Shown here piece after piece: positions 1 through 64,000 of a DNA stretch of 64,000 nucleotides (its first letter is position 1; every line of letters starts with the position of its first letter). The notes beneath the pieces were generated by a model. The model ran no database searches. It saw only the letters and a list, made by a program, of their open reading frames with translations, and was not told the DNA's origin. The position numbers were made by a program, and so were the translations under genes. This stretch comes from a bacterium (GTDB lineage: Bacteria; AUK180): positions 1-64,000 of the forward strand of contig JAGLGN010000027.1 of NCBI GenBank assembly GCA_023144005.1, written 5' to 3'.

Positions 1-234
1 AAGCGAAGCGTGTAAACTCTTTGCCTCGTTAAAACCAAACGAAAACAGCCTCCACACATCTTCTAAGAAATTAGGGTGGGTGGCGGGAGAATGGGTATAG
101 AATCACACGGAGACATTCTCCACACTTCTTTGAATCTCACTCCCTTTTTCTCTCCTAATTGGTCATTTCCCCACTTGTGCTCGTGTGCACTGTGAAGCTT
201 CACTATTCACTTCTTTTCATGCTATAATACCCGT
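1..234. other. Intergenic region with decayed repeats
   Basis: No gene is visible. Bases 1-27 match the loop and right arm of the hairpin repeat at 25926-25965 (shared core GAAGCGAAGCGTGTAAACTC, then TTTGC), so the window opens inside another copy of that repeat. Both copies are followed some distance later by CATTCTCCACACTT (about 115-128 here, 25988-26001 there). A phrase near 175-200 (CTTGTGC ... GAAGCTT) recurs in decayed form near 60260. The promoter of the first gene lies at the right end. Confidence 0.6.
199..228 (+). promoter_or_regulatory. Promoter of M23 lipoprotein gene, leaderless geometry
   Basis: The -35-like TTCACT (199-204) is followed by an 18-bp spacer and a perfect -10 TATAAT (223-228). 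The ATG at 235 lies only 6 bases after the -10, so transcription should start at or next to the start codon. There is no room for a Shine-Dalgarno sequence. Confidence 0.6.
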
Positions 235-1689
235 ATGAAGAAGATAATACTATTTTTGTCGATTTTTTCCATGCTCTCCTGCGGTGGGAACCCCGCTCAG
301 CAATGGGACGCACTTCAAAGAGACATCAGAGACGGAACAATATCGAAACAGGCCGCGCTTGCGAAGATCAAGATACTTCATGCTGAATTCTCCACGGGAT
401 CGCCTTGCTCAAATAATGACAATGCCTTTCCTGTCTACGGCTATGGGATAAAGGACATCGGAGGGAGTTCCGGCAGTGGTTACATCCCGGGGAAATACGA
501 TTTCTACGATGGAGATTCTCATACCGGACACCCCGCTCACGATATATTCATCAGGGATTCCGATCAGGACGGCTTGGATGATAATACCGGCAAAGCCACG
601 GCGGTGCTCTCATTTTCTTCAGGTGTAATAGTGGGGATCAACACCAATTGGAGTCAGCAAAACGATTGCCGGGGAGGAAATTATATCTGGGTATTTGATC
701 CATCTTCTCAAGCATATTTCTACTATGCGCATCTAAGCGATATTGCGGTCAAAATCGGACAAAGGGTCTGTGCGGGAGATACACTGGGTTTACTCGGTAG
801 AAGCGGGACCAATGCCGCAAAGGACAGGTCTCCGACACATCTGCATTTTATGGCTTTGAATTATTCGGATGGAAAAATGCTTCCAAAAAATACTTTTTCA
901 GACTTGAAGGGTATATTCGCCACAGTCGAAAAGAAGAGATTGCCCTGGGTCACGGGAGAATTCATCACAAAGAGGATCGCGCACATCCCGGCACCGAACG
1001 GCTTTAGTCGAATAGATGTAACATCAAAGAGCTTCGGAGAATTTCTGAGAGAGTTGCCCTTAAAAAAGGGGAAGGCCGTTTATCTCTTCGATGGAAGAAA
1101 GAAAGCAAATCAAAGGGCTCAATATGCGGTCATCGATATCGATGTAGGCAAGAGAGACCTCCAGCAATGCGCGGATGCCATCATGCGGCTGCGGGCGGAA
1201 TATCTTTACTATCACGAAAGATACGACGAAATATCATTCAATTTTGTTTCGGGTTTCAAATGTTCATTTGAAAAATGGAGCAAAGGATTTGGCGTAAAGA
1301 TCCAGGGGAACAAAGTTCTTTGGAAGGATGCGCCGAAAAATGATACGGGATATGCCTCCTTCAAACGCTATTTGATCATGGTATTCTCATACGCTAATAC
1401 CAGCTCGCTGGAAAAAGAGATGACAGCGGTCACGGACCCCTCCAGGATGGAGATCGGGGATATCTTTATTCAGGGAGGATTTCCAGGGCATGCCGTGATC
1501 ATTGTTGACATCGCTGTAAATGATAGAGGTGAGAAGATCTTTCTCCTGGGACAAAGCTATATGCCGGCTCAGGATTTTCATATACTGAACAGCCCGGACC
1601 GCATATCACCGTGGCATGTCATCCCGGAGAACGGAATACTCGAAACTCCCGAATGGGAATTTCATATCGGAGATCTTAAGAGGTTCTAA
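235..1689 (+). CDS. M23 (LytM-type) peptidase / DUF4846 lipoprotein
   Basis: The signal peptide ends in a lipobox (MLS-Cys16), so the protein should be a lipoprotein. Residues about 85-210 form an M23 zinc peptidase domain: HxxxD ligands His99/Asp103, YAHL with His166 and HLH at 202-204 are all present, so a peptidoglycan-cleaving activity is likely. A DSDQDGLDD calcium-loop-like insert follows the first ligands. Residues about 255-480 resemble DUF4846, including the GDIFIQGGFPGHA motif; the role of that domain is unknown to me. The fusion suggests wall remodelling or degradation at the periplasmic face of a membrane. The gene is monocistronic on the plus strand, with a promoter placing the transcript start at the ATG. 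The stop is followed within 5 bases by a GGGGACGGTGG repeat fragment. The M23 assignment is firm and the DUF4846 assignment likely. Confidence 0.85.
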   Translation: MKKIILFLSIFSMLSCGGNPAQQWDALQRDIRDGTISKQAALAKIKILHAEFSTGSPCSNNDNAFPVYGYGIKDIGGSSGSGYIPGKYDFYDGDSHTGHPAHDIFIRDSDQDGLDDNTGKATAVLSFSSGVIVGINTNWSQQNDCRGGNYIWVFDPSSQAYFYYAHLSDIAVKIGQRVCAGDTLGLLGRSGTNAAKDRSPTHLHFMALNYSDGKMLPKNTFSDLKGIFATVEKKRLPWVTGEFITKRIAHIPAPNGFSRIDVTSKSFGEFLRELPLKKGKAVYLFDGRKKANQRAQYAVIDIDVGKRDLQQCADAIMRLRAEYLYYHERYDEISFNFVSGFKCSFEKWSKGFGVKIQGNKVLWKDAPKNDTGYASFKRYLIMVFSYANTSSLEKEMTAVTDPSRMEIGDIFIQGGFPGHAVIIVDIAVNDRGEKIFLLGQSYMPAQDFHILNSPDRISPWHVIPENGILETPEWEFHIGDLKRF

Positions 1690-1690
1690 T

Positions 1691-1720
1691 ACTGGGGACG
1701 GTGGTTCACAAAGTTAACAA
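1691..1720 (+). repeat. Solo GGGGACGGTGG repeat end
   Basis: GGGGACGGTGGTTCAC at 1694-1709 shares the GGGACGGTG core with the inverted ends of the element at 22741-22931. It sits directly behind the stop codon of the M23 gene. No partner end was found nearby, so it is either a solo end or a decayed copy. Confidence 0.45.
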
Positions 1721-1789
1721 AAGAGATCAATCAGAAAATACTATTAATGAGATGTACGCAATATCCTATTCCAGTCACATACCGCATGA

Positions 1790-2812
1790 TCAATGCCTGC
1801 ATATTCTCTCCGAAACCCGTGGCGGGAGCGAATAATTTTCAATGTCTTTAGAAAAAGCACGGGATTTTCTATAGTACTTACCGGCAGCGGTGAATTTGCC
1901 TAATAAATAGTATGCATCACCCAAGCCGATAGTGGATTGCATGATCCCTGCTGCATAATGCATTCTTTCGCCTAATGAGAGCGCTTTTTTATAAAACTTA
2001 ACGGATTCTGCTCCTCTTTCTAATTTCAAAGACACTTCTCCGGCATTCATATAATTAGCCGTCATTCCCATGGGATTATTTATCTTTGTGGTGATCTCAA
2101 GAGATCTCATATAATCTAAAAGAGCTTCCTCATACCGTCCCTGCTCTTTTAATATATACCCCCTCATATTCAGACACATCGCGATCTTACTCCTTAACAT
2201 TATCTTTGCTGAGACAGTTATTGCTTTTTCCAGGTATTTTAGGGCCGAAGGAAAATTGCCGGTCTTGATATACACCGTGCCCAAGTGAGCTAATGCGGAG
2301 GCCTTACTGTATAGCTCCCTGGAGGTTGTTGCTTTTTTCAGTGCCTTAATGAAATATACCTCAGCATTCTTCAGATCACTCATATGCAGATAAACAACAC
2401 CGATATTTACCAATAATGCGGCGAGATCCTCTGTATAATTACACTTCACGCAGAGCTTCTGCGACTGCATCAGATAAGACAATGCCTCCTTGAATTGACC
2501 GAGGAGCCCTTTGATATTCGCGATATTGCTTAAACTAACGGCGATCATCGGATTATTTGATGTGCTCTCTGATAATTTAAGAGCAGATCGCCCATATTTT
2601 TCCGATAATTCACTTTTTCCTATATGATAATACAGATCGCTTAGGCTTAAATTAGCAGCTATGAACTTAGCCTTACCCTGAAGGCCCTTTGTATAATTAT
2701 AATAATCTGTCAAATCGGATAAGGCAGCTGTGGTATTTCCCAGACGATAGTAGATCTCACCTCTGCTAAATTTGGCTTTAAAATAAGTTGCTTTACGATC
2801 TTCTTTTTTCAT
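1790..2812 (-). CDS. TPR-repeat protein, function unknown
   Basis: 340 residues made almost entirely of tetratricopeptide repeats: about seven to eight 34-40-residue units with patterns such as NIGVVYLHMSDLKNAEVYF and YLEKA. No signal peptide, membrane segment or catalytic domain is visible, so it is probably a cytoplasmic scaffold. The repeat style resembles the C-terminal halves of large kinase-TPR or ATPase-TPR regulators, and the protein may be a remnant of one; no N-terminal part was found upstream. It is separated from tldD by a hairpin terminator and has a weak promoter of its own. There is no Shine-Dalgarno before the ATG at 2812, so the start is uncertain. Confidence 0.65.
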   Translation of the reverse strand: MKKEDRKATYFKAKFSRGEIYYRLGNTTAALSDLTDYYNYTKGLQGKAKFIAANLSLSDLYYHIGKSELSEKYGRSALKLSESTSNNPMIAVSLSNIANIKGLLGQFKEALSYLMQSQKLCVKCNYTEDLAALLVNIGVVYLHMSDLKNAEVYFIKALKKATTSRELYSKASALAHLGTVYIKTGNFPSALKYLEKAITVSAKIMLRSKIAMCLNMRGYILKEQGRYEEALLDYMRSLEITTKINNPMGMTANYMNAGEVSLKLERGAESVKFYKKALSLGERMHYAAGIMQSTIGLGDAYYLLGKFTAAGKYYRKSRAFSKDIENYSLPPRVSERICRH

Positions 2813-2828
2813 GATACCAGGTCATTAC

Positions 2829-2857
2829 ATCTTACTGAAAGCACATTCTACTGTCCA
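2829..2857 (-). promoter_or_regulatory. Possible promoter of TPR gene
   Basis: Read on the minus strand, TGGACA (2857-2852), a 17-bp spacer and TAAGAT (2834-2829) lie 17 bases before the ATG at 2812. The -35 is good and the -10 weak. Confidence 0.35.
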
Positions 2858-2869
2858 GCAGTACAGAAA

Positions 2870-2888
2870 CACCGCATTTTTTGCGGTG
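2870..2888 (-). terminator. Hairpin terminator after tldD
   Basis: A perfect 7-bp stem (CACCGCA / TGCGGTG) with a five-base A/T loop lies 8 bases past the tldD stop. On the minus strand it is followed by TTTCTG, a short U-tract. Confidence 0.55.
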
Positions 2889-2896
2889 CACTTTAA

Positions 2897-4336
2897 TTAA
2901 TTGCCGGGCAACATCTTGACATTCTTGAATCGCATTGGAGCTACGCCGTGTGACAGATGCATCACCTGCCCGGGCTCACCCTTGCCACAATAGAATGTTC
3001 CGTAAAATCCCCACTCTTCCGGGCCGCATATCCTGTCACATGAATTCCAGAAATCCTTTGTGATACCGAAATATGTGGGTTCCTTTACGATATGCTTGAT
3101 CTCTCCGTTCTCGATCTTCCAACCGATCTCGGTGGTGAACTGGAAATTATTCCTATTGTCGTCGATGGACCATGTTTTGGTATAGTCGAGAAGATATCCG
3201 TTTTCCGTGTCCTTGATCAGATCGGCCAAGGAGCCTTTCCCCGGTGCGATGCAGATATTGGACATTCGGATAAGAGGGAATTCCGACGCATGTGTCGCCA
3301 TCATATTTGAACTTGGCTCGAGACCTAATTCAGCTGCGGTATAACGCGATGTCTGAAGATCAACGAGCACACCGTTCTTAATGATATCCACTCTCTTTGA
3401 AGGAATGCCGTCATCGTCAACGGGATGGTAGCCGATACCTCTCTTGTCTGAGGCATCCGTGTATATATTGACAAGATCAGAGCCGTATTTGAAATTTCCC
3501 AGCATATTCTCCTTTACAAAGGTCTTGCCCGCATAGGAGATCTCCATACCGAACATTCTGTCCGCTTCCGTAGCATGGCCGACAGATTCATGTAATTGAA
3601 GGGCAAGGTGGCCGTTATTGATAATAATATCCGCCTGATCTTCTGTTACCCTCGGAGCTGTGAGAAGCTCTTTCGCCTCTTCAGCGATCTTATCGATATT
3701 ATTAATAAAATCTAATTTTTCAAGCACTTCGAAACCGCCGCGCTGCGCAGGCATATGGCCTGGAAAGGCTCTTGTCTGAAAGCCATTTTGATCGGCGGCA
3801 GCGACCATCATAGACGGCCTGGCATCATAAACGGTCGTATCGACGAGTGTGCCTTCAGTGTTTCCGTAAACCTTGTACTGTTTGTAAAAATGCGTGTGGA
3901 CGATCGAGTGTACTATTCCGTCCAACTTACCCATTTTGGAAGCGATCTCACCCAGATAGGAAACCTTTTCTTTCAATGGTATCTTGAAGGGATCCTTTAT
4001 CGGGTCGAAGTGATAACTTGCCACAATTCCATCAACGGGTTTGTACTCAATTGGACTATTTTTAAAACGTGCGCCAAGACGGGCATTTTGGACCGCTTCT
4101 TTTACGATTTTCTCGATCGACGCGGATGACAGGTCGGAAGTGGAAGCGAATCCCCATGTACCGCCTATAAGCACTCTCACTCCTATGGAAGTGGAGGCAA
4201 TCTCGCTGGCGGCGCCTTTGAGAAAGCCCCTCTCAAAGAAAATATTCTCATTGTCCGTAACAGTTACTCTCACATCACCGAATTGGACATCGGGGGCATT
4301 CAGTATATTCAGGGTTTTCTTTACTAATTCTTTCAT
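2897..4336 (-). CDS. tldD: TldD metalloprotease subunit
   Basis: 479 residues of the TldD/PmbA family. The zinc-binding HExxxH motif is intact (HESVGH, His249-His254), the mark of the catalytic TldD subunit. In E. coli, TldD and TldE form a heterodimer that trims small peptides such as the microcin B17 leader and the CcdA antitoxin. Here tldE lies immediately upstream with a 9-base gap, and the SD AGGAG precedes the ATG, so the two should be made together. No RiPP precursor or toxin-antitoxin pair is visible nearby, so the substrate is unknown. Confidence 0.93.
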   Translation of the reverse strand: MKELVKKTLNILNAPDVQFGDVRVTVTDNENIFFERGFLKGAASEIASTSIGVRVLIGGTWGFASTSDLSSASIEKIVKEAVQNARLGARFKNSPIEYKPVDGIVASYHFDPIKDPFKIPLKEKVSYLGEIASKMGKLDGIVHSIVHTHFYKQYKVYGNTEGTLVDTTVYDARPSMMVAAADQNGFQTRAFPGHMPAQRGGFEVLEKLDFINNIDKIAEEAKELLTAPRVTEDQADIIINNGHLALQLHESVGHATEADRMFGMEISYAGKTFVKENMLGNFKYGSDLVNIYTDASDKRGIGYHPVDDDGIPSKRVDIIKNGVLVDLQTSRYTAAELGLEPSSNMMATHASEFPLIRMSNICIAPGKGSLADLIKDTENGYLLDYTKTWSIDDNRNNFQFTTEIGWKIENGEIKHIVKEPTYFGITKDFWNSCDRICGPEEWGFYGTFYCGKGEPGQVMHLSHGVAPMRFKNVKMLPGN

Positions 4337-4345
4337 CTTCAGCTC

Positions 4346-5674
4346 CTATATGGTCTCAGTGGAGGAGGTAATATTGAAATCCTTCACCTTTACATGAGGC
4401 ATCAGAGATGTCGAGATGCCGAATGTGCCATAATTCTCCGATGACGGGAGCGCATGCCTTTTGCGCTCTATTTCACAGATCGCTCCAATGATGCGTCCAA
4501 TGCTTTCAGTGTATCTCAAATTATTTATCACATTGACGATCTTTCCGTCCTTGATCAGGAATGTCCCGTCCCTTGTAAGCCCGGTCACTGTCATATCCTT
4601 TGGATTGATAAAATTCATATAGTGGAGTTTGGAAATATACAATCCATCCTTCACGCTAGAGATCATTTCGTCAACTGTCTTGTCACCATTTCCCATAACA
4701 AGATTACCCGCCTCATTTCCATTCTTGTCCATCTTCAATTTATTGCCATAGTAATTATCCACCATGAAATTCTTGAATACTCCATTGGTCACGATCGGCA
4801 GGTCGTGAAGAGTTCTGCCTGACCCGCTGTAAGATGATGGAATAAGGTTTTCGTTATGGGGCTCGTCCGTGATATTTATGGTTTCGGGAAAGATCTTTTT
4901 GTCAAGCTGATCCTGAAAAAAGGAACTCCCCTGATCCAATGTGGCCGCATGTGCGCCGTGCATCAGATAACCGATGAATTCCCCGATAGCGGCGGGACTT
5001 AGTATTACTTCATACTTTCCCGCAGGGGCATCCACCACTGGCAGGCATGCCATGTCCACTTTTTTCATTAGAGAATCAGTGAACTCATTCTGATTGAATT
5101 TATCAGGGTCCGGCCCGCCGAAGGATTCAAGTACAGTTACCATATTATTGTCCGAAACCGCCTTCACATCGAGCATGATCGGAGAAGTAACAAATTCTTT
5201 CTTGACCCCGTTTGAATTGAGCACAAAACCTTTTACAAAATTGGTTATGAATGTGCCGAATATCTTGAATTCCCTCTTAGCCGCTTCCTCGCTGATAGAG
5301 GAAAGTATCTCTATCTTTTTTTCAAGAGGCAGGCTTTCAATATTGTTGACAACCTTGGTCTCAGGAGCAATACTGGTATCATCATCCATGTCAACATAAT
5401 CAGGATCTTCAGGTAAGCTATCGATGATGCCGATGGCGTCTTCTATGCCTTTATGGATCTTATCAAAGGTCGGATCATCCACAGAAAATGAATAGGATTT
5501 TTTCCCTTTGTACATAGTACATGCTGCTGAAGTTATCTCTTTTGAAATATTGTAATTCGTCATCGAGCGAAAAAATCTGAGAAATTCCGTCTTCCATATT
5601 CGGAAATGAAATTGAAATTTGTACTGCGAATACTCTTTCATCAGAGATTCAAGCTTATGTATAAAATCGTTCAT
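4346..5674 (-). CDS. tldE: TldE/PmbA protease partner subunit
   Basis: 442 residues, homologous to TldD but with the zinc motif degenerate (YLMHGAHAAT where TldD has LHESVGHAT). This is typical of the non-catalytic TldE/PmbA subunit that shapes the peptide channel of the heterodimer. It is the first gene of the tldE-tldD operon. An AAGGAG SD precedes the ATG at 5674, and a promoter with an extended -10 lies upstream at 5712-5739. Its partner follows 9 bases downstream. Confidence 0.9.
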   Translation of the reverse strand: MNDFIHKLESLMKEYSQYKFQFHFRIWKTEFLRFFRSMTNYNISKEITSAACTMYKGKKSYSFSVDDPTFDKIHKGIEDAIGIIDSLPEDPDYVDMDDDTSIAPETKVVNNIESLPLEKKIEILSSISEEAAKREFKIFGTFITNFVKGFVLNSNGVKKEFVTSPIMLDVKAVSDNNMVTVLESFGGPDPDKFNQNEFTDSLMKKVDMACLPVVDAPAGKYEVILSPAAIGEFIGYLMHGAHAATLDQGSSFFQDQLDKKIFPETINITDEPHNENLIPSSYSGSGRTLHDLPIVTNGVFKNFMVDNYYGNKLKMDKNGNEAGNLVMGNGDKTVDEMISSVKDGLYISKLHYMNFINPKDMTVTGLTRDGTFLIKDGKIVNVINNLRYTESIGRIIGAICEIERKRHALPSSENYGTFGISTSLMPHVKVKDFNITSSTETI

Positions 5675-5711
5675 ATCGAACTCCTTTGCTGTCTTATAAA
5701 AATATACTGAA

Positions 5712-5739
5712 AGTATAGCATTTTATTTCAAATTCGCAA
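5712..5739 (-). promoter_or_regulatory. Promoter of tldE-tldD
   Basis: Minus strand: TTGCGA (5739-5734), a 16-bp spacer ending TGC, and TATACT (5717-5712), an extended -10. The -10 is half of a small palindrome, TATACT-TTC-AGTATA, which could also serve as an operator. Confidence 0.45.
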
Positions 5740-5740
5740 G

Positions 5741-7018
5741 TCAATTTATCTCACCTGCTCTCTTCAGAGCAATCTTAGTCAAGATAGGGCCGATGATCTC
5801 AAAGAATATGGATGTAGCGGTAACTGTAGTCAGAATCACGCTCCCTATCAGGTCGCCTTCAGATACGGTTTTTCCAAAGAGCTCAACCGGCAATCCGAGC
5901 CCTGCAAATTCACTTTTGATTATCAACGCCAGGCCGATCGCGACACCTGCTTGAGAGAGAATTCCAAGGCCGATATTATTCTTGATCTTCGCTTCAACCT
6001 TGCCTATCGTAGCACCTACCCATGCCCCGGATATCAATCCAATGCTGCGGGCAAGAATATATACAATTCCGATCACTCCCAGTTTCGGTAAAGCGGAGAT
6101 ATGCAGATTGGAACCCGCCAATGAGAAAAAGAGTATAAATAGTATGGGCATTAGAACGATCAACTGCTGAGATATCTTGGAAACGATCGTAGTTTTCTGA
6201 GTGTTGATAATGGTTATCCCGACGATCATATTCGTTAAGATCACGGAAAGATGAAGAAGCCGGGAAAGTCCGGTCGTTACAAAAACGAAAGCCACGGTAA
6301 GGATCAGAAAATCTCCGGGATTTTTCAATTTTCTACAAAGATAGCTGAAGATCAGAGAAAGAAGAGCCCCCGTGAAAATACTCAGAAATACTTCTTTCAA
6401 GGGTAATAACAACATGGTGAATAATCCGGAATCATCCGCGCCCGTATGGTGGAGCAGTATCGACCGCGCGATAGCGGCGGAAAAGCCGAATATTATTATC
6501 GCAAGACCGTCATCAAATCCCACCACAGCATAAAGGGCGCTTGTCAATTTACCCTTCGCCTTATACTCCCGTATTACGGCAACGGTACCGGCGGGAGCGC
6601 TTGCAGGAGCCACAGAAGCAAAGATCAGGCTCAAAGGCAGATTCTTGGTTGTAATGTAGAGCGCGGTAAACACCAGGATAAAGGCACCGAAGGACTCTGT
6701 AAATATGATCCCGATGATGCCCTTTCCCAACTTTTTCAAAGAACGGAAACTTAATTCCAACCCGATGGAAAGGGCGACAAATCCAAGGGCCATATCAGTA
6801 ATAAAGGACATATTCCCCTGAACCTGCGGGTTAACGAAATTCATAAATGAAGGGCCGAGAAACACTCCCATGAGCATATACCCGATAATAACCGGAAGCC
6901 GGATAAGATTCATGACCTTGCCGAAATAAAAACTTGCTAGAATAATGATGCCGGCGTACAACAAAGGCGATAATAGAAGTCCGCCGAAGAAATCATTGAT
7001 CATGTGAAATAGGTCCAT
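5741..7018 (-). CDS. Kef/CPA2-type cation:proton antiporter
   Basis: 425 residues, almost wholly hydrophobic, with about 12 predicted membrane segments and the CPA2 pattern near the N terminus (RLPVIIGYMLMGVFLGP; ALGFVALSIGLELSF). It should exchange K+ or Na+ for protons across the inner membrane. It lacks the C-terminal TrkA-N/RCK domain of classical KefB/KefC, so gating must come from elsewhere. The gene immediately upstream (4 bases between stop and ATG) encodes a PTS-EIIA/PII-like protein, an attractive candidate regulator. Ion specificity cannot be told from sequence alone. Confidence 0.85.
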   Translation of the reverse strand: MDLFHMINDFFGGLLLSPLLYAGIIILASFYFGKVMNLIRLPVIIGYMLMGVFLGPSFMNFVNPQVQGNMSFITDMALGFVALSIGLELSFRSLKKLGKGIIGIIFTESFGAFILVFTALYITTKNLPLSLIFASVAPASAPAGTVAVIREYKAKGKLTSALYAVVGFDDGLAIIIFGFSAAIARSILLHHTGADDSGLFTMLLLPLKEVFLSIFTGALLSLIFSYLCRKLKNPGDFLILTVAFVFVTTGLSRLLHLSVILTNMIVGITIINTQKTTIVSKISQQLIVLMPILFILFFSLAGSNLHISALPKLGVIGIVYILARSIGLISGAWVGATIGKVEAKIKNNIGLGILSQAGVAIGLALIIKSEFAGLGLPVELFGKTVSEGDLIGSVILTTVTATSIFFEIIGPILTKIALKRAGEIN

Positions 7019-7021
7019 TTA

Positions 7022-7837
7022 TCAGAATCCTATCGAACCGTTGAAATAACTTACCTCGTTCATTACAACAAGAACACCGTTCTTCTCTTCCAGTCCGGAG
7101 ATAATCTTATCGAGTTCTCCCAGCATTTTATTTGACAATGCCCGTGGGATAACCGCAAAAATAATACGGTTGAAGGTAGCGTCAGGAGGATTCCAGAAAC
7201 TGGCTAAAAGAGGAAGCTCCTGGAAATATGAGCTTGCCGGATTTGTCTCAAGAACATTGATATAGCAGCATTCTGAACCCGAAAATATTTCCAGGATCCT
7301 TGAGAATGCCTCCTCGTCCTGGATAAAGATATGAAGGATCGCACGCTCTCCGGCATTTGCCTCATTGCTCTTATCAAAGCTCTGGAGCATCTCATTGACC
7401 ATAGACACCACTGCCGATTTGTCATTACTGCGGAGAATTGATCTTTTATCCTCCTGTTTCAGCATCGAGGCGACTTGTGAAAGAAGTTTTATATGTGTAT
7501 TCCTCTTTTTCATATCGCCGATCAGGAATATGAAAATATCGCTTTTCTCTCCATCAATGGAATTAAAATCGATCGGTTCGGACAGCGTTAAAATGCCAAG
7601 AGCAAAACCCTGAGTATCTTCAAGCGAACAATGAGGTATAGCAATTCCATTTGTCAGGCCGGTGGAGCTTAAGGCCTCTCTTTCCTTGAGTGCCGTGAAG
7701 ATATCTTTCTCATTAATATTTTCAAGATCCCTGTTTTTGCTTGCCAATGCGGCGATCGCCTTTAATATATCCTTGCTGTTTGTAATATTCTCGCCCAACG
7801 ATATCGATTCTTCAACGAAAATCCTTTTCATATCCAT
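7022..7837 (-). CDS. PTS EIIA type-2 domain protein with PII-like C-terminal domain
   Basis: Residues about 5-150 form a fructose/nitrogen-type EIIA domain with the phospho-acceptor histidine in the AIPHCS context (His69). Residues about 165-271 show an alternating beta-alpha pattern (AILHIFIQD ... NRIIFAVIP ... GVLVVMNEVSYF) that looks like a PII/ferredoxin-like regulatory fold; this second call is inference. No EIIB or EIIC lies nearby, so a regulatory rather than sugar-transport role is likely. Coupling to the antiporter gene 4 bases downstream suggests control of ion flux by phosphorylation and/or a small ligand. An AAGGAG SD supports the ATG at 7837. Confidence 0.8.
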   Translation of the reverse strand: MDMKRIFVEESISLGENITNSKDILKAIAALASKNRDLENINEKDIFTALKEREALSSTGLTNGIAIPHCSLEDTQGFALGILTLSEPIDFNSIDGEKSDIFIFLIGDMKKRNTHIKLLSQVASMLKQEDKRSILRSNDKSAVVSMVNEMLQSFDKSNEANAGERAILHIFIQDEEAFSRILEIFSGSECCYINVLETNPASSYFQELPLLASFWNPPDATFNRIIFAVIPRALSNKMLGELDKIISGLEEKNGVLVVMNEVSYFNGSIGF

Positions 7838-7893
7838 AGGAAATACTCCTTACTATCGCTCGAAGCCCTGATTTGCGGGGCTTTGAAAATATT

Positions 7894-7915
7894 TTCCCAC
7901 CGAACGGGATGGGAA
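7894..7915 (-). terminator. Possible terminator after the PEPCK gene
   Basis: Minus strand: TTCCCA, a 10-base loop and TGGGAA, then AATATTTTC. The stem is short (6 bp) and the U-tract interrupted. Since no promoter is visible before the EIIA gene, some read-through is likely. Confidence 0.35.
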
Positions 7916-7923
7916 CTCGATCT

Positions 7924-9711
7924 TTATCCTTTTACTACTGAATCTATTATGTTCTTGGATATATAGTAGGACTCAAGGAATTCCCGTCTGGCGTGATTAA
8001 GATCAATTACCCATTGCCTGTATTCTCCCATTCTCTTGCCTTTCTCATAATAACAAATGGGATTCAATATCTCTCTTGGGACCAGTCGCACCAGCTCTTT
8101 ATTTTCCGGGGCTTCCACATCGACTATATAATATCCGAAATCCGGATCCAGCTTCCACTTTATCTTATTGCCGATCAGAGCTTCCAGCATGGCGGAGGAA
8201 TGCCTGATCTTCACTTTTAACGCATTTCCTTCCGAGACATCCTTCGCGTCGCCACCGATAAAGCCGGTATTCATCAGCCATGTGCTGACTCCGGGCATCG
8301 TTGCTACAAGCTCCTTAAATCTATCCGCCTGTAATTCCATTCTTCTGGGAAAGAAGGGCTGAGTAAACGGTGACCGGGTCTTGCCCCTCTCCTTGCCTGC
8401 GGCTGATGTTTTGGAGGTTTCTCCCAGCATAAAGTAACCGGCGGCCTGGTCGGGGGAAACGAATTTGACGATACCGGGAACAGCAGCGTCCCGTCCCTCG
8501 TCTCTATTCAGAATTCCCATATATTTAACACTCGGTATTTTATGAAGGTCCGCGGCATCTTCCACCGCATGCATCGGAATGATTGAGCGCCCGTTCTGTG
8601 TCCATACGAGAAAATCCCAGCCATCCTTCGGAATACCGTCTCTGTCAATAACATTCTCCGCTTTTACATCGCCGCTTATATAGCTATTGATATTATCTTC
8701 ATTTCCGAAAGTGAAAAGCAGGACATCTCTATATTCTTCAACCTCTTGAGGAGAAAGAACTTCCTTGAAAAAATCAAATTCCCGTGATGTATCCTGGTAA
8801 ACATTCTCGACCCAAGCATCAGAATTTACGGTACCTTTATATATAACGGGCTCATTTTCCAAACTCAGGCCGAAGGTCTTCGCAAAGCAGCCGTTCTCCG
8901 TGATGGAGATCTCGCCACCGGGCCATAGGGTTACCATGTCATCCTGAATGGGTTGTGTCAGTTCGCCCTGTTTTGAAAATGTTGTTGTGGTCTTCCCGGT
9001 TCCCGAAAGCCCCATGATGGTCATTGAAAACAATTCTCCACCGACCTTTACCAGTTTAGCACCCGCATGAAGTACCAGTCCGCCGCTGCCGTAAAGAATA
9101 TCATTTAGCATTCTCAGAGCGCCTTTTTTACTCTCTCCGAAATAGTCGGCTCCTATTACATATGAGGTATAATTTTCAAGATCGACCATCATTGCCTGCT
9201 CTCCATCCATTCCGGGAGCGGGACATTCTGCCGTAAAAACAAGTCTCAATGCCGGCTTAAAAGGTTCTGAAAGCTGCTTTTCATCCTCTACATCTTTTCT
9301 CGGGAAGAGGAGAACCTGCTGCATGCCCGCGATATTCGCTGCATCCAGAGTATAGAGGAATTGAATCGGCACGGCCTTTTTCCCAAGTCCGATATATCCT
9401 TGTATCTCAACCAAAGTACCCTTGCCTTCGATATAACTCTTCTGGATCTCATATAGTTCGGCGGCCTTGATCGAATCGATCAATTTGGATGAATATTTAT
9501 CCTTATTTTCCACCTCATCTATGATATATGTCCAATTCGCTTTTCTTGCTTTATTTCTGGTAATCTTATTCAGATTATCGTACTTTGAAACAATTACATT
9601 GGGGGAATGTTCCAAGGCCAGTTTTCTTATTTTGTCCTGGTTTGGATTGGTAATGTATTCCACGTCATACGGATGAAGACACTCATGTGGTTTTTCAACG
9701 CTGTAGTTCAT
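7924..9711 (-). CDS. Divergent ATP-type phosphoenolpyruvate carboxykinase family protein
   Basis: 595 residues, longer than the usual ~540 of ATP-dependent PEPCK. The kinase-1a P-loop is intact (GLSGTGKTT, residues 234-242) and the surrounding strands align with the PEPCK core, including ENGCFAKTFGLS for the E. coli EGGCYAKTIKLS. The kinase-2 motif is altered: QDDMVTLW (256-263) replaces GDDEHGW. PEPCK interconverts oxaloacetate and PEP using ATP/ADP; the family match is good, but the changed metal site means activity should be tested. It may belong to the PEPCK-like DUF4914 group (from memory). SD GGAGG precedes the ATG. uvrB ends only 39 bases upstream; TTGACA (at the uvrB end) with a poor -10 is a weak promoter candidate. 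Confidence 0.75.
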   Translation of the reverse strand: MNYSVEKPHECLHPYDVEYITNPNQDKIRKLALEHSPNVIVSKYDNLNKITRNKARKANWTYIIDEVENKDKYSSKLIDSIKAAELYEIQKSYIEGKGTLVEIQGYIGLGKKAVPIQFLYTLDAANIAGMQQVLLFPRKDVEDEKQLSEPFKPALRLVFTAECPAPGMDGEQAMMVDLENYTSYVIGADYFGESKKGALRMLNDILYGSGGLVLHAGAKLVKVGGELFSMTIMGLSGTGKTTTTFSKQGELTQPIQDDMVTLWPGGEISITENGCFAKTFGLSLENEPVIYKGTVNSDAWVENVYQDTSREFDFFKEVLSPQEVEEYRDVLLFTFGNEDNINSYISGDVKAENVIDRDGIPKDGWDFLVWTQNGRSIIPMHAVEDAADLHKIPSVKYMGILNRDEGRDAAVPGIVKFVSPDQAAGYFMLGETSKTSAAGKERGKTRSPFTQPFFPRRMELQADRFKELVATMPGVSTWLMNTGFIGGDAKDVSEGNALKVKIRHSSAMLEALIGNKIKWKLDPDFGYYIVDVEAPENKELVRLVPREILNPICYYEKGKRMGEYRQWVIDLNHARREFLESYYISKNIIDSVVKG

Positions 9712-9750
9712 TTCTGAACCTCCATTGGTATCAAAAAATACCGTACTATT

Positions 9751-11709
9751 TTATATCTCAAATGTCAAGAAGTTTTTTCTAAGTTCGAGCACCTCATCTC
9801 GGATCTTTGCGGCTTCCTCAAACTTCAGCTCCTTTGAGAGCTCATCCATCTTCTTTTTCAATTTCTTCAGATAGCGGTCAAGATCCTCATCACTTTCGAA
9901 CTTCTTGCCGTTTTCCAACTCAAGGCCTTTCTTGATCTTACTAATAATGGTCTTGGGAATAATATTATTAGCTTTATTATATTCGATCTGCTGTTCGCGC
10001 CGTCTGGCGGTTTCATCCATCGCGCTTTTCATGGCAGGTGTTATCATATCACCAAATAGGACAACACAACCGTTCACATTCCTTGCGGTCCTTCCAATGG
10101 TCTGAATAAGAGAACGGTGACTTCTCAGAAATCCCGGCTTGTCGGCATCAAATATCACTACGAGACTTACTTCCGGAAGATCAAGGCCTTCTCTCAGGAG
10201 ATTGACGCCTACAATGATATCGATCACATCTGTCCGCAGCATCTTCAGAATATTGTAGCGTTCGATCGTGTCAATACCTGAATGCAGATACTTCACACGG
10301 TAATTAAGGGACATCAGATGATAAGCAAGCTCTTCTGACATCTTCTTCGTGATCGTTGTGACGAGCACCTTCTCATTCCTCTTCAATACCGGCTGTATTA
10401 ATTCCAGCAATCTGTCCACTTGATTGATAGTGGGAAATACCTTGATCTCGGGATCTACCAGTCCTGTTGGCCGAATCACCTGTTCTACGACCTCGCCACC
10501 CGCTTTCTCTATCTCAAAATTGGCGGGAGTCGCGGAAATGAATACCGCCTGACTCACCTTTTCCCAGAATTCATCGTACTTCAGCGGACGATTGTCAAAG
10601 GCGGACGGCAGGCGAAATCCGAATTCCACAAGATTTTCCTTTCTTGCGCGATCACCATTATACATTCCCTTCACCTGCGGTACCGTGACATGGGATTCAT
10701 CAATAATATACAGGGCATCTTCCGGAAGATAATCCAGCAGCGTCATCGGCGGTTCGCCCACGGACCTCCCATCGAAGTATCGGGAATAATTCTCCACCCC
10801 CTTTGTATAATGCATCACCTGAAGCATCTCAAGGTCATACATGACCCTTTGCCGTATCCTTTCCGCTTCCAGTAATTTTCCTTGAGACAGGAAAAGGGAT
10901 TCCCTTTTTTCCATTTCTTCCTTTATCTCAGTGAGTATCGGTTCAAGCGAGCCATCTTCAATGAGATAATGCCGAGCGGGAAATATCATCAATTGATCGA
11001 CAGATGCGAATATTTCCATCCTCAGGGGATCAAAATAACTGATCTTCTCTATTTCGTCACCAAATAATTCGACACGCACCGCTTTTTCCTCATACATCGG
11101 GAAAATATCCACGATATCCCCTTTTACCCTGAAGCGGCCTTGTTCAAAGGCAATATCATTTCTTTCATACATGATCCTGACAAGACGGCGAAGAAGGTCC
11201 TGACGGTCGATCTTATCTCCAACCCTCAGATAAAGGCGCTTATTCTCATATCGGTCCGGCGAACCCAGGCCGAAAATACAGGATATAGAAGCAACTATTA
11301 TCGTGTCTCTCCTTGTGAGAACCGAATGCGTTGCCGAATGCCGCAGGCGGTCGATCTCCTGATTAATATCCGCGTCCTTTTCAATGAACATATCCTTTTC
11401 CGGCAAATAGGCCTCAGGCTGATAATAATCATAGTACGAAACAAAATACTCTACCCTGTTATCAGGGAAAAAGTCCTTGAATTCAGAATACAATTGCGCA
11501 GCCAGCGTCTTATTATGTGAAATGACAATAGCGGGCCGCTGCAGCTGTTCGATGACCTTGGCGATCGAGAATGTCTTTCCGCTGCCGGTAACCCCCATAA
11601 GGACTTGATATTTCTTGCCGTCATCAAGACCTTGGGCTAACTTCTCTATGGCAGCGGGTTGGTCACCTGCGGGATTGAAGTCCGAGATCAGATTGAATCT
11701 ATTTGTCAT
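9751..11709 (-). CDS. uvrB: UvrB, excinuclease ABC subunit B
   Basis: About 652 residues. It has the UvrB start (FNLISDFNPAGDQPAAI), the P-loop GVTGSGKT, the damage-verifying beta-hairpin (YYDYYQPEAYLP), helicase motifs including IDESHV and QTIGRTARN, and the C-terminal UVR domain (EEAAKIRDE) that contacts UvrC. It verifies lesions during nucleotide excision repair. I place the start at the ATG of MTNRFNL (11709), which fits family length and has AAGGA just upstream; an in-frame ATG at 11727 and TTG at 11739 are alternatives. The start overlaps the end of a small upstream reading frame, implying translational coupling. Confidence 0.95.
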   Translation of the reverse strand: MTNRFNLISDFNPAGDQPAAIEKLAQGLDDGKKYQVLMGVTGSGKTFSIAKVIEQLQRPAIVISHNKTLAAQLYSEFKDFFPDNRVEYFVSYYDYYQPEAYLPEKDMFIEKDADINQEIDRLRHSATHSVLTRRDTIIVASISCIFGLGSPDRYENKRLYLRVGDKIDRQDLLRRLVRIMYERNDIAFEQGRFRVKGDIVDIFPMYEEKAVRVELFGDEIEKISYFDPLRMEIFASVDQLMIFPARHYLIEDGSLEPILTEIKEEMEKRESLFLSQGKLLEAERIRQRVMYDLEMLQVMHYTKGVENYSRYFDGRSVGEPPMTLLDYLPEDALYIIDESHVTVPQVKGMYNGDRARKENLVEFGFRLPSAFDNRPLKYDEFWEKVSQAVFISATPANFEIEKAGGEVVEQVIRPTGLVDPEIKVFPTINQVDRLLELIQPVLKRNEKVLVTTITKKMSEELAYHLMSLNYRVKYLHSGIDTIERYNILKMLRTDVIDIIVGVNLLREGLDLPEVSLVVIFDADKPGFLRSHRSLIQTIGRTARNVNGCVVLFGDMITPAMKSAMDETARRREQQIEYNKANNIIPKTIISKIKKGLELENGKKFESDEDLDRYLKKLKKKMDELSKELKFEEAAKIRDEVLELRKNFLTFEI

Positions 11710-11830
11710 TTTCCTTATTCCGGGCATCTCGCCGGCCAAAAATATTCAAGTTTGACGGGATTGTCGTGATCAAATAGCTGACAGGAACGGCAGCGAAGTA
11801 AAACTCTTTATTATTCCATTGTCTAAACAT
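11699..11830 (-). CDS. Small overlapping ORF or displaced 3' part of the membrane protein gene
   Basis: 43 codons beginning MFRQWNNKEFYF. The ATG overlaps the stop of the upstream membrane-protein gene (ATGTTTAG) and the TAG lies inside the start of uvrB. Residues about 9-30 are hydrophobic. It is either a coupled small membrane peptide or, as I favour, the true C-terminal tail of the upstream protein shifted out of frame at an AAAAA run (11829-11834 region): losing one A would give FLHVKMFRQW and restore one continuous frame. Confidence 0.4.
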   Translation of the reverse strand: MFRQWNNKEFYFAAVPVSYLITTIPSNLNIFGRRDARNKENDK

Positions 11831-12251
11831 TTTTAACATGTAGAAATGTACCAAATTTACCGACAAGAGAAATGGCGAACCCACCGGCAAGAAGCTTCCA
11901 ATCCCCTGATAAGAGGAAATCAACGAAGCCGGCGACCAGTGGAAAACTAAGTATGCTCATTCGAAGTATTACCGCTCTTACAATTCTCAGTATTTGCTCA
12001 TTGGAGAGCTCCTCGTGGAAACCGGAGCGTTTGGGGAATTTCACAAGTTTCGTACCTATGAGATAAGAAATCACGGCGACGGATATCAATACCACCCGCA
12101 AAATGAAAAGTGTTTTCGCATCATATTCCGGCCCTTGATAAGTGCCGTTGGCGTATATTATATATGCTACAAAAAGAAAGATCACATCTGATACTATAAA
12201 TACCCATCTCAACTTAAAAATATTACCCAGTACACTGCCGCTGTAATCCAC
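11823..12251 (-). CDS. Four-helix membrane protein, function unknown
   Basis: 142 residues with four predicted membrane segments (around residues 14-34, 47-66, 93-112 and 116-134) and charged linkers. I do not recognise the family. The start is a GTG (12251) with GAGAGGTG upstream and a near-consensus promoter, so it should lead the unit with uvrB. The 3' end may be frameshifted: the next frame continues without a gap into a plausible cytoplasmic tail. The protein is therefore either complete at 142 residues or a truncated version of about 180. Confidence 0.6.
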   Translation of the reverse strand: MDYSGSVLGNIFKLRWVFIVSDVIFLFVAYIIYANGTYQGPEYDAKTLFILRVVLISVAVISYLIGTKLVKFPKRSGFHEELSNEQILRIVRAVILRMSILSFPLVAGFVDFLLSGDWKLLAGGFAISLVGKFGTFLHVKNV

Positions 12252-12267
12252 TGCACACCTCTCTTTG

Positions 12268-12296
12268 ATTATATTCTATTGATTGAACTTTTTCAA
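12268..12296 (-). promoter_or_regulatory. Promoter of membrane protein-uvrB unit
   Basis: Minus strand: TTGAAA (12296-12291), exactly 17 bp, then TATAAT (12273-12268), 16 bases before the GTG at 12251. One of the best promoters in the window. Confidence 0.75.
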
Positions 12297-12409
12297 GACA
12301 TAAATATGTGGACCCTTCTTTTTCCTTCTTTTCTATTCTTAAAAGATCAGTATCGTTTTCGGAATCGTCTTAGAAAATATTAACAATAACTTTATTCACA
12401 AAGTAGTTA

Positions 12410-12438
12410 TGGAATTCTATGTGGAAGTATGGTATAAT
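12410..12438 (+). promoter_or_regulatory. Promoter of radC-mod-res
   Basis: TGGAAT (12410-12415), a 17-bp spacer, and an extended -10 TGG-TATAAT (12430-12438). It lies inside the open frame extending upstream of radC, which supports the downstream ATG at 12469 as the true start. Confidence 0.6.
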
Positions 12439-12468
12439 ACAAGAGATAACAACGACGGGGTTAGTAAC

Positions 12469-13137
12469 ATGACAAAACCGATTAAGGAAACTCCAAAAGT
12501 AGATAGACCCAGGGAGAAACTGAAAGCAAAGGGTGTCAAAGCTCTTTCAAATGAAGAATTATTAATGGTAATATTAGGTAAAGGAATGAAAGGTAGGGAT
12601 GTGCGGGTTTTAGCAAAAGATATTCTTAAAGAGGTAGAAAGGGCTCCTGAAAATATAAATTTAGAAAATATGAGAAATATCCAAGGAATTGGATTAGCTA
12701 AAGCGACGCAGATTATGGCATCTTTTGAATTTGCTAAAAGATATCTGGTTAAGGATGGAATCAAGATACGAAATGCAGATGATATTTTAAAACTTGTTGA
12801 AGATATTAGAAACAAAAAGCAGGAATATTTTATTACACTTACACTTACTGGTGCATCTGATTTGATAGAAAAGCGGACAGTATTTATCGGTACGATTAAT
12901 CAAAGCATTGTGCATCCGCGGGAAATTTTTGCTAATGCAATTAGCGATAGAGCAGCAGGAATTGTCTTTGTGCATAATCATCCATTGGACGATCCAAACC
13001 CAAGTGATGACGATATTGGGATTACTAACCGCCTTTGTGAAGTGGCAAGAATCGTCGGAATTCAAGTAGTTGATCATATTATTGTTTCAAAAAGAGATTA
13101 TTTTAGTTTTCAGGCAGAAGGTCTGCTGAATAAATAA
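12469..13137 (+). CDS. radC: RadC-family JAMM/MPN+ protein
   Basis: 222 residues from the chosen ATG. An N-terminal PREKLKAKG...LSNEELL segment and a helix-hairpin-helix (IQGIGLAKA, about 71-79) precede the JAMM metal site: His169-x-His171-Pro, Ser179-x-x-Asp182. This is the RadC family, long linked to DNA repair but of unproven biochemical role, and often found on mobile or defence islands. It is the first gene of a three-gene plus-strand unit with the type III R-M genes (13 bases before mod), and shares their AT-rich codon use, which differs from the rest of the window. An in-frame ATG at 12409 exists, but the promoter -10 falls after it. Confidence 0.88.
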   Translation: MTKPIKETPKVDRPREKLKAKGVKALSNEELLMVILGKGMKGRDVRVLAKDILKEVERAPENINLENMRNIQGIGLAKATQIMASFEFAKRYLVKDGIKIRNADDILKLVEDIRNKKQEYFITLTLTGASDLIEKRTVFIGTINQSIVHPREIFANAISDRAAGIVFVHNHPLDDPNPSDDDIGITNRLCEVARIVGIQVVDHIIVSKRDYFSFQAEGLLNK

Positions 13138-13150
13138 CAGGATTATAATT

Positions 13151-15358
13151 ATGGATAAATTACAGTTAAACGAAAAAGAAATTAAATACATCGTTGAACA
13201 GTTGAAAAAAGGTGAGCAGCTTCCGGAAGATTTAAAATACAAACTGTTTCCGGTTAAGCAAAAGGAATATGAACTGGTTTATGGCGGGAAGATGCGCAAA
13301 GAAGATATTCTTGCCAATGAAGACGGTGTTTTTCCTGTTCCCTTACAGGTTGAAAAAGTATTTAACGGCAAAAGAGAATCTTTTAAAGACGGATGGCGAA
13401 ATATGATTGTCTTTGGAGACAATCTACAATTTCTGAAAACTATATATGAAAATAAAGACCCGTTAATAAAGGATAAAGTAAAAGGAAAAGTAAAGTTAAT
13501 CTATATTGATCCACCTTTTGGTACAGGTGATGAATATGATGGTAATAAAGGTCAAAAAGGGTATTCGGCAAAAACTAAAGGTGCTGAATTCGTTGAATTT
13601 TTAAGGAGAAGAATAATTGAATCTAAAGAGATTCTTGATGTAAATGGCATAATTATAGTACGTCAAGCATATAATTTTGGTCATTATATCAAGATTATTC
13701 TTGATGAAATTTTTGGAAAAGATAATTTCATTAATGAAATAATTATTGGGAGAAAGAGAGAAGGCGCAGGTACTAGGAATAAGTTTGATATTATCAATGA
13801 ATCACTATATGCATATTCCAATTCATCAAATTATAAAAAAAACAATGTCTTTGCAAAAAGACCGTTAAGTGAAATTAAATGGACTTCTTTTTTAATGCCT
13901 GGAGAAAGGAGACCAAAAGAAAGAATTTTTTTTGGTTTGACTATGCTTCCTCCGCAAGGCCAGCATTTTTCTTTGATTCAAGATAAATGCAACAAACTTG
14001 TAGAAGAAAATTTTATAAGACTACGTTGTAAAAATTGTGGCGCAAGATTTTATTTTGCAGAATCTGATGAAAAACTTGAAAAGAAACTTAGATATAAAAA
14101 TGATAAGTTTAAGTTCTATGATATAACATCAAAGACTATATATTTTGCAGCTACTAAAATTAATAGTTGTTTAAATTGTAATGCAAACAATTTCACTGTT
14201 GATTACTTGGGTTCTGATAATGTTAAGATTAATACTAATTGGCTTGATATACGCTCTTATTCTAGTACTACAGGATATCCAACAGAAAATTCTGAAGAGT
14301 TATTGGGTAGAATAATTAAATCATTTACAAATACAGGTGATATAGTTTTAGACTTCTTTGCAGGTTCAGGTACGACAGCTGCAGTTGCAGAAAAATTAGG
14401 AAGAAAATGGATTGTTTGTGATATAGGTAAGCTTGCATTTTATACAATACAAAAACGTTTACTTAATGTTCACAAAAGCAAAGATTTAGAAAATCCCAAG
14501 AAAAAATACAATAAGAAAACTAAACCATTTATAACTGTAAATACTGGCTATTATGATCTTCAAAAAGTATTTGAGTTAAAACAAGATGAGTACCGTAAAT
14601 TTGTAATGAACTTGTTTGAAGTAGAACCTTTCAACAAAAAAATAGGCGGTATTACAATTGAAGGCCAAAAAAAGGATGGATTTTACTGTATAACTTATCC
14701 TTACTGGAAATTTAAGGATTCTTCTGTTGATGAGGAGTATCTGGAAGATTTGCATTCTCATATCGGCAACAAGATCGGCAATAGATTATATATCATTTCT
14801 CCTGCAAACTATGTTGATTTTATAAGTGATTATTATGAGATAGGCAATGTAAAATATTATTTCCTTAAGGTTCCTTATCAAATCATAAAGGAACTTCATA
14901 AAGTTAATTTCAAAAAGTTCCGCCAGCCGCAAAGAAAAAGTAATGTAAACGATTTGGAAGATGCTGTGGGTTTTCATTTTATCCGCCAGCCGCAAGTCAA
15001 ATCCAAATTGGTGTCATTAAAAGATCAAATAAATATTCATATTCAGGAATTCTATTCGGATTTTACCGAAGAAGAAAGCGGAAACGATATGGAAAATTTT
15101 GAATCGTTGGCAATGGTCTTGATTGATAGGAATTATAACGGTGAAGCATTTGAAATGGATGATTATTTCTTTGCAGAGGATTTATTACCAAAAAAGAATA
15201 AGAAATCAAACGAACCGGAAAAAGATTTAAAAAAAGAACTAAAAAAGCAAAAAGAGATTGTAATACCTTTAAACAAAAAGGATTTTGGCAAAAAGATAAT
15301 GATCGTTTATATAGATATTTATGGAAACGAATTTAAAGAATCATTAAGGCTTAAATAA
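13151..15358 (+). CDS. mod: Type III restriction-modification DNA methyltransferase (Mod)
   Basis: 735 residues. Beta-class N6-adenine methyltransferase order: catalytic motif IV DPPF (120-123) comes before the AdoMet motif I DFFAGSGTT (400-408), with TGYPTENSEELL just ahead. The protein should methylate one strand of an asymmetric site and provide recognition for the Res subunit. An unusual zinc-ribbon-like insert sits in the target-recognition region: CxxC at 292/295 and CxxC at 339/342. DPPF replaces the more common DPPY, a tolerated change. A lysine-rich C-terminal region follows. The stop overlaps the res start (TAATG), so the two are coupled. Confidence 0.92.
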   Translation: MDKLQLNEKEIKYIVEQLKKGEQLPEDLKYKLFPVKQKEYELVYGGKMRKEDILANEDGVFPVPLQVEKVFNGKRESFKDGWRNMIVFGDNLQFLKTIYENKDPLIKDKVKGKVKLIYIDPPFGTGDEYDGNKGQKGYSAKTKGAEFVEFLRRRIIESKEILDVNGIIIVRQAYNFGHYIKIILDEIFGKDNFINEIIIGRKREGAGTRNKFDIINESLYAYSNSSNYKKNNVFAKRPLSEIKWTSFLMPGERRPKERIFFGLTMLPPQGQHFSLIQDKCNKLVEENFIRLRCKNCGARFYFAESDEKLEKKLRYKNDKFKFYDITSKTIYFAATKINSCLNCNANNFTVDYLGSDNVKINTNWLDIRSYSSTTGYPTENSEELLGRIIKSFTNTGDIVLDFFAGSGTTAAVAEKLGRKWIVCDIGKLAFYTIQKRLLNVHKSKDLENPKKKYNKKTKPFITVNTGYYDLQKVFELKQDEYRKFVMNLFEVEPFNKKIGGITIEGQKKDGFYCITYPYWKFKDSSVDEEYLEDLHSHIGNKIGNRLYIISPANYVDFISDYYEIGNVKYYFLKVPYQIIKELHKVNFKKFRQPQRKSNVNDLEDAVGFHFIRQPQVKSKLVSLKDQINIHIQEFYSDFTEEESGNDMENFESLAMVLIDRNYNGEAFEMDDYFFAEDLLPKKNKKSNEPEKDLKKELKKQKEIVIPLNKKDFGKKIMIVYIDIYGNEFKESLRLK

Positions 15359-17946
15359 TGCAGGAAATTAAAACATATAAAACAGGCGATCTGGTTTTAA
15401 CAGTTACTAAAACCTATGATCCTTCAATTTTAGATTTATCCGTTTGGGATAGATTTTTAGATGTATTGTGCGATAATAGAATTTATCAAAAAGAAGCTCT
15501 TCAGCAGGCAGTAATTTTTCTGGCATCCGGCAAGTATAACTCAATTAAAGATTTGATAAAGGAAAATTATAATAGCGGAATAAATGCGGAAATAAAAACC
15601 CGCTATAAAAATATTGACGATTATTACCGGCACTTACAATTGCCCAATAAATTAAGTGCAAATATTGATTTAGCTACTGGCACTGGCAAAAGTTATGTTA
15701 TTTACGGGATTGCCCAAATAATGCTCGGATTAGGGCTTGTAGATAAAGTTCTTGTCCTATGTCCTTCACTCACTATTGAAAAAGGATTGATGGAAAAATT
15801 TACTCATTTAGCCAGTGATACTAAATTAAGGCAAACCATTCCTGAAAATTCAAACTATAAAAGCCCCAGAATTATTGATGCAAACAGCACAATTAGAGAT
15901 GGAGATATTTGTGTTGAAAATATTCATGCTGTTTATGAAAGAACGGGGTCATCGATTCAAGATAGTTTAAAAGATGTTGGGGAAAGGGTATTAGTACTGA
16001 ATGATGAGGCTCATCATATTTACAATAAAGTTGCAGGAAGAGACAGCCAGAGTAAAAGTATAAAGAAGTGGAAAGGATTTTTAATGAATGATGTCTACAA
16101 TTTCAAATATACACTTGGGTTTACAGGAACTGCCTACATTAATGATGAATATTTTAACGATGTTATTTACAGATATTCACTACGCCAAGCAGAAGATGAC
16201 CAAATGGTCAAAATGGTTGATTATGTCAGCGAAGATGAGACAATCGAAAAAGATGAGAAGTTTCAAAAAATTTATGATAATCATTCGCAAAAAAGAGATT
16301 TGTATCGAAAGATCAAGCCTTTAACGATTTTAATCACTAAAGACATTCACAACGCAAAACGACTTACAGAAGAACTAAAAGAATTTTTGGAAAGAAAAGA
16401 GGAATTACCACGAAAAGCAATTGATGGAAAAGTATTAATTGTAACATCACACAAAGACCATCAGGCAAATGTAGCAAAGCTCTCGACAGTTGACGACAAA
16501 AGTGATCCTGTTGAATGGATCGTTTCTGTTTCAATGCTTACTGAAGGTTGGGATGTAAAAAATGTTTTTCAGATTGTGCCATGGGAAGATAGAGCATTCA
16601 ATTCAAAATTACTTATTGCTCAAGTACTTGGCAGGGGTTTACGAATACCTCCTGAATATCAGACCCCACAACCTGAAGTCAGAATTTTTAATCATGCTGC
16701 CTGGAGCCGCAATATAAGGGGATTGGTGGATGAAATACTAGAAATTGAAATGAAATTGAAAAGTCATGTGTTAAAGGATGGTGGCAGAAGTAAGTACAAT
16801 TTTGATTTGTACAATATTAATTATGATAAAGATCAAATAGAAAAGGAATCAACAAAGAATCATGAAGAATTTGATTATACAAAAGGTTATATCGAATTAA
16901 TTGCACAAGTAGAGCAGTCCGAAAAGACAACGGAATATACTAATCTAAAAGGAAAAATCAAATCGAAAAATACGCTTATTGAATACAACACTTATACTGT
17001 TGAAGAAATTGCAAATAAAATATGTGAGGAGTTTAAAACCCGAGAATGGGAAGGCCAAATATTAAAACTTCCAGAGGGTTCATATACATTAAAAGAAAAT
17101 TTACCGTCAAAAGATGAAATAAAAAGAATAATTCTTAACTCAATGGAGAAGAGAGGTATTAAAGGCAATAGATTGGTTGAAAAAAACAAACATAAGATTC
17201 TCAATATGTTTAGCACATTATTAAGAAAAAAAGGCAAAACTGTTGTTAATATTAGGAGAGTTACCTCCCCTTTCTCTCGTTCAACACAAAATATTGACCG
17301 TGAATCATTATCTATTGGCAATCTCAGACATAATTCAACAGTTTTTCATACAGTTGAATATAACAATGAATTACTTCCCGATGTCAAAGACATTTTGAAG
17401 GCAGTTATTGAAGATGAATCGTTGCCTAAGAGTTCAACGAAGGAGATTAACCCCTATCTATTTAAAACGCCCTTAGACATAGTCTTCACGAAAGCAGAAC
17501 CAGAGAGGAGGTTTGTTAAAACACTGTGTGAAAAAGATAACGCAGAAAAGGTAGAATGCTGGATAAAATCGAGAGATCAAGGGTTTTATAGCCTTGATTA
17601 TTCAATTACAACTATCGGTGGGAAGCACTCCAAACAACAATCTTTTAATCCTGATTTTTTCATTAAAATTTCGAAAAACCAATTTGAGTATATCGTTGTT
17701 GTAGAAATCAAATCTGATGATGATTGCTCACCTGAAAATAAGGCGAAGTACAAATATGCGCTTCAGCACTTCATATATCTTAATAATGAACTTGTAAAGA
17801 TCGGCATCAAACAGAAATATTTATTTCACTTTTTAAGCCCAAATAATTTCACCGAGTTTTTCCAGTATTTAAGGGATGATCGATTAATTAATGGTCAATT
17901 TGGAAGCGATCTTGAGGGTAAATTAAGAAATGGTGAATATTCTTAA
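15358..17946 (+). CDS. res: Type III restriction enzyme (Res)
   Basis: 862 residues. Superfamily 2 helicase motifs: Walker A ATGTGKS (106-112), DEAH (216-219) and FTGTA. The C-terminal nuclease has the PD-ExK pattern: Pro765-Asp766, then Glu783-x-Lys785 (VVEIKS). In type III systems Mod2Res cleaves after ATP-driven contact between two inversely oriented unmethylated sites. All key residues look intact, so the system may be active. The start overlaps the mod stop by one base. Base composition is AT-rich like radC and mod, suggesting recent acquisition of the whole unit. Confidence 0.92.
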   Translation: MQEIKTYKTGDLVLTVTKTYDPSILDLSVWDRFLDVLCDNRIYQKEALQQAVIFLASGKYNSIKDLIKENYNSGINAEIKTRYKNIDDYYRHLQLPNKLSANIDLATGTGKSYVIYGIAQIMLGLGLVDKVLVLCPSLTIEKGLMEKFTHLASDTKLRQTIPENSNYKSPRIIDANSTIRDGDICVENIHAVYERTGSSIQDSLKDVGERVLVLNDEAHHIYNKVAGRDSQSKSIKKWKGFLMNDVYNFKYTLGFTGTAYINDEYFNDVIYRYSLRQAEDDQMVKMVDYVSEDETIEKDEKFQKIYDNHSQKRDLYRKIKPLTILITKDIHNAKRLTEELKEFLERKEELPRKAIDGKVLIVTSHKDHQANVAKLSTVDDKSDPVEWIVSVSMLTEGWDVKNVFQIVPWEDRAFNSKLLIAQVLGRGLRIPPEYQTPQPEVRIFNHAAWSRNIRGLVDEILEIEMKLKSHVLKDGGRSKYNFDLYNINYDKDQIEKESTKNHEEFDYTKGYIELIAQVEQSEKTTEYTNLKGKIKSKNTLIEYNTYTVEEIANKICEEFKTREWEGQILKLPEGSYTLKENLPSKDEIKRIILNSMEKRGIKGNRLVEKNKHKILNMFSTLLRKKGKTVVNIRRVTSPFSRSTQNIDRESLSIGNLRHNSTVFHTVEYNNELLPDVKDILKAVIEDESLPKSSTKEINPYLFKTPLDIVFTKAEPERRFVKTLCEKDNAEKVECWIKSRDQGFYSLDYSITTIGGKHSKQQSFNPDFFIKISKNQFEYIVVVEIKSDDDCSPENKAKYKYALQHFIYLNNELVKIGIKQKYLFHFLSPNNFTEFFQYLRDDRLINGQFGSDLEGKLRNGEYS

Positions 17947-18031
17947 CAAAATATTTTGGTACGAGGAAACCTATTATGGTGCCGATATTGTTGGAACTTG
18001 TTCAGTTAAGGCAGATGGTAGCGGAAACTGA
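17930..18031 (+). pseudogene. Possible remnant of a fourth island gene
   Basis: An ATG at 17930 inside the end of res opens a 33-codon frame (MVNILNKIFWYEE ... then stop at 18029-18031) whose composition resembles coding sequence (YYGADIVGTCSVKADGSG). The frame ends quickly and nothing continuous follows. It may be the 5' stub of a decayed gene that once belonged to the island. I do not recognise a family, and chance is possible. Confidence 0.25.
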
Positions 18032-18711
18032 GCAGTAATCTTATGATATTCATCATTGAAGGGAAAAGATTTCGAACCTTCCGATGGAATAAGATCGACC
18101 AATACGAAAATCCATGCATAGTGTTTTACAACATTTCCACATCTCCTTTAGATTCGCAGAATTACTTATTGAAGTATAACCAGATTTTATTCATTTAGAC
18201 AAGATTGAAAGGCTCACTAATTCTGACGGAAAAGGGAATTAACTCAGTCGCTCTATTATTACATATTGTCATAGGGTTTTAAGAGGTAGCCTCACAAATT
18301 TTACGATCCGTATTAAATAATTAATAACAACATGGTAAACTTCCACTGAAGATAGTATCTTGGAACTCGCTGAACTCCCATTCAGAATTATTGCCTCGCT
18401 TGCCTATAATTGGTAGGGTAGAAATGGGGACGAGGATTGAAAAGGTGAAAACTCACGGGGTCCAAACTCAAAATATAACAAAATAAACACCCGGAACCGG
18501 AAATTAACCATTTCTCTCCTCCCCTTCTCATTATTCGTTTACATATTCATTATTCATATCTTAATTATCCATATCCTACATTCCCTTCCCCATTATTCAC
18601 TATTCATTATACTTGTGCCTACAATCCTATCATTGTACCTTGTTCCTCTCCACCTCGTACATCGTACTGTTTTTATCACTTGTCGCTTGTGCACTGCGCA
18701 GCAGGCTGGGA
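17947..18711. other. Long gene-free stretch after the R-M island
   Basis: 765 bases with no convincing gene. The first ~450 keep the AT-rich look of the island and carry only short frames, probably decayed island DNA. From about 18490 the text changes to the host's intergenic repeats: a CCCGGAACCGGAAAT motif (18490-18504, related copies at 25791 and 53796) and CATTATTCATTATTCAT-type runs (18529-18610). The island's right boundary may therefore lie near 18450-18490. Confidence 0.5.
18529..18610. repeat. Intergenic mosaic repeat (CATTATTCAT type)
   Basis: Runs such as CATTATTC, CATATTCATTATTC and CCCCATTATTCACTATTC match similar intergenic tracts at 53860-53890 and, inverted, at 27262-27300 and 27981-28026. 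Confidence 0.45.
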
Positions 18712-21700
18712 TTACCTGATCACCGCCAGCCGCAGCACCGCGACATTTCCGTCCTTCTCCAATGTGATCAGATATATCCCGGATCTTACACCGAAACGGC
18801 CGGTCTTCCCATCCCAATGGAATATTGTCCCTGAAGATATCTCAGAAAAAAGCAGCTCGCCCGAAACAGTGTAAAAACTGATCTTCGTGCCATCCGGCAG
18901 ACCGCTGATATTGACCTCTGCCGAAGTTGGGTTCGGGTAAATGACCACATTGGTAAAATCGGTCACAGCAAGGGAAGGGATATATGCATATGCCTCGACC
19001 GTATTCGTGTCCTCTACTCCGAGAGAATCGTATGCCCGGGCCACATAATAGTAAGTAGCAGCGCCGGCAAGTACGGTATCCACATACACGGTATTGGCAG
19101 TTGAATCCAGAGGGATAGAATAATTCTGACCGCCGGAAACAGACGAACGGTAAATATTATAATTGATCGGGGTATCCGAGTCGACCGCGGCATTCCAGCC
19201 GATGGAAATAGAAGGAACGGCGTCATCGGAGGATACACTGTTGATGCCTGAAAACTCAGGGGCTGAATTACTATAATACGGAGTCGCTGACAATTCAACT
19301 TCGTTATCGTCAAAAGTGCCCTGAGCATCCCGCGCTCTCACAACATAATAGTATGTTACCCCATCGACAAGGCCGGTATCATACCAATTCGAGAATGTTG
19401 TGAAGTACAGGGGGGAGCCGAAGTTCTGGCCTGAAGAAGCAGTCGAACGATACACATAATAGTTGACGGGCTCATTGGAGTCGATGGCAGTACTCCAGGC
19501 GATCCTGTTCTCTCCCGGATTTCCGGTGCCGTATGCGCTGGTAATCCCTGAAAATATCGGAGGTGTAAAATAAATGCCAGCATGTCCTTCAACGGTATTA
19601 TCTTCTTCCAGCCCCATCGAATCCTCTGCTCTCACAATGTAGTAATAGGTAACGCCCATGGAAATGGAGGCATCGCTGTATGAGCTCATAAGAGTGGAAG
19701 CATTCGGTGCGAAAAGGTCCTGTCCACCGCTGAAAGTTGAACGATAGATATAGTAAGTTATAGGAGTATCAAGATCTGATGCGGATTTCCACTCCAGATC
19801 GATCTCAATATCCACATTATCAGGCGCGATCGAGAATAATCCGGCAAATGTGGGAGCAATATTCACATAATCTGGCATTGCCGCATGCTCCACATTATTT
19901 GAATCCCCCAGGCCGAAGGAATCATATGCCCGCACAACAAAGAAGTAAGTCACTCCATTTGTCAATCCCGAGGTCAGATACGAAAGTGCTTCGGTGCTGT
20001 CAAGCGGCAGGTCGAAATCATACACCCCGCTTTGAGTACTGTGAAATACCCGATATGAGATCGGTGTATTGTCGTCAGAGGCAGCAGACCAAGAGAGAGA
20101 TACTTCGCCGTTATTACCGGTTGAGAACGCAGTTTCCAGGCCCGCAAAACCCGGAGCGGCAGCAAACACCATTTCGGCTGATTCCACACTATTGCTGTCC
20201 TCAGCGCCTCTGTTGTCAAGAGCGCGGACCACATAATAATAGGTAGTACCGGGAACGATTGCTGTATCATCGAATGAGAGTGATGCGGTGGAATATGTTT
20301 CTACGCCGAAATCCTGGCCTGAAGAAGCAGTCGAACGATAAATAATATAAAGCAGCGGCGTGTCGCTATCAGTGGCGGCAGACCATGAAAGTACGATCTC
20401 ATTATTGGCTGCGTCTCCGACCGCATTCTCAATGCCGGCGAAAACCGGTGGATCATTTACAAGTGTAGGTGTTCCACTCAGCTCTTGCATATTTGTGCTG
20501 ACATTGTTCTTGCTGTCGCGGGCGCGGACCACAAAGAAATACTCCATTCCATTGGTCAGGCCGTTCACATCGTAGGTCAATTCTTGAGTAACATAATTGG
20601 CTGAGCCGAAATCCTGCCCACCACTTGCGGTGGAGACATAAATATAATACGATATCGGTGTGGAAGTATCTGAGGCTGTGCTCCAACCGAGAGTAAGCTC
20701 TCCTCCCCATTGTGTATCTGTAACGGACTCTATTCCTGCGAACAGCGGAGGAGTGGTATCTGTTATGCCGCCACCGTCATAGTAAAGCTCTATATACTCA
20801 TATTTATAATCACTTCCATCTGAAAATTCATTGATGATCACGCCCGCATTTGACGGCGTACCCGCACCTGATCCGGGCGTTGCATTATCATATGTACTCG
20901 TGGTCCAGGAAGCGATCAAAACACCGCTATCCCCGGGATTATTTCTTTGATTTGTATTACCATTGGTTGATAAGGACACGGGACTGGGGCCGTCTACTGT
21001 GATATCGGCATCATCGAGCAGCTCATAGTACTCACCGCCGTTGATAAGGAAATCGTTAGAGCTTTCATCGTCCAGATAGACATCATCGGCATGAATGGTT
21101 ACCCCCCACTCCAGCTCAAATTCACTCTTTGTAGCATCACGGCCAATGATCAGATAATGTCCCGCTTTTATTATCGTATCAGCGGGAATAGTATATGTTC
21201 TCGGCGCATCTAGGTCTGTTATCTTCCACCCGGAAACATCAAGCTCAGCCGGTGCGATATATTGTGAAGGGATCGCAAAGAGTTCAACCGTATTAGTGTC
21301 CTCCAGACCCAGAGAATCCGTCGCTCTGACGACATAAAAATATGCCTGTCCTATGCTTCTGCCGGTATCTGTCATATTAAGCGAAGAGGTCGTATTGATG
21401 GGAGAGGAGAAATTCTGGGCACCGCTGGTGGTAGAGCGGTAAATATTATAGGTGATAGGAGTATTGATATCCCATGCCGAGTCCCAGGCAATGTATATGC
21501 TTCCGCCATCTTCTACATCGGTAACTTCAGAGACACCGGCAAAGGCGGGCGAGGCATTAACATCGGTAGGTATCGCAGCAAGTTCTACTGTATTTGTATC
21601 TTCATTTGGAACAGCGGCACTATCCTCCGCCCTCACAACAAAATAATATGTAACGCCGTTAGTAAGTCCGGTAACGGTATAGTTCAGAGATGTTGTGCTA

Positions 21701-22689
21701 TAGTCGTAAGAAGAGAAGTTCTGACCGCCTGCTGATGCGGCGATGTAGATATGATAATTTATGGGTGTGCTGAAATCCGCTGCCTCGCTCCATGAAAGAT
21801 AGACCTCGCCGGATGTCTGAGTGGCATAGGCCTGCTCTATTCCCGCAAATGTGGGAGCAGTGATATCATCGCCGCAGCTGCCGCCCCAGACAACGCAGAC
21901 CCAGTCAGGGTGGTCTATATACGGATTTCTATTGCCCTGTACCGCGTAAACCGCGTCATTTCTTGCGATCTCCTTAGGAGATACTGGATCCATCACATGC
22001 CACTCACGGAGCATATCGATCGCCCAGGTCGCAAAAGCGGGATACTCGGTACCATTGAACATGCCACCGGTCCATGTATCCACATCGTATTCATACCTTG
22101 TTGCTGCATAGAAATATGTTCTGGCAAAATCCCCTTTATAACAATCAATGGGTTCGAAAACAGTTCCGGAATATCCAGGATAAGTGCATGAGCCCACCTT
22201 TGATCCATTAGATGAAGTCCATACTCCGCCGTTATTTTCACCAAAAGGATAATTACTTCTTCTGTTATTTACATATCCGTCAGTGGGATACACCATGAAA
22301 AGGTCGGTGTACATCGGAGCTGAGTCGCCGAACCAGCTGGCGGGCACTGAATGCTCTCTATTGTAGCAGTCTCCCTCTTCGCTATAGTTTCCACATTTAT
22401 CTGATGATGTTGAGTCATTGTAATAATAATAATCTGCCGTTCCATCCGCCTTGAATGAATACATATCCCATACTGTGTTCGCGCCTGTATTATCTGTCGT
22501 CTCGTAATAGGTGTACAGAGAATCATAGGATTTGGAAGAGTGCCCGTTGATAATATTGTACAATTGCGTTTTCAGGGTTGCGCCGCTTCCTGTGGCGGAA
22601 TCATAATACCCTGCCGGAGCGGCAGAATAGGCCGTAAGAGCAAGCAAAGCCAGGATAATGATTAAAAATATGGTCTTTACAGATTTCAT
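18712..22689 (-). CDS. Secreted endonuclease I with Fn3-like repeats, lamin-tail-like region and C-terminal sorting domain
   Basis: 1325 residues. A signal peptide (1-22) is followed by an endonuclease I (EndA/NucM) domain to about 270, with the beta-beta-alpha-metal signature REHSVP (His113) and DLFMVYPTDGYVNNRRSN. Then come eight Fn3-like units of ~95 residues, each starting PxFAGI and ending TNTVE: two, then a ~170-residue lamin-tail-like segment (SGWKITD ... INEFSDG), then six more. The last ~80 residues are a YPNPT...SGIYLITL...AVIR domain like type IX secretion signals. It should degrade extracellular DNA while attached to or released from the cell surface. SD GGAGA precedes the ATG. 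Near-identical DNA segments in different Fn3 units (e.g. near 19425 and 20320) indicate duplication or gene conversion. Confidence 0.88.
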   Translation of the reverse strand: MKSVKTIFLIIILALLALTAYSAAPAGYYDSATGSGATLKTQLYNIINGHSSKSYDSLYTYYETTDNTGANTVWDMYSFKADGTADYYYYNDSTSSDKCGNYSEEGDCYNREHSVPASWFGDSAPMYTDLFMVYPTDGYVNNRRSNYPFGENNGGVWTSSNGSKVGSCTYPGYSGTVFEPIDCYKGDFARTYFYAATRYEYDVDTWTGGMFNGTEYPAFATWAIDMLREWHVMDPVSPKEIARNDAVYAVQGNRNPYIDHPDWVCVVWGGSCGDDITAPTFAGIEQAYATQTSGEVYLSWSEAADFSTPINYHIYIAASAGGQNFSSYDYSTTSLNYTVTGLTNGVTYYFVVRAEDSAAVPNEDTNTVELAAIPTDVNASPAFAGVSEVTDVEDGGSIYIAWDSAWDINTPITYNIYRSTTSGAQNFSSPINTTSSLNMTDTGRSIGQAYFYVVRATDSLGLEDTNTVELFAIPSQYIAPAELDVSGWKITDLDAPRTYTIPADTIIKAGHYLIIGRDATKSEFELEWGVTIHADDVYLDDESSNDFLINGGEYYELLDDADITVDGPSPVSLSTNGNTNQRNNPGDSGVLIASWTTSTYDNATPGSGAGTPSNAGVIINEFSDGSDYKYEYIELYYDGGGITDTTPPLFAGIESVTDTQWGGELTLGWSTASDTSTPISYYIYVSTASGGQDFGSANYVTQELTYDVNGLTNGMEYFFVVRARDSKNNVSTNMQELSGTPTLVNDPPVFAGIENAVGDAANNEIVLSWSAATDSDTPLLYIIYRSTASSGQDFGVETYSTASLSFDDTAIVPGTTYYYVVRALDNRGAEDSNSVESAEMVFAAAPGFAGLETAFSTGNNGEVSLSWSAASDDNTPISYRVFHSTQSGVYDFDLPLDSTEALSYLTSGLTNGVTYFFVVRAYDSFGLGDSNNVEHAAMPDYVNIAPTFAGLFSIAPDNVDIEIDLEWKSASDLDTPITYYIYRSTFSGGQDLFAPNASTLMSSYSDASISMGVTYYYIVRAEDSMGLEEDNTVEGHAGIYFTPPIFSGITSAYGTGNPGENRIAWSTAIDSNEPVNYYVYRSTASSGQNFGSPLYFTTFSNWYDTGLVDGVTYYYVVRARDAQGTFDDNEVELSATPYYSNSAPEFSGINSVSSDDAVPSISIGWNAAVDSDTPINYNIYRSSVSGGQNYSIPLDSTANTVYVDTVLAGAATYYYVARAYDSLGVEDTNTVEAYAYIPSLAVTDFTNVVIYPNPTSAEVNISGLPDGTKISFYTVSGELLFSEISSGTIFHWDGKTGRFGVRSGIYLITLEKDGNVAVLRLAVIR

Positions 22690-22705
22690 TGTATCTCCAT
22701 CTTAT

Positions 22706-22735
22706 ATTTTAACTTATTTTACCTCTTTTTGGCAA
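22706..22735 (-). promoter_or_regulatory. Promoter of endonuclease I gene
   Basis: Minus strand: TTGCCA (22735-22730), an 18-bp spacer and TAAAAT (22711-22706), 17 bases before the ATG. Confidence 0.5.
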
Positions 22736-22740
22736 ATGGG

Positions 22741-22931
22741 ATATTAGGGACGGTCCTTTAATTCTTTAGTATTTGGCAGGCCCCTATTTCGATTATATCT
22801 ACACTTATATGTTATATCTCAGTAATACCGAAAATTGTAACCATCCGGAAATCCATATCTCCTGCATTGTTGGGGAATCCGAATTATCACAAATTTGGAA
22901 AACTAAAGAATTAAAGCACCGTCCCTATATT
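22741..22931. mobile_element. ~190-bp element with 25-bp inverted ends (GGGACGGT type)
   Basis: Ends at 22746-22770 and 22902-22926 are inverted copies matching at 24 of 25 bases (AGGGACGGTnCTTTAATTC, then TTTAGT). The ~130-bp interior holds no gene. Such ends recall those moved by REP-associated or IS200-like Y1 transposases, but no transposase is present, so it would be non-autonomous. The right end overlaps the 3' end of the radical SAM gene and supplies its TAG stop (22927-22925). Confidence 0.65.
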
Positions 22932-24232
22932 CGGATCTCTTTAGGAAAAGGAACACGCTGAGCAACGGTCCAGACCTTGTTGATATAATTCAGAGAAAAG
23001 TAATTCTGCATCAGATGCAGCCAGAAGGCTCCGCGCTCATTTAAAAGAATTTCCGCATCATTCTCAATGCACATATTGAGTGCCTTCATCGCGAAGATCA
23101 GCTGGCTCATCTTTCTGCCGGTTTTACCGGAATATCCTTTGATCCCCTCTTTCGGTATCCTTGTATCATAAAGGCGCCAGTAGAACCAGTGAAATGCTGT
23201 CATTTCTTGGGAGAATTCCATTTTCAATGCGGTCGGGAATTTATCATTGCCGCATCGCTCCATATAATCCGAAACGGAAAAGGTATTCATATAATATGTT
23301 CCGGGGATATTTGAACCGGCTCCTGCTCCGAGGCCTATATAATTATCGCGTGTCACGGATGAATATCTCGGTGCGGAGGATCTTTTAAATCCCCATACTG
23401 AAACACGGTTAAAGTCGTTATCCGCACACATAGTATGAATAGTCCTGTACATAGACCTTCTGATCCTTATTCCCGGCATATGAACCTTTTTTAATTTCAT
23501 ATATTTACCCACGGAAGTGTAGGGAAAAGTGAAAAGCGGATATGTAGTCAATTGATTTACTCCCGAGTCCATCGCTTTGTTGACATCAGAGCGTAATTCT
23601 GAAATCGTTTGACCGGGCAGGGCGAACATCAGATCAATATTTACGGATTTGAAATCCGAACGATTGACAAGATCGATCGCGTCATAGGCCTGCTTAACAG
23701 AATAATTCCTTCCGATCAAAGCAAGGTATTTCGGGTCAAAGCTCTGAACTCCAAGACTTATCAGATCGATACCAAAGTCTTTGAGTTTATTTACATTTTC
23801 CTGATCGATATCATTTGGATTGGTCTCAATGCATACATTTCCACTGACTCTGAACCGCTTTCTGACCCGCTCAAGGATCACGCCCAATTCGTCGATGAGA
23901 TTGGTCGGTGTTCCACCGCCGATATATATTGAATCGATATTCACAGCACCCAGCTTCTCGTAATACATCTCGATCTCATTCAATATAGCTTCCAGATACG
24001 GCTTTGAATACGACTCATCGTATTTTATCTTATTATACGGACAATAGGGACAGAGATTCTTGCAAAAAGGAATGTGGATATAAAGATTGATGCTTTCTAT
24101 TTTGCCGAGATCGATCGACTCCGATCTTTTGAAAATAAATTCCTGCTGAGGTCCGACCAGATATCTCCGGATCAGCTTAGTAAAGTATTCAATGAGAGTA
24201 GGTCTTTCGTTACTCTTAAGTAGGTCAGACAC
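22925..24232 (-). CDS. Radical SAM protein, HemN/HemW-like
   Basis: About 436 residues from GTG 24232. The radical SAM cluster motif CKNLCPYCPYNK (CxxxCxxC) lies in the HemN-like context YIHIPFC, followed by YIGGGTP and the SLGVQSF and DLMFALPGQ motifs shared with coproporphyrinogen oxidase-like proteins and HemW (a heme chaperone). The C-terminal half is divergent and CPYCPY replaces the usual CPYCDF, so substrate and role are open. The start is hard to place: GTG 24232 overlaps the stop of the upstream DUF3795 gene, and an upstream in-frame GTG (24271) would overlap it by 47 bases. The last codon and the stop touch the inverted end of an inserted element, so the original C terminus may be lost. 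Confidence 0.75.
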   Translation of the reverse strand: MSDLLKSNERPTLIEYFTKLIRRYLVGPQQEFIFKRSESIDLGKIESINLYIHIPFCKNLCPYCPYNKIKYDESYSKPYLEAILNEIEMYYEKLGAVNIDSIYIGGGTPTNLIDELGVILERVRKRFRVSGNVCIETNPNDIDQENVNKLKDFGIDLISLGVQSFDPKYLALIGRNYSVKQAYDAIDLVNRSDFKSVNIDLMFALPGQTISELRSDVNKAMDSGVNQLTTYPLFTFPYTSVGKYMKLKKVHMPGIRIRRSMYRTIHTMCADNDFNRVSVWGFKRSSAPRYSSVTRDNYIGLGAGAGSNIPGTYYMNTFSVSDYMERCGNDKFPTALKMEFSQEMTAFHWFYWRLYDTRIPKEGIKGYSGKTGRKMSQLIFAMKALNMCIENDAEILLNERGAFWLHLMQNYFSLNYINKVWTVAQRVPFPKEIRI

Positions 24233-24653
24233 TATTATCACTGTATTTGATTTTCGTTCTTTCAGCACCACAGAAGGGGCATTTGTCTCTGTGGACCGTG
24301 AAGGTTTTCCCGCAGCTGGGGCATTTCCATTTTTCCCTCTCTGATCGTATGAACTCCCTGATACCTTTTTCTTTTATCATCTCAAGATTTTCAAGCATAC
24401 TCATTCCGTATCGGGTGCGGTATCTTTTATCCAGAGTTTTGAGTCTCCGGCAGGGATACTTCTCACATTTTTCGGAGCAGTATTTCAGTCCCTTGGTCTC
24501 TCTTATCTCACAGTAGATTATTACGCATTTTCTCTGGTATCCGGTTGTTTGACGGGAGCGTTCACGGCATCCGGGACACTTTTTGGCCTCTCTGAGATAT
24601 CCAATGCAGAGGCCGCAATTCATCCCGCAGGGAGCTATAAGCTCACTTTTCAT
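24225..24653 (-). CDS. DUF3795 cysteine-rich protein with C-terminal zinc ribbon
   Basis: 142 residues. The N-terminal part matches DUF3795 (APCGMNCGLCIGYL ... CPGCRE ... YCEIRETKGLKYCSECEKYPC-like spacing) and the C terminus adds a zinc ribbon (CPSCGKTF ... CPFCGAE). Fourteen or so cysteines imply metal binding, zinc or Fe-S; no activity is known. It lies between the CsgG-like gene (4 bases upstream) and the radical SAM gene (overlapping downstream). No SD is visible; a TATAAT formed by the last codons of the upstream gene sits 7 bases before the ATG, so coupling or a leaderless start are both possible. Confidence 0.75.
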   Translation of the reverse strand: MKSELIAPCGMNCGLCIGYLREAKKCPGCRERSRQTTGYQRKCVIIYCEIRETKGLKYCSEKCEKYPCRRLKTLDKRYRTRYGMSMLENLEMIKEKGIREFIRSEREKWKCPSCGKTFTVHRDKCPFCGAERTKIKYSDNSV

Positions 24654-24657
24654 GGAT

Positions 24658-25677
24658 TTAATTATAGCCCAAGCCGCCGATCACAGAGTGGCTGATCTCA
24701 CCCGTCTTGCTGTCATACTTCCACTCCCCGTCCACCGGATCGGGAATACTATCCAAAGCGCCATGTTTTACCAATACTTCCAGTGAAGCGGGTGGCTCTC
24801 CATATTCTGCCGTGTACATCTGAATGCTGACATGGATGTTCCTAAGGCGCGAAAGAATGACATTCTTTTTCGCCATATCCAGCGCCGGCTGAACTTTGGG
24901 AAATTCCACCGAGGGCTCTATATTCGGATATGCGCTATTCTTTACTCTGCCGTTCTTCTTGTCATAGATCCACTTTCCTTTTATCGGATCAGGTAATTTA
25001 TGAAGAAATTCGGGGACAAGGGCGGAAAGGGCCTTCGGGTATTTAATGCGGAAACCTTTTTTATACTTTATGCCGTAATAGTAAAGCGCTACATAGATGG
25101 CATCAATATTTTTCTGTATCCTGTCCTTGATGAGTCGTGGAGTAACCGGCCTGCCGTCACTTCCGAAGTATTCAGATTGCTTCAACTCCAGGACAAGGGC
25201 GGTAATAACACTGGAGCGCTCAACATCAATGAGGCGGACATTAATGTCAAAATATGTGCCTAGCTCGGATGTAGTGCCGCACAGAATAAGATCGGCCGCC
25301 AAAAGAAGCCCTATTTGATGAGCAGACCGCGAATCCACAAAACCCGTCTTGGAGAGATTCAATTCCTCAAGAACCTTATCCAACTTACTTCTCTCTACAA
25401 GGACAAATTGTTTAGATGCGACAAATTCTGTCATCAGAATGCTCGAGATGATCTCGCCCAGATTTTCTTCTTTTGTCAGATCTGAAAGGTCTTCCAATTC
25501 AATGATGGCGACCGTGACCTTATCATCTTTGAAGTGAGAGGAGGCTTCTTTGATCATTTCCGCTGCAAAATCAGTTATTTGACTTTTCACGGCAGATTCT
25601 CCGTAAAACGCCTGCGGGACGAAAAGCAGAAATACTGTAAGCAATAGAAGTGTTACATCGATATTTTTATCTTTCAT
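24658..25677 (-). CDS. CsgG/FlgO-like secreted protein with two pseudopilin-like C-terminal modules
   Basis: 339 residues with an N-terminal signal sequence (cleavage near residue 25). Residues about 50-180 match the CsgG/FlgO-type fold found in envelope lipoproteins (VAIIELEDLS ... LVERSKLDKVLEELNLS ... GLLLAADLILCGTTSE ... VRLIDVERSSVI). The remainder has two copies of a ~60-residue module, about 190-255 and 275-335: a helix, a tyrosine-rich stretch, LV...L..LPDP/IPDPv.G.W.YD.K.G. This resembles the globular end of type II pseudopilins without the N-terminal pilin helix. I know no protein with exactly this order. There is no lipobox cysteine, so it is probably soluble periplasmic. SD AAAGGG and a TGGACA-16-TATAAT promoter precede it. 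Confidence 0.7.
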   Translation of the reverse strand: MKDKNIDVTLLLLTVFLLFVPQAFYGESAVKSQITDFAAEMIKEASSHFKDDKVTVAIIELEDLSDLTKEENLGEIISSILMTEFVASKQFVLVERSKLDKVLEELNLSKTGFVDSRSAHQIGLLLAADLILCGTTSELGTYFDINVRLIDVERSSVITALVLELKQSEYFGSDGRPVTPRLIKDRIQKNIDAIYVALYYYGIKYKKGFRIKYPKALSALVPEFLHKLPDPIKGKWIYDKKNGRVKNSAYPNIEPSVEFPKVQPALDMAKKNVILSRLRNIHVSIQMYTAEYGEPPASLEVLVKHGALDSIPDPVDGEWKYDSKTGEISHSVIGGLGYN

Positions 25678-25693
25678 AATTACCCTTTGACAT

Positions 25694-25721
25694 ATTATAT
25701 GCCATTTTCAGTAATTGTCCA
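25694..25721 (-). promoter_or_regulatory. Promoter of CsgG/FlgO-like gene
   Basis: Minus strand: TGGACA (25721-25716), a 16-bp spacer and TATAAT (25699-25694), followed by AAAGGG and the ATG at 25677. Confidence 0.6.
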
Positions 25722-25873
25722 AAAATAGATAAAAGAAGAGGTTTGAGGCTGGAGGTTGGAGGCTAGGGCAGAATTGGTAAAGGGAACACACCCGTAACCG
25801 AAAATTCGTTATTTCGCTTACCCCATTAAATATCCTGTTACAATCGTTTCACGCCGTTCCCCAATCAAGATAT

Positions 25874-25909
25874 GGGACATGTCGTACGCCACCGGCGTTC
25901 GTCTGTCCC
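25874..25909. repeat. Imperfect palindrome, ~16 bp arms
   Basis: GGGACATGTCGTACGCC (25874-25890) pairs with GGCGTTCGTCTGTCCC (25894-25909) across a 3-base loop with a few mismatches. It would fold into a long hairpin in DNA or RNA. There is no U-tract, so a terminator is unlikely. Confidence 0.5.
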
Positions 25910-25925
25910 GATGTAAAAGTTCCAA

Positions 25926-25965
25926 GCAAAGAGTTGACAGGAAGCGAAGCGTGTAAACTCTTTGC
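25926..25965. repeat. Hairpin repeat, second copy of window-start sequence
   Basis: GCAAAGAGTTGACA (25926-25939) pairs at 13 of 14 positions with TGTAAACTCTTTGC (25952-25965). The loop and right arm, GAAGCGAAGCGTGTAAACTC onward, recur at bases 2-27 of the window. Confidence 0.55.
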
Positions 25966-26054
25966 CCCGTTAGAATCACCAGGTAACATTCTCCACACTT
26001 GTTTTCGGTTACGGATGAGTTTGTTTCTACATTCTCAACGTGAGACATCACACA

Positions 26055-26402
26055 TCAAACGTGATCTTCGCTATTTATTCCGTCAAGAACCGCTTTGGCT
26101 TCCGGAACATATTTAAAGAAATCCCTGAGGTCCTGACACGGATAGTCTGAACATTTTCCGCAATTCTCCAGGTTTTTAGAACGTGCGCAGTCACGGGATT
26201 TACATTCGTGACAGTGTGAAAAATGTATTCCATCGTTTACGGTACAGCCTACGCAATTAATATCTTCCTTCTTAATATCAGCTGAGAACATCTTTGACCA
26301 TTCGGCAGCGGTCTTTTCCCTCAGCTTGTCATCATTATTCCCTAAGGCAATGAAAGCGGGGCAGGTATCACAATCGAGTCCGCAATATGCGAGCTTTGTC
26401 AT
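26055..26402 (-). CDS. DUF3795 protein
   Basis: 115 residues with the typical DUF3795 cysteine pattern: YCGLDCDTCPAF near the start, then CVGC, HCHEC, CGKCSDYPC. It probably binds zinc or an Fe-S cluster; the function is unknown. Unlike the DUF3795 gene at 24225 it lacks the extra zinc ribbon. AAAGGAG lies upstream of the ATG. The DJ-1 gene ends 46 bases upstream on the same strand, so the two may be co-transcribed, although an open promoter-like CATAATAC is also present in the gap. Confidence 0.78.
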   Translation of the reverse strand: MTKLAYCGLDCDTCPAFIALGNNDDKLREKTAAEWSKMFSADIKKEDINCVGCTVNDGIHFSHCHECKSRDCARSKNLENCGKCSDYPCQDLRDFFKYVPEAKAVLDGINSEDHV

Positions 26403-26448
26403 AATTTTCTCCTTTTATTTGTATTATGAACGCCATTACACGAATATC

Positions 26449-27009
26449 TTATTTTGTCCAAAGCATTCCCTTTGCGAGTTCATCCCTTTTTTCCTTGCCG
26501 GCTAAATACTCAACCAGAGCGAGAGCGAATGGGAACGCCGTAGCGGGCCCTCGTGAAGTAATAATATTACCGTCAACCACCACATCCTGCACTAAGAATT
26601 TGACCTCGGGAGAGAAGCGGCTCTCGCAGCCGGGATAGCAGGTAGCTGATCTCTCAACAAGGATGCCGGTTTTTTCCAGAACATAAGCGGGAGAGGCGCA
26701 GATCGCCGCGACCAATTTACCCTTACCGTTAAGCACTTTTATGGCATCCAATAAGACATAAGAAGCCGCAAGGTTCTCCGCGCCGGGCAGGCCGCCTGGA
26801 AGAACAACACCGTCTATCATATCAAAATCCATATCCGAAATTTCCAGGTCACATGCCACCTTAACGCCATGAGCCCCGGTGATATTTCCCCCTTCTAAAC
26901 CAGCGATAACGACCTCTATCCCGGCACGCCGTAATATATCGATCGGTGTAAATGCTTCGATCTCCTCAAAGCCTTCAGCAAGGATCACTACTACCACAGA
27001 TTTCCTCAT
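26449..27009 (-). CDS. DJ-1/PfpI family protein
   Basis: 186 residues from the ATG at 27009, chosen because AAAGGAGGTGG lies just upstream; an in-frame upstream start would add 7 residues. Family hallmarks: the FEEIEAFTPIDILRRAG helix, VLPGG turn and the nucleophile elbow AAICASP with the reactive cysteine, then TCYPG. DJ-1 relatives act in stress defence or protein deglycation, and some are chaperones; the exact role is not fixed by sequence. A promoter with TATAAT precedes it. Confidence 0.88.
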   Translation of the reverse strand: MRKSVVVVILAEGFEEIEAFTPIDILRRAGIEVVIAGLEGGNITGAHGVKVACDLEISDMDFDMIDGVVLPGGLPGAENLAASYVLLDAIKVLNGKGKLVAAICASPAYVLEKTGILVERSATCYPGCESRFSPEVKFLVQDVVVDGNIITSRGPATAFPFALALVEYLAGKEKRDELAKGMLWTK

Positions 27010-27043
27010 GACATCCACCTCCTTTGTCAAATAGATATTTTAT

Positions 27044-27073
27044 ATTATAGCACCGAAAACACTTAGTTTTCAA
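27044..27073 (-). promoter_or_regulatory. Promoter of DJ-1 gene
   Basis: Minus strand: TTGAAA (27073-27068), an 18-bp spacer and TATAAT (27049-27044), 34 bases before the ATG. Confidence 0.65.
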
Positions 27074-27261
27074 GAGATGTTTGAGGTTTCACCTTTAATA
27101 TTTTTCCATTCACTAAGCTTTATCAACAATTCAACTGTTTAAGTATAATGAGAAAATGGTATTCTCAGGAGCAATTTGATGTCCGGCGAATGGGAAAATA
27201 GGTTTTAGTGTTCTGATGTATACATGGAGGATAGAGGCTAGAGGTTCGAGGTTAGTTAGGA

Positions 27262-27360
27262 AGTGAACAATTGGGAAATGAATAATGAACAATTATAAGA
27301 TAGAGCACAAAGAGATTCTTATCTCAACCTTTGAACTTTTGAACTTGGAACTTTTGAACG
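27262..27360. repeat. Intergenic mosaic repeat
   Basis: Read on the minus strand it runs: a TTCAAAAGTTC-type tract, then AATCTCTTTGTGCTCTATC, then TTATAATTGTTCATTATTC. The same order of pieces occurs at 61381-61476 and, without the first piece, at 53816-53892. This is a shared mosaic rather than simple sequence. Confidence 0.55.
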
Positions 27361-27385
27361 ATCTTCTTACTATGTTGTTGATATA

Positions 27386-27408
27386 CGGGGGTGATGAATT
27401 CACCCCCG
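27386..27408 (-). terminator. Perfect 9-bp hairpin after the Spy-like gene
   Basis: CGGGGGTGA (27386-27394) and TCACCCCCG (27400-27408) with a 5-base loop, 15 bases past the stop. There is no clear U-tract, so it may protect the 3' end or terminate with help from other factors. Confidence 0.55.
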
Positions 27409-27423
27409 CATAATGAAGGGTTA

Positions 27424-27930
27424 TTAATCTCTGTCTTTATGTATCTTTTTCTTCTTCATCATCTTCATCATTTTCTCCTTTTTATCACCGCGGAAAAAAT
27501 GATTTTTGAATTTGGCAAATTGTTCTTTAGTAAGTATCTTCGAGGATTTTTCCAGATGCAATATCTTGATTATTTTAAGTTCATAATCCAGATCATTGAT
27601 CTCCTTCAATACCATTTTGATAGCTTTAAAATCAATATCATCTTCCAAGAGCAGTTCTTTGATATCAAGTTCTTTTTTTGCGATCTGGATCTTGATCTTC
27701 GCGGCTTTTTTATCCAGCTCCATTCTGAGTTTTTCCAATTGATCGAATTGCTTATCAGAAAGTTCAAGGGCTTCTTTTATCCTCTCCTCAAAATGCATAC
27801 GGCCGTGGTAATTATCGCCGTCTTTCATACCCGGGTGCATTCCCTTACCCATCTCGGGGGAATCGCCGGCGAACGAACTCATTGATAGAAACATCAAAGC
27901 AATGGTGAAAAGAAGTGTTTTTTTCTTCAT
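27424..27930 (-). CDS. Spy/CpxP-like periplasmic protein
   Basis: 168 residues from the ATG at 27930, chosen for its signal peptide (KKKTLLFTIALMFLSMSSFAG) and the upstream GGAGG; five upstream codons are in frame. The mature part is Met/His-rich at first (MGKGMHPGMKDGDNYHGRMHF) and then wholly helical, with an LSDKQFDQLEKLR and a later LTKEQFAKFK segment echoing the LTxxQ repeats of Spy/CpxP. These proteins are periplasmic chaperones or metal/stress sensors. The lysine-rich C terminus (KMMKMMKKKK) is unusual. Confidence 0.7.
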   Translation of the reverse strand: MKKKTLLFTIALMFLSMSSFAGDSPEMGKGMHPGMKDGDNYHGRMHFEERIKEALELSDKQFDQLEKLRMELDKKAAKIKIQIAKKELDIKELLLEDDIDFKAIKMVLKEINDLDYELKIIKILHLEKSSKILTKEQFAKFKNHFFRGDKKEKMMKMMKKKKIHKDRD

Positions 27931-27980
27931 CTTGACCTCCGTCAACTAATAGAACGCTACAATTGGTAAAAAGGTTACAC

Positions 27981-28026
27981 ATTGTTGGGAAATGAATAAT
28001 TGAGAAATGAATAATGAACAATGAAT
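27981..28026. repeat. Intergenic AATGAATAAT repeat
   Basis: ATTGTTGGGAAATGAATAAT followed by further GAAATGAATAATGAACAATG repeats the tract at 27268-27292. It lies between the Spy-like gene and the end of the GTPase gene. Confidence 0.4.
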
Positions 28027-28050
28027 AGCAAGTGGCCCAGTGAACCCGTG

Positions 28051-29031
28051 TCAATCGTGAAGATAGAATTCAATGACAAGGCCTTCGGAAAGCGGTTCTG
28101 TTTTACCGATCCTCTGCCCGTCATAGAACTCCCCTCCCCATACACGCGCATAATTGAACTGCGCTACGAAATCCTTGTGAATATGTGCTGCAAGGTCTAT
28201 CACCGTGGTTCCCTCGTCAACGACAAAAGGATCTACCATATTGGGTTTTTCTCCCTGCTCTTTCGTATATATCCTGATCTTCCGGCTTAGAGCAAAGACC
28301 TCCTCCATTATTTCATTTCTGCCGTCTCCGAGTATCAGAGAGGTTGAGATCACCTTTAAGTCCATAGAATCTCTAAAGTCGTCGAGAGCTGTGTAGTCAT
28401 CGATCAGATCGATCTTATTCATTATGATCATATGCGGAAGGTTCACAGTGCCTTCTTGCTCATACTTCTCCCCGGAGGCCAATAGCTGTATGTTTTTTTT
28501 GCTGAGAAATTGAGTTAACTTCTCATATTGTGTTGAGGGATCGCTCTCCGCTGTTAATATTACAATTACCAGGTCTGCGATCCGAAGTTGATTAAACACT
28601 AAAAAGGAAGTGAAGCCCTCTTTAATGGCAGGGGTATCAATGAATTGAAATGATAGGTCTTCCCAATCACCCATTCCGAGGACAAAGTCAGTTGTGGTGT
28701 AGGCGTATCTCTCAACCTGAGATGAATGCCCCGTATACATCGTTAAGAATGTCGATTTTCCAGCATTTGCCGGGCCGATGACAAGTATCTGGGCAGCACC
28801 GCTCTTTTCTATCTTATTTGAAACTGAACTCTTCTTCTTAACCACCCCTTCCATGCTTTTTTTCAGCTGAGAGATCTTTTTCTTGATCTCGCCCTGAAGT
28901 TTTTCCGTACCTTTATGTTTTGGGATGGTCGAATACATCTGCTCCAGCCAATAGAGTTTCTCATCCTGATCAGCTGCTAACTTGTAATTCTTCTCATTGC
29001 GTAAGTAATCGGGAGTAAGATTCGCTGGCAT
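28051..29031 (-). CDS. DRG-type GTPase with TGS domain
   Basis: 326 residues: an N-terminal helical region (to about 85), a GTPase domain with G1 GPANAGKST, G3 DTPA and G4 NKID, and a C-terminal TGS domain (FVVDEGTTVIDLAAHIHKDF ... GLVIEFYLHD). The order helical-G-TGS is that of the DRG family (archaeal/eukaryotic-like), not of Obg, which has an N-terminal glycine-rich domain. DRG proteins bind ribosomes; a translation-linked role is expected here. The promoter ends 5 bases before the ATG, so a leaderless mRNA is predicted. It is divergent from the flippase gene. Confidence 0.85.
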   Translation of the reverse strand: MPANLTPDYLRNEKNYKLAADQDEKLYWLEQMYSTIPKHKGTEKLQGEIKKKISQLKKSMEGVVKKKSSVSNKIEKSGAAQILVIGPANAGKSTFLTMYTGHSSQVERYAYTTTDFVLGMGDWEDLSFQFIDTPAIKEGFTSFLVFNQLRIADLVIVILTAESDPSTQYEKLTQFLSKKNIQLLASGEKYEQEGTVNLPHMIIMNKIDLIDDYTALDDFRDSMDLKVISTSLILGDGRNEIMEEVFALSRKIRIYTKEQGEKPNMVDPFVVDEGTTVIDLAAHIHKDFVAQFNYARVWGGEFYDGQRIGKTEPLSEGLVIEFYLHD

Positions 29032-29036
29032 AGTTT

Positions 29037-29065
29037 ATTTTATCGGAATAGTTCAGATTTTTCAA
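29037..29065 (-). promoter_or_regulatory. Leaderless-type promoter of DRG GTPase
   Basis: Minus strand: TTGAAA (29065-29060), 17 bp, TAAAAT (29042-29037), then only 5 bases to the ATG at 29031. Confidence 0.65.
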
Positions 29066-29078
29066 GGGGGCGGAAGAG

Positions 29079-29107
29079 TTGAATAAATGGGAAAAAAATA
29101 ATATAAT
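29079..29107 (+). promoter_or_regulatory. Leaderless-type promoter of flippase
   Basis: TTGAAT (29079-29084), 17 bp, TATAAT (29102-29107), then 6 bases to the ATG at 29114. It is back-to-back with the GTPase promoter, with 13 bases between the two -35 elements. Confidence 0.7.
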
Positions 29108-29113
29108 TCCCAA

Positions 29114-30589
29114 ATGGATCAAAAGAGAAAGGAATTATTTACTCTACTTAAAGGCAGCGGTATAAATATTATTTTTGAGATCGCGAATAGAGGCCTGACC
29201 TTTCTACTGATCGTGCTTCTTACAAGATTCTTCAAGACCGAAGACGCGGGGACTTTCCTATGGGGATTCGCAACTATTTCAATGTTTGCCATCATCCCTA
29301 TGTTCGGGCTGGACCGGGGCATATTGAAATTGGGAGCGAAATACCTTGCAGATAAGGAATACGGAAAGGTCAAGTTCATTATGACCAGAAGCCTTGTTTC
29401 CGTTGTGTTCTTCTCTCTGTTTATTATGGCGGGCATCCTCGCGGTTCCTGCAGCGAGAGAAAGTATTCTACTCATCTTCATCCCATATATCTTCCTTTCA
29501 TCGATCCAGAAGGTGTTCAGAAGCGTGATCTGGGCAACCGGAGATATGTTCTCATTGAATCTATCCATCATCTCCGAAACGATATTCCGCTTTGCTATCC
29601 TGGCTCATATTTTTACTCCATTGTCGATCAATACAGTGGTGTATATATACCTTGGCGCCGTGCTGATTAATATTGTGATCGAATATTTGATCCTACGGTC
29701 TAAGCAGCCCCGGATATTCTCAAGCTCAAGCACTAGAGTACCATTTAAGGAATTGGTAAATATTTCCCTGCCTCTTTTTTTTGCCTCATTAACATTTGTT
29801 CTTATGACAAATATAGATACTTTCATGATCGGACTTTTCCGGCCCATGGCAGAAGTTGCCTTCTACAGGGTCGCAGTAAGAAGCGCCTTTTTTCTTCTAT
29901 TGCCCATGACCCTTTTTTCAAGATCCCTCATTCCTCATATCTCAAAAGAAGGCAGTTTCGGCAAGCAATTCCGGCATACATATCATATCTTTAATCGAAT
30001 GATACTGCTCGTTTCATTTCCACTTCTGCTCATCTTCCTGCTTTTTTCTGAACAGGTGGCAGGGATCTTCGGCAGTGATTACACATCTCTATCTGGTACT
30101 ATCCTCATTGTTTTGTCATCCGGACTTATTTTGAATATCCTGACGGGGTTAAATGCACCGATACTCTCTTATGGCAATATGCAAAAGGCCTATTTTCTCA
30201 TAACTCTTGTAGTTCTGCTGGTGAACCTGATACTGAACTATTTGCTGATCCCCCCATTGGGTGCTTTAGGAGCTGCCTATGCCACTGCCATGAGCTATAT
30301 TCTGATAAGCATCATTATTTCCACCACAGTGTTTATCAAATACCGATTTCACCCCTTCAACTTTAGTTACTTAACTGTTATCCTGGCATTCGGCTTGCTT
30401 TTTTCACTGTCCAAATTCTTTTTATCCTATTTTCCTAAGAATCTTTTAACATTAGCGATCACATTTTTGGGTATATATCTCATGGAATTTCTTTTTATAG
30501 TGACCTTCAGAAGAAAGAGTTATGAATATCAGGTCATAATAAAAACCTGCCGAAGATTCAGGATCAATAGGAGTAGTAATGATTCATAA
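29114..30589 (+). CDS. Polysaccharide flippase (Wzx/MATE-like)
   Basis: 491 residues with about 14 membrane segments and a MOP-superfamily pattern: an N-terminal GSGINIIFEIANRGLTFLLIVLLTRF-like helix, LDRGILKLG, LNYLLIPPLGALGAAYATAMSY. It probably flips lipid-linked oligosaccharide repeat units across the inner membrane for surface polysaccharide or O-antigen. No glycosyltransferase or polymerase lies nearby, so the substrate is unknown. It is transcribed from a leaderless-type promoter. A small mobile element begins 28 bases after its stop. Confidence 0.85.
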   Translation: MDQKRKELFTLLKGSGINIIFEIANRGLTFLLIVLLTRFFKTEDAGTFLWGFATISMFAIIPMFGLDRGILKLGAKYLADKEYGKVKFIMTRSLVSVVFFSLFIMAGILAVPAARESILLIFIPYIFLSSIQKVFRSVIWATGDMFSLNLSIISETIFRFAILAHIFTPLSINTVVYIYLGAVLINIVIEYLILRSKQPRIFSSSSTRVPFKELVNISLPLFFASLTFVLMTNIDTFMIGLFRPMAEVAFYRVAVRSAFFLLLPMTLFSRSLIPHISKEGSFGKQFRHTYHIFNRMILLVSFPLLLIFLLFSEQVAGIFGSDYTSLSGTILIVLSSGLILNILTGLNAPILSYGNMQKAYFLITLVVLLVNLILNYLLIPPLGALGAAYATAMSYILISIIISTTVFIKYRFHPFNFSYLTVILAFGLLFSLSKFFLSYFPKNLLTLAITFLGIYLMEFLFIVTFRRKSYEYQVIIKTCRRFRINRSSNDS

Positions 30590-30617
30590 GATCAATGAGG
30601 GCAAGATGTGGGTTCTA

Positions 30618-30870
30618 GAGTTATGATTCGTAAATACGATGACAATGGAATGTTTAGATTTGAGTCAATTCCAACGAACAATGAGCGTGGCGTACCCTTG
30701 GTGGTCCGTGAGCGAAGAATGAGGAAGAAATTGACCAAAGATGACATTCCCCTCGGGCTGATACCCTTTTTCTGTCTTTACATACCGCGTTGGTATGTTG
30801 CGTTCGCTGCGCCTCCCATGCTGAACAAAATAGTATCAGCCAGTGTTCACGTCTTCATAGATTAGAGCAC
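30618..30870. mobile_element. MITE copy 1 (253 bp)
   Basis: Imperfect 31-bp terminal inverted repeats at 30618-30648 and 30840-30870, flanked on both sides by TA (30616-30617, 30871-30872) as expected for TA-targeting (IS630/Tc1-like) elements. The interior is about 80% alike to copies 2 and 3 by eye. It carries an open frame (about 80 codons) but no transposase. Its right end is 4 bases from the TTG start of the permease gene. Confidence 0.75.
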
Positions 30871-30874
30871 TAAA

Positions 30875-31822
30875 TTGACTATTTACCCGATCCTTCAATT
30901 TATCATTAAAACATTCGGCCTGATGGTCCTTGGATATATTTCCTTTCGACTTTTCCTGCCGAAGATGTGGCTGAAGCCCCTCTCAACCTTATTTGTAAAT
31001 TTTCTTATCCCCGTGATGATACTTCATAAATTCCTTCTGAGATTCAATATGGAAGTTCTTCTCCAGTTTTGGTATATCCCCTTCATAACGCTCGCTTTCC
31101 TTGCCATTGGGATTGCCGGCGGTTATCTTTTCGGAAAGATCACTCGAACGGGGTTTATGAAAGAAAATCTCGCGCTATTCACTTTTTTGAACAGCGGATA
31201 TCTTTCGGTCCCTATCCTTCTGGAAATAATGAAGGGCGATACCTTGGATCTCGCCATTGTACTGCTTTTCATGTATATAATGCTCCTTTTGCTTCTGTTA
31301 TGGTCACTCGGAGTTCTCTGGATCACAGGAGGAGAAACAAGGCCCAAGACAAATACACTCCCCGTTCCATTTGTTATAACAGCGATCTCAATGATCCTTG
31401 GAGTTGCCGGCGTTGGAAAATATGTACCGGGACAGGTCATGGACATCCTTGATCTCATCGGCAAAATCGGTATCTACGGTGTGATGTTCGTCCTTGGCGG
31501 AATACTTTCGAAGATCGTTTTGAAGAAGGTAAGGATCAGAGGAGTACTCCTTTTCGTTTTAGCAAAAAATTTCGTTCTTCCCCTGATATTTATTTCCCTT
31601 ATATGGGCATTCAATCCCAGCAAACTCCTGGGCTGGGTGCTTTCATTGGCATGTATCATGCCGCCCGCAAATAATTTTGCTGTCATGCTGGAAAAATATA
31701 GGCATAGAGCGGGAAATGAAGAATTCGTGTATCCAAGATTATTATATTCTTATATCGGAGCTTTGATCTCAATCCCGGTCTGGGTCTTTATCCTGGAGCT
31801 GCTCTATCCCGAGTTGCTCTAA
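30875..31822 (+). CDS. AEC-family permease (auxin efflux carrier-like)
   Basis: 315 residues and about 10 membrane segments in the 5+5 AEC pattern; it includes FVNFLIPVMILHKFLL in the first half and PPANNFAVMLEKY in the second. Members export or import organic acids such as malonate or malate, and the substrate here is unknown. The start is a TTG (30875) with no SD, placed 4 bases after a MITE; an in-frame stop lies in the MITE end, so the gene cannot extend upstream. The insertion has therefore replaced whatever control region existed. Its last 54 bases overlap the 3' end of the convergent ECF ATPase gene. Confidence 0.8.
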   Translation: MTIYPILQFIIKTFGLMVLGYISFRLFLPKMWLKPLSTLFVNFLIPVMILHKFLLRFNMEVLLQFWYIPFITLAFLAIGIAGGYLFGKITRTGFMKENLALFTFLNSGYLSVPILLEIMKGDTLDLAIVLLFMYIMLLLLLLWSLGVLWITGGETRPKTNTLPVPFVITAISMILGVAGVGKYVPGQVMDILDLIGKIGIYGVMFVLGGILSKIVLKKVRIRGVLLFVLAKNFVLPLIFISLIWAFNPSKLLGWVLSLACIMPPANNFAVMLEKYRHRAGNEEFVYPRLLYSYIGALISIPVWVFILELLYPELL

Positions 31823-32368
31823 CCCTTTTATCTCCTCGTGGGAAAATGCTAATACCGTTTTATCACTCTCAAGTATCCTTGAAAATACCTTGGTCTTCCA
31901 TTGATCATCTAGATCTGCGGTGGGTTCATCCAGAATAAGATACGGCAGTTCCGAAAGAAACACGCCGGCAAGAAGCACCCTTCTTTTTTCAGACGAAGAT
32001 AGGGTGAGCGGATTTCTCTTGAGAAAAGGCCGCAATTGAAAGAATTCGATGATCTCATCTGTAATGGTCTTTCTTGAAATGAATTCGATCTCCTTTTTCA
32101 CTTCCATGGTCAATAATTGAAGATCACTGTTCTGAGCGATGAAGTTAACCTGCCCGCTTATCACTTTCTTGCTTATTTGCTTTCCTCCAATATAGATCTG
32201 ACCGCTTGTGGGGGCTTCAAATCCAAGAAGAAGGTCAAAGAGCGTTGATTTTCCCGATCCGATCGGGCCCTTGATACAGATCTTGCTATTCTCATCTACT
32301 TTGAGATTTAAGTTTTTGAATATTCTTCTTTCACTCCGTATAAAGTCCAATGCAATGATCTCTATCAA
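31769..32368 (-). CDS. ECF transporter ATPase, second subunit
   Basis: 199 residues, short for an EcfA. Walker A GPIGSGKST, Walker B LILDEPTADLD and the switch His (AFSHEE) are present. The signature is LSSSEKRR instead of LSGGQ, which may make one of the two ATP sites degenerate. It powers the ECF transporter with the other ATPase. The start is a TTG overlapping the ecfT stop (TTGA). It is the last gene of the operon and runs 54 bases into the convergent permease gene, with no terminator visible between. Confidence 0.82.
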   Translation of the reverse strand: MIEIIALDFIRSERRIFKNLNLKVDENSKICIKGPIGSGKSTLFDLLLGFEAPTSGQIYIGGKQISKKVISGQVNFIAQNSDLQLLTMEVKKEIEFISRKTITDEIIEFFQLRPFLKRNPLTLSSSEKRRVLLAGVFLSELPYLILDEPTADLDDQWKTKVFSRILESDKTVLAFSHEEIKGLEQLGIEQLQDKDPDRD

Positions 32369-33072
32369 ATAAGATCTCCTCTGAAACGAAAATATACGAT
32401 TATTGAAACAAGAGCAAAGAATAGATAAATAATATCTGCGACCCTTATTCGGTCACTCTTCTTTGCAAATAAGGAATCCACCGATTCTATGTTCCTGCGC
32501 TCGACGGAAAGCCACATATAGAATACCCTTTTGAAAACGCCCACAAAAAACGGTGTGAGTAAGCTGGAATAGAGCTTTATTTTTGAAAAGAAACCGGCTC
32601 GTCCGCGATTGGACCTGATCGTAGCATAATGATTCATCACTCGCGCCTGAATGGTAATCGCGGGTAAAAATCTATATGCCGTGTATAATGGAAAGATAAT
32701 GACCCTCGGAAAATGAGCGGATTCCATTTTATGAAAGATCACATCAGGATCGACCGTACCCAGAATTCCGATAATAAATAGCATGGAAAGAAATACAGTT
32801 GCTACATTCAATCCCATATATAGTCCGTTCAGATAGAATTTCATCGGACCCAGGGCATAGAGGATGTGATCCCCTTTTCTGAAAAGCATCTGCAAAATGA
32901 CTACCGTTATCGATGCGCCTATCACAAATTTCAAGAATTTTCCCGAAAGGGATGATTTGAAAATGATAGAAAAGCAAACCGTTATTAATAAGAATATCAA
33001 CCCGAATGTAACTGAGGAATTGGCAAAAATGAATGCGGAGATGAGCAACGTTGTGAGTAATCTCAGTATCAT
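32365..33072 (-). CDS. ECF transporter T component (EcfT)
   Basis: 235 residues, five to six membrane segments, with the T-component coupling region (IFPLYTAYRFLPAITIQARVMNHYATIRSNRGR) that carries the conserved Ala-Arg-Gly-type motifs contacting the ATPases. It forms the membrane scaffold linking the two ATPases to the S component. It overlaps both neighbouring genes by four bases (ATGA upstream, TTGA downstream), so the four proteins should be made in step. Confidence 0.85.
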   Translation of the reverse strand: MILRLLTTLLISAFIFANSSVTFGLIFLLITVCFSIIFKSSLSGKFLKFVIGASITVVILQMLFRKGDHILYALGPMKFYLNGLYMGLNVATVFLSMLFIIGILGTVDPDVIFHKMESAHFPRVIIFPLYTAYRFLPAITIQARVMNHYATIRSNRGRAGFFSKIKLYSSLLTPFFVGVFKRVFYMWLSVERRNIESVDSLFAKKSDRIRVADIIYLFFALVSIIVYFRFRGDLI

Positions 33073-33704
33073 TTTTTCAACTCCGAAAACGGTATTTCGA
33101 TACAGCCGCGCGGGATCTTGCCCCTGGTATTCTCAATAATTATTACTATCAGTCCTTTTTGTGAAAGATCCTGAAGCAGAGTGAATATCCTTTGACCGTA
33201 TTTCTCGTCCAGAGAAGAAAACACCTCGTCCAGAATAATTGCCTTAGGCGAGAGCGTCAGATTCGAGGCAAGTATCACCAGTTTTTTCTCTCCATACGAG
33301 AGTTGATCAGAAGGCCGGTTCAATAGATGCGAAATTCCCAATGTGTCGGTGATATCGTTGACTTTCTTACTGTCAAAGGAGATAGGAAAACCGATCTCGA
33401 GGTCAACGGAGTGAAAGAATATCTGATAATCCGGATTCTGGAATACGATCCCCACAACCTTTCCTATCTCATGCTTAGAGATGTCTCCCATATCGCGGTC
33501 CGCGATCTTAACCGTACCTGTGATCTCATAATCAAGGAATTTCGGTATGATACCCGAGATCGCATAGGCGAGAGTTGTCTTTCCACAACCACCGGGCCCG
33601 TAAATGCCGTACATACCCGCCATGGGCAGGGAGCATGTAATATTCTTGATTAAAGGTGTGCCGTCATTTGAGGAGACGGAAACATTGTTCAGAAAAAGCG
33701 TCAT
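33069..33704 (-). CDS. ECF transporter ATPase, first subunit
   Basis: 211 residues. Walker A GPGGCGKTT, Q-loop FQNPDYQIF (typical of ECF ATPases), signature LSYGEKK, Walker B AIILDEVFSSLD. The catalytic Glu is kept. Short compared with the usual ~270 residues: the C-terminal dimerisation region is reduced. It overlaps ecfS and ecfT by 4 bases each (ATGA). Confidence 0.85.
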   Translation of the reverse strand: MTLFLNNVSVSSNDGTPLIKNITCSLPMAGMYGIYGPGGCGKTTLAYAISGIIPKFLDYEITGTVKIADRDMGDISKHEIGKVVGIVFQNPDYQIFFHSVDLEIGFPISFDSKKVNDITDTLGISHLLNRPSDQLSYGEKKLVILASNLTLSPKAIILDEVFSSLDEKYGQRIFTLLQDLSQKGLIVIIIENTRGKIPRGCIEIPFSELKK

Positions 33705-34267
33705 ATTTTTAAATGAAGTTCCTTCAATATCCTATTGATCTGCTTCGAAATACCATAATTAAAGATACCCATGAAGGCAGAACCCAAAATTCCCGCACCA
33801 AGCAGAATGAAAAAGAGATTCAATGGATATTTTCCAAGCAGTATCATCACGAGGGTCAAACCTGTAGCATTTGCCAGGGCAGTCGCGATAACGGCTCTCC
33901 ACAGTTCGTGTTTTATCGTGTAGTAGATCACATCTATCATCAGGCCCGGTAATGAAAAGGAGACCAGGGACAGAACGCCATTGGCGCCGTATGCCCCTGT
34001 TGTTATCATTAGAATTGCCTGAGTGAGGCCAATAAAAAAACCGGTAAAGCCAAAACGGGAGACACCCTTGCCCACAATAAGAGGCAGAAAGTATATTCCC
34101 CCGATGATCGCCCCGCCGGGTATATTCAAAGATGCCTTTAAGGCGTGCACCAAACCCGCAAGTATCGGCTTCAGGGCAGTGGCAGAAGCAGCCATCAACC
34201 CAATGACCATCAGATCATAAATGGTCGGTTTTAGTCTGAAGGCAGGTGCGATCGCCTTTTCAGACAA
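33701..34267 (-). CDS. ECF transporter S component, substrate unknown
   Basis: 188 residues with about six membrane segments, in the place of the substrate-binding S component of a complete four-gene ECF set. The IPGGAIIGGIYFLPLIVGKG and TGAYGANGVLSLVSFSLPGLMIDV regions recall the YkoE/thiamine-precursor group, but I cannot assign a vitamin or metal with confidence. The start is TTG 34267, overlapping the stop of the transhydrogenase-like gene by 8 bases, with AGGGAGAAGG just upstream. Its position in the redox operon suggests a cofactor such as a flavin, nicotinate or thiamine precursor; this is inference. Confidence 0.72.
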   Translation of the reverse strand: MSEKAIAPAFRLKPTIYDLMVIGLMAASATALKPILAGLVHALKASLNIPGGAIIGGIYFLPLIVGKGVSRFGFTGFFIGLTQAILMITTGAYGANGVLSLVSFSLPGLMIDVIYYTIKHELWRAVIATALANATGLTLVMILLGKYPLNLFFILLGAGILGSAFMGIFNYGISKQINRILKELHLKI

Positions 34268-37200
34268 GCCCCTTCTCCCTCACCTTCAGTATCGCAAGAT
34301 TTGAATACGGCTCAATACAGCAACTCTTCTTATTGGCATGCTGCAGCGACATTTCAACCGGAGTAGAAGTGTAGAAATCAGTTGACTCGGAAAGCACTGA
34401 AAAATCCACCTTGATCCAATCGTTCAATTTTGAAGACCGTATCCTTATACTGGTCATATCCGCAGCCAAAACCGTCCCTCTTTTCACTGAAAGCGGGACA
34501 TTCTGTATAAATAATTCTTCACTTCCTGTTTTCTCGGGCCCGATATTGGATACTACCGCTGATCTGTTATATTCTATGCCTTCAGGGATAATGGTATTGA
34601 AGGTCACCAGAACGTCCGCAGACAATATCTCCTTGAGATCCCATTGCTTTATGCCATTGCGCATCAGAAGTTCATCTCTGCCGTTCTCATTGGCATATTT
34701 TTTCAGCAGGACATACTTGCTTTTACTCAGAAACTCTACATTGTCCTCCGTGATGAAGCTTTCACTCAAGATCACGATATCACCCTCATGAAGCTCGGGA
34801 AGTTCCGCAAGAACACTGTCCGCATTAAGATGGTCATCGTAATTATCTCCGACAAAAACGATCTCTATGCCGTTCTTTTTTGCCTGAGCAAGATAATATC
34901 TCAATGAGCCGTGAACCTCGTTTAAATTGTCCCCGCATAGAAACAGGCGCTTTGCGGAAAGTATCTCCGAAAATTTCGTGTTTGAAAATCCGGACACCTT
35001 ATCCTTATCAAGCACTCCGATAAGATCCGTGTAATTCTTCACATAAGGGATCAAGGCGCGATATTCTTCATTTGTAAAACCTCCTCCAAGGAGAACGCCT
35101 ACCTTCTTATTTCGATGATTCTGCAGGAATGTGGTCAATGAGCTTATATTCAAGCTCCAATCTACGGGCATATTCCTCATGTAGCCGCTGCCGAATTTTC
35201 CGGTAGCGCACATCATGCCGTTTAAAAGAGGGGCTTCCGCGTCGCCGATAAAATTCTTGAACTCGCCGCCATTATAAGATGCGAGTACTTCACACCCCAG
35301 ATCACAATTGGCGCAAACCGTTTTATAATGAGTAAGCGTGTGCGGACCGGGTTGACATGTGTCCGGCAAAGATGCTATAGCGCCGGTGGGACAGGTATCA
35401 GCGCATTCTCCGCAAGAGATACAGTCGGGAGAATGAAAGAAATCCGAATCCATTCGCGGGCCTATCTGTGTGGGGAAGCCTCTGTTGATATATCCCAGAG
35501 CATTGACGCCAACCAATTCCTCACATACGCGGACACAACGGCCGCAAAGAATACACTTGTTGAAATTTATCTCCATATAGGGATGCGAGGTATCTCTTAC
35601 GAGGTCCTTGAATGTACCGGCATATCTATCTTTTTGGATCTCATAAGTCGTGCAGTATTCCTTGAGTTTGCAGTCAAATAATTCCTGGCAACCGCATTGC
35701 ATACATCTCATTGCCTCTTGCTTTACCTGCTCTTCCGTTAATGTGAATTCATAGGCATCGAAATTCTTTTTTCTGACATCAGGTGAAATATGCTTTAGTT
35801 TCTGAGCGGGTTTCTTTTCTTCACCGGCAAAATCTTCGAGCGTGACCGGACGGAAATCATCTTTATTGATAAAAAATTCAAACGGTTTGCCTGAAACTGC
35901 TCCATCTTCCAGATAACGGATAATAGCTTCAGCGGCATTCCTTCCGGTTGCAATTGACTCAACAACAGTAGACGGGCCAAGGACACAGTCGCCACCCGCA
36001 AAGACACCGTCAACGCTTGTGAGCATACTGTCTTCTTCGATCAATATTCTTCCCTTTCTATCTGTATTCATACCGGAGAAGTAAGAAACGATATCACTAT
36101 CGACTTTCTGCCCGATAGCTGTTACGATGGCATCTAACTCCATAATATACTCAGAGCCTTCAACGGGAACAGGACGGCGGCGGCCCGATGAATCGGGTTC
36201 GCCTAATTCCATCTTAATGAGTTTCACGCCTTTTGCGAGCCCGTTCTCATCTAATATTACTTCCTGAGGATGCCTCAAAAAATCAAAAATAACTCCCTCT
36301 TCCTCGGCTTCTCTTATCTCTACCGGGTCGGCGGGCATTGCATCTTTATTCCTTCTATAGATAATATGCACCTCTTTGGCGCCTAAGCGGACAAGAGTTC
36401 TGCACACATCCATCGCGGTATTGCCGCCACCGACAACGGCGCAGATATCACCGATCTTTGGTAGTTTTCCAAGAGAAAAATCCCTGAGAAACTCTATGGA
36501 GCGAAAGGAACCATTTGCGTCTTCACCGGGAATGCCCATGGTCGTATCATACTGAGCGCCGATGCCAACAAAGAATGCCTTATAGCCCTGTGCTTTCAAT
36601 TCCTCAACGGTGACATCCTTTCCGAATTCAACACGGGTCTTTATCTCAACACCCATTTTTCTGATTATGTCGATCTCTTTATCAAGTAATTCCTTTGGGA
36701 GCCGATATGCGGGAATACCGTATCGAAGCATTCCGCCTGTTTCCGGTAATTTCTCAAAGATGGTTACCTGATATCCCTTTATCCGCAAATAATAGGCAGC
36801 GGAAAGGCCGGCGGGGCCTGAACCCACAACAGCAACCTTAATACTCTTTTCTTCTTCGATATCCGGTATGTATGGGCTTAAAGATTCAATATCCTTCTCG
36901 GCGACAAATCTCTTCAAAGGATTGATCATCAGTTTTTCTTCGATCTCATTCCGATAACATTTTTCTCCGCAAAGCTGCGGACATATGCGTCCGATAGAAA
37001 CCGGCAGCGCTATCTTCTCCTTTATCAGGCGAATGGCTTTCTTGTACTCTCCGTTCGCGATATGCGCTATATAGCCCTGAATGTCAACATTTGCGGGGCA
37101 AGCGCGATTACAGGGAGGATAACAATCAGCAAAGTGATTGGAGAGCATCAATTCCAATGACATCTTTCTGGATTCTTTGATATCTTCGGAATTCTCAATG

Positions 37201-37421
37201 ATATCCATGCCATCCCAAACATAAGTGGAACAGGCGGGCATGAATGCCTTTGCGCCTTTTACTTCAACAAGGCACACGCGGCATGAGGCATAATGGTCCA
37301 ATCGCGGCTCTTCGCAAAGCGTCGGGATGAAAATGCCTTGCTCTGTTGCAATATCGAGTATTGTCCTGCCCTTTTCCACCTCTAATTTTCTTCCATTAAA
37401 AGTTATTTGTACGGTTTCCAT
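34260..37421 (-). CDS. NuoG-GltD fusion subunit of a probable electron-bifurcating transhydrogenase (StnC-like)
   Basis: 1053 residues. Order: [2Fe-2S] ferredoxin domain (CEEP ... CRVC ... ACST), a GltD/NfnB-like module with its cysteines (CYPPCNRACP, CPQLCGEKC), FAD site (VVGSGPAGLSAAYY), NADPH site (AVVGGGNTAMDVCR) and GGDC, then CMQCGC, two [4Fe-4S] motifs (CILCGRCVRVCEE, CISCGECADTCP), a MopFe4S4 cluster (CANCDLGC) and a ~300-residue remnant of a molybdopterin domain with no metal-ligand motif. No H-cluster motif (TSCCP) is present, so it is not a hydrogenase. With NuoE and NuoF partners this matches the Sporomusa-type Nfn (Stn) transhydrogenase, coupling NADPH, NAD+ and ferredoxin. The ATG at 37421 follows an AAGGAG; a TTG 3 bases earlier is less likely. 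Confidence 0.82.
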   Translation of the reverse strand: METVQITFNGRKLEVEKGRTILDIATEQGIFIPTLCEEPRLDHYASCRVCLVEVKGAKAFMPACSTYVWDGMDIIENSEDIKESRKMSLELMLSNHFADCYPPCNRACPANVDIQGYIAHIANGEYKKAIRLIKEKIALPVSIGRICPQLCGEKCYRNEIEEKLMINPLKRFVAEKDIESLSPYIPDIEEEKSIKVAVVGSGPAGLSAAYYLRIKGYQVTIFEKLPETGGMLRYGIPAYRLPKELLDKEIDIIRKMGVEIKTRVEFGKDVTVEELKAQGYKAFFVGIGAQYDTTMGIPGEDANGSFRSIEFLRDFSLGKLPKIGDICAVVGGGNTAMDVCRTLVRLGAKEVHIIYRRNKDAMPADPVEIREAEEEGVIFDFLRHPQEVILDENGLAKGVKLIKMELGEPDSSGRRRPVPVEGSEYIMELDAIVTAIGQKVDSDIVSYFSGMNTDRKGRILIEEDSMLTSVDGVFAGGDCVLGPSTVVESIATGRNAAEAIIRYLEDGAVSGKPFEFFINKDDFRPVTLEDFAGEEKKPAQKLKHISPDVRKKNFDAYEFTLTEEQVKQEAMRCMQCGCQELFDCKLKEYCTTYEIQKDRYAGTFKDLVRDTSHPYMEINFNKCILCGRCVRVCEELVGVNALGYINRGFPTQIGPRMDSDFFHSPDCISCGECADTCPTGAIASLPDTCQPGPHTLTHYKTVCANCDLGCEVLASYNGGEFKNFIGDAEAPLLNGMMCATGKFGSGYMRNMPVDWSLNISSLTTFLQNHRNKKVGVLLGGGFTNEEYRALIPYVKNYTDLIGVLDKDKVSGFSNTKFSEILSAKRLFLCGDNLNEVHGSLRYYLAQAKKNGIEIVFVGDNYDDHLNADSVLAELPELHEGDIVILSESFITEDNVEFLSKSKYVLLKKYANENGRDELLMRNGIKQWDLKEILSADVLVTFNTIIPEGIEYNRSAVVSNIGPEKTGSEELFIQNVPLSVKRGTVLAADMTSIRIRSSKLNDWIKVDFSVLSESTDFYTSTPVEMSLQHANKKSCCIEPYSNLAILKVREKGLV

Positions 37422-37424
37422 CAA

Positions 37425-39182
37425 TTACTCCTTGATAACAGCGTCAAAGCGGCAGACATCATAACACTTCCCGCACTTGATACATGCTTCCTGATCTATC
37501 AGGTGCAGCTTTTTTACTTCGCCGCTTATGGCATCCACGGGGCAATTGCGGGCACAAAGGGTACAACCCGTGCATTTCTCTTCATCAATAGTAAATAAGA
37601 TAAGCTCCTTACAGACACCGGCGGGACATTTCTTTCCTTCAATGTGAGCCACATACTCATCTCTGAAATATTTCAGGCTTGTGATCACCGGATTGGGGGC
37701 AGTTTGCCCTAGGCCGCAGAGCGAGCCGTTCTTGACCTGATGTCCTAATTTCTCAAGTTCATCAAGATCCGACATCTTCCCTTCACCGCGGGAAATACGA
37801 TCCAATATCTCATACATTCTTCTTGTTCCGATCCTGCAGAATGTGCACTTGCCGCAAGATTCCTCGACCGTAAAATTCAAGAAGTACTTCGCGACATCCA
37901 CCATACAGGTTTCCTCGTCCATGACCACCATACCGCCGGAACCCATGATGGCTCCGGTTGCATTCAAGGCCTTATATTCGACGACCGTATCAAGAAGGGA
38001 TTCCGGCAGACAGCCGCCGGATGGGCCGCCGATCTGAACTGCTTTGAATTGTTTATCGTTCTTTATCCCGCCTGAAATATCAAATATGATCTCACGCAGA
38101 GTACTGCCCATGGGAACTTCAACCGTACCGGAATATTTCACTTTCCCTGTCAAGGCAAAGACCTTCGTCCCCTTGCTGTCCTCAGTTCCGATCGCAGCAT
38201 ACTTATCAGCACCGTAAAATACTATCCAGGGAATATTGGCTAAGGTCTCCACATTATTGATATTCGAGGGTTTACCCCATAGCCCGCTTTCGGCTGGAAA
38301 CGGTGGTTTTAGCGTGGGCATTCCCCTGTCACCTTCTATTGAATGCATCAAAGCCGTTTCTTCACCACATACAAAAGCGCCTGCACCTTTCTTGATCTCA
38401 AGATCGAAATCAAAGCTGCTGCCGAAAATATTTTTACCGATAAAACACTTTTCTCTCGCCTGAATCAAAGCTTTTTCCAATCTCTCGATCGCCAGCGGGT
38501 ATTCTGCTCTGACATAAATATATCCCATGGTCGCGCCGATAGCGCATCCTCCGATCACCATACCTTCAAGCACAGCATGCGGGTCACCCTCCAAAAGGGA
38601 CCGGTCCATGAATGCACCGGGATCTCCCTCGTCAGCATTACATATAATATATTTCTGATCATTTTGAGAGCGGCGGGCGAATTTCCACTTCAAACCCGTA
38701 GGAAATCCAGCTCCTCCACGGCCGCGAAGGCCGGAATCAAGGATCAGCTGGCAAAGGTCATCACCGGGCATTTTCAATGCCTTCTTCAGTCCTTCATAGC
38801 CATCTTTTTCCAAATACTCTTCTATCGATTCGGGGTTAATTATACCGGAATTCCGCAAAGCGATCTTATGCTGTTTGGAAAAATACGGCTGCTTTGCAAA
38901 TTCTTTTGAGGCTGTGTCATATATGATCCACTCCTCGGGTATTTCTGTTGTAAGTTTTTCCGCCAGAAGCCTTGCTCTCTCGGGATCAACATCACCTATG
39001 GTAAGATTCCTGCCGTCCGTAAATTCTATCTCAATCAGCGGCTCTCTGAAACACATACCGATACAGCCGGTGCCTTCCAATTTGTCACCGAGATCCGCAG
39101 ATAATATATCGTAGATCTCCTGAGCGCCGGCCGCAAGGCCACATGAAGCCATCCCTACCTTGATCCTCTTGATATTATTCAT
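37425..39182 (-). CDS. NuoF/HydB-like flavoprotein subunit (StnB-like)
   Basis: 585 residues from the ATG at 39182, chosen for AAGGAG upstream and because it begins at the thioredoxin-like domain. Domains: [2Fe-2S] domain (ASCGLAAGA ... CIGMC), FMN/NADH-binding NuoF core (GLRGRGGAGFPTGLKW; GAGAFVCGEETALMHSIEG), the [4Fe-4S] site ESCGKCTFCR...CGLG, and a C-terminal pair of [4Fe-4S] clusters (CTGCTLCARNCP, CIKCGKCYDVC). This is the bifurcating-type NAD(H) module of HydABC and Stn complexes. The start overlaps the nuoE-like stop by 8 bases (ATGAATAA). Confidence 0.9.
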   Translation of the reverse strand: MNNIKRIKVGMASCGLAAGAQEIYDILSADLGDKLEGTGCIGMCFREPLIEIEFTDGRNLTIGDVDPERARLLAEKLTTEIPEEWIIYDTASKEFAKQPYFSKQHKIALRNSGIINPESIEEYLEKDGYEGLKKALKMPGDDLCQLILDSGLRGRGGAGFPTGLKWKFARRSQNDQKYIICNADEGDPGAFMDRSLLEGDPHAVLEGMVIGGCAIGATMGYIYVRAEYPLAIERLEKALIQAREKCFIGKNIFGSSFDFDLEIKKGAGAFVCGEETALMHSIEGDRGMPTLKPPFPAESGLWGKPSNINNVETLANIPWIVFYGADKYAAIGTEDSKGTKVFALTGKVKYSGTVEVPMGSTLREIIFDISGGIKNDKQFKAVQIGGPSGGCLPESLLDTVVEYKALNATGAIMGSGGMVVMDEETCMVDVAKYFLNFTVEESCGKCTFCRIGTRRMYEILDRISRGEGKMSDLDELEKLGHQVKNGSLCGLGQTAPNPVITSLKYFRDEYVAHIEGKKCPAGVCKELILFTIDEEKCTGCTLCARNCPVDAISGEVKKLHLIDQEACIKCGKCYDVCRFDAVIKE

Positions 39183-39651
39183 CCGGCTGCTCCTTCTTAT
39201 ATTTCTCAATGATCTTCTTGACCTTGGTGGAGTCCAGCTTACCGAAAACCTTGTCATTTATCATTATAACAGGCGCCAATGAACAGCAGCCCAGACAGGC
39301 GACCTTTTCCAAGGTGAAAAGCTTGTCCTCTGTTGTTTCATCAACATCTATCTTCAAAGCTTCCTTCAATGTATCGGAAATGCTCTCACTATTATTGACA
39401 AAACATGCGGTACCATTGCATATCCTTACTATGTATTTCCCGACCGGTTCCGAGCGGAATTGCGCGTAGAAAGTTATTACACCGTTTATCTTCGTTACCG
39501 GAATGCGTAATTCCTTGGAAATGACAGCAACACTGTCAGGTGGGATATATTTATATTTTTCCTGGATATCCTGCAAAACAGGGATCAAAACTCCCCGCTC
39601 ACCCTTATACTTAGCCAGCATCGGCTTTAATTCCTCAAGCATCTGTATCAT
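39175..39651 (-). CDS. NuoE/HydC-like [2Fe-2S] subunit (StnA-like)
   Basis: 158 residues; a helical N terminus and a thioredoxin-like [2Fe-2S] domain with ligands in CNGTAC and CLGCC. It passes electrons between the NuoF-like flavin and the other clusters. First of three structural genes of the redox complex; ndk ends 3 bases upstream. The overlap with the next gene argues for equal synthesis. Confidence 0.9.
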   Translation of the reverse strand: MIQMLEELKPMLAKYKGERGVLIPVLQDIQEKYKYIPPDSVAVISKELRIPVTKINGVITFYAQFRSEPVGKYIVRICNGTACFVNNSESISDTLKEALKIDVDETTEDKLFTLEKVACLGCCSLAPVIMINDKVFGKLDSTKVKKIIEKYKKEQPDE

Positions 39652-39654
39652 AAT

Positions 39655-40077
39655 TTACTCCATGATCAATTCATTTTCAGAAAAAAAGAATGGGATCTCA
39701 CTATCTGCAGATTGCGTCGAATCCGATCCGTGTATACAATTCTCTCTGACATTGTGGGCGAATTTCTGGCGGATAGTGCCTTTCTTCGCCTCTAAGGGAT
39801 TCGTCTTTCCCATGAGTTTTCTGAGGCCGAGAATAATATTTTCTCCTTCCCATACGGATACAAATATCCGGCCGGTCAGCATAAATTTCACCAGACCGTC
39901 ATAGAATTCTTTGCCCTTATGAACATGATAGAACCCCTCGGCTTGCGCCTTGGAGAGTTTAATCACTTTTCCGGTAACCAAATGATAGCCCTTTTCCTCT
40001 ACCATTGTAAGAATTTTACTAAACTTATTTTCCTTCATCGCACGCGGCTTAATAATAATAAGAGTTCGTTCGATCAT
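39655..40077 (-). CDS. ndk: Nucleoside diphosphate kinase
   Basis: 140 residues, normal length. The phospho-histidine lies in NCIHGSDS (His116), with the N-terminal TLIIIKPRAM lysine and the LTGR and GTIRQKFA nucleotide-contact segments. It balances (d)NTP pools by transferring gamma-phosphate. It is the promoter-proximal gene of an eight-gene unit that continues through the transhydrogenase and ECF genes with gaps of a few bases or overlaps. AAGGAG precedes the ATG. Confidence 0.95.
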   Translation of the reverse strand: MIERTLIIIKPRAMKENKFSKILTMVEEKGYHLVTGKVIKLSKAQAEGFYHVHKGKEFYDGLVKFMLTGRIFVSVWEGENIILGLRKLMGKTNPLEAKKGTIRQKFAHNVRENCIHGSDSTQSADSEIPFFFSENELIME

Positions 40078-40109
40078 TGAGCGCTCCTTCCGAGTATTTT
40101 TGCTTTTGC

Positions 40110-40138
40110 ATTATAACCTTTTGACTGAAGTTTTTCAA
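40110..40138 (-). promoter_or_regulatory. Promoter of the ndk-transhydrogenase-ECF operon
   Basis: Minus strand: TTGAAA (40138-40133), 17 bp, TATAAT (40115-40110), 32 bases before the ATG. Near-consensus, so expression should be constitutive and strong. Confidence 0.75.
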
Positions 40139-40173
40139 GGAAAAACAGGCCTATAAGAACGCGATTTTCAACA

Positions 40174-42447
40174 TCATAAAACAACAAAATCCAATACGAA
40201 ATATCCGCCGAGATCATCGGTAACTTCAATGCGGTGCTCTCCCTTTTTGAGTTCCCAGAACCCATCTTCGGCAGGCGTGGTCTTCATGATGAATTCGCCG
40301 TCAATGAACCAGAAATACTCCGTTGACCGGCCCGTTCTACACACGGCCTTGAGCGGGATAACACCACCCGTAGAACCCCGATACACCCTCTTGGATACTG
40401 GTGAAATGATCTTGATACCGCCGGACGCCCTTCTATTCACGCATTTTGGATGAACGGGAGGTATATCTTTCAGGACGCTTCCTGAATAAAGATGATCCTT
40501 GACCTGCGGAGGATATTGGACATATTTTCTCACCTCAAGCTCACCCAGTTCGGGAAAGATGGATGTTATGCGAAGCCCGCTTTTTTTCTCGATCAAATAC
40601 TTCTTGTGAAGATCACATGTTTCAGCGAAATGTGCGATCTTCGGTATCTGCGTCAATACCATATCCGGACAAGCGTCCGTGATGATCTTCCCCGAAAGAG
40701 AGCATATTTCAACAGTTTTCAAGTCCTCCGGAGATTCCAGAACTTCTCCTGAATCCCTACCCTCGAGCCCTTCCATTATCTCAAAAAATATAGGAGCGGC
40801 GGCAGCAACTCCTATCAGGTCCTGGGAGCTTGCGCCATTGAAATTACCCGACCAGACCCCAACAACATATTTCTCCCCATAGCCGATGGTCCAGGCATCC
40901 TTATAATTCTGGCTCGTTCCCGTCTTCCAGCATATTTTCCTGACGAAATGTTTATGGGAGAACTCTGATGGGATATCGGGATTCTGCTTTATGGAAAGAG
41001 CTTGAGAGGTGAGATAAACTGCTCCGGATGAAAATATTCCGACGGGATTATCTTCAATATCATTTTCAAGAAACGATGCCCGTGAATAATTACCGTCATT
41101 TGCCAGGGCACGGTAAAGATCTGTCAATTCCATTAAGTTGATATCACAGGCACCCAGAATAAGTGATAATCCGTAATACCCTTTTCTGGAGGATAGGGTG
41201 GAAATACCGCCATCCCGCAATTTCTCAATGAAATCACCTATTCCATAAGTATGAAGCAGACGCACGAAGGGTATATTCAGTGAATTGCTCAGGGCAAATT
41301 CCGCTTTCACCAGGCCGCTGAACTCTCCGCTGAAATTAGACGGAGAAAAACTACCATAAACAGTGGGAATATCCAGAAGTACAGTATCTGGAGTTATTAT
41401 TCCATCATCAAGAGCGGAGGCGTACAAGAATGGCTTCAGCGTGGACCCCGGCTGGCGCAGGGCTGAATACCCTCTGACCTGGCCGGAAATGCTGCTGTCA
41501 TAATAATCCATGGAACCCACGGCGGAAACGATCTTTCCCGATCCTTTTTCAATGACTATTACGGACGCATTTGTAATTCCGCGAAAGGAATACTCTGTCT
41601 TGAACTTTCCGAGAACGCTCTGACAGAATTCCTGTTTCCCCCTTTCAATAGTGGTCACGGTATCGCTTCCCGGATAGGAAAGCCGCATCTCGTCCGAAAT
41701 ATGCGGCATACCGCGTAGCAGAGCATAGTATCCCATCATTAGGGAAGAATTAACAGCGGTAGTGTATTTATCTTTTGAGATCTTTTTCTTCCGGTATAGA
41801 TCTTTCAATATTCGGTTTCTTTTACGCTTTATAAGATCGGGATGTTTGAAAAGGTCGATACCCGGGATCTGAGGAAGATTTGCCAAAGCGGCCGCGGTGG
41901 GCAGGTCCAATTCCTCGATGGGTGTTCCAAAATATCGCATAGCGCCTGCGGCGGCGCCAACATTATTCCCGCCGAACGGAGCCAGATTCAGATACATCTC
42001 AAGGATATCTTTCTTTGAAAAACGGATCTCAAATTGTATGGCGCGCAGGATCTCACATATTTTTGACGGTATCGTCCTTTCCTTTGGCTCGCATATCCTC
42101 GCTAATTGCATCGTAATGGTGGAACCGCCGTTGATAATACGCCCGGCTTTGATATAACGCAAAGCAGCCTTGATCAAAGAGACGGGATTGAACCCCGGAT
42201 GATAAAAGAAATACCTGTCCTCTTTTATCAGTATACTTTCTATGAGCTCTTCAGGCAATCTTTCATATGAAGTGAAGATGCGCAACTGTTCATCAGCCGC
42301 GAGATAGATCGACGCGGGCCTTCCATTTGAATATCTTACAACCGTGGAGCGGGGCGGAAACAGGCCAGCAGGCAATGGTATCGCCCAGGGGAGTATGAAG
42401 AGTAGCACCGAAATAATGACGGCGGAATAAATAGCCCGTTTCGACAA
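40174..42447 (-). CDS. pbpC: Penicillin-binding protein 1C
   Basis: 757 residues: one N-terminal membrane helix, a glycosyltransferase domain (EDRYFFYHPGF; GGSTITMQLAR), a transpeptidase domain with STLK, SNSLN and KTGTS, and the C-terminal BiPBP_C domain. It polymerises and may crosslink peptidoglycan. It is paired with the alpha-2-macroglobulin gene directly upstream, as in E. coli yfhM-pbpC. The start is a TTG (42447) with GGAGAG a few bases before, formed by the end of the upstream gene; no ATG lies close. Confidence 0.92.
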   Translation of the reverse strand: MSKRAIYSAVIISVLLFILPWAIPLPAGLFPPRSTVVRYSNGRPASIYLAADEQLRIFTSYERLPEELIESILIKEDRYFFYHPGFNPVSLIKAALRYIKAGRIINGGSTITMQLARICEPKERTIPSKICEILRAIQFEIRFSKKDILEMYLNLAPFGGNNVGAAAGAMRYFGTPIEELDLPTAAALANLPQIPGIDLFKHPDLIKRKRNRILKDLYRKKKISKDKYTTAVNSSLMMGYYALLRGMPHISDEMRLSYPGSDTVTTIERGKQEFCQSVLGKFKTEYSFRGITNASVIVIEKGSGKIVSAVGSMDYYDSSISGQVRGYSALRQPGSTLKPFLYASALDDGIITPDTVLLDIPTVYGSFSPSNFSGEFSGLVKAEFALSNSLNIPFVRLLHTYGIGDFIEKLRDGGISTLSSRKGYYGLSLILGACDINLMELTDLYRALANDGNYSRASFLENDIEDNPVGIFSSGAVYLTSQALSIKQNPDIPSEFSHKHFVRKICWKTGTSQNYKDAWTIGYGEKYVVGVWSGNFNGASSQDLIGVAAAAPIFFEIMEGLEGRDSGEVLESPEDLKTVEICSLSGKIITDACPDMVLTQIPKIAHFAETCDLHKKYLIEKKSGLRITSIFPELGELEVRKYVQYPPQVKDHLYSGSVLKDIPPVHPKCVNRRASGGIKIISPVSKRVYRGSTGGVIPLKAVCRTGRSTEYFWFIDGEFIMKTTPAEDGFWELKKGEHRIEVTDDLGGYFVLDFVVL

Positions 42448-42449
42448 AT

Positions 42450-45400
42450 CTACTCTCCAATATTCACATCAGCAAGCTCTCCGAAATAATAATACTGAGG
42501 ATCATACATCACTTCCGCGGAAGCGCCGGGCATCGTAAATCCACCCGAAAACGAAGCGCGAACGGCAAAGTATATATGTTTTGTCTGATGGTATGGGAGA
42601 TCCCCAAAGAGCTGTATTCTCTCATCCCTGATATCCATATGCTCGTAATTCCACAAGGTATTCTCATTGACCCAAGAAATTACGTGGCCGCCTTTCAGAC
42701 GCGGATTCTCAATGTCAAAGCCGGAAGGGATGCGAACGGTCAGAGCCACATCATTCAATTTAGATGAAGCGAGGTTCTCAATGGATACATGAAATACGAT
42801 GAGATCGCCGATCTTGACGCCGGTGGTCAATTGAACGGGATTGCCTTTAATATCTTTCGCGATCACCTTTACCTTCAAGCCGTTATAATCCACCTTTCTA
42901 CTAAAATCAAGCGGATAGCCGGTGGTGCTCAGATATGCATAGCCCGCACCGTCCGTATTTAACTCAAGCGGGCTCATTCCGGAGAAGCCCGTACCGGAAA
43001 GGACCAGTCCTGCATTACACTTCTTCAGGGGATATTTCTTATCCGCGGCTATGAGAGTTGCCTTTTTCACCCTTTGATCTCCCATATTATGCAGGCGTTT
43101 GCCTAGCCCGCAGACACTCCACGCCAATTCCTGTGTCGTATAGTAATAATACCGGGTAAAACGGTCAAGCATTCTGGCGATAGCTTCTGCGGTTGATTGT
43201 CCCCAGTCCCCCGCCGGATCGATCTCTTCCATAATGAAAAGCTTCAATCCAAGATACCGCAAGGTCGAGTAGAAATTCTTATTCGGATACCTTTTAAATT
43301 CGGGGATATCGTTAAAAAGCGGGGTTATTAATTTCATGCCTTCGCTTTTCTCACCTGACAGTATCAATGCCGCGGAAAGGAGAAATAACTCCTCACTGCG
43401 TGTTTCCTTTGAGTATTTCCTGATATTTTTGATCGCTTTTCTTATCCGGTTAACATTCTTCTTTCCCGCAAGGGCAAGCACATAATAGCTATATGCCTTA
43501 TAATTCCGGTAATTGTAATAGAAGGCCATGTCCTGAACATAATTCAATGCGGACTCCAGAACCTCTTTCGGGACCGTATAACCCGCTTTTGACGCCTCTA
43601 AAAGCATATGGGTGGCATAAATACTGGACCACTCCGAGACTCTTCGCCCGCCGGGCCAATAGGAGAATCCACCGGAAAGCTGCTGCATGGAGATCACCTT
43701 TCCTATGCCCTGCATCACCATCTTGTGAACATCACGGCCCTTCAGGATCTCCGGGTCGATCGAATCAAGAATATCGCTTATATACAGTAGCGGGAATGTT
43801 GCTGAAGTGGTCTGCTCTATACATCCGTAAGGGTAGCGCACAAGACGCTTTATAGCCATTATTCCGTTCAAGAACCCTACCGGATTGACTAAAATGGTAT
43901 CCATCTCATATTCGGGGACCCAGCCGCTGAAATACTGCGAAATATTATTTGTTCCCTTGGCAAGTTTAACCCTTTTGATCCTTGTCTGCTGAAAGAGAGG
44001 CGGGATTATAGGTATCTCCAGGGTATCCGAGGTAATGGCGCCATTTCCGGCGGCATGGAAATTCAGCTTTACCGTACCGGCAAGCTCCTGCACATTGATC
44101 GTAAAGTACTCTATATGTGAATCTTCCTTTCCCAGCTCCACTAAACGGGAATCCTCTCCTTCCAGAGTAGCTCCTCCCTCAACGCTGAGTTTGTATGTGA
44201 TCTGACCCTTTTTCCCGGTCATATTGGTAATGCTTACAGGGATCCTGATCTTATCGCCTATGGTAAGAAAGCGCGGGACAGAAGGCATCATCACCAGAGG
44301 ATCTCTTACTATGGTAGTTTTCTCCTCACTCGCGAAGCGCTTTTCGCTGGAAGCGAGAGCCATAATCCTCAGTGAGCCGTTGAAATATGGAACCTTGAAA
44401 GTGATCTCCGCTTTTCCCTTATCAAAGGGTAGAATTCCTGACCAGAGCGAGACGATCCTTATCGGAGAAACCCTCTGTTTTCCCTGAGGTCCCGCAGCGG
44501 CAGCATCAGCATCGCCTCCGCTGAGTTCTTCTTTTGACGGCCTGCCCATGAGCCATCCGTAATTCGCATAGGAATTTACGCCCAAAGCCCTCTTGGCGAA
44601 AAAGAACTTAGTGGGGTCGGGGGTCTTGAATGAGGTCAATTGAAGTATGCCTTCATCCACAGCGGCAATGGTCACATAGGCCTTTTTTTCCGATGCGGGC
44701 ACCTTAACGGTAACGGTAAGTTCGGAATTAGGCAGTATCTTTTCCGGAACCTCCATCTCCAGCTGAAGTGTATGCTTCTCAGGTTCAATAGTGATATTCT
44801 TCACTCCGATCGCATGGAATGGCTGAAAGCCGTCGGAAGCTTTTGTGGGAGAATCACGGAAAAAGTGAGCCACGATATACCCATTGGGAATATAGTCCTT
44901 GATCTTGAATTCTATATCATTTCTGCCTTCTTTGACCTTAAGCCATTTTGAAAAAAGGACACGGTCGCTTTCAAAGGACAGCAGGAGCAGGCCATCGAAT
45001 TTGGGAGTGATCGAGACCTTCACGAGATCGCCTTCTTTGTACTTGTCTTTGTCTGTTCTTACTTCCAGATATTCCGGATCACGATATTTTCTCAGCTCAT
45101 TGGCGCGCTGCGAGGAATAATATCTGCTATACCGCCATTCCCAGCGGCATGGCATGAAGTACTCGGTTATTACCTTGCCTTTCTCATCAGTGAATGAGAT
45201 AAGATATGCCCCCCAATTGGAATCGGAGTCGAGGGTGTATGTGAATTTTCCATCCTTTGCTTCTATTTGTTCCTGCTGCACGACATACTTATACGGCATC
45301 CACTGCCAATTGTACCCGTAATCAGTATATTCATCATAATAGTAATACCACTCATAGCGGACCCTCTGGACCTTGACATCTATCTTTCCGGACCATTTTT

Positions 45401-47915
45401 TCAATTCACCGGAACTATCTACCAGAACGCCCTGGAATGCCGCTTTTGTACCTCTGCCCACGCTGTTCACTTCCGGTTTTACGCCGATTAGGAAATTGCC
45501 GGGAATGATCCGTGCGTTCGCGAATGCCCTGGTCGTCCTTCCGCTTCCCATTTCAAAAACGGAAAGCGAGGCGGTAACATCCATGGGGGTTTGGGCTTTT
45601 ATTCCCTGATCCTCAAGATCTATCTCCGCATTGCCCTTTCCCTTTTTATTGAGTTTGCCCTCGATCGTATCCAAATAGGTCTTGGAAGGAGAGCGGTCAA
45701 AATGCTTCCCGAAACGGAATCCGGGGAAGGTCTCGTAAGCGACCGCCACTGGAACATAAGAAAAGCCCAACTCATATTTGGAATCGGCGGCGGGTGCACC
45801 GAAGAGGAAGTCAGCATTGAAATCCCATTTGATTACATCCTTCTCGCTGAATATCTTCTTTGCGGGAGAAATAGACGCTTTTATCCGCTCCGGAACGAAT
45901 TCTTCTACCTTAAAATTGCCGGTTCCGATGATCTTCTTTCTGAAATAGATCTGAACGCTATAACTTCCGGTAACAGGGAAATTACCAAATACTTTATTGA
46001 ATGTCCCCATACCGGTATCATTTACTTTTAGAAGACGTGACTCTATTACCTTGCCCCGCGGATTTAATAGTTTTGCGGTGAGAGTGAATTCCTCGGAAGG
46101 AGCCCAGGCATCCTTGTCTCTCAAAAGAATGGATATATTTGCCGTATCATTGGGACGGTAAACCCCTCTGTCGGTGTAAACGAAACATCTGTAGGATGAT
46201 TCTGTGGAATAGGGCTCTCCGCCGGTATCCTGCATTGAGAGGTCCACTTTCGGCTCATCCATCGTGATATAATTCAGATCGTCGCCCTTGGAGACGATGA
46301 ATATATTGGCTTTGATGCCGTCAAAGGTCACCTCACCCTCCATATTGGTATCCTTCTCAGCCAATACCACATTGGAATATGACATAGCCTTGACCTTGGC
46401 ACCTGAAACGGATTTCATATCCTTGAATGAACGAACCCACAATTTGTATCCCCCGGCGGACTCTTTTTTCAGATTAATGGCAAGGTCGCTCATTATGAGC
46501 TGCACCTTATCTCTTGCTCCGGATGTACCATCAATGCTTATCTGGAAAACACCTCTTCCGGATTCAGGGATGAATTGACTGAGGTCCAGTATAGAGAAAA
46601 GGGGTTTGTTCTGTTTCGAATCAAATTTTATGATCTCATTACAGATCTGATCCGAAATATTCCCTCCGGGATAATTTCTCTGGTCGGTGAGCCAGAAATG
46701 GATGTTCTGCTCATGTATATGCCTTATCTTCAATCGGGCTTCTTTGATATTGACCGTTTTCAGATTTATTTTATTCTCATACATCTCGGGTACTATATGT
46801 CCCTTGGACAGGATTTGCAATGAGGTCTTGAAATTACCCAATTTATGTTTAAAATCATAGTCCTTTTCCATGACCTTGCCGTCATTGGAGTAAAGGCCCT
46901 TCTTTATGGTGATGTGATAATCTGTTTGCGGTTTGAAATCACCTTTTACCCGATACCAGTCGTCTATACACATTACGGTGAATCTTACCTTGGGTTCGAT
47001 CTCCAGATATCTCTGGAACACTTCGACATCGATGCCGGGCGGTACATATCTGTAGCGCCATCTGCCGGAACTGCCCTGCTCATATTTACCCGGATTCTTG
47101 GCATCCTCCTGACGCATCTGCAAAAGAAGGTCAAAGGAATCATCATTAGTATTGAACTTATGGTTCACGATATACAGGCGCAGCTGCCTTAGATTGACCG
47201 TGGTCATCTCTTCGAATGGATGGTCCAGAGAGTTGCCATAGCTATCCCTGAGGGCTTTATTGATAAGAAAATGTATCCTATCTCCATGTGATACCTTCGT
47301 GGCTTTTATCTTGTGATTTTTAGCGCTGCCCTTTGTAATTATCTTAAACGGGGCACCCTTCCGGTCTTTGTAACTCACCTGAAGGGCTGATTTGAGTTGA
47401 GCCGCATCTACCGGTGAATTGAAGGATATTCTGAAGACGGGCTTTTTCAGCGCGTCCTGCCGGATCTCTTCCACCCTGAATTGGGGGACATGAAGGCGGA
47501 ATTCTCCGCCTAATATCTTAAAGGTATAACTGCTGTGTTTATGCAGCAATCCCGAAGGGAAGAAGATCCGAAACTCATTATCCGATATCCTTGTGACATC
47601 AATTGCGGCACTCGGTGAAATGGATATGGACAATTTGCTCTTCAGATCTCCGACACCTTTCAAGGGCTTTGTAAGAGTTATGTCGATATAATCAGGGATC
47701 TGACCTTTAAAGGGATTATTGAAGTTTGCCACGGCAATAGGGTCGTCACTCTTCAGTGATTCCTCTTTTACCGCAACGATCTTTATCCGTTGTTTGGAAT
47801 CAGCTTGCTTCTTCTTATCTCCAGGACTCTTTTTAGCTTTTCCGCAGCCCGCGAGAAGCATCACAATGAATAATACAATGGTAAGAACTCTAAGAGATCT
47901 GATAAATGATTTCAA
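42450..47915 (-). CDS. Bacterial alpha-2-macroglobulin lipoprotein
   Basis: 1821 residues. A lipobox (LLAG-Cys24) anchors it in a membrane. The thioester motif is present as GCIEQ (Cys1365), so it belongs to the covalent-trapping type that snares attacking proteases after bait cleavage; MG-like beta domains fill the N-terminal half, followed by the TED and a C-terminal receptor-like domain. It is encoded with PBP1C, whose wall repair is thought to follow envelope breach. The start is TTG 47915 with AGGAGGG upstream. Iso-leucine instead of leucine in the CxEQ motif is a mild deviation. Confidence 0.92.
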   Translation of the reverse strand: MKSFIRSLRVLTIVLFIVMLLAGCGKAKKSPGDKKKQADSKQRIKIVAVKEESLKSDDPIAVANFNNPFKGQIPDYIDITLTKPLKGVGDLKSKLSISISPSAAIDVTRISDNEFRIFFPSGLLHKHSSYTFKILGGEFRLHVPQFRVEEIRQDALKKPVFRISFNSPVDAAQLKSALQVSYKDRKGAPFKIITKGSAKNHKIKATKVSHGDRIHFLINKALRDSYGNSLDHPFEEMTTVNLRQLRLYIVNHKFNTNDDSFDLLLQMRQEDAKNPGKYEQGSSGRWRYRYVPPGIDVEVFQRYLEIEPKVRFTVMCIDDWYRVKGDFKPQTDYHITIKKGLYSNDGKVMEKDYDFKHKLGNFKTSLQILSKGHIVPEMYENKINLKTVNIKEARLKIRHIHEQNIHFWLTDQRNYPGGNISDQICNEIIKFDSKQNKPLFSILDLSQFIPESGRGVFQISIDGTSGARDKVQLIMSDLAINLKKESAGGYKLWVRSFKDMKSVSGAKVKAMSYSNVVLAEKDTNMEGEVTFDGIKANIFIVSKGDDLNYITMDEPKVDLSMQDTGGEPYSTESSYRCFVYTDRGVYRPNDTANISILLRDKDAWAPSEEFTLTAKLLNPRGKVIESRLLKVNDTGMGTFNKVFGNFPVTGSYSVQIYFRKKIIGTGNFKVEEFVPERIKASISPAKKIFSEKDVIKWDFNADFLFGAPAADSKYELGFSYVPVAVAYETFPGFRFGKHFDRSPSKTYLDTIEGKLNKKGKGNAEIDLEDQGIKAQTPMDVTASLSVFEMGSGRTTRAFANARIIPGNFLIGVKPEVNSVGRGTKAAFQGVLVDSSGELKKWSGKIDVKVQRVRYEWYYYYDEYTDYGYNWQWMPYKYVVQQEQIEAKDGKFTYTLDSDSNWGAYLISFTDEKGKVITEYFMPCRWEWRYSRYYSSQRANELRKYRDPEYLEVRTDKDKYKEGDLVKVSITPKFDGLLLLSFESDRVLFSKWLKVKEGRNDIEFKIKDYIPNGYIVAHFFRDSPTKASDGFQPFHAIGVKNITIEPEKHTLQLEMEVPEKILPNSELTVTVKVPASEKKAYVTIAAVDEGILQLTSFKTPDPTKFFFAKRALGVNSYANYGWLMGRPSKEELSGGDADAAAAGPQGKQRVSPIRIVSLWSGILPFDKGKAEITFKVPYFNGSLRIMALASSEKRFASEEKTTIVRDPLVMMPSVPRFLTIGDKIRIPVSITNMTGKKGQITYKLSVEGGATLEGEDSRLVELGKEDSHIEYFTINVQELAGTVKLNFHAAGNGAITSDTLEIPIIPPLFQQTRIKRVKLAKGTNNISQYFSGWVPEYEMDTILVNPVGFLNGIMAIKRLVRYPYGCIEQTTSATFPLLYISDILDSIDPEILKGRDVHKMVMQGIGKVISMQQLSGGFSYWPGGRRVSEWSSIYATHMLLEASKAGYTVPKEVLESALNYVQDMAFYYNYRNYKAYSYYVLALAGKKNVNRIRKAIKNIRKYSKETRSEELFLLSAALILSGEKSEGMKLITPLFNDIPEFKRYPNKNFYSTLRYLGLKLFIMEEIDPAGDWGQSTAEAIARMLDRFTRYYYYTTQELAWSVCGLGKRLHNMGDQRVKKATLIAADKKYPLKKCNAGLVLSGTGFSGMSPLELNTDGAGYAYLSTTGYPLDFSRKVDYNGLKVKVIAKDIKGNPVQLTTGVKIGDLIVFHVSIENLASSKLNDVALTVRIPSGFDIENPRLKGGHVISWVNENTLWNYEHMDIRDERIQLFGDLPYHQTKHIYFAVRASFSGGFTMPGASAEVMYDPQYYYFGELADVNIGE

Positions 47916-47949
47916 AACACCCTCCTGGTAAATATTTGAGAATAGGAAA

Positions 47950-49119
47950 TTATTTTCTGCCGTTCAGCAATGCGTCCTGTATCCTCTTAATAGCGGCCAG
48001 GATATTATCACTTGAAGCAGCGTAGGATAACCTTAGATAACCTTCACCGTACTTGCCGAATCCTGTCCCGGGCAATAATGCGACTCCGGCATTTTCCAGG
48101 AGAAAATTAGCCAATACTTGAGACTGCATTCCGGTACCTTCGATATTTGGAAATACATAGAATGCTCCGAATGGTTTCAGGGTAGTGAATCCGGGGATCT
48201 TATTGAGGCCTTTCACCATAAGGTTTCGCCGGTCACGGAACTTCTTCACCATTTCATGTGTCATGGTTTGATCGCCGGTGATCGCCTGTATGGCGGCGCG
48301 TTGAGTAATGGTCGAAGCGCATGAGGTGATATTGCCGTTAAGGCGATTCATCATCGTTGAGATCTCCTTGGGCATGATACCCCATCCCAGGCGCCATCCG
48401 GTCATCGCATGTGATTTTGAAAGGCCGTCGAGGACAATGGTCCTCTCCTTCATGCCGGGGATAGCAGCTATGGAGTTGAATTCACCCTCGTAAACTATTC
48501 GTGAATAGATCTCGTCGGAAAGTACTATCAGGTCATTTCTTATCGCGATCTTCGCGATAAATTCCAGGTCCTTTTGAGTAAAGATAGTACCGGTCGGATT
48601 TGAAGGCGTATTGAGTATTATCATTTTTGTCCGGGGAGTTACCAGACTCTTGAAAAGCCCCGGATCAAAATTAAAGGCATTTATTCCAAGGAAAGGAAAT
48701 GGGATCGGCTTGCCGCCGCAAAAGCGTATAATGGATTCATAGACGGGATAACCGGGATTAGGAGTCAGTATTTCATCCCCTCTTTGAGAAAAAAGAGTGA
48801 TCGCATAGTACATGATCGGCTTACCGCCGGATGTGACGACGACCTCTTCAGGAGAGACCTCAAATCCCTTGAATTGAGATTCATATTCGGCAATTGCCTC
48901 ACGAAGGTCCCAAAAACCGGAAGCGGCACTGTAATGAGTATAATTATCCCTGATGGCCTGTATCCCGGCTTCCTTGATGTGGTCAGCGGTCTTAAAATCG
49001 GGTTCTCCGATCTCAAGGTGAATAATATCCCTGCCCTCTGCTTCCATTTGCTTGGCTTTCTGCAGCACTTCAAAGGAGGCGACGACACCCAATTTGTCCA
49101 TTCTGCGCGCAAATCTCAT
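47950..49119 (-). CDS. Class I/II aminotransferase, aspartate aminotransferase-like
   Basis: 389 residues of fold type I. The PLP lysine lies in GLSKSHAMTGWRLGW, with EIGEPDF near the start, NTPSNPTG and SDEIYSRI in the centre. It transfers amino groups between amino acids and 2-oxo acids; aspartate, alanine or aromatic substrates are all possible. AGGAG and a promoter with a perfect TTGACA precede it. The alpha-2-macroglobulin gene follows after 34 bases without an obvious terminator, so read-through is possible. Confidence 0.9.
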   Translation of the reverse strand: MRFARRMDKLGVVASFEVLQKAKQMEAEGRDIIHLEIGEPDFKTADHIKEAGIQAIRDNYTHYSAASGFWDLREAIAEYESQFKGFEVSPEEVVVTSGGKPIMYYAITLFSQRGDEILTPNPGYPVYESIIRFCGGKPIPFPFLGINAFNFDPGLFKSLVTPRTKMIILNTPSNPTGTIFTQKDLEFIAKIAIRNDLIVLSDEIYSRIVYEGEFNSIAAIPGMKERTIVLDGLSKSHAMTGWRLGWGIMPKEISTMMNRLNGNITSCASTITQRAAIQAITGDQTMTHEMVKKFRDRRNLMVKGLNKIPGFTTLKPFGAFYVFPNIEGTGMQSQVLANFLLENAGVALLPGTGFGKYGEGYLRLSYAASSDNILAAIKRIQDALLNGRK

Positions 49120-49141
49120 CTTGACTCCTGTCTATACAGTA

Positions 49142-49169
49142 AATATATATGATTTTTGAAAATTGTCAA
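49142..49169 (-). promoter_or_regulatory. Promoter of aminotransferase gene
   Basis: Minus strand: consensus TTGACA (49169-49164), 16 bp, TATATT (49147-49142), 22 bases before the ATG. Confidence 0.65.
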
Positions 49170-49242
49170 GGGGATACAATGATTTTTTCTTATAAAAATG
49201 TGAGAATTCATACTTGCGTTGATCTCATTCATCTTCATAGTC

Positions 49243-51033
49243 CTACTTTTGTGCTTGATAGAGTTTGAAGTAGATCCCCGAAGTATTCTTTATAAGCTCA
49301 CTGTGAGTACCTTCTTCAACCAATTTGCCGTGGGAGAGCACCAGGATCCTGTCTGCGTTCCTTATCGTTGATAGACGATGCGCCACCATCAGGGCTCCCC
49401 TTCCTTCAATGACCTTTTCCAGAGCCTGCTGGATCAAAACCTCTGTTTCGGTATCAATATTTGATGTCGGCTCATCCAGGATCAGGATCTCCGGATCATA
49501 TACAAGTATCCTTGAGAATGAGATCAGCTGACGTTCACCAACTGAAAGATTGGTCCCGCCTTCTACCACCTTGTGGTCCAGGCCGGCATCAAATTTCTCC
49601 AGTACCTTATCCAAACCCACTTGACGAACAGCTTCTTCAACTCTCTCTCTTGAAATATCCTTGTTCCCCAGAATAATATTATCGAAAATACTGCCCTCGA
49701 AAAGATAGATGTCTTGAGGTACCAGTCCGAATTTTTTCCTCAAAGCATTCAAATCATATTCCTTGATATCCTTGCCGTCTACCACTATTTTTCCCGTTTC
49801 GATATCCCAGAAGCGCAATAAAAGATTGATTATGGTGCTCTTTCCGGAGCCCGTATAACCTACAAGGGCGATCTTATCCCCTTTGTCAAAACGAAAGGAA
49901 ATATCCTTTAGAACATCTTCTTTGCCGTAAGAGAAGGTTACATCCTTGAATTGAAAATGGTCGCCTTTGATGTCGGTGATCTGTCCTTCATCCTTGACCA
50001 TATCATCGGAATCCAGTATCTCAAAAATACGGACACTTGAAGCGACCGCATTCTGGAGAACATTGAATTTCTGAGCAAGGTCAGATATCGGGCGATAGAT
50101 CTTCTTGAAATATTGAAGGAATAAAAAGAGTTTCCCGATAGTAAGTGTTGCGGCAACACCGCCGAATGAACCGATTCCGAGCAGGCGCACACCTCCATAG
50201 AAAATTATTGCCGCGACCGCCAATGCCTGTAGCATATCTATCACTGGATAAAATACGGTATATGCCAGAACGGATCTCTCATTGGTCTTGAAGTAATTCC
50301 AATTTCTCTCATTGAGCTTTTTATAAACCCTCATTTCCTCAGTGAAGGCCTTGACGACCCTGATGCCTCCGAGGATCTCAGCGAGGTAGGCGTTCAATTC
50401 CGCCTGTGTTTTTCGGATCTTCAGATAGATCGGCTGTATTGTCTTTCGGAATAAGACGACGGCTACTATTAAAAAAGGAACTACGGCGATAATCACAAGC
50501 GTAAGGCGCCAGTCCTTTATCAAAACGATGGTCAATATGACCAGAATGGTGATGATATCCCCCATCATCTCAATGAAACCGGCGGTGAAAAGTTCATTTA
50601 AACTCTCCACATCATTCGTGACCCTGGTGGTCAACCTTCCTATGGGATTGCCCGTGAAATACCTCATCGAGAGGCGTGTCAGGTGACGGTATAGTTTTGA
50701 ACGGATATCGAAAACAACATTCTGTCCAAGTGTTCTTGAAATAATGATCCTCGCATAAAAAAGGACCGATGTGAAAATAACAACGATCAAATATATCCCG
50801 GCAAGATGAGCGAGCCCATTCAGGTCACCGGCGGGTATATAGACATCGACTGCTTTTTCCCAGATTATCGGGCCGACCAGATCCACCAGAGAAGCCAGTA
50901 TCACTACGGTCAAGGCGACCATCGCGGCCGGGAGATACGGTTTGAAGAATGTAAAAAGGCGCTTTAAGATCTTCCGATCCAATACCTTTCCGGTAATATC
51001 ATCGGAGTAAATGCCTCCGCCGCCGTGTCTCAT
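49243..51033 (-). CDS. ABC exporter half-transporter, catalytic-site partner
   Basis: 596 residues: a six-helix type-1 exporter membrane domain followed by an ATPase domain. Walker A GYTGSGKST and Walker B ILILDEPTSNID with the catalytic Glu are canonical, but the signature is LSVGERQL. With the upstream half-transporter this creates one normal and one degenerate ATP site, as in TM287/288-like heterodimers. Substrates of this group include drugs, lipids and peptides. The ATG overlaps the upstream stop by one base (TAATG). Confidence 0.9.
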   Translation of the reverse strand: MRHGGGGIYSDDITGKVLDRKILKRLFTFFKPYLPAAMVALTVVILASLVDLVGPIIWEKAVDVYIPAGDLNGLAHLAGIYLIVVIFTSVLFYARIIISRTLGQNVVFDIRSKLYRHLTRLSMRYFTGNPIGRLTTRVTNDVESLNELFTAGFIEMMGDIITILVILTIVLIKDWRLTLVIIAVVPFLIVAVVLFRKTIQPIYLKIRKTQAELNAYLAEILGGIRVVKAFTEEMRVYKKLNERNWNYFKTNERSVLAYTVFYPVIDMLQALAVAAIIFYGGVRLLGIGSFGGVAATLTIGKLFLFLQYFKKIYRPISDLAQKFNVLQNAVASSVRIFEILDSDDMVKDEGQITDIKGDHFQFKDVTFSYGKEDVLKDISFRFDKGDKIALVGYTGSGKSTIINLLLRFWDIETGKIVVDGKDIKEYDLNALRKKFGLVPQDIYLFEGSIFDNIILGNKDISRERVEEAVRQVGLDKVLEKFDAGLDHKVVEGGTNLSVGERQLISFSRILVYDPEILILDEPTSNIDTETEVLIQQALEKVIEGRGALMVAHRLSTIRNADRILVLSHGKLVEEGTHSELIKNTSGIYFKLYQAQK

Positions 51034-52853
51034 TATTCTTCCTCCAGTTGCTGTGTCAGATATATCCTGTAGAACTCATTCTGCTTCTTCAGGAGTTCAT
51101 CGTATCGCCCTGACTCCACGATCTTCCCTGATCTCAGCACAAATATCTTGTCCACATTCTGTATAGTGGAAAGGCGGTGGGCGATAAAAAGCTGCATCAC
51201 ATCCGTAAGTTGTCCACTCAAAGAAGTGAGTATCTTTTCTTCGATGTGAGAGTCAATGGAAGAAAAGGAATCGTCAAATATAATAAATGCCGGCTGCCTG
51301 TAAAGAGCGCGGGCAATGGTCATTCTTTGCCGCTGTCCGCCTGAGAGGGTGATCCCCTTCTCGCCGACAACGGTTTCAAGGCCGTCCTTAAACTCGGAGA
51401 TCGTATCTGTCAAACCCGCGTTCATGATCACTCGTTCCATCAAATTATCATCTTTGTCAAAAGAGAGGGCAAGATTATCCTTGAGCGACTCGGAAAAAAG
51501 AAAGCTGTCCTGTGGTATATATCCGATAGAAGATCTCAAAGTTTCCAAAGAGAACTCCTTAATTGGCTTGTCGTTAATGATTATTTCGCCCTTTTGGGGG
51601 TCATAGAATCTCAACAATAGTTCTGTGATCGTGGATTTTCCCGTACCGATCCTCCCGACGAAAGCGATCTTCTCGCCGCTTTTGAACGAAAAGGAGATAT
51701 CTTCCAGTATCCAACTCTTGGATTTGGGGTATTTAAACCAGACATTCTTGAATTCGATCTTGTTAATCTTGTCGATGCTGTGCTTTCCGCAGATCAATGT
51801 ATTCTCACTTTCCAGTACTTCGTTGATCCTGGACATTGATGCCATACCGCGCGCCCATAGAGTGATGACCCAGCCGATCGCCACCATGGGCCAGATAAGC
51901 GCCATCAAATACATCTGAAAGGCATAAAAATTTCCGATCGTAACGGTACCGTCAATAACGAGTTTGCCGCCGTAGTACAATATCACGATCAGAGACAGCG
52001 ATGAAAATAAGATGATCATCGGATGAAAAAGACCCTCGACCCGGACTAGTTTCAGGAAACTGGAACGGTATGAAGAGGAAAATTCATCAAAACTGTCCGC
52101 CATCTCAACTTCTTTTGTATAACTTTTAATGATCTTGATCCCATTGAAGGAGTTCTGCGAATAATTGGTCAGAGAGGAGAATTTCTGCTGTACCTCTTTG
52201 AAATACTTGAAGATTATCCTCTCGAAAATAAAGACGAGTACCGCTATCAAAGGGAGCGGGATCAATGAAAGAAGGGTTAGCTTCGGATTGATCGAGATCA
52301 TATTGACGATCGCCAGCACTCCCATAAAGAGCGGGTCGAACAGCGCAAGTATACCCGGCCCGGCGGTCATTCTTACCGCGTGAAGATCACTTGTGGCGCG
52401 TGACATTAGCTCCCCGGTGGAATATCTCGAATAAAACTCCATTGGTAGGGAAAGCAGTTTTTTGTAATAAACATCCCGAATATCGTAATCCACCCTATAA
52501 GAGGTCTTCATTATAAATAAACGCCAGAAGACCCTGAAAAGATTGGAAAGTATGTTGACGAACAAAATTACACCGGCGGCGAAAAGAAGAAAATATATCA
52601 ATCCGGAAGATACAAGGCGATTAGCCAGATTCTCTACCATTTCATTGTAGGGAAAGAGGAAGGAGCGTTCTGTGAATATATTGGCGGAAACATGCCCGCC
52701 CGCCATCAAGCTTCTTATGCCGTCAATGGCGAAGCCGGTGAATTTCGGCGTAAAAAGCATGAAGAGATCTGTAAAAAAGAGAACAAACAGTCCCAGGACA
52801 TACTTGTACCAATACCTTCTGGTAAATGAGAACAGGCGTTTTAAAGGACTCAC
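51033..52853 (-). CDS. ABC exporter half-transporter, degenerate-site partner
   Basis: 606 residues, type-1 exporter membrane domain plus ATPase. Walker A GRIGTGKST and a perfect LSGGQRQR signature, but Walker B reads FIIFDDSFSSID, with Asp in place of the catalytic Glu. This complements the sequence changes in the downstream partner exactly as in asymmetric heterodimers. The start is GTG 52853, overlapping the stop of the outer-membrane-like gene (GTGA), so the three genes are translationally linked. Confidence 0.9.
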   Translation of the reverse strand: MSPLKRLFSFTRRYWYKYVLGLFVLFFTDLFMLFTPKFTGFAIDGIRSLMAGGHVSANIFTERSFLFPYNEMVENLANRLVSSGLIYFLLFAAGVILFVNILSNLFRVFWRLFIMKTSYRVDYDIRDVYYKKLLSLPMEFYSRYSTGELMSRATSDLHAVRMTAGPGILALFDPLFMGVLAIVNMISINPKLTLLSLIPLPLIAVLVFIFERIIFKYFKEVQQKFSSLTNYSQNSFNGIKIIKSYTKEVEMADSFDEFSSSYRSSFLKLVRVEGLFHPMIILFSSLSLIVILYYGGKLVIDGTVTIGNFYAFQMYLMALIWPMVAIGWVITLWARGMASMSRINEVLESENTLICGKHSIDKINKIEFKNVWFKYPKSKSWILEDISFSFKSGEKIAFVGRIGTGKSTITELLLRFYDPQKGEIIINDKPIKEFSLETLRSSIGYIPQDSFLFSESLKDNLALSFDKDDNLMERVIMNAGLTDTISEFKDGLETVVGEKGITLSGGQRQRMTIARALYRQPAFIIFDDSFSSIDSHIEEKILTSLSGQLTDVMQLFIAHRLSTIQNVDKIFVLRSGKIVESGRYDELLKKQNEFYRIYLTQQLEEE

Positions 52854-53671
52854 TTAAAGATTATTGTGACTCCCATAAAGAATTTGGGCTGGAAACCGGC
52901 ATCCTGGAACCAATGCTCCAATTTCTGGCCTCCCAGTGAAACCGTCATTAAAAAAGGTCCCGGATCAAAGGAAGCGTTCACTGCCATATTAAAATCTCTA
53001 CCGTCCTGTTCAGCGGAAGCGGTTATTATTGTACCCTTAAGATCCAATGTGTACGCTATCCCGCCGAAAAGTGAAATAACATTATGAATACTCACCCTCT
53101 GCGACCAGGTGGCAAAACCCACAAAACGGCCTGCGCCGAGGCCCGCATTGAGAAGGAGCGGCCCGAAATGTTTTGATGCCGCGAGATAAAAGGAATTGGC
53201 ATTATACAATTTATCATTGGTGATATAACCGTCAGCGTCAAGTTCCTGATATGTCAGATGATCGTATTCCACAGCGTCTCCCTCGGTAGAAATATATTTC
53301 TGCCAGGAGATATTCTGCATGCCTGTAAACAGGGCGGGCTGATACTTACCCTCCTCTTCAAGGATGTGGAAATCGAGATTAGCTGCCGACGCAAATGGCT
53401 TGAAATTATTCACAAATATCGAGACCTGGAGGAAAGGGACCGGGGAAAAAGAGAACCTGAAATTGGAGTTGAAATAGATATCATGCTCTGGTATTTCATT
53501 TAGAGGCGAGTTTGTCGAACCGAGAGTGAAATCCCAGTTGACCATCATTTCTCTATCCACGAAACTTTCACCACCGGGGATATCTACGAAAATCGGGCGG
53601 CCGGTAAAACCACCGGCAAGCACGGACACGGAAGCCAAAATTGCAAGAAACAGTATCGAAATTCTTCTCAT
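52850..53671 (-). CDS. Outer-membrane-like beta-barrel protein
   Basis: 273 residues from the ATG at 53671 (AAAGGTG upstream). A signal peptide ends near VLAGG; the rest is a succession of short amphipathic strands with aromatic girdles (FRFSFSPVPFLQVSIFVNNF; PFLMTVSLGGQ) and a terminal strand FFMGVTIIFK. It resembles YjbH-type barrel domains; the assignment to the outer membrane is inference. As first gene of the operon with the ABC exporter, it may be an outer-membrane partner or a cargo-related protein. Confidence 0.65.
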   Translation of the reverse strand: MRRISILFLAILASVSVLAGGFTGRPIFVDIPGGESFVDREMMVNWDFTLGSTNSPLNEIPEHDIYFNSNFRFSFSPVPFLQVSIFVNNFKPFASAANLDFHILEEEGKYQPALFTGMQNISWQKYISTEGDAVEYDHLTYQELDADGYITNDKLYNANSFYLAASKHFGPLLLNAGLGAGRFVGFATWSQRVSIHNVISLFGGIAYTLDLKGTIITASAEQDGRDFNMAVNASFDPGPFLMTVSLGGQKLEHWFQDAGFQPKFFMGVTIIFK

Positions 53672-53688
53672 AATAGCACCTTTCAATA

Positions 53689-53717
53689 ATTGTATAATAT
53701 TTTCACTCTATATGCAA
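53689..53717 (-). promoter_or_regulatory. Promoter of barrel-ABC exporter operon
   Basis: Minus strand: TTGCAT (53717-53712), 17 bp, TACAAT (53694-53689), 18 bases before the ATG at 53671. Confidence 0.55.
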
Positions 53718-53815
53718 CTGATAAGGGGACAAGTTACCCAGTGGAACAGGGAAATGGGTTAGAAGTACGACGTGAAAACAAAAACAATATCCATGCCCGT
53801 AACCGGAAAACCGTT

Positions 53816-53892
53816 TGAGATAGGAATCTTTTTGTGTTCTATCTCTTAATTGTCAACTATCTCTTTTGTTCCCTTCCCCATTATTCATTTCT
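53816..53892. repeat. Intergenic mosaic repeat
   Basis: GAGATAGGAATCTTTTTGTG followed by TTCTATCTCTTAATTGTCAA and CCCCATTATTCATTTC. The first two pieces match 61416-61455 directly and 27293-27326 inverted. A CCCGTAACCGGAAAA motif lies just before (53796-53810). Confidence 0.5.
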
Positions 53893-53895
53893 TTG

Positions 53896-54186
53896 TCAGC
53901 AGCATTTACCTTTAACTTTTTTTCTGCCTAAAATACCACCGCTGAGGAAAAGGCCGGCACCAAGGACAAAGCCGAAATTGTACCAATTCCCATTATTGTG
54001 GATCTCATAAAATCTAACTTCACGGGTAAATAGAGAAATTATGAATGTGATCGGCGAGATCAATCCATGCCATATCCCCTTCCAGAACCCTGCTTTCTCT
54101 CCGGGTAATTTTTCCACAAAATTCGGACCCGGGGCACAGCCGGCAAAAAGTACTGTGAGCAAAAGTAGCGCTAATAATATTTTCAT
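53896..54186 (-). CDS. Small membrane-bound lipoprotein, function unknown
   Basis: 96 residues from the ATG at 54186. A lipobox (LFAG-Cys) ends the signal; two further hydrophobic segments follow (HGLISPITFIISLF and FGFVLGAGLFLSGGIL). The EKAGFWKGIWHGLISPITFI pattern is recurrent in short bacterial proteins of unknown role, often seen near envelope genes (from memory). The ATG overlaps no codon of the upstream S9 peptidase gene but follows its stop by 1 base, with AGGAGAG as SD, so the two are coupled. It ends in KGKCC. Confidence 0.7.
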   Translation of the reverse strand: MKILLALLLLTVLFAGCAPGPNFVEKLPGEKAGFWKGIWHGLISPITFIISLFTREVRFYEIHNNGNWYNFGFVLGAGLFLSGGILGRKKVKGKCC

Positions 54187-54187
54187 C

Positions 54188-56626
54188 TTACTCTCCTGCG
54201 TTCTTAACATATTTTTCAAACCATTGATCGGTTTCCCAGAGGACATGCATCACCGATTCTTTAGCCTTATACGAGTGATCTTCAAATGGAAGCATTACCA
54301 ATTTCACCGTTACCCCATGAGCTTTAAGCGCATCGTAGAATCTCTCGCTCTGTATCGGATATGTTCCGGGATTGGAATCGTTCGCTCCGTGAATCAATAA
54401 GACCGGCTCCTTTATCTTATCAGTATTCATAAAGGGAGACATCTCTATATAGGTTTCCTGCGCCTCCCAGAAAGTGCGGCGCTCCGATTGAAAGCCGTAG
54501 GGCGTAAGGGTCCTGTTATACGCTCCTGTCCGGCATACCGCAGTCGAGAAAAGGTCGGTGTGCGCTACAAGATTGGCGGCAGTAAAGGCGCCGTAGGAAT
54601 GACCGCCGATGGCAATTCTTTTACCGTCTGTAATACCCAATTGCTTTAACTTATCGATCGCGGCTTCTGCACTCATTATCAATTGTTCTAAATAAGTATC
54701 ATTGGGTTCATTATCCCCTTCACCGATGATAGGCATGGTAGGGCCGTCAAATACTGCATATCCTCTTGTAACCCAAATCGCTTGCGACCACCATTCCAAA
54801 TTGGTGAATCTATGTGAAGAACCCTTTCTCTGGCTGGCGGTTCGCGCACTTTTGAATTCCTTGGGATACACCCACATTATTACAGGCAACGGACCGTCTT
54901 CTTTCTTATAATCAGGAGGCAGGAACAATTTTGCCGAGAGTTGAACTCCATCCTTTCTCTTATAGGCAACAAATTTTCCCTTCAGATCCTTCATATGAGG
55001 ATAAGGATGAGGAAAATCTGTTATCTTACTTTCTTTATCACCGCCAAGTTCCTTGATCAGGTAATTGGGGAATTGTTCACCACTCTCTCTTCTGGTGACA
55101 ATTTGTCCTGCACTTGGATAGTTCATCTTCACCACATACTCATAAACATCAGCACCCGATTCAAACAACCTTTCCGTTTCCAGGGAAGAAATATTTAATT
55201 TATCGAGAAAAGGGTGCGCTCCATCGGGCGAAGCTCCTTTGCCCTTTAGATACAGGCCGTCACCCTCAGGGGAAAACCGCAATACAAAGTGGCCGGAATC
55301 AGTTTCGGTCGTGAGAAATGCCCCCGGATCCTTATATACATCCTCCGAGTTCAGTGAAAACACCTCTTTCATTTTTCCCGGGGAAGAAGGATCAATAAAA
55401 AAGATCCTTTTTATTCTTTTCGGATGCCATCTCTCATGGACAACGGCAAGGTCGTCTCGGCCCCATTCAATGCTCTTGAATCTGTATTCTGTTGTAAATA
55501 TCTCCTTTCCCTCTCCTGTGAACGGTGCGGAAAGCAGGTAGCCCTTATCGCGAAACGGCACATCTTTTCTTGGATCGCCTTCATCTTGGGCGACCGCGTA
55601 AAACAATGTACTCGGCACATCCGAACGCCAGTGCAATTTACGCATGCCCGGCTCGGCGGTTTCCCACATTGTGGGGATATTCTCCATTAAAGGAAGGTCC
55701 GCAAGCTCTACAAGCTCCTCTCCGTTGATGGCCCAAACCTCCACTCTCCGAGGGAAGCGATATGCGGGAACAGTATAAGAAAAGGGTTCGTGCGTAGATT
55801 CGATAAGGAGATACTTGCCATCTGGAGAAATATCAAGATAAATTATCATTCTGGGATCGCCTATCTTCACATTCTTGCCGCCGAGATCAGCTTTAACAAG
55901 CTGAACCGTTGCATAAGCCTTAAATAACTTCACATCTGTTTCATTCTTCAGAAGATCCTTGTAGGTTATCTGTGCCGCTCCTTCACCGGTGCTTTCCTTC
56001 ACCATAGGAGAAATGGGTTCACAAACACCTTTTAGCAGCTCGGGAATGCTCTGTTTATAGAAGATCGAAAGCGAATCCGATGACCATCCGAATGAGTCGC
56101 CCCAATACACCGCATTGACATTATTACCCACGAATCTTGCCGCGCCGGTCTTTGAGTCCGCCACCCAGAGCTGTATCTCTTTCTCCTCGTAAACCAAAAA
56201 CGCGATCCACTTTGAGTCAGGAGACCATTTAAAGGTCCTGCATCGGGCATTTTCCGCTAATCCGCTTATTGGGATCGTATTTCCGGATACAACATCCATC
56301 AGACGAAGTCCGTCAAATGTCCAGGGCTTACTCGGGCCGTAATTATCCGGATCCAGCCGTATGCCCGCCAAGCCCAGTTCTTCTACATCAAGGGACCTTA
56401 TAGTGGGATATTCCGGACGGTCGATCAGTAGGATCTTTTCGCCCTTTTTATCAAAGATCAGATACGGGCTTTTTACGGAATTGATCAATTGCGAGATCTC
56501 TGGAGGCGGTTCCTTATAACCCTCGATCTTTCTCTCACCGCGCAAGATCACATTGTCAAGCGGACGGGTACAGCCCAAAATGGCAATAAGCAGAACAAGG
56601 GCAATTAACGGTGCATATTTTCTCAT
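54188..56626 (-). CDS. S9 family peptidase lipoprotein, glutamyl-endopeptidase-like
   Basis: 812 residues from the ATG at 56626, chosen because it begins at the signal peptide (MRKYAPLIALVLLIAILGC, a lipobox) with GGAGA upstream. The N-terminal ~550 residues form a beta-propeller with repeated WSPDSKW-type blades. The C-terminal alpha/beta-hydrolase has the Ser in GGHSYGAF, the Asp in HGANDSNPG and the His in EDHSY. It resembles the glutamyl endopeptidase (CGEP)-like branch of prolyl oligopeptidases and should digest peptides at the cell envelope. The start lies only 16 bases from a MITE end, so native promoter sequence has been displaced. Confidence 0.88.
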   Translation of the reverse strand: MRKYAPLIALVLLIAILGCTRPLDNVILRGERKIEGYKEPPPEISQLINSVKSPYLIFDKKGEKILLIDRPEYPTIRSLDVEELGLAGIRLDPDNYGPSKPWTFDGLRLMDVVSGNTIPISGLAENARCRTFKWSPDSKWIAFLVYEEKEIQLWVADSKTGAARFVGNNVNAVYWGDSFGWSSDSLSIFYKQSIPELLKGVCEPISPMVKESTGEGAAQITYKDLLKNETDVKLFKAYATVQLVKADLGGKNVKIGDPRMIIYLDISPDGKYLLIESTHEPFSYTVPAYRFPRRVEVWAINGEELVELADLPLMENIPTMWETAEPGMRKLHWRSDVPSTLFYAVAQDEGDPRKDVPFRDKGYLLSAPFTGEGKEIFTTEYRFKSIEWGRDDLAVVHERWHPKRIKRIFFIDPSSPGKMKEVFSLNSEDVYKDPGAFLTTETDSGHFVLRFSPEGDGLYLKGKGASPDGAHPFLDKLNISSLETERLFESGADVYEYVVKMNYPSAGQIVTRRESGEQFPNYLIKELGGDKESKITDFPHPYPHMKDLKGKFVAYKRKDGVQLSAKLFLPPDYKKEDGPLPVIMWVYPKEFKSARTASQRKGSSHRFTNLEWWSQAIWVTRGYAVFDGPTMPIIGEGDNEPNDTYLEQLIMSAEAAIDKLKQLGITDGKRIAIGGHSYGAFTAANLVAHTDLFSTAVCRTGAYNRTLTPYGFQSERRTFWEAQETYIEMSPFMNTDKIKEPVLLIHGANDSNPGTYPIQSERFYDALKAHGVTVKLVMLPFEDHSYKAKESVMHVLWETDQWFEKYVKNAGE

Positions 56627-56642
56627 ATTAATTATCTCCGTA

Positions 56643-56913
56643 GTGTGCTGTTTCATAAATACGATGACAATGGAATGCTTAGATTTGAGTCAATTCCAAC
56701 GAACAATGAGTGCGGCGTACCCTTAGTGGTCCGTAAGCGAAGAGAGAGGAAAAAATCGACCAAAGATGACATTCCCTCCGGGCTGAATCTCTTTTGCCGT
56801 CTTCTACGTTGCTCGTTGCTTACATACCGCCGTGGGTATGCAGCGTTCCTCGCTCCTTGAATACGAAACAAAATAGCATCAGCCATTGTTACCGTCTTTA
56901 TGAAACTGTACAC
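56643..56913. mobile_element. MITE copy 2 (271 bp)
   Basis: 31-bp terminal inverted repeats at 56643-56673 (GTGTGCTGTTTCATAAATAC onward) and 56883-56913, flanked by TA on both sides (56641-56642, 56914-56915). It carries an insertion-like extra ~20 bp relative to copy 1 (CTTCTACGTTGCTCGTTGC around 56800). Its right end contains the last ten codons and stop of the epimerase-like gene. Confidence 0.8.
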
Positions 56914-57886
56914 TAGTATTATATTTTTTGATGATCTCTTTCTCTTTCGCGGCATCTAATCCCGCTGAATATTTCTTCCCCATTGTTGAAGTAATCGCCC
57001 ATTCCAATGTATCACGCACGGTTGTTTCCAGCTCTGTGAATGCCAAACCGGCATCCAATGCTTTCTTGATACTTACGGTGTCGTTAAAACCGGGGATCCA
57101 CAACGGCATTTCCACATACGGACCCAACTCTGCGTCTAAAAGGAATTTATCGGGGATCCAGGTGCCTGAATACTCAGCGGATATCGCATTTGCCGACTGT
57201 TCAATAAAATCCGACATTGAAAGAGCTGCCGCCGGGCCGGTGGCATTGAAGGTTCCGGTGAGCCCTTTCTCAGCAGAAGATACTGTCCATGCGGCTAGGT
57301 CTCTGACATCAATGAATTGTATCTGCCTTGCGGGGTCGCCGGGAAGGAGCACATCACCACCCTTATTCAATCTCATGGGCCAATAGGTGAAACGGTTTGA
57401 TGGGTCATCCGGACCTACTATCAATCCGGGACGGATATTAAGGAAGTTTTTAGGAAAACACCGCTGAACCTCTTTTTCACAAAGAACTTTCAAGCCGCCA
57501 TAGGTTTCTCCGGTGATCTTCTCGGTTTTTGTATCAGGTAATGAGATCAGCTCAGATGCTTCATCTACCGCATCCGCGGAAAGGTCGGGATATACGGATA
57601 CAGAAGAAATATATACATAAAGTGATGCGCTGTCTATTGCATCCGCTACTTCCTTGATCTGACGCGGGAAGTAACCCGAAGGATCAATAACAATATCCCA
57701 TGAGCTTCCGCGTATCGAATCATAATCGCCCTTTATACGGTCACCTTTGTAATGGATTTGGTCTTGAAACAGTTCGGGATTGGAAATTCCCCGATTGAAA
57801 AATGATACCTCATGTCCCCTTTCAAGAGCGATCTGTGCTATATGTTTTCCTAAAAATACTGTCCCGCCCAATATCAAAATATTCAT
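56879..57886 (-). CDS. NAD-dependent epimerase/dehydratase-like protein
   Basis: 335 residues, an extended-SDR fold: N-terminal NAD site ILILGGTVFLGKHIAQIA, RSxS-free catalytic region with YGGLK (Tyr-x-x-x-Lys), and RPGLIVGPDDPSNRF. The family acts on nucleotide sugars or similar substrates; the C terminus is divergent and the substrate unknown. AAGGAG precedes the ATG at 57886. The final residues VQFHKDGNNG and the stop are encoded by the inverted end of MITE copy 2, so the native C terminus was replaced or extended. MITE copy 3 begins only 16 bases upstream of the ATG. Confidence 0.8.
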   Translation of the reverse strand: MNILILGGTVFLGKHIAQIALERGHEVSFFNRGISNPELFQDQIHYKGDRIKGDYDSIRGSSWDIVIDPSGYFPRQIKEVADAIDSASLYVYISSVSVYPDLSADAVDEASELISLPDTKTEKITGETYGGLKVLCEKEVQRCFPKNFLNIRPGLIVGPDDPSNRFTYWPMRLNKGGDVLLPGDPARQIQFIDVRDLAAWTVSSAEKGLTGTFNATGPAAALSMSDFIEQSANAISAEYSGTWIPDKFLLDAELGPYVEMPLWIPGFNDTVSIKKALDAGLAFTELETTVRDTLEWAITSTMGKKYSAGLDAAKEKEIIKKYNTSVQFHKDGNNG

Positions 57887-57901
57887 TCACTTCTCCTTAA
57901 A

Positions 57902-58154
57902 GTGCACTATTTCGTAAATACGGTAACAATGGCTGAGGCGATTTTGTTCAGCATGGGAGACCCAGCGAGCGCAGCATACCCACGCGGTATGTAAAGACAG
58001 AAAAAGAGCCTCAGCCCGAAGGGAATATCATCTTTGGTCAATTTCTTCCTCTCGCTTCGCTGACGGACCACAAAGGGTACGATGCGCTTATTGTTCGTTG
58101 GAATTGGCTCAAATCCAAACATTCCATTGTCACAGTATTTACGAAATAGTACAC
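57902..58154. mobile_element. MITE copy 3 (253 bp, inverted orientation)
   Basis: The best-preserved ends: GTGCACTATTTCGTAAATAC at 57902 and, inverted, GTGTACTATTTCGTAAATAC at 58154, with 31-bp repeats matching at 27-28 positions. The interior is in the opposite orientation to copies 1 and 2. Flanking TA duplication is not intact here; only two bases (AA) separate it from the shorter copy on the right. Confidence 0.8.
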
Positions 58155-58156
58155 AA

Positions 58157-58247
58157 GTGTCCTATTCCATAAATGTATGCTGACACAGAATAATACGAAA
58201 AAAAGGGAAAAGTATTCCATTGTCATCGTGTCTATGAATCAGAACAC
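58157..58247. mobile_element. Deleted MITE derivative (91 bp)
   Basis: GTGTCCTATTCCATAAATGT (58157) and inverted GTGTTCTGATTCATAGACAC (58247) are diverged forms of the same 31-bp ends, with only ~29 bp between them. It is an internally deleted copy lying next to copy 3. Confidence 0.6.
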
Positions 58248-58283
58248 CAATATATTTTATCATAAGTGATTCAAAAATAAAAG

Positions 58284-58312
58284 TGGACTTTTTCAACGTT
58301 TTGGTATACAAT
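58284..58312 (+). promoter_or_regulatory. Leaderless-type promoter of S1/P1 nuclease
   Basis: TGGACT (58284-58289), 17 bp, TACAAT (58307-58312), then 7 bases to the ATG at 58320; no SD is possible. Confidence 0.55.
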
Positions 58313-58319
58313 AATCTCT

Positions 58320-59318
58320 ATGAATAAGAAGATAACGGCTCTACTGCTTGTCACATTACTCTTCTCCACCAATCTCTTTTCCTGGGGACACCGCGTTCAT
58401 AATGAAGCGACATGGAATGTGTGCAGGACCTTACTCCCCCATTTCGGCAGTAATTTTGAGAACTACATGAAGTATATCTCCGATAACGGTTCCCTGCCGG
58501 ATAAGTGGAAGTTCTACGATAGCAATGAGTCCCCTAACCATTATTGTGATTATGATTTTTACGCAGAGAAGGATCTGATCGATCTCAATAATCCCTTTGA
58601 AAAGGTGTTTCGCTATTATGGATCTGATTTTATGAAAAAGAACGGGACGGTGATCTGGGCGATCGAGGAATATTATAAACTGCTCGTTGATGCCTTTGAA
58701 AATCAGGATTTCTCCTCAGCTTTGGTTTATATGTCGGCATTGAGCCACTATATTCAAGATATACATCAGCCATTTCACACGACAAAGAATTATGACGGCC
58801 AGCTCACCGGAAATAAAGGCATACACGCACGATATGAAATCGATATGATAGACCTCTTCTGGGTACCTGAGGATATCAAGGATATTTCGTTGGATCAGCT
58901 ACCTCAACCTGCCGAAATTAAGAAATTCGTTATTAATATTATAGAAGAGTCGCTGACATTCGTTCCCGAAATACTGAGCTCCGACCGCGCGGCCAGAGAA
59001 GATAGCGATGGCAGCTACGACCACGCTTACTTCGAAGCTTTGTGGGAAGACACCGGCGGGATGACCACGCAAAGGATCTCCAGATCACAGATAAAGACCT
59101 CAGCTCTACTGCTCTCCGCGTGGAAAGCTGCTGGTTCACCTGCATTTCCCCAAAAAGTACTTCTCTTGGAAGGGCGTATGCAGGGATTGGAAAAACCACA
59201 GTTTTTCAAAGAAGGTAGGGTAAAACGGGGCGAAATATCAGAAAAGAAGATCGTATTTTCAGGCGCTCTTGCCGCTGTGATCTTTATCGGCATCATTGCT
59301 GCGCTCAAGGGGCTTTGA
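58320..59318 (+). CDS. Secreted S1/P1-type zinc nuclease with C-terminal membrane anchor
   Basis: 332 residues. The signal peptide is cleaved before Trp22 (SWGHRVHNEA), whose free amino group is a zinc ligand in S1/P1 nucleases and phospholipase C; further ligands appear in HYCDYD, HYIQDIHQPFH and GIHARYEIDMID. It should cut single-stranded nucleic acid, or hydrolyse phospholipid, outside the cytoplasm. Unlike typical members it ends with a basic stretch and a hydrophobic helix (SGALAAVIFIGIIAALKGL), suggesting membrane anchoring. The promoter predicts a leaderless transcript. It lies beside the MITE pair, after which its own promoter is intact. Confidence 0.85.
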   Translation: MNKKITALLLVTLLFSTNLFSWGHRVHNEATWNVCRTLLPHFGSNFENYMKYISDNGSLPDKWKFYDSNESPNHYCDYDFYAEKDLIDLNNPFEKVFRYYGSDFMKKNGTVIWAIEEYYKLLVDAFENQDFSSALVYMSALSHYIQDIHQPFHTTKNYDGQLTGNKGIHARYEIDMIDLFWVPEDIKDISLDQLPQPAEIKKFVINIIEESLTFVPEILSSDRAAREDSDGSYDHAYFEALWEDTGGMTTQRISRSQIKTSALLLSAWKAAGSPAFPQKVLLLEGRMQGLEKPQFFKEGRVKRGEISEKKIVFSGALAAVIFIGIIAALKGL

Positions 59319-59338
59319 TAATAGTAACAGAGTGTTTA

Positions 59339-59362
59339 AAGGTTCAAAAGTTCAAGTTTGGT
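59339..59362. repeat. TTCAAAAGTTCAAG tract
   Basis: AAGGTTCAAAAGTTCAAGTT matches the first piece of the mosaic at 61381 and, inverted, 27325-27358. Confidence 0.4.
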
Positions 59363-59382
59363 AAAAGCAGTGATCAATTTTG

Positions 59383-59411
59383 TTGAATTAAGTCATTTTT
59401 TCCTGTAAAAT
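59383..59411 (+). promoter_or_regulatory. Promoter of rubrerythrin
   Basis: TTGAAT (59383-59388), 17 bp, TAAAAT (59406-59411), followed by GGAGG (59420-59424) and the ATG at 59430. Confidence 0.7.
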
Positions 59412-59429
59412 GTCATATCGGAGGTATTT

Positions 59430-60005
59430 ATGAAATCGATAAAAGGAACCGAAACAGAAAAAAACCTACTGAAATCATTTGCGGGTGAATCCCAAGCAAG
59501 AAACAGATATACCTTCTTTGCGTCCGCGGCAAAGAAAGAGGGCTATGTCCAGATCCAGAAGGTCTTTCTGGAAACAGCAGAGAATGAGAAGGAGCATGCG
59601 AAGGTCTTCTTCAAATTCTTAGAAGGCGGAGACCTGGAGATACAGGCCACATATCCTGCCGGCAGGATCGGCACCACAGAAGAGAATCTTGAAGGCGCAG
59701 CGAATGGTGAACATGAGGAATGGGAAATTATTTACAAGGAATTCGAAGATACAGCCAGACGCGAGGGATTTCCTGAGATAGCTTTTAAATTCAAAGAGAT
59801 CGCCGAGGTCGAAGAAGAGCATGAAAAGAGATATCGCTCATTGGTAAAAAATATCAGAGAAGGCACCGTATTCAGAAAAAAAGATAAGGTCAAATGGCAT
59901 TGCCTCAATTGCGGCTATGTTCATTTCGGCAATGAAGCACCAGAGATGTGCCCGGCCTGTGATCATCCTCAGGCGCATTACGAAGTACTTCCGGAAAATT
60001 ACTAA
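59430..60005 (+). CDS. rbr: Rubrerythrin
   Basis: 191 residues, standard length. A four-helix ferritin-like domain supplies the di-iron ligands (AGESQARNRY, ENEKEHAKVF, EVEEEHEKRY), and the C-terminal rubredoxin domain binds iron through CLNCGYV and CPACDH. It reduces hydrogen peroxide to water in anaerobes, taking electrons from rubredoxin or NAD(P)H-linked partners. A good promoter and SD, and a hairpin terminator after the stop, make it a single-gene unit. Confidence 0.95.
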   Translation: MKSIKGTETEKNLLKSFAGESQARNRYTFFASAAKKEGYVQIQKVFLETAENEKEHAKVFFKFLEGGDLEIQATYPAGRIGTTEENLEGAANGEHEEWEIIYKEFEDTARREGFPEIAFKFKEIAEVEEEHEKRYRSLVKNIREGTVFRKKDKVKWHCLNCGYVHFGNEAPEMCPACDHPQAHYEVLPENY

Positions 60006-60017
60006 ATCCAACGAGGG

Positions 60018-60035
60018 AGAGGCCTGACGGCCTCT
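60018..60035 (+). terminator. Terminator of rubrerythrin
   Basis: AGAGGCC (60018-60024), TGAC loop, GGCCTCT (60029-60035), 13 bases after the stop, followed by T-containing sequence (TTAATAAACCTTTT). Confidence 0.55.
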
Positions 60036-60104
60036 GCCTTAATAAACCTTTTCAAAATCGATTAAAATAAATAGTAAATAATTATTATGAAAACGAATCC
60101 TTCT

Positions 60105-60134
60105 TTGTCATTCTTACGGAAGCGGGAATGACAA
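60105..60134. repeat. TTGTCATTC...GAATGACAA palindrome
   Basis: 9-bp perfect arms (60105-60113, 60126-60134) around a 12-base centre TTACGGAAGCGG. The pattern TCATTC...GAAGCGGGAATGA is like the palindromic repeats dispersed in many bacterial genomes. Confidence 0.55.
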
Positions 60135-60326
60135 GAGACAGGTCCAGCTCTTTCATTACAAATATACTGCCATTCTTTATTGTATTTTCCCACTTCACAC
60201 TTTCTTTTGCACTTGTCTCTGGGACACTGGGTCCACTGGGTAACTGCGTAGCTAGTCCCTTGTGCTCTGCGAAGCTTAACTTTTGAACAATCATGCACAT
60301 CGTTCTCCACAGTGGAACGATGGCAA

Positions 60327-60356
60327 GTAAGGGCGAACACAGAGGTTCGCCCTTAC
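60327..60356. repeat. GTAAGGGCGAAC palindrome
   Basis: Perfect 12-bp arms GTAAGGGCGAAC (60327-60338) and GTTCGCCCTTAC (60345-60356) with a 6-base loop, 17 bases past the stop of the barrel gene on the minus strand. It may serve as that gene's 3' hairpin; similar GGGCGAAC palindromes occur in many unrelated genomes. Confidence 0.6.
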
Positions 60357-60373
60357 GATTATCGGTCAGATAT

Positions 60374-61228
60374 TTACATATCGAAATTGAGCGAAATGCC
60401 GAAGAAGAATTCAATACCGGTCATATCGATCTTAGCTTCTTCAAGGTTTGTAATGGTAGTATCCGCATCATACAGATCCTTTTCCTCAGGTGTCAGATTA
60501 TCCCAGTGATGCTCATCAGCGAAGTCATACGAATACAGTGTTGTGCCGTCCAGATCGCCCTCGCCGGCATATCCTGATATAGCACCCATTCTTCCGATCA
60601 CGCCAAGATAAACAGAGAACATATCGTTTATGGCATATTCGCCCTTTACATTCAGTACGCCCGCGATGCCCGAACCATTGAATATTTCCGGCTCGTCAAG
60701 AGTCTGATCAGCTCCGGCAACTGTCATTTTTGTTTGCTCATTTGTAATTTTGCTCATGTAGTATTCAAAACCGGGGCCGACATAAAGATTCATCTTCTCA
60801 CCCAAAGGCAATACATAGTAAAGGTTTAAACCGAATGGGAAAGCCCAGTTCTTCATATCCGTTTCCATATATATATCCGGCTGCGCTACGGGAGAATCCG
60901 AAACATCCGCAGTAAATACCGATGTCACCGTACCGGGCATTCCGATCTTTAATCCGGCAACGAAGCTGGACATCTGGAGCGAAAGCTCAAGGTTTGCCGC
61001 TGGGATCATTTTGACCTCTTCTCCGGTCACATCTACGGTGTCATATGCCAAATCCATTAATGCAGTTGTCATAGTCTCCAAAGATTTGATCATGTCATTG
61101 AAATCAGAATTGGACATAAGCGCTAATCCGCCATTCAAGTTAACCTTAAACTTCAGATTCTCGGCGGATGCCGGAAGGACCAGACCCAAGATGAGTACAA
61201 CAACAAACAATTTCAAAAAACCTTTCAT
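60374..61228 (-). CDS. Outer-membrane beta-barrel protein
   Basis: 284 residues from the ATG at 61228, chosen for AAAGGAGG upstream and the signal peptide (MKGFLKLFVVVLILGLVLPASA); the longer open frame upstream is not coding. The mature part alternates strands typical of small 8-stranded barrels (LNGGLALMS ... MNLYVGPGFEYYMSKI ... FEFFFGISLNFDM-like end). It is probably an OmpA/OmpW-like porin or structural protein. An acidic loop (DGTTLYSYDFADEHHWDNLTPEEKDLYDA) precedes the last strand. Family not recognised further. Confidence 0.75.
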   Translation of the reverse strand: MKGFLKLFVVVLILGLVLPASAENLKFKVNLNGGLALMSNSDFNDMIKSLETMTTALMDLAYDTVDVTGEEVKMIPAANLELSLQMSSFVAGLKIGMPGTVTSVFTADVSDSPVAQPDIYMETDMKNWAFPFGLNLYYVLPLGEKMNLYVGPGFEYYMSKITNEQTKMTVAGADQTLDEPEIFNGSGIAGVLNVKGEYAINDMFSVYLGVIGRMGAISGYAGEGDLDGTTLYSYDFADEHHWDNLTPEEKDLYDADTTITNLEEAKIDMTGIEFFFGISLNFDM

Positions 61229-61283
61229 ACAACCTCCTTTAAGTAGGGTGAATCCCCACAGTATGAAATCATAACTATACTTA

Positions 61284-61312
61284 ACTTTAATGTATTTTTC
61301 GGATTTAGTCAA
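61284..61312 (-). promoter_or_regulatory. Promoter of barrel-protein gene
   Basis: Minus strand: TTGACT (61312-61307), 17 bp, TAAAGT (61289-61284), giving a ~50-base leader before the SD. Confidence 0.5.
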
Positions 61313-61380
61313 ATTTTTCGGATATATTTTTGCAATAGTAAGGAACCTGACGCGGTGCATGTGTGACATAGAGAAGGTAG

Positions 61381-61476
61381 TTCAAAGGTTGAAAAGTTCA
61401 AGATTGAAGTGAAATTCTCTTTGTATTTTATCTTATAATTGTCAATTATCCATTGTTTATTGTCCATTGTTAATTG
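61381..61476. repeat. Intergenic mosaic repeat
   Basis: TTCAAAGGTTGAAAAGTTCA, then AAATTCTCTTTGTATTTTATC, then TTATAATTGTCAATTATCC. The same pieces in the same order occur inverted at 27262-27360. Confidence 0.5.
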
Positions 61477-61496
61477 ATTTAGCGGTCCCCTTGTGC

Positions 61497-61520
61497 GGGG
61501 AGAGCACGGATGCCCTCCCC
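61497..61520 (-). terminator. Terminator hairpin of the Ig-repeat gene
   Basis: GGGGAGAGC (61497-61505) and GCCCTCCCC (61512-61520) pair at 8 of 9 positions, 14 bases past the stop on the minus strand; no U-tract. Confidence 0.45.
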
Positions 61521-61534
61521 GATTATTTTGAAAA

Positions 61535-64000
61535 CTATCTTACGATAGCAAATTTTCCGATAGCGGTGTCTCCGTCTATCTCATATACCCAGAAGTAGAT
61601 ACCGGAAGCATATTCCAGTACATCAAGGGAGTAGAGAGTAGAAGCAACGATCTCGATCTCTTCCATTATTGAGCCTGAAACACTATAAATGGTGATCTTT
61701 CCGCCGTCCGCGACATTAGCGAAATTCACTACATCTGTGGTAACAGGATTAGGATAGAGTACCATGGCGTCAGCAGTCCCTGCAGCTATATCGAATACTG
61801 CACTGGCCTGCATTCCCCAATCGATCAAGTATCCTTCTATATCTTCTATACCGGAAGTGGTCAGAGTATAAGCGCCTTCTGCAAGCTCAGATGCGAATGT
61901 TAGGCGCACAACAGTAGCGGATGTCCTGATTGCGGTAGAGGGTACCAGATCTCCGGGAGTAACCAGATAATTTCCCTCAAGTTCTCCTGTGGCCTGAGTT
62001 ATCTCTTCCGTAAAGGTCACATCCAGTACAGTATTGCTGACAACATCGATAGATGCGATTCCGGGAGGATTCACGGCTACGATCGCAAATGCGCCAGTGT
62101 TAACTCCGCTGAATTCGACACCGTTTCCATCAGTATCTTCAACGCCTTCGACCGTGATCACATAATTATCCGGTGCAAAGAGTGAGGCGAAATCAAGCTG
62201 TACGGTAGTCACAGAAGTCCTGGTCGCGGTAGCCGGAGTAATATTTCCGGGAGTCACAACAAAGTTGGCCTCTGTTTCAGCCGTTACCTGCGTAACCTCT
62301 TCACTGAAGGTCAGTGTAAGAGTACTGTTATCGGTAACAACGGTATTTGTAAGCTCCGGCGGAGTTCCCACGCTGATAGAGAAGTTAAGCGCATTATTGC
62401 CGCTCAATTCAACCGCATTCGCTTCTGTATCTTCAACACCTTCCACGGTGAGCAGATAAAGCCCTTGAGCAAAAGGAGCAGCAAATACCAGTGTTACGGT
62501 ATTGGTTGTTATCCTCGTTGCGGATGCAGGTGAAATATCTCCTGCGGTCACAACATAATTACCCAAAGTCTGAGAAGAAGCAAGTGTCACTTCTTCGCTG
62601 AAAGTAACGGTGAGGGTAGCGGTATTAACTACATCAACAGCCGTCAGCTCAGGAGGACTTCCCACTGTGATGGTGAATTCTCCTTCATTCTCATTACTGA
62701 GTTCAATAGCGTTGCCGTCAACATCTTCCACACCTTCTATTGTAAGGGTATAAATATCCTGTGCGAAATCAGAAGCAAAGGTGAGCCGAACTGTATCGGT
62801 ATCGGTTCTTGAAGCAACAGTAGGATTAATATCTCCAACTGTTACAACATAATTGGCCAGGGTTTGAGCCGTAGCAAGCGTCACTTCTTCGCTGAAGTCA
62901 AGATCCAGTGTATGATTGTCAACTACAGTTATGGTAACCAACTCTGGCGGTGTAAAATCAACGCTGAAGGGATGCGCGATATCTGTCATGGCAAATGGTA
63001 TGGTATTTCCACCATAATCATATGCGTCGGCAAATACATAATACTTGTAATCACCGGTAGGTAATGAGTTACTATAAGATGTCGTATCAACGCCCAGGCC
63101 CTGGTAAACATACGGGGCCGGTTTCATATCACCTGAACCGTCAAGTTCGTAAATTGTGATCACATATGTGATCCCGTTTATCCCTGTAGGATTGCCCGCG
63201 ACCCAATTGTCGGTAAGTCCGTTTCCTGTGTAGAGATTCCACTCCAATGTGACTGGTCCGGCAAAAACAGTATCATCTGCGGTAACAATATCCACATAAT
63301 CGACCATATCAACGACAACATCCGTAACATCTGCAGAAAGGTCGGAGATCAGAGGATAATAGGATCCCGTAATAACACCGTCTATCCAATGGGCAACTGC
63401 AGGTGACAGATCATCATCTTCGGCTTCGGGGAAGACAATATATGTCACTCCCTCTTCAAGGCCGCCCTGGAATTCAAAGTATCCCGAACCGTCTGTGACA
63501 ACGGTCATGACCCTGTTTGCTGAATCCAGAAGCTCTTTATACTCATTATTTTTAAAGAGAGACATTGATAAGCCCGCAACCGGATCGTCCTGACCCCAGG
63601 AGATTGCATGCGAATAGGCATTTCCTGCGATCTTGAGATTAGTGACCTTCTCAACATCGGACTGTTTTCTGACCAATATCTGATAATAGCTGGTGAATGG
63701 CGAATCATAATCCATCTGGCCGACAATACCAACTACCGTCACTGTTTCTCCGAGCGTGAAATCGGCCACGGCATCCCAGGTAATATCACCTGTACCGTCA
63801 TACCAGAAAACCGTTATCCCATAGGAATCGGTCTCTGTGGCATCCTGGACACCCAACTTGTTCCTGTTGGATGTCTTATCAATATAACTGACCACACCAG
63901 TGAATGTAACCAGCTGGCCTTCCTTGGCTTCGATATCCTGCCAGTTCTCTTCCAGTGTGGTATTAATGGCTTCGGGGGTGATCGTGGTTCCTGAAGGCGT
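61535..64000 (-). CDS. Giant secreted Ig-repeat protein with C-terminal sorting domain (5' end outside window)
   Basis: The frame stays open to base 64000, so at least 822 residues are present and the N terminus is missing; the GTG at 63895 is internal. Visible domains: an OB-fold-like segment (TFTGVVSYIDKT ... VTVVGIVGQMDY), a carboxypeptidase-regulatory-like segment (VVTDGSGYFEFQGG), then four ~98-residue SbsA/Big_5-type Ig repeats, each beginning PPEL and containing TFSEEVT and GVEDTDGN. The last ~75 residues (LYPNPVTTD ... SGIYFWVYEIDG ... FAIVR) are a sorting domain like that of the endonuclease at 18712. OB-fold modules of this kind often accompany extracellular nucleases, so the missing part may hold an enzyme; this is inference. 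Codon-level similarity among the repeats indicates recent duplication. Confidence 0.85.
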   Translation of the reverse strand, partial: TPSGTTITPEAINTTLEENWQDIEAKEGQLVTFTGVVSYIDKTSNRNKLGVQDATETDSYGITVFWYDGTGDITWDAVADFTLGETVTVVGIVGQMDYDSPFTSYYQILVRKQSDVEKVTNLKIAGNAYSHAISWGQDDPVAGLSMSLFKNNEYKELLDSANRVMTVVTDGSGYFEFQGGLEEGVTYIVFPEAEDDDLSPAVAHWIDGVITGSYYPLISDLSADVTDVVVDMVDYVDIVTADDTVFAGPVTLEWNLYTGNGLTDNWVAGNPTGINGITYVITIYELDGSGDMKPAPYVYQGLGVDTTSYSNSLPTGDYKYYVFADAYDYGGNTIPFAMTDIAHPFSVDFTPPELVTITVVDNHTLDLDFSEEVTLATAQTLANYVVTVGDINPTVASRTDTDTVRLTFASDFAQDIYTLTIEGVEDVDGNAIELSNENEGEFTITVGSPPELTAVDVVNTATLTVTFSEEVTLASSQTLGNYVVTAGDISPASATRITTNTVTLVFAAPFAQGLYLLTVEGVEDTEANAVELSGNNALNFSISVGTPPELTNTVVTDNSTLTLTFSEEVTQVTAETEANFVVTPGNITPATATRTSVTTVQLDFASLFAPDNYVITVEGVEDTDGNGVEFSGVNTGAFAIVAVNPPGIASIDVVSNTVLDVTFTEEITQATGELEGNYLVTPGDLVPSTAIRTSATVVRLTFASELAEGAYTLTTSGIEDIEGYLIDWGMQASAVFDIAAGTADAMVLYPNPVTTDVVNFANVADGGKITIYSVSGSIMEEIEIVASTLYSLDVLEYASGIYFWVYEIDGDTAIGKFAIVR

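Follow-up and report, generated by a model that had tools for sequence, protein, structure and literature searches.

Correia elements of Neisseria, ERIC and other bacterial MITEs are small repeats with terminal inverted repeats (TIRs), high copy numbers and many intergenic copies, and clusters of bacterial MITEs in which elements have inserted into one another are also described in PMC10969869. TIRYTs with repeat families of their own have been described as well (PMC3733652). The repeat family reported here is likewise small, bounded by TIRs, present in high copy number and often intergenic, a likeness to Correia and ERIC in general features. Structurally it is a MITE, being short, devoid of a transposase and dispersed in many copies with fixed-boundary TIRs, and it is restricted to one genus of poorly known bacteria. 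The family is apparently new and was matched to no described one in the searches made here. In kind it is an ordinary MITE; what is less ordinary is that its ends stay static although almost all the sites compared differ in their interiors, and that its arms co-vary.

The window, meaning the whole stretch of 64,000 nucleotides that was analysed (G000:C20:1-64000), belongs to a draft genome of 2.67 Mb in 38 contigs that is 96% complete (G000), and the genome of its congener (G001) is a draft metagenome assembly. The sequence-only reading of the window had already proposed a MITE family, and this assignment is upheld: the sequence is non-coding and measures ~271 bp, its TIRs span 31 bp, copies are numerous, the borders are rich in TA and one orthologous site is empty. 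The 271-bp family consensus is too short for a transposase and ends in 31-bp imperfect TIRs (GTGTTCTGATTCATAAATACGATGACAATGG ... CCATTGTTACCGTATTTATGAATCAGAACAC). All three copies in the window (Table 1) have exactly the boundaries first proposed for them, and the claims of imperfect TIRs and of TA flanks at two copies hold too, with 28/31 identical TIR positions in copy 57902, 26/31 in copy 56643 and 18/31 in copy 30618. The count of three full copies stands, but a fourth, degenerate element next to copy 57902 had been overlooked; nhmmer recognises its right TIR at E 6e-9 and its left TIR at 0.03, and its boundaries come from reading the sequence. Copies 30618 and 57902 lack ~18 bp near the centre of the 271-bp consensus. 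A minus-strand ORF at 56879-57886 (335 aa; weak oxidoreductase matches) terminates within the right-hand TIR of copy 56643, which appears to supply the last codons and the stop (overlap 56879-56913).

Table 1. Coordinates of the MITE copies and associated features in the window
Feature	Position	Strand	Remarks
MITE copy, 253-bp variant	57902..58154	- (canonical orientation on minus)	flanks AA/AA
TIR of copy 57902	57902..57932		28/31 identity to opposite end
Opposite TIR of copy 57902	58124..58154		
Canonical 271-bp MITE copy	56643..56913	+	TA either side
TA, left border of copy 56643	56641..56642		
TA, right border of copy 56643	56914..56915		
MITE copy, 253-bp variant	30618..30870	+	TA either side; TIRs decayed (18/31)
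Fourth element, degenerate, 91 bp, adjoins copy 57902	58157..58247		strong right TIR, weak left TIR

Beyond the window, ~105 MITE end sequences stand above background in the 2.67-Mb genome. BLAST of copy 57902 against its own genome gave 63 matches with E down to 5.5e-78 (self excluded), and a degenerate TIR pattern had 127 matches against 22 for a reversed-pattern control, so the copies are not a product of chance. A tighter TIR pattern matched the congener 151 times, with 0 matches for the control. The stretches examined hold 90 distinct TIR-delimited elements, 72 with the canonical interior, 6 partial and 12 with another interior, and boundaries are fixed across the 72 canonical copies, each with 31-bp TIRs. 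Searching the genome and its relatives with the element end, as the sequence-only reading had suggested, thus brought up more copies with boundaries in common, and neither an isolated set of copies nor ends that fail to coincide. The family has narrow limits: the TIR pattern had no match in G002-G006, five further genomes from the same phylum, and the family was absent from the 53 more distant genomes searched. The exact TIR core, sought in 84,980 species genomes, matched the congener MAG RS_12_30 (JAGLWT01) and gave three single matches besides, one in a Bacteroidales MAG and two in Ligilactobacillus genomes, which is about the chance expectation for the TIR pattern. The repeat had no BLAST match in a plasmid collection, and its TIR was not found in viral contigs.

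Comparison with the congener showed that the same sites often hold different interiors. Between 53.9 and 60.0 kb, the window and G001:C110 are syntenic, with 90-95% identity in most blocks, and all three window sites are occupied in G001, a result largely free of the bias that causes occupancy to be overestimated elsewhere, where G001 loci were mostly picked for carrying the TIR. Flanks of the compared sites are mostly 91-98% identical between the two genomes, and yet the interior or array differs at 10 of 11 sites (a, b, c, d, e, f, h, k, l and n), site p being the sole one with its interior conserved (98% covered). Three of these sites (h, k and n) have also lost one end or have a flank that fails to align, and the flanks of site f are repeats in their own right; the firmest differences are those at the window copies 56643 (a), 57902 (b) and 30618 (c) and at sites d, e and l. 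At site a the borders are the same, the outer parts (~150 bp on the left, ~66 bp on the right) hardly differ, and a middle of ~50 bp in G000 stands against a replacement of ~230 bp in G001. The borders of site b are also the same, but only the TIRs are kept in G001 and 0% of the interior aligns, whereas at site c the congener has an LRR form of 375 bp, that is, an extra right half. The holder of the canonical form varies, being G000 at b and G001 at d. At the unscored site o, the inner copy has shrunk to a 19-bp remnant, GTGCTCTGATCCAGAGCAC, in G001. A proposed orthology between window position ~40100 and locus L034 was dropped, as similarity ends before the element.

The alternative interiors consist of heptamer-like repeats in mosaic arrangement, with junctions that recur: ...CGTTCACTCGTGAACGA followed by the TIR is found at >10 sites, as is ...CAATTCCAACGATAAATGCAGT. 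Recurrence of these junctions at many sites in both genomes indicates that donors with the same ends exist. Both genomes are drafts and elements lie at many G001 contig ends, so that assembly error could explain part of the interior differences; repeat mis-assembly as their general cause is nevertheless quite improbable, because each swap would require a pair of false joins, falling within ~30 shared bases to either side of one site, and the alternative interiors reappear with identical junctions at roughly a dozen sites across the two genomes. A search of one paper collection on MITE interior exchange at fixed sites returned nothing relevant, which is no proof of novelty. Mosaics of heptamer-like repeats (CACTTCA, ACTTGTC, CCTCGTA, GTTCAAA and others) were also seen in intergenic DNA at loci L054, L057, L086, L110, L117 and L142, and are reminiscent of the STRRs of cyanobacteria.

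When folded, the consensus forms a single long hairpin, with -111.6 kcal/mol and z -9.4 as RNA and z -6.0 as DNA, and the two arms of a copy change together. Agreement between arms within a copy reaches 23.5 of 28 TIR columns, against 21.6 +/- 0.17 with permuted arms (0/5000 reach the observed value), and double changes occupy 76 cells of the alignment against 31.5 +/- 4.5 in shuffles (0/500). A structured RNA or regulatory hairpin under selection, in which covariation of the arms would reflect RNA pairing, could produce both this fold z-score and covariation so far above shuffles. However, nearly all the double changes fall in the TIR arms (71 of 1375 cells), with very few in the inner helices (5 of 3054), and a conserved RNA was rejected on this ground; interiors swapped for unrelated DNA at fixed sites would not readily be allowed by RNA selection, and the window holds no Rfam match, which makes this explanation very unlikely. 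A tRNA scan of the window also found nothing. Subfamilies with different TIRs account for part of the arm covariation. Both arms carry the rare variant CGTAAATAC in copy 57902 and CATAAATAC in its congener counterpart, and CCTAGATCC in L015 is a private variant common to both arms of one copy. The few private shared variants may be better explained by in-place correction of quasi-palindromes.

At many loci a full copy is surrounded by half-elements, left ones (L, up to ~175) and right ones (R, from ~178), in arrays of the forms L-LR-R, LL-LR-RR, LR-R and L-LR. In the arrays examined, site and orientation of the inner copy match those of the outer one. Since independent insertions should take both orientations, we infer that the arrays stem from one founding self-insertion, whose direct repeats would later have expanded and contracted. 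A REP-like hairpin module (GGGACAGACGAACGCC..GCGTACGACATGTCCC) recurs at ~1390-1520 in L117 and in flanks in L012, L014, L016 and L032, and several MITE copies are inserted within or beside it.

Border statistics were obtained from the 72 canonical copies of both genomes together. TA is found at the left border in 31/72, at the right border in 38/72 and at both in 13/72, while A occupies flank position -1 in 57/72 and T occupies position +1 in 61/72; TA is strongly enriched at the flanks, yet far from strict. The examination of empty sites in relatives that had been proposed for these elements gave a divided answer. A nested element of ~573 bp at G000:C35, around 10.2-10.8 kb, has an empty counterpart in G001:C40 (empty, AAAATTAATAAGCG; filled, AAAATTAATAA/GTG...CAC/TAAGCG), which is consistent with a target-site duplication readable as TA or TAA. 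For insertions into other repeat modules, on the other hand, empty and filled forms are not cleanly resolved and the border shows no clean TA duplication. A second candidate empty site (L127 5500-5620 vs L144 4510-5000) was dropped because it was not clean. Collapsed element remnants in L129 (~845-875) and L167 (~3790-3830), with GTGTACTGTTCCATAAATTGTACAC between TA and TA or with the same 19-bp sequence as the remnant at site o, could be either palindrome deletions or excision footprints.

A TA border alone cannot tell IS630, IS5-type and TIR-bearing tyrosine transposases apart. The sequence-only reading had suggested an IS630/Tc1-like partner, and the MITEs could have arisen by deletion from an insertion sequence of the IS630/Tc1-mariner kind (or an IS5-type one targeting TA), which mobilised them in trans by cut and paste and was later lost. 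The length of the TIRs, the enrichment of TA at both borders and the empty site consistent with TA fit such an origin, as do IS630 genes in the relatives G002 and G005. The partner itself found no support: neither genome with the repeat has a gene matching PF13358 (DDE_3, IS630) or PF01609 (DDE_Tnp_1, IS4/IS5-type), and among the relatives searched PF13358 is present only in G002 and G005, both of which are without the repeat. The full-length element with the same ends around a DDE transposase that this reading had called for was likewise missing from the neighbourhoods examined. The longest of the 90 TIR-delimited elements measures 458 bp, nested arrays being scored by their innermost copy, and no pair of MITE ends lies >~460 bp apart outside nested arrays in the TIR neighbourhoods examined. 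We regard an IS630/Tc1-mariner or IS5-type source as a tentative possibility.

Tyrosine transposases are the other candidates. IS200/IS605 elements classically have no TIRs, but all five Y1 (Y1_Tnp) genes of G000 are flanked by near-perfect TIRs of 25-42 bp, and in relatives the same holds for most of the genes of ~285 aa that were looked at; G001 has six Y1 matches, and many of these TIRs start with GGGGACGG or AGGGACG. This arrangement resembles the TIRtron/TIRYT as named in PMC3733652. At loci L130-L134 and L210-L224, Y1 (IS200/RAYT-like) genes of the phylum lie within such near-perfect TIRs, mostly of the GGGGACGG type, with an internal direct repeat. The window also contains a 179-bp element at 22747-22925, with TA on both sides and a TIR (GGGACGGTCCTTTAATTCTTTAGT) that nearly matches the TIR of the Y1 gene in L134 (G000:C1:22136-22468); judged by this match, it is likely a non-autonomous TIRtron derivative. 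The same place in the congener holds a different, GGGACGGT-ended element, with the outer ~10 bp in common and the inner TIR and interior different.

Mobilisation of the MITE by a TIR-bearing Y1 (HUH) tyrosine transposase, as a kind of large REPIN whose matching enzyme has been lost, would agree with the TIR-flanked Y1 genes, with the apparent non-autonomous derivative of such an enzyme at 22747-22925 and with the long hairpin of the MITE itself. The TIRs flanking the Y1 genes, of the GGGGACGG type and others, are all unrelated to that of the MITE, however, and a profile of the MITE TIR found nothing convincing around any Y1 gene examined, which leaves this origin rather unlikely. No autonomous partner was found among the DDE_3, DDE_Tnp_1 and Y1 genes of both congeners, the families to which the search was confined, or among the TIR pairs examined.

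The explanation that we favour, and consider somewhat probable, is an old burst of TA-targeting transposition followed by recombinational remodelling between fixed ends. TIRs, TA enrichment and the one empty site suggest that, before the genus diversified, its ancestor acquired the MITEs at TA-like sites through an enzyme that acts on the 31-bp TIRs; this enzyme would since have been lost or have gone undetected, and the IS630/Tc1-mariner origin is the sub-case in which it is named. The copies would then mostly have been remodelled in place, their interior being exchanged for DNA of other copies while the inverted arms were kept complementary. Recombination or gene conversion between copies with common ends could achieve this, perhaps helped by hairpin (cruciform) formation at replication. 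One nested self-insertion at a fixed site, with later gain and loss of direct repeats, may have led to the L-L-R-R arrays. A transposition burst has two points against it: transposition itself was not observed, and the search for a matching transposase found none.

A bolder and doubtful reading is that the TIR ends serve as fixed docking points, with interior exchange outpacing element movement and maintaining the family instead of transposition. The canonical hairpin, the heptamer-repeat mosaics and the half-elements would then be the short DNA cassettes exchanged in place, and the TIRtron-type site at 22747-22925 would be a second case if the docking-point reading were true. The comparison of the two congeners provides a natural set of cases in which the remodelling of palindromic repeats can be tested in bacteria with no known transposase, and it cautions that age estimates from MITE interiors can mislead.

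Set against the described systems, same-site interior replacement between sister species was found here, and the excerpted text of PMC10969869 makes no mention of it for MITEs of the Correia/ERIC type. MITEs mobilised by IS630/Tc1-mariner elements are alike in their TA-rich borders and ~31-bp TIRs, but neither genome that carries the present repeat has an IS630 transposase. REPINs and TIRYT repeat families (PMC3116915, PMC3733652) resemble it in being palindromic and non-autonomous, and G000 does encode TIR-bearing tyrosine transposases; the MITE described here differs from them by its 271-bp length, its TA-rich borders and a TIR of its own, which bears no relation to the TIRs of the Y1 genes examined.
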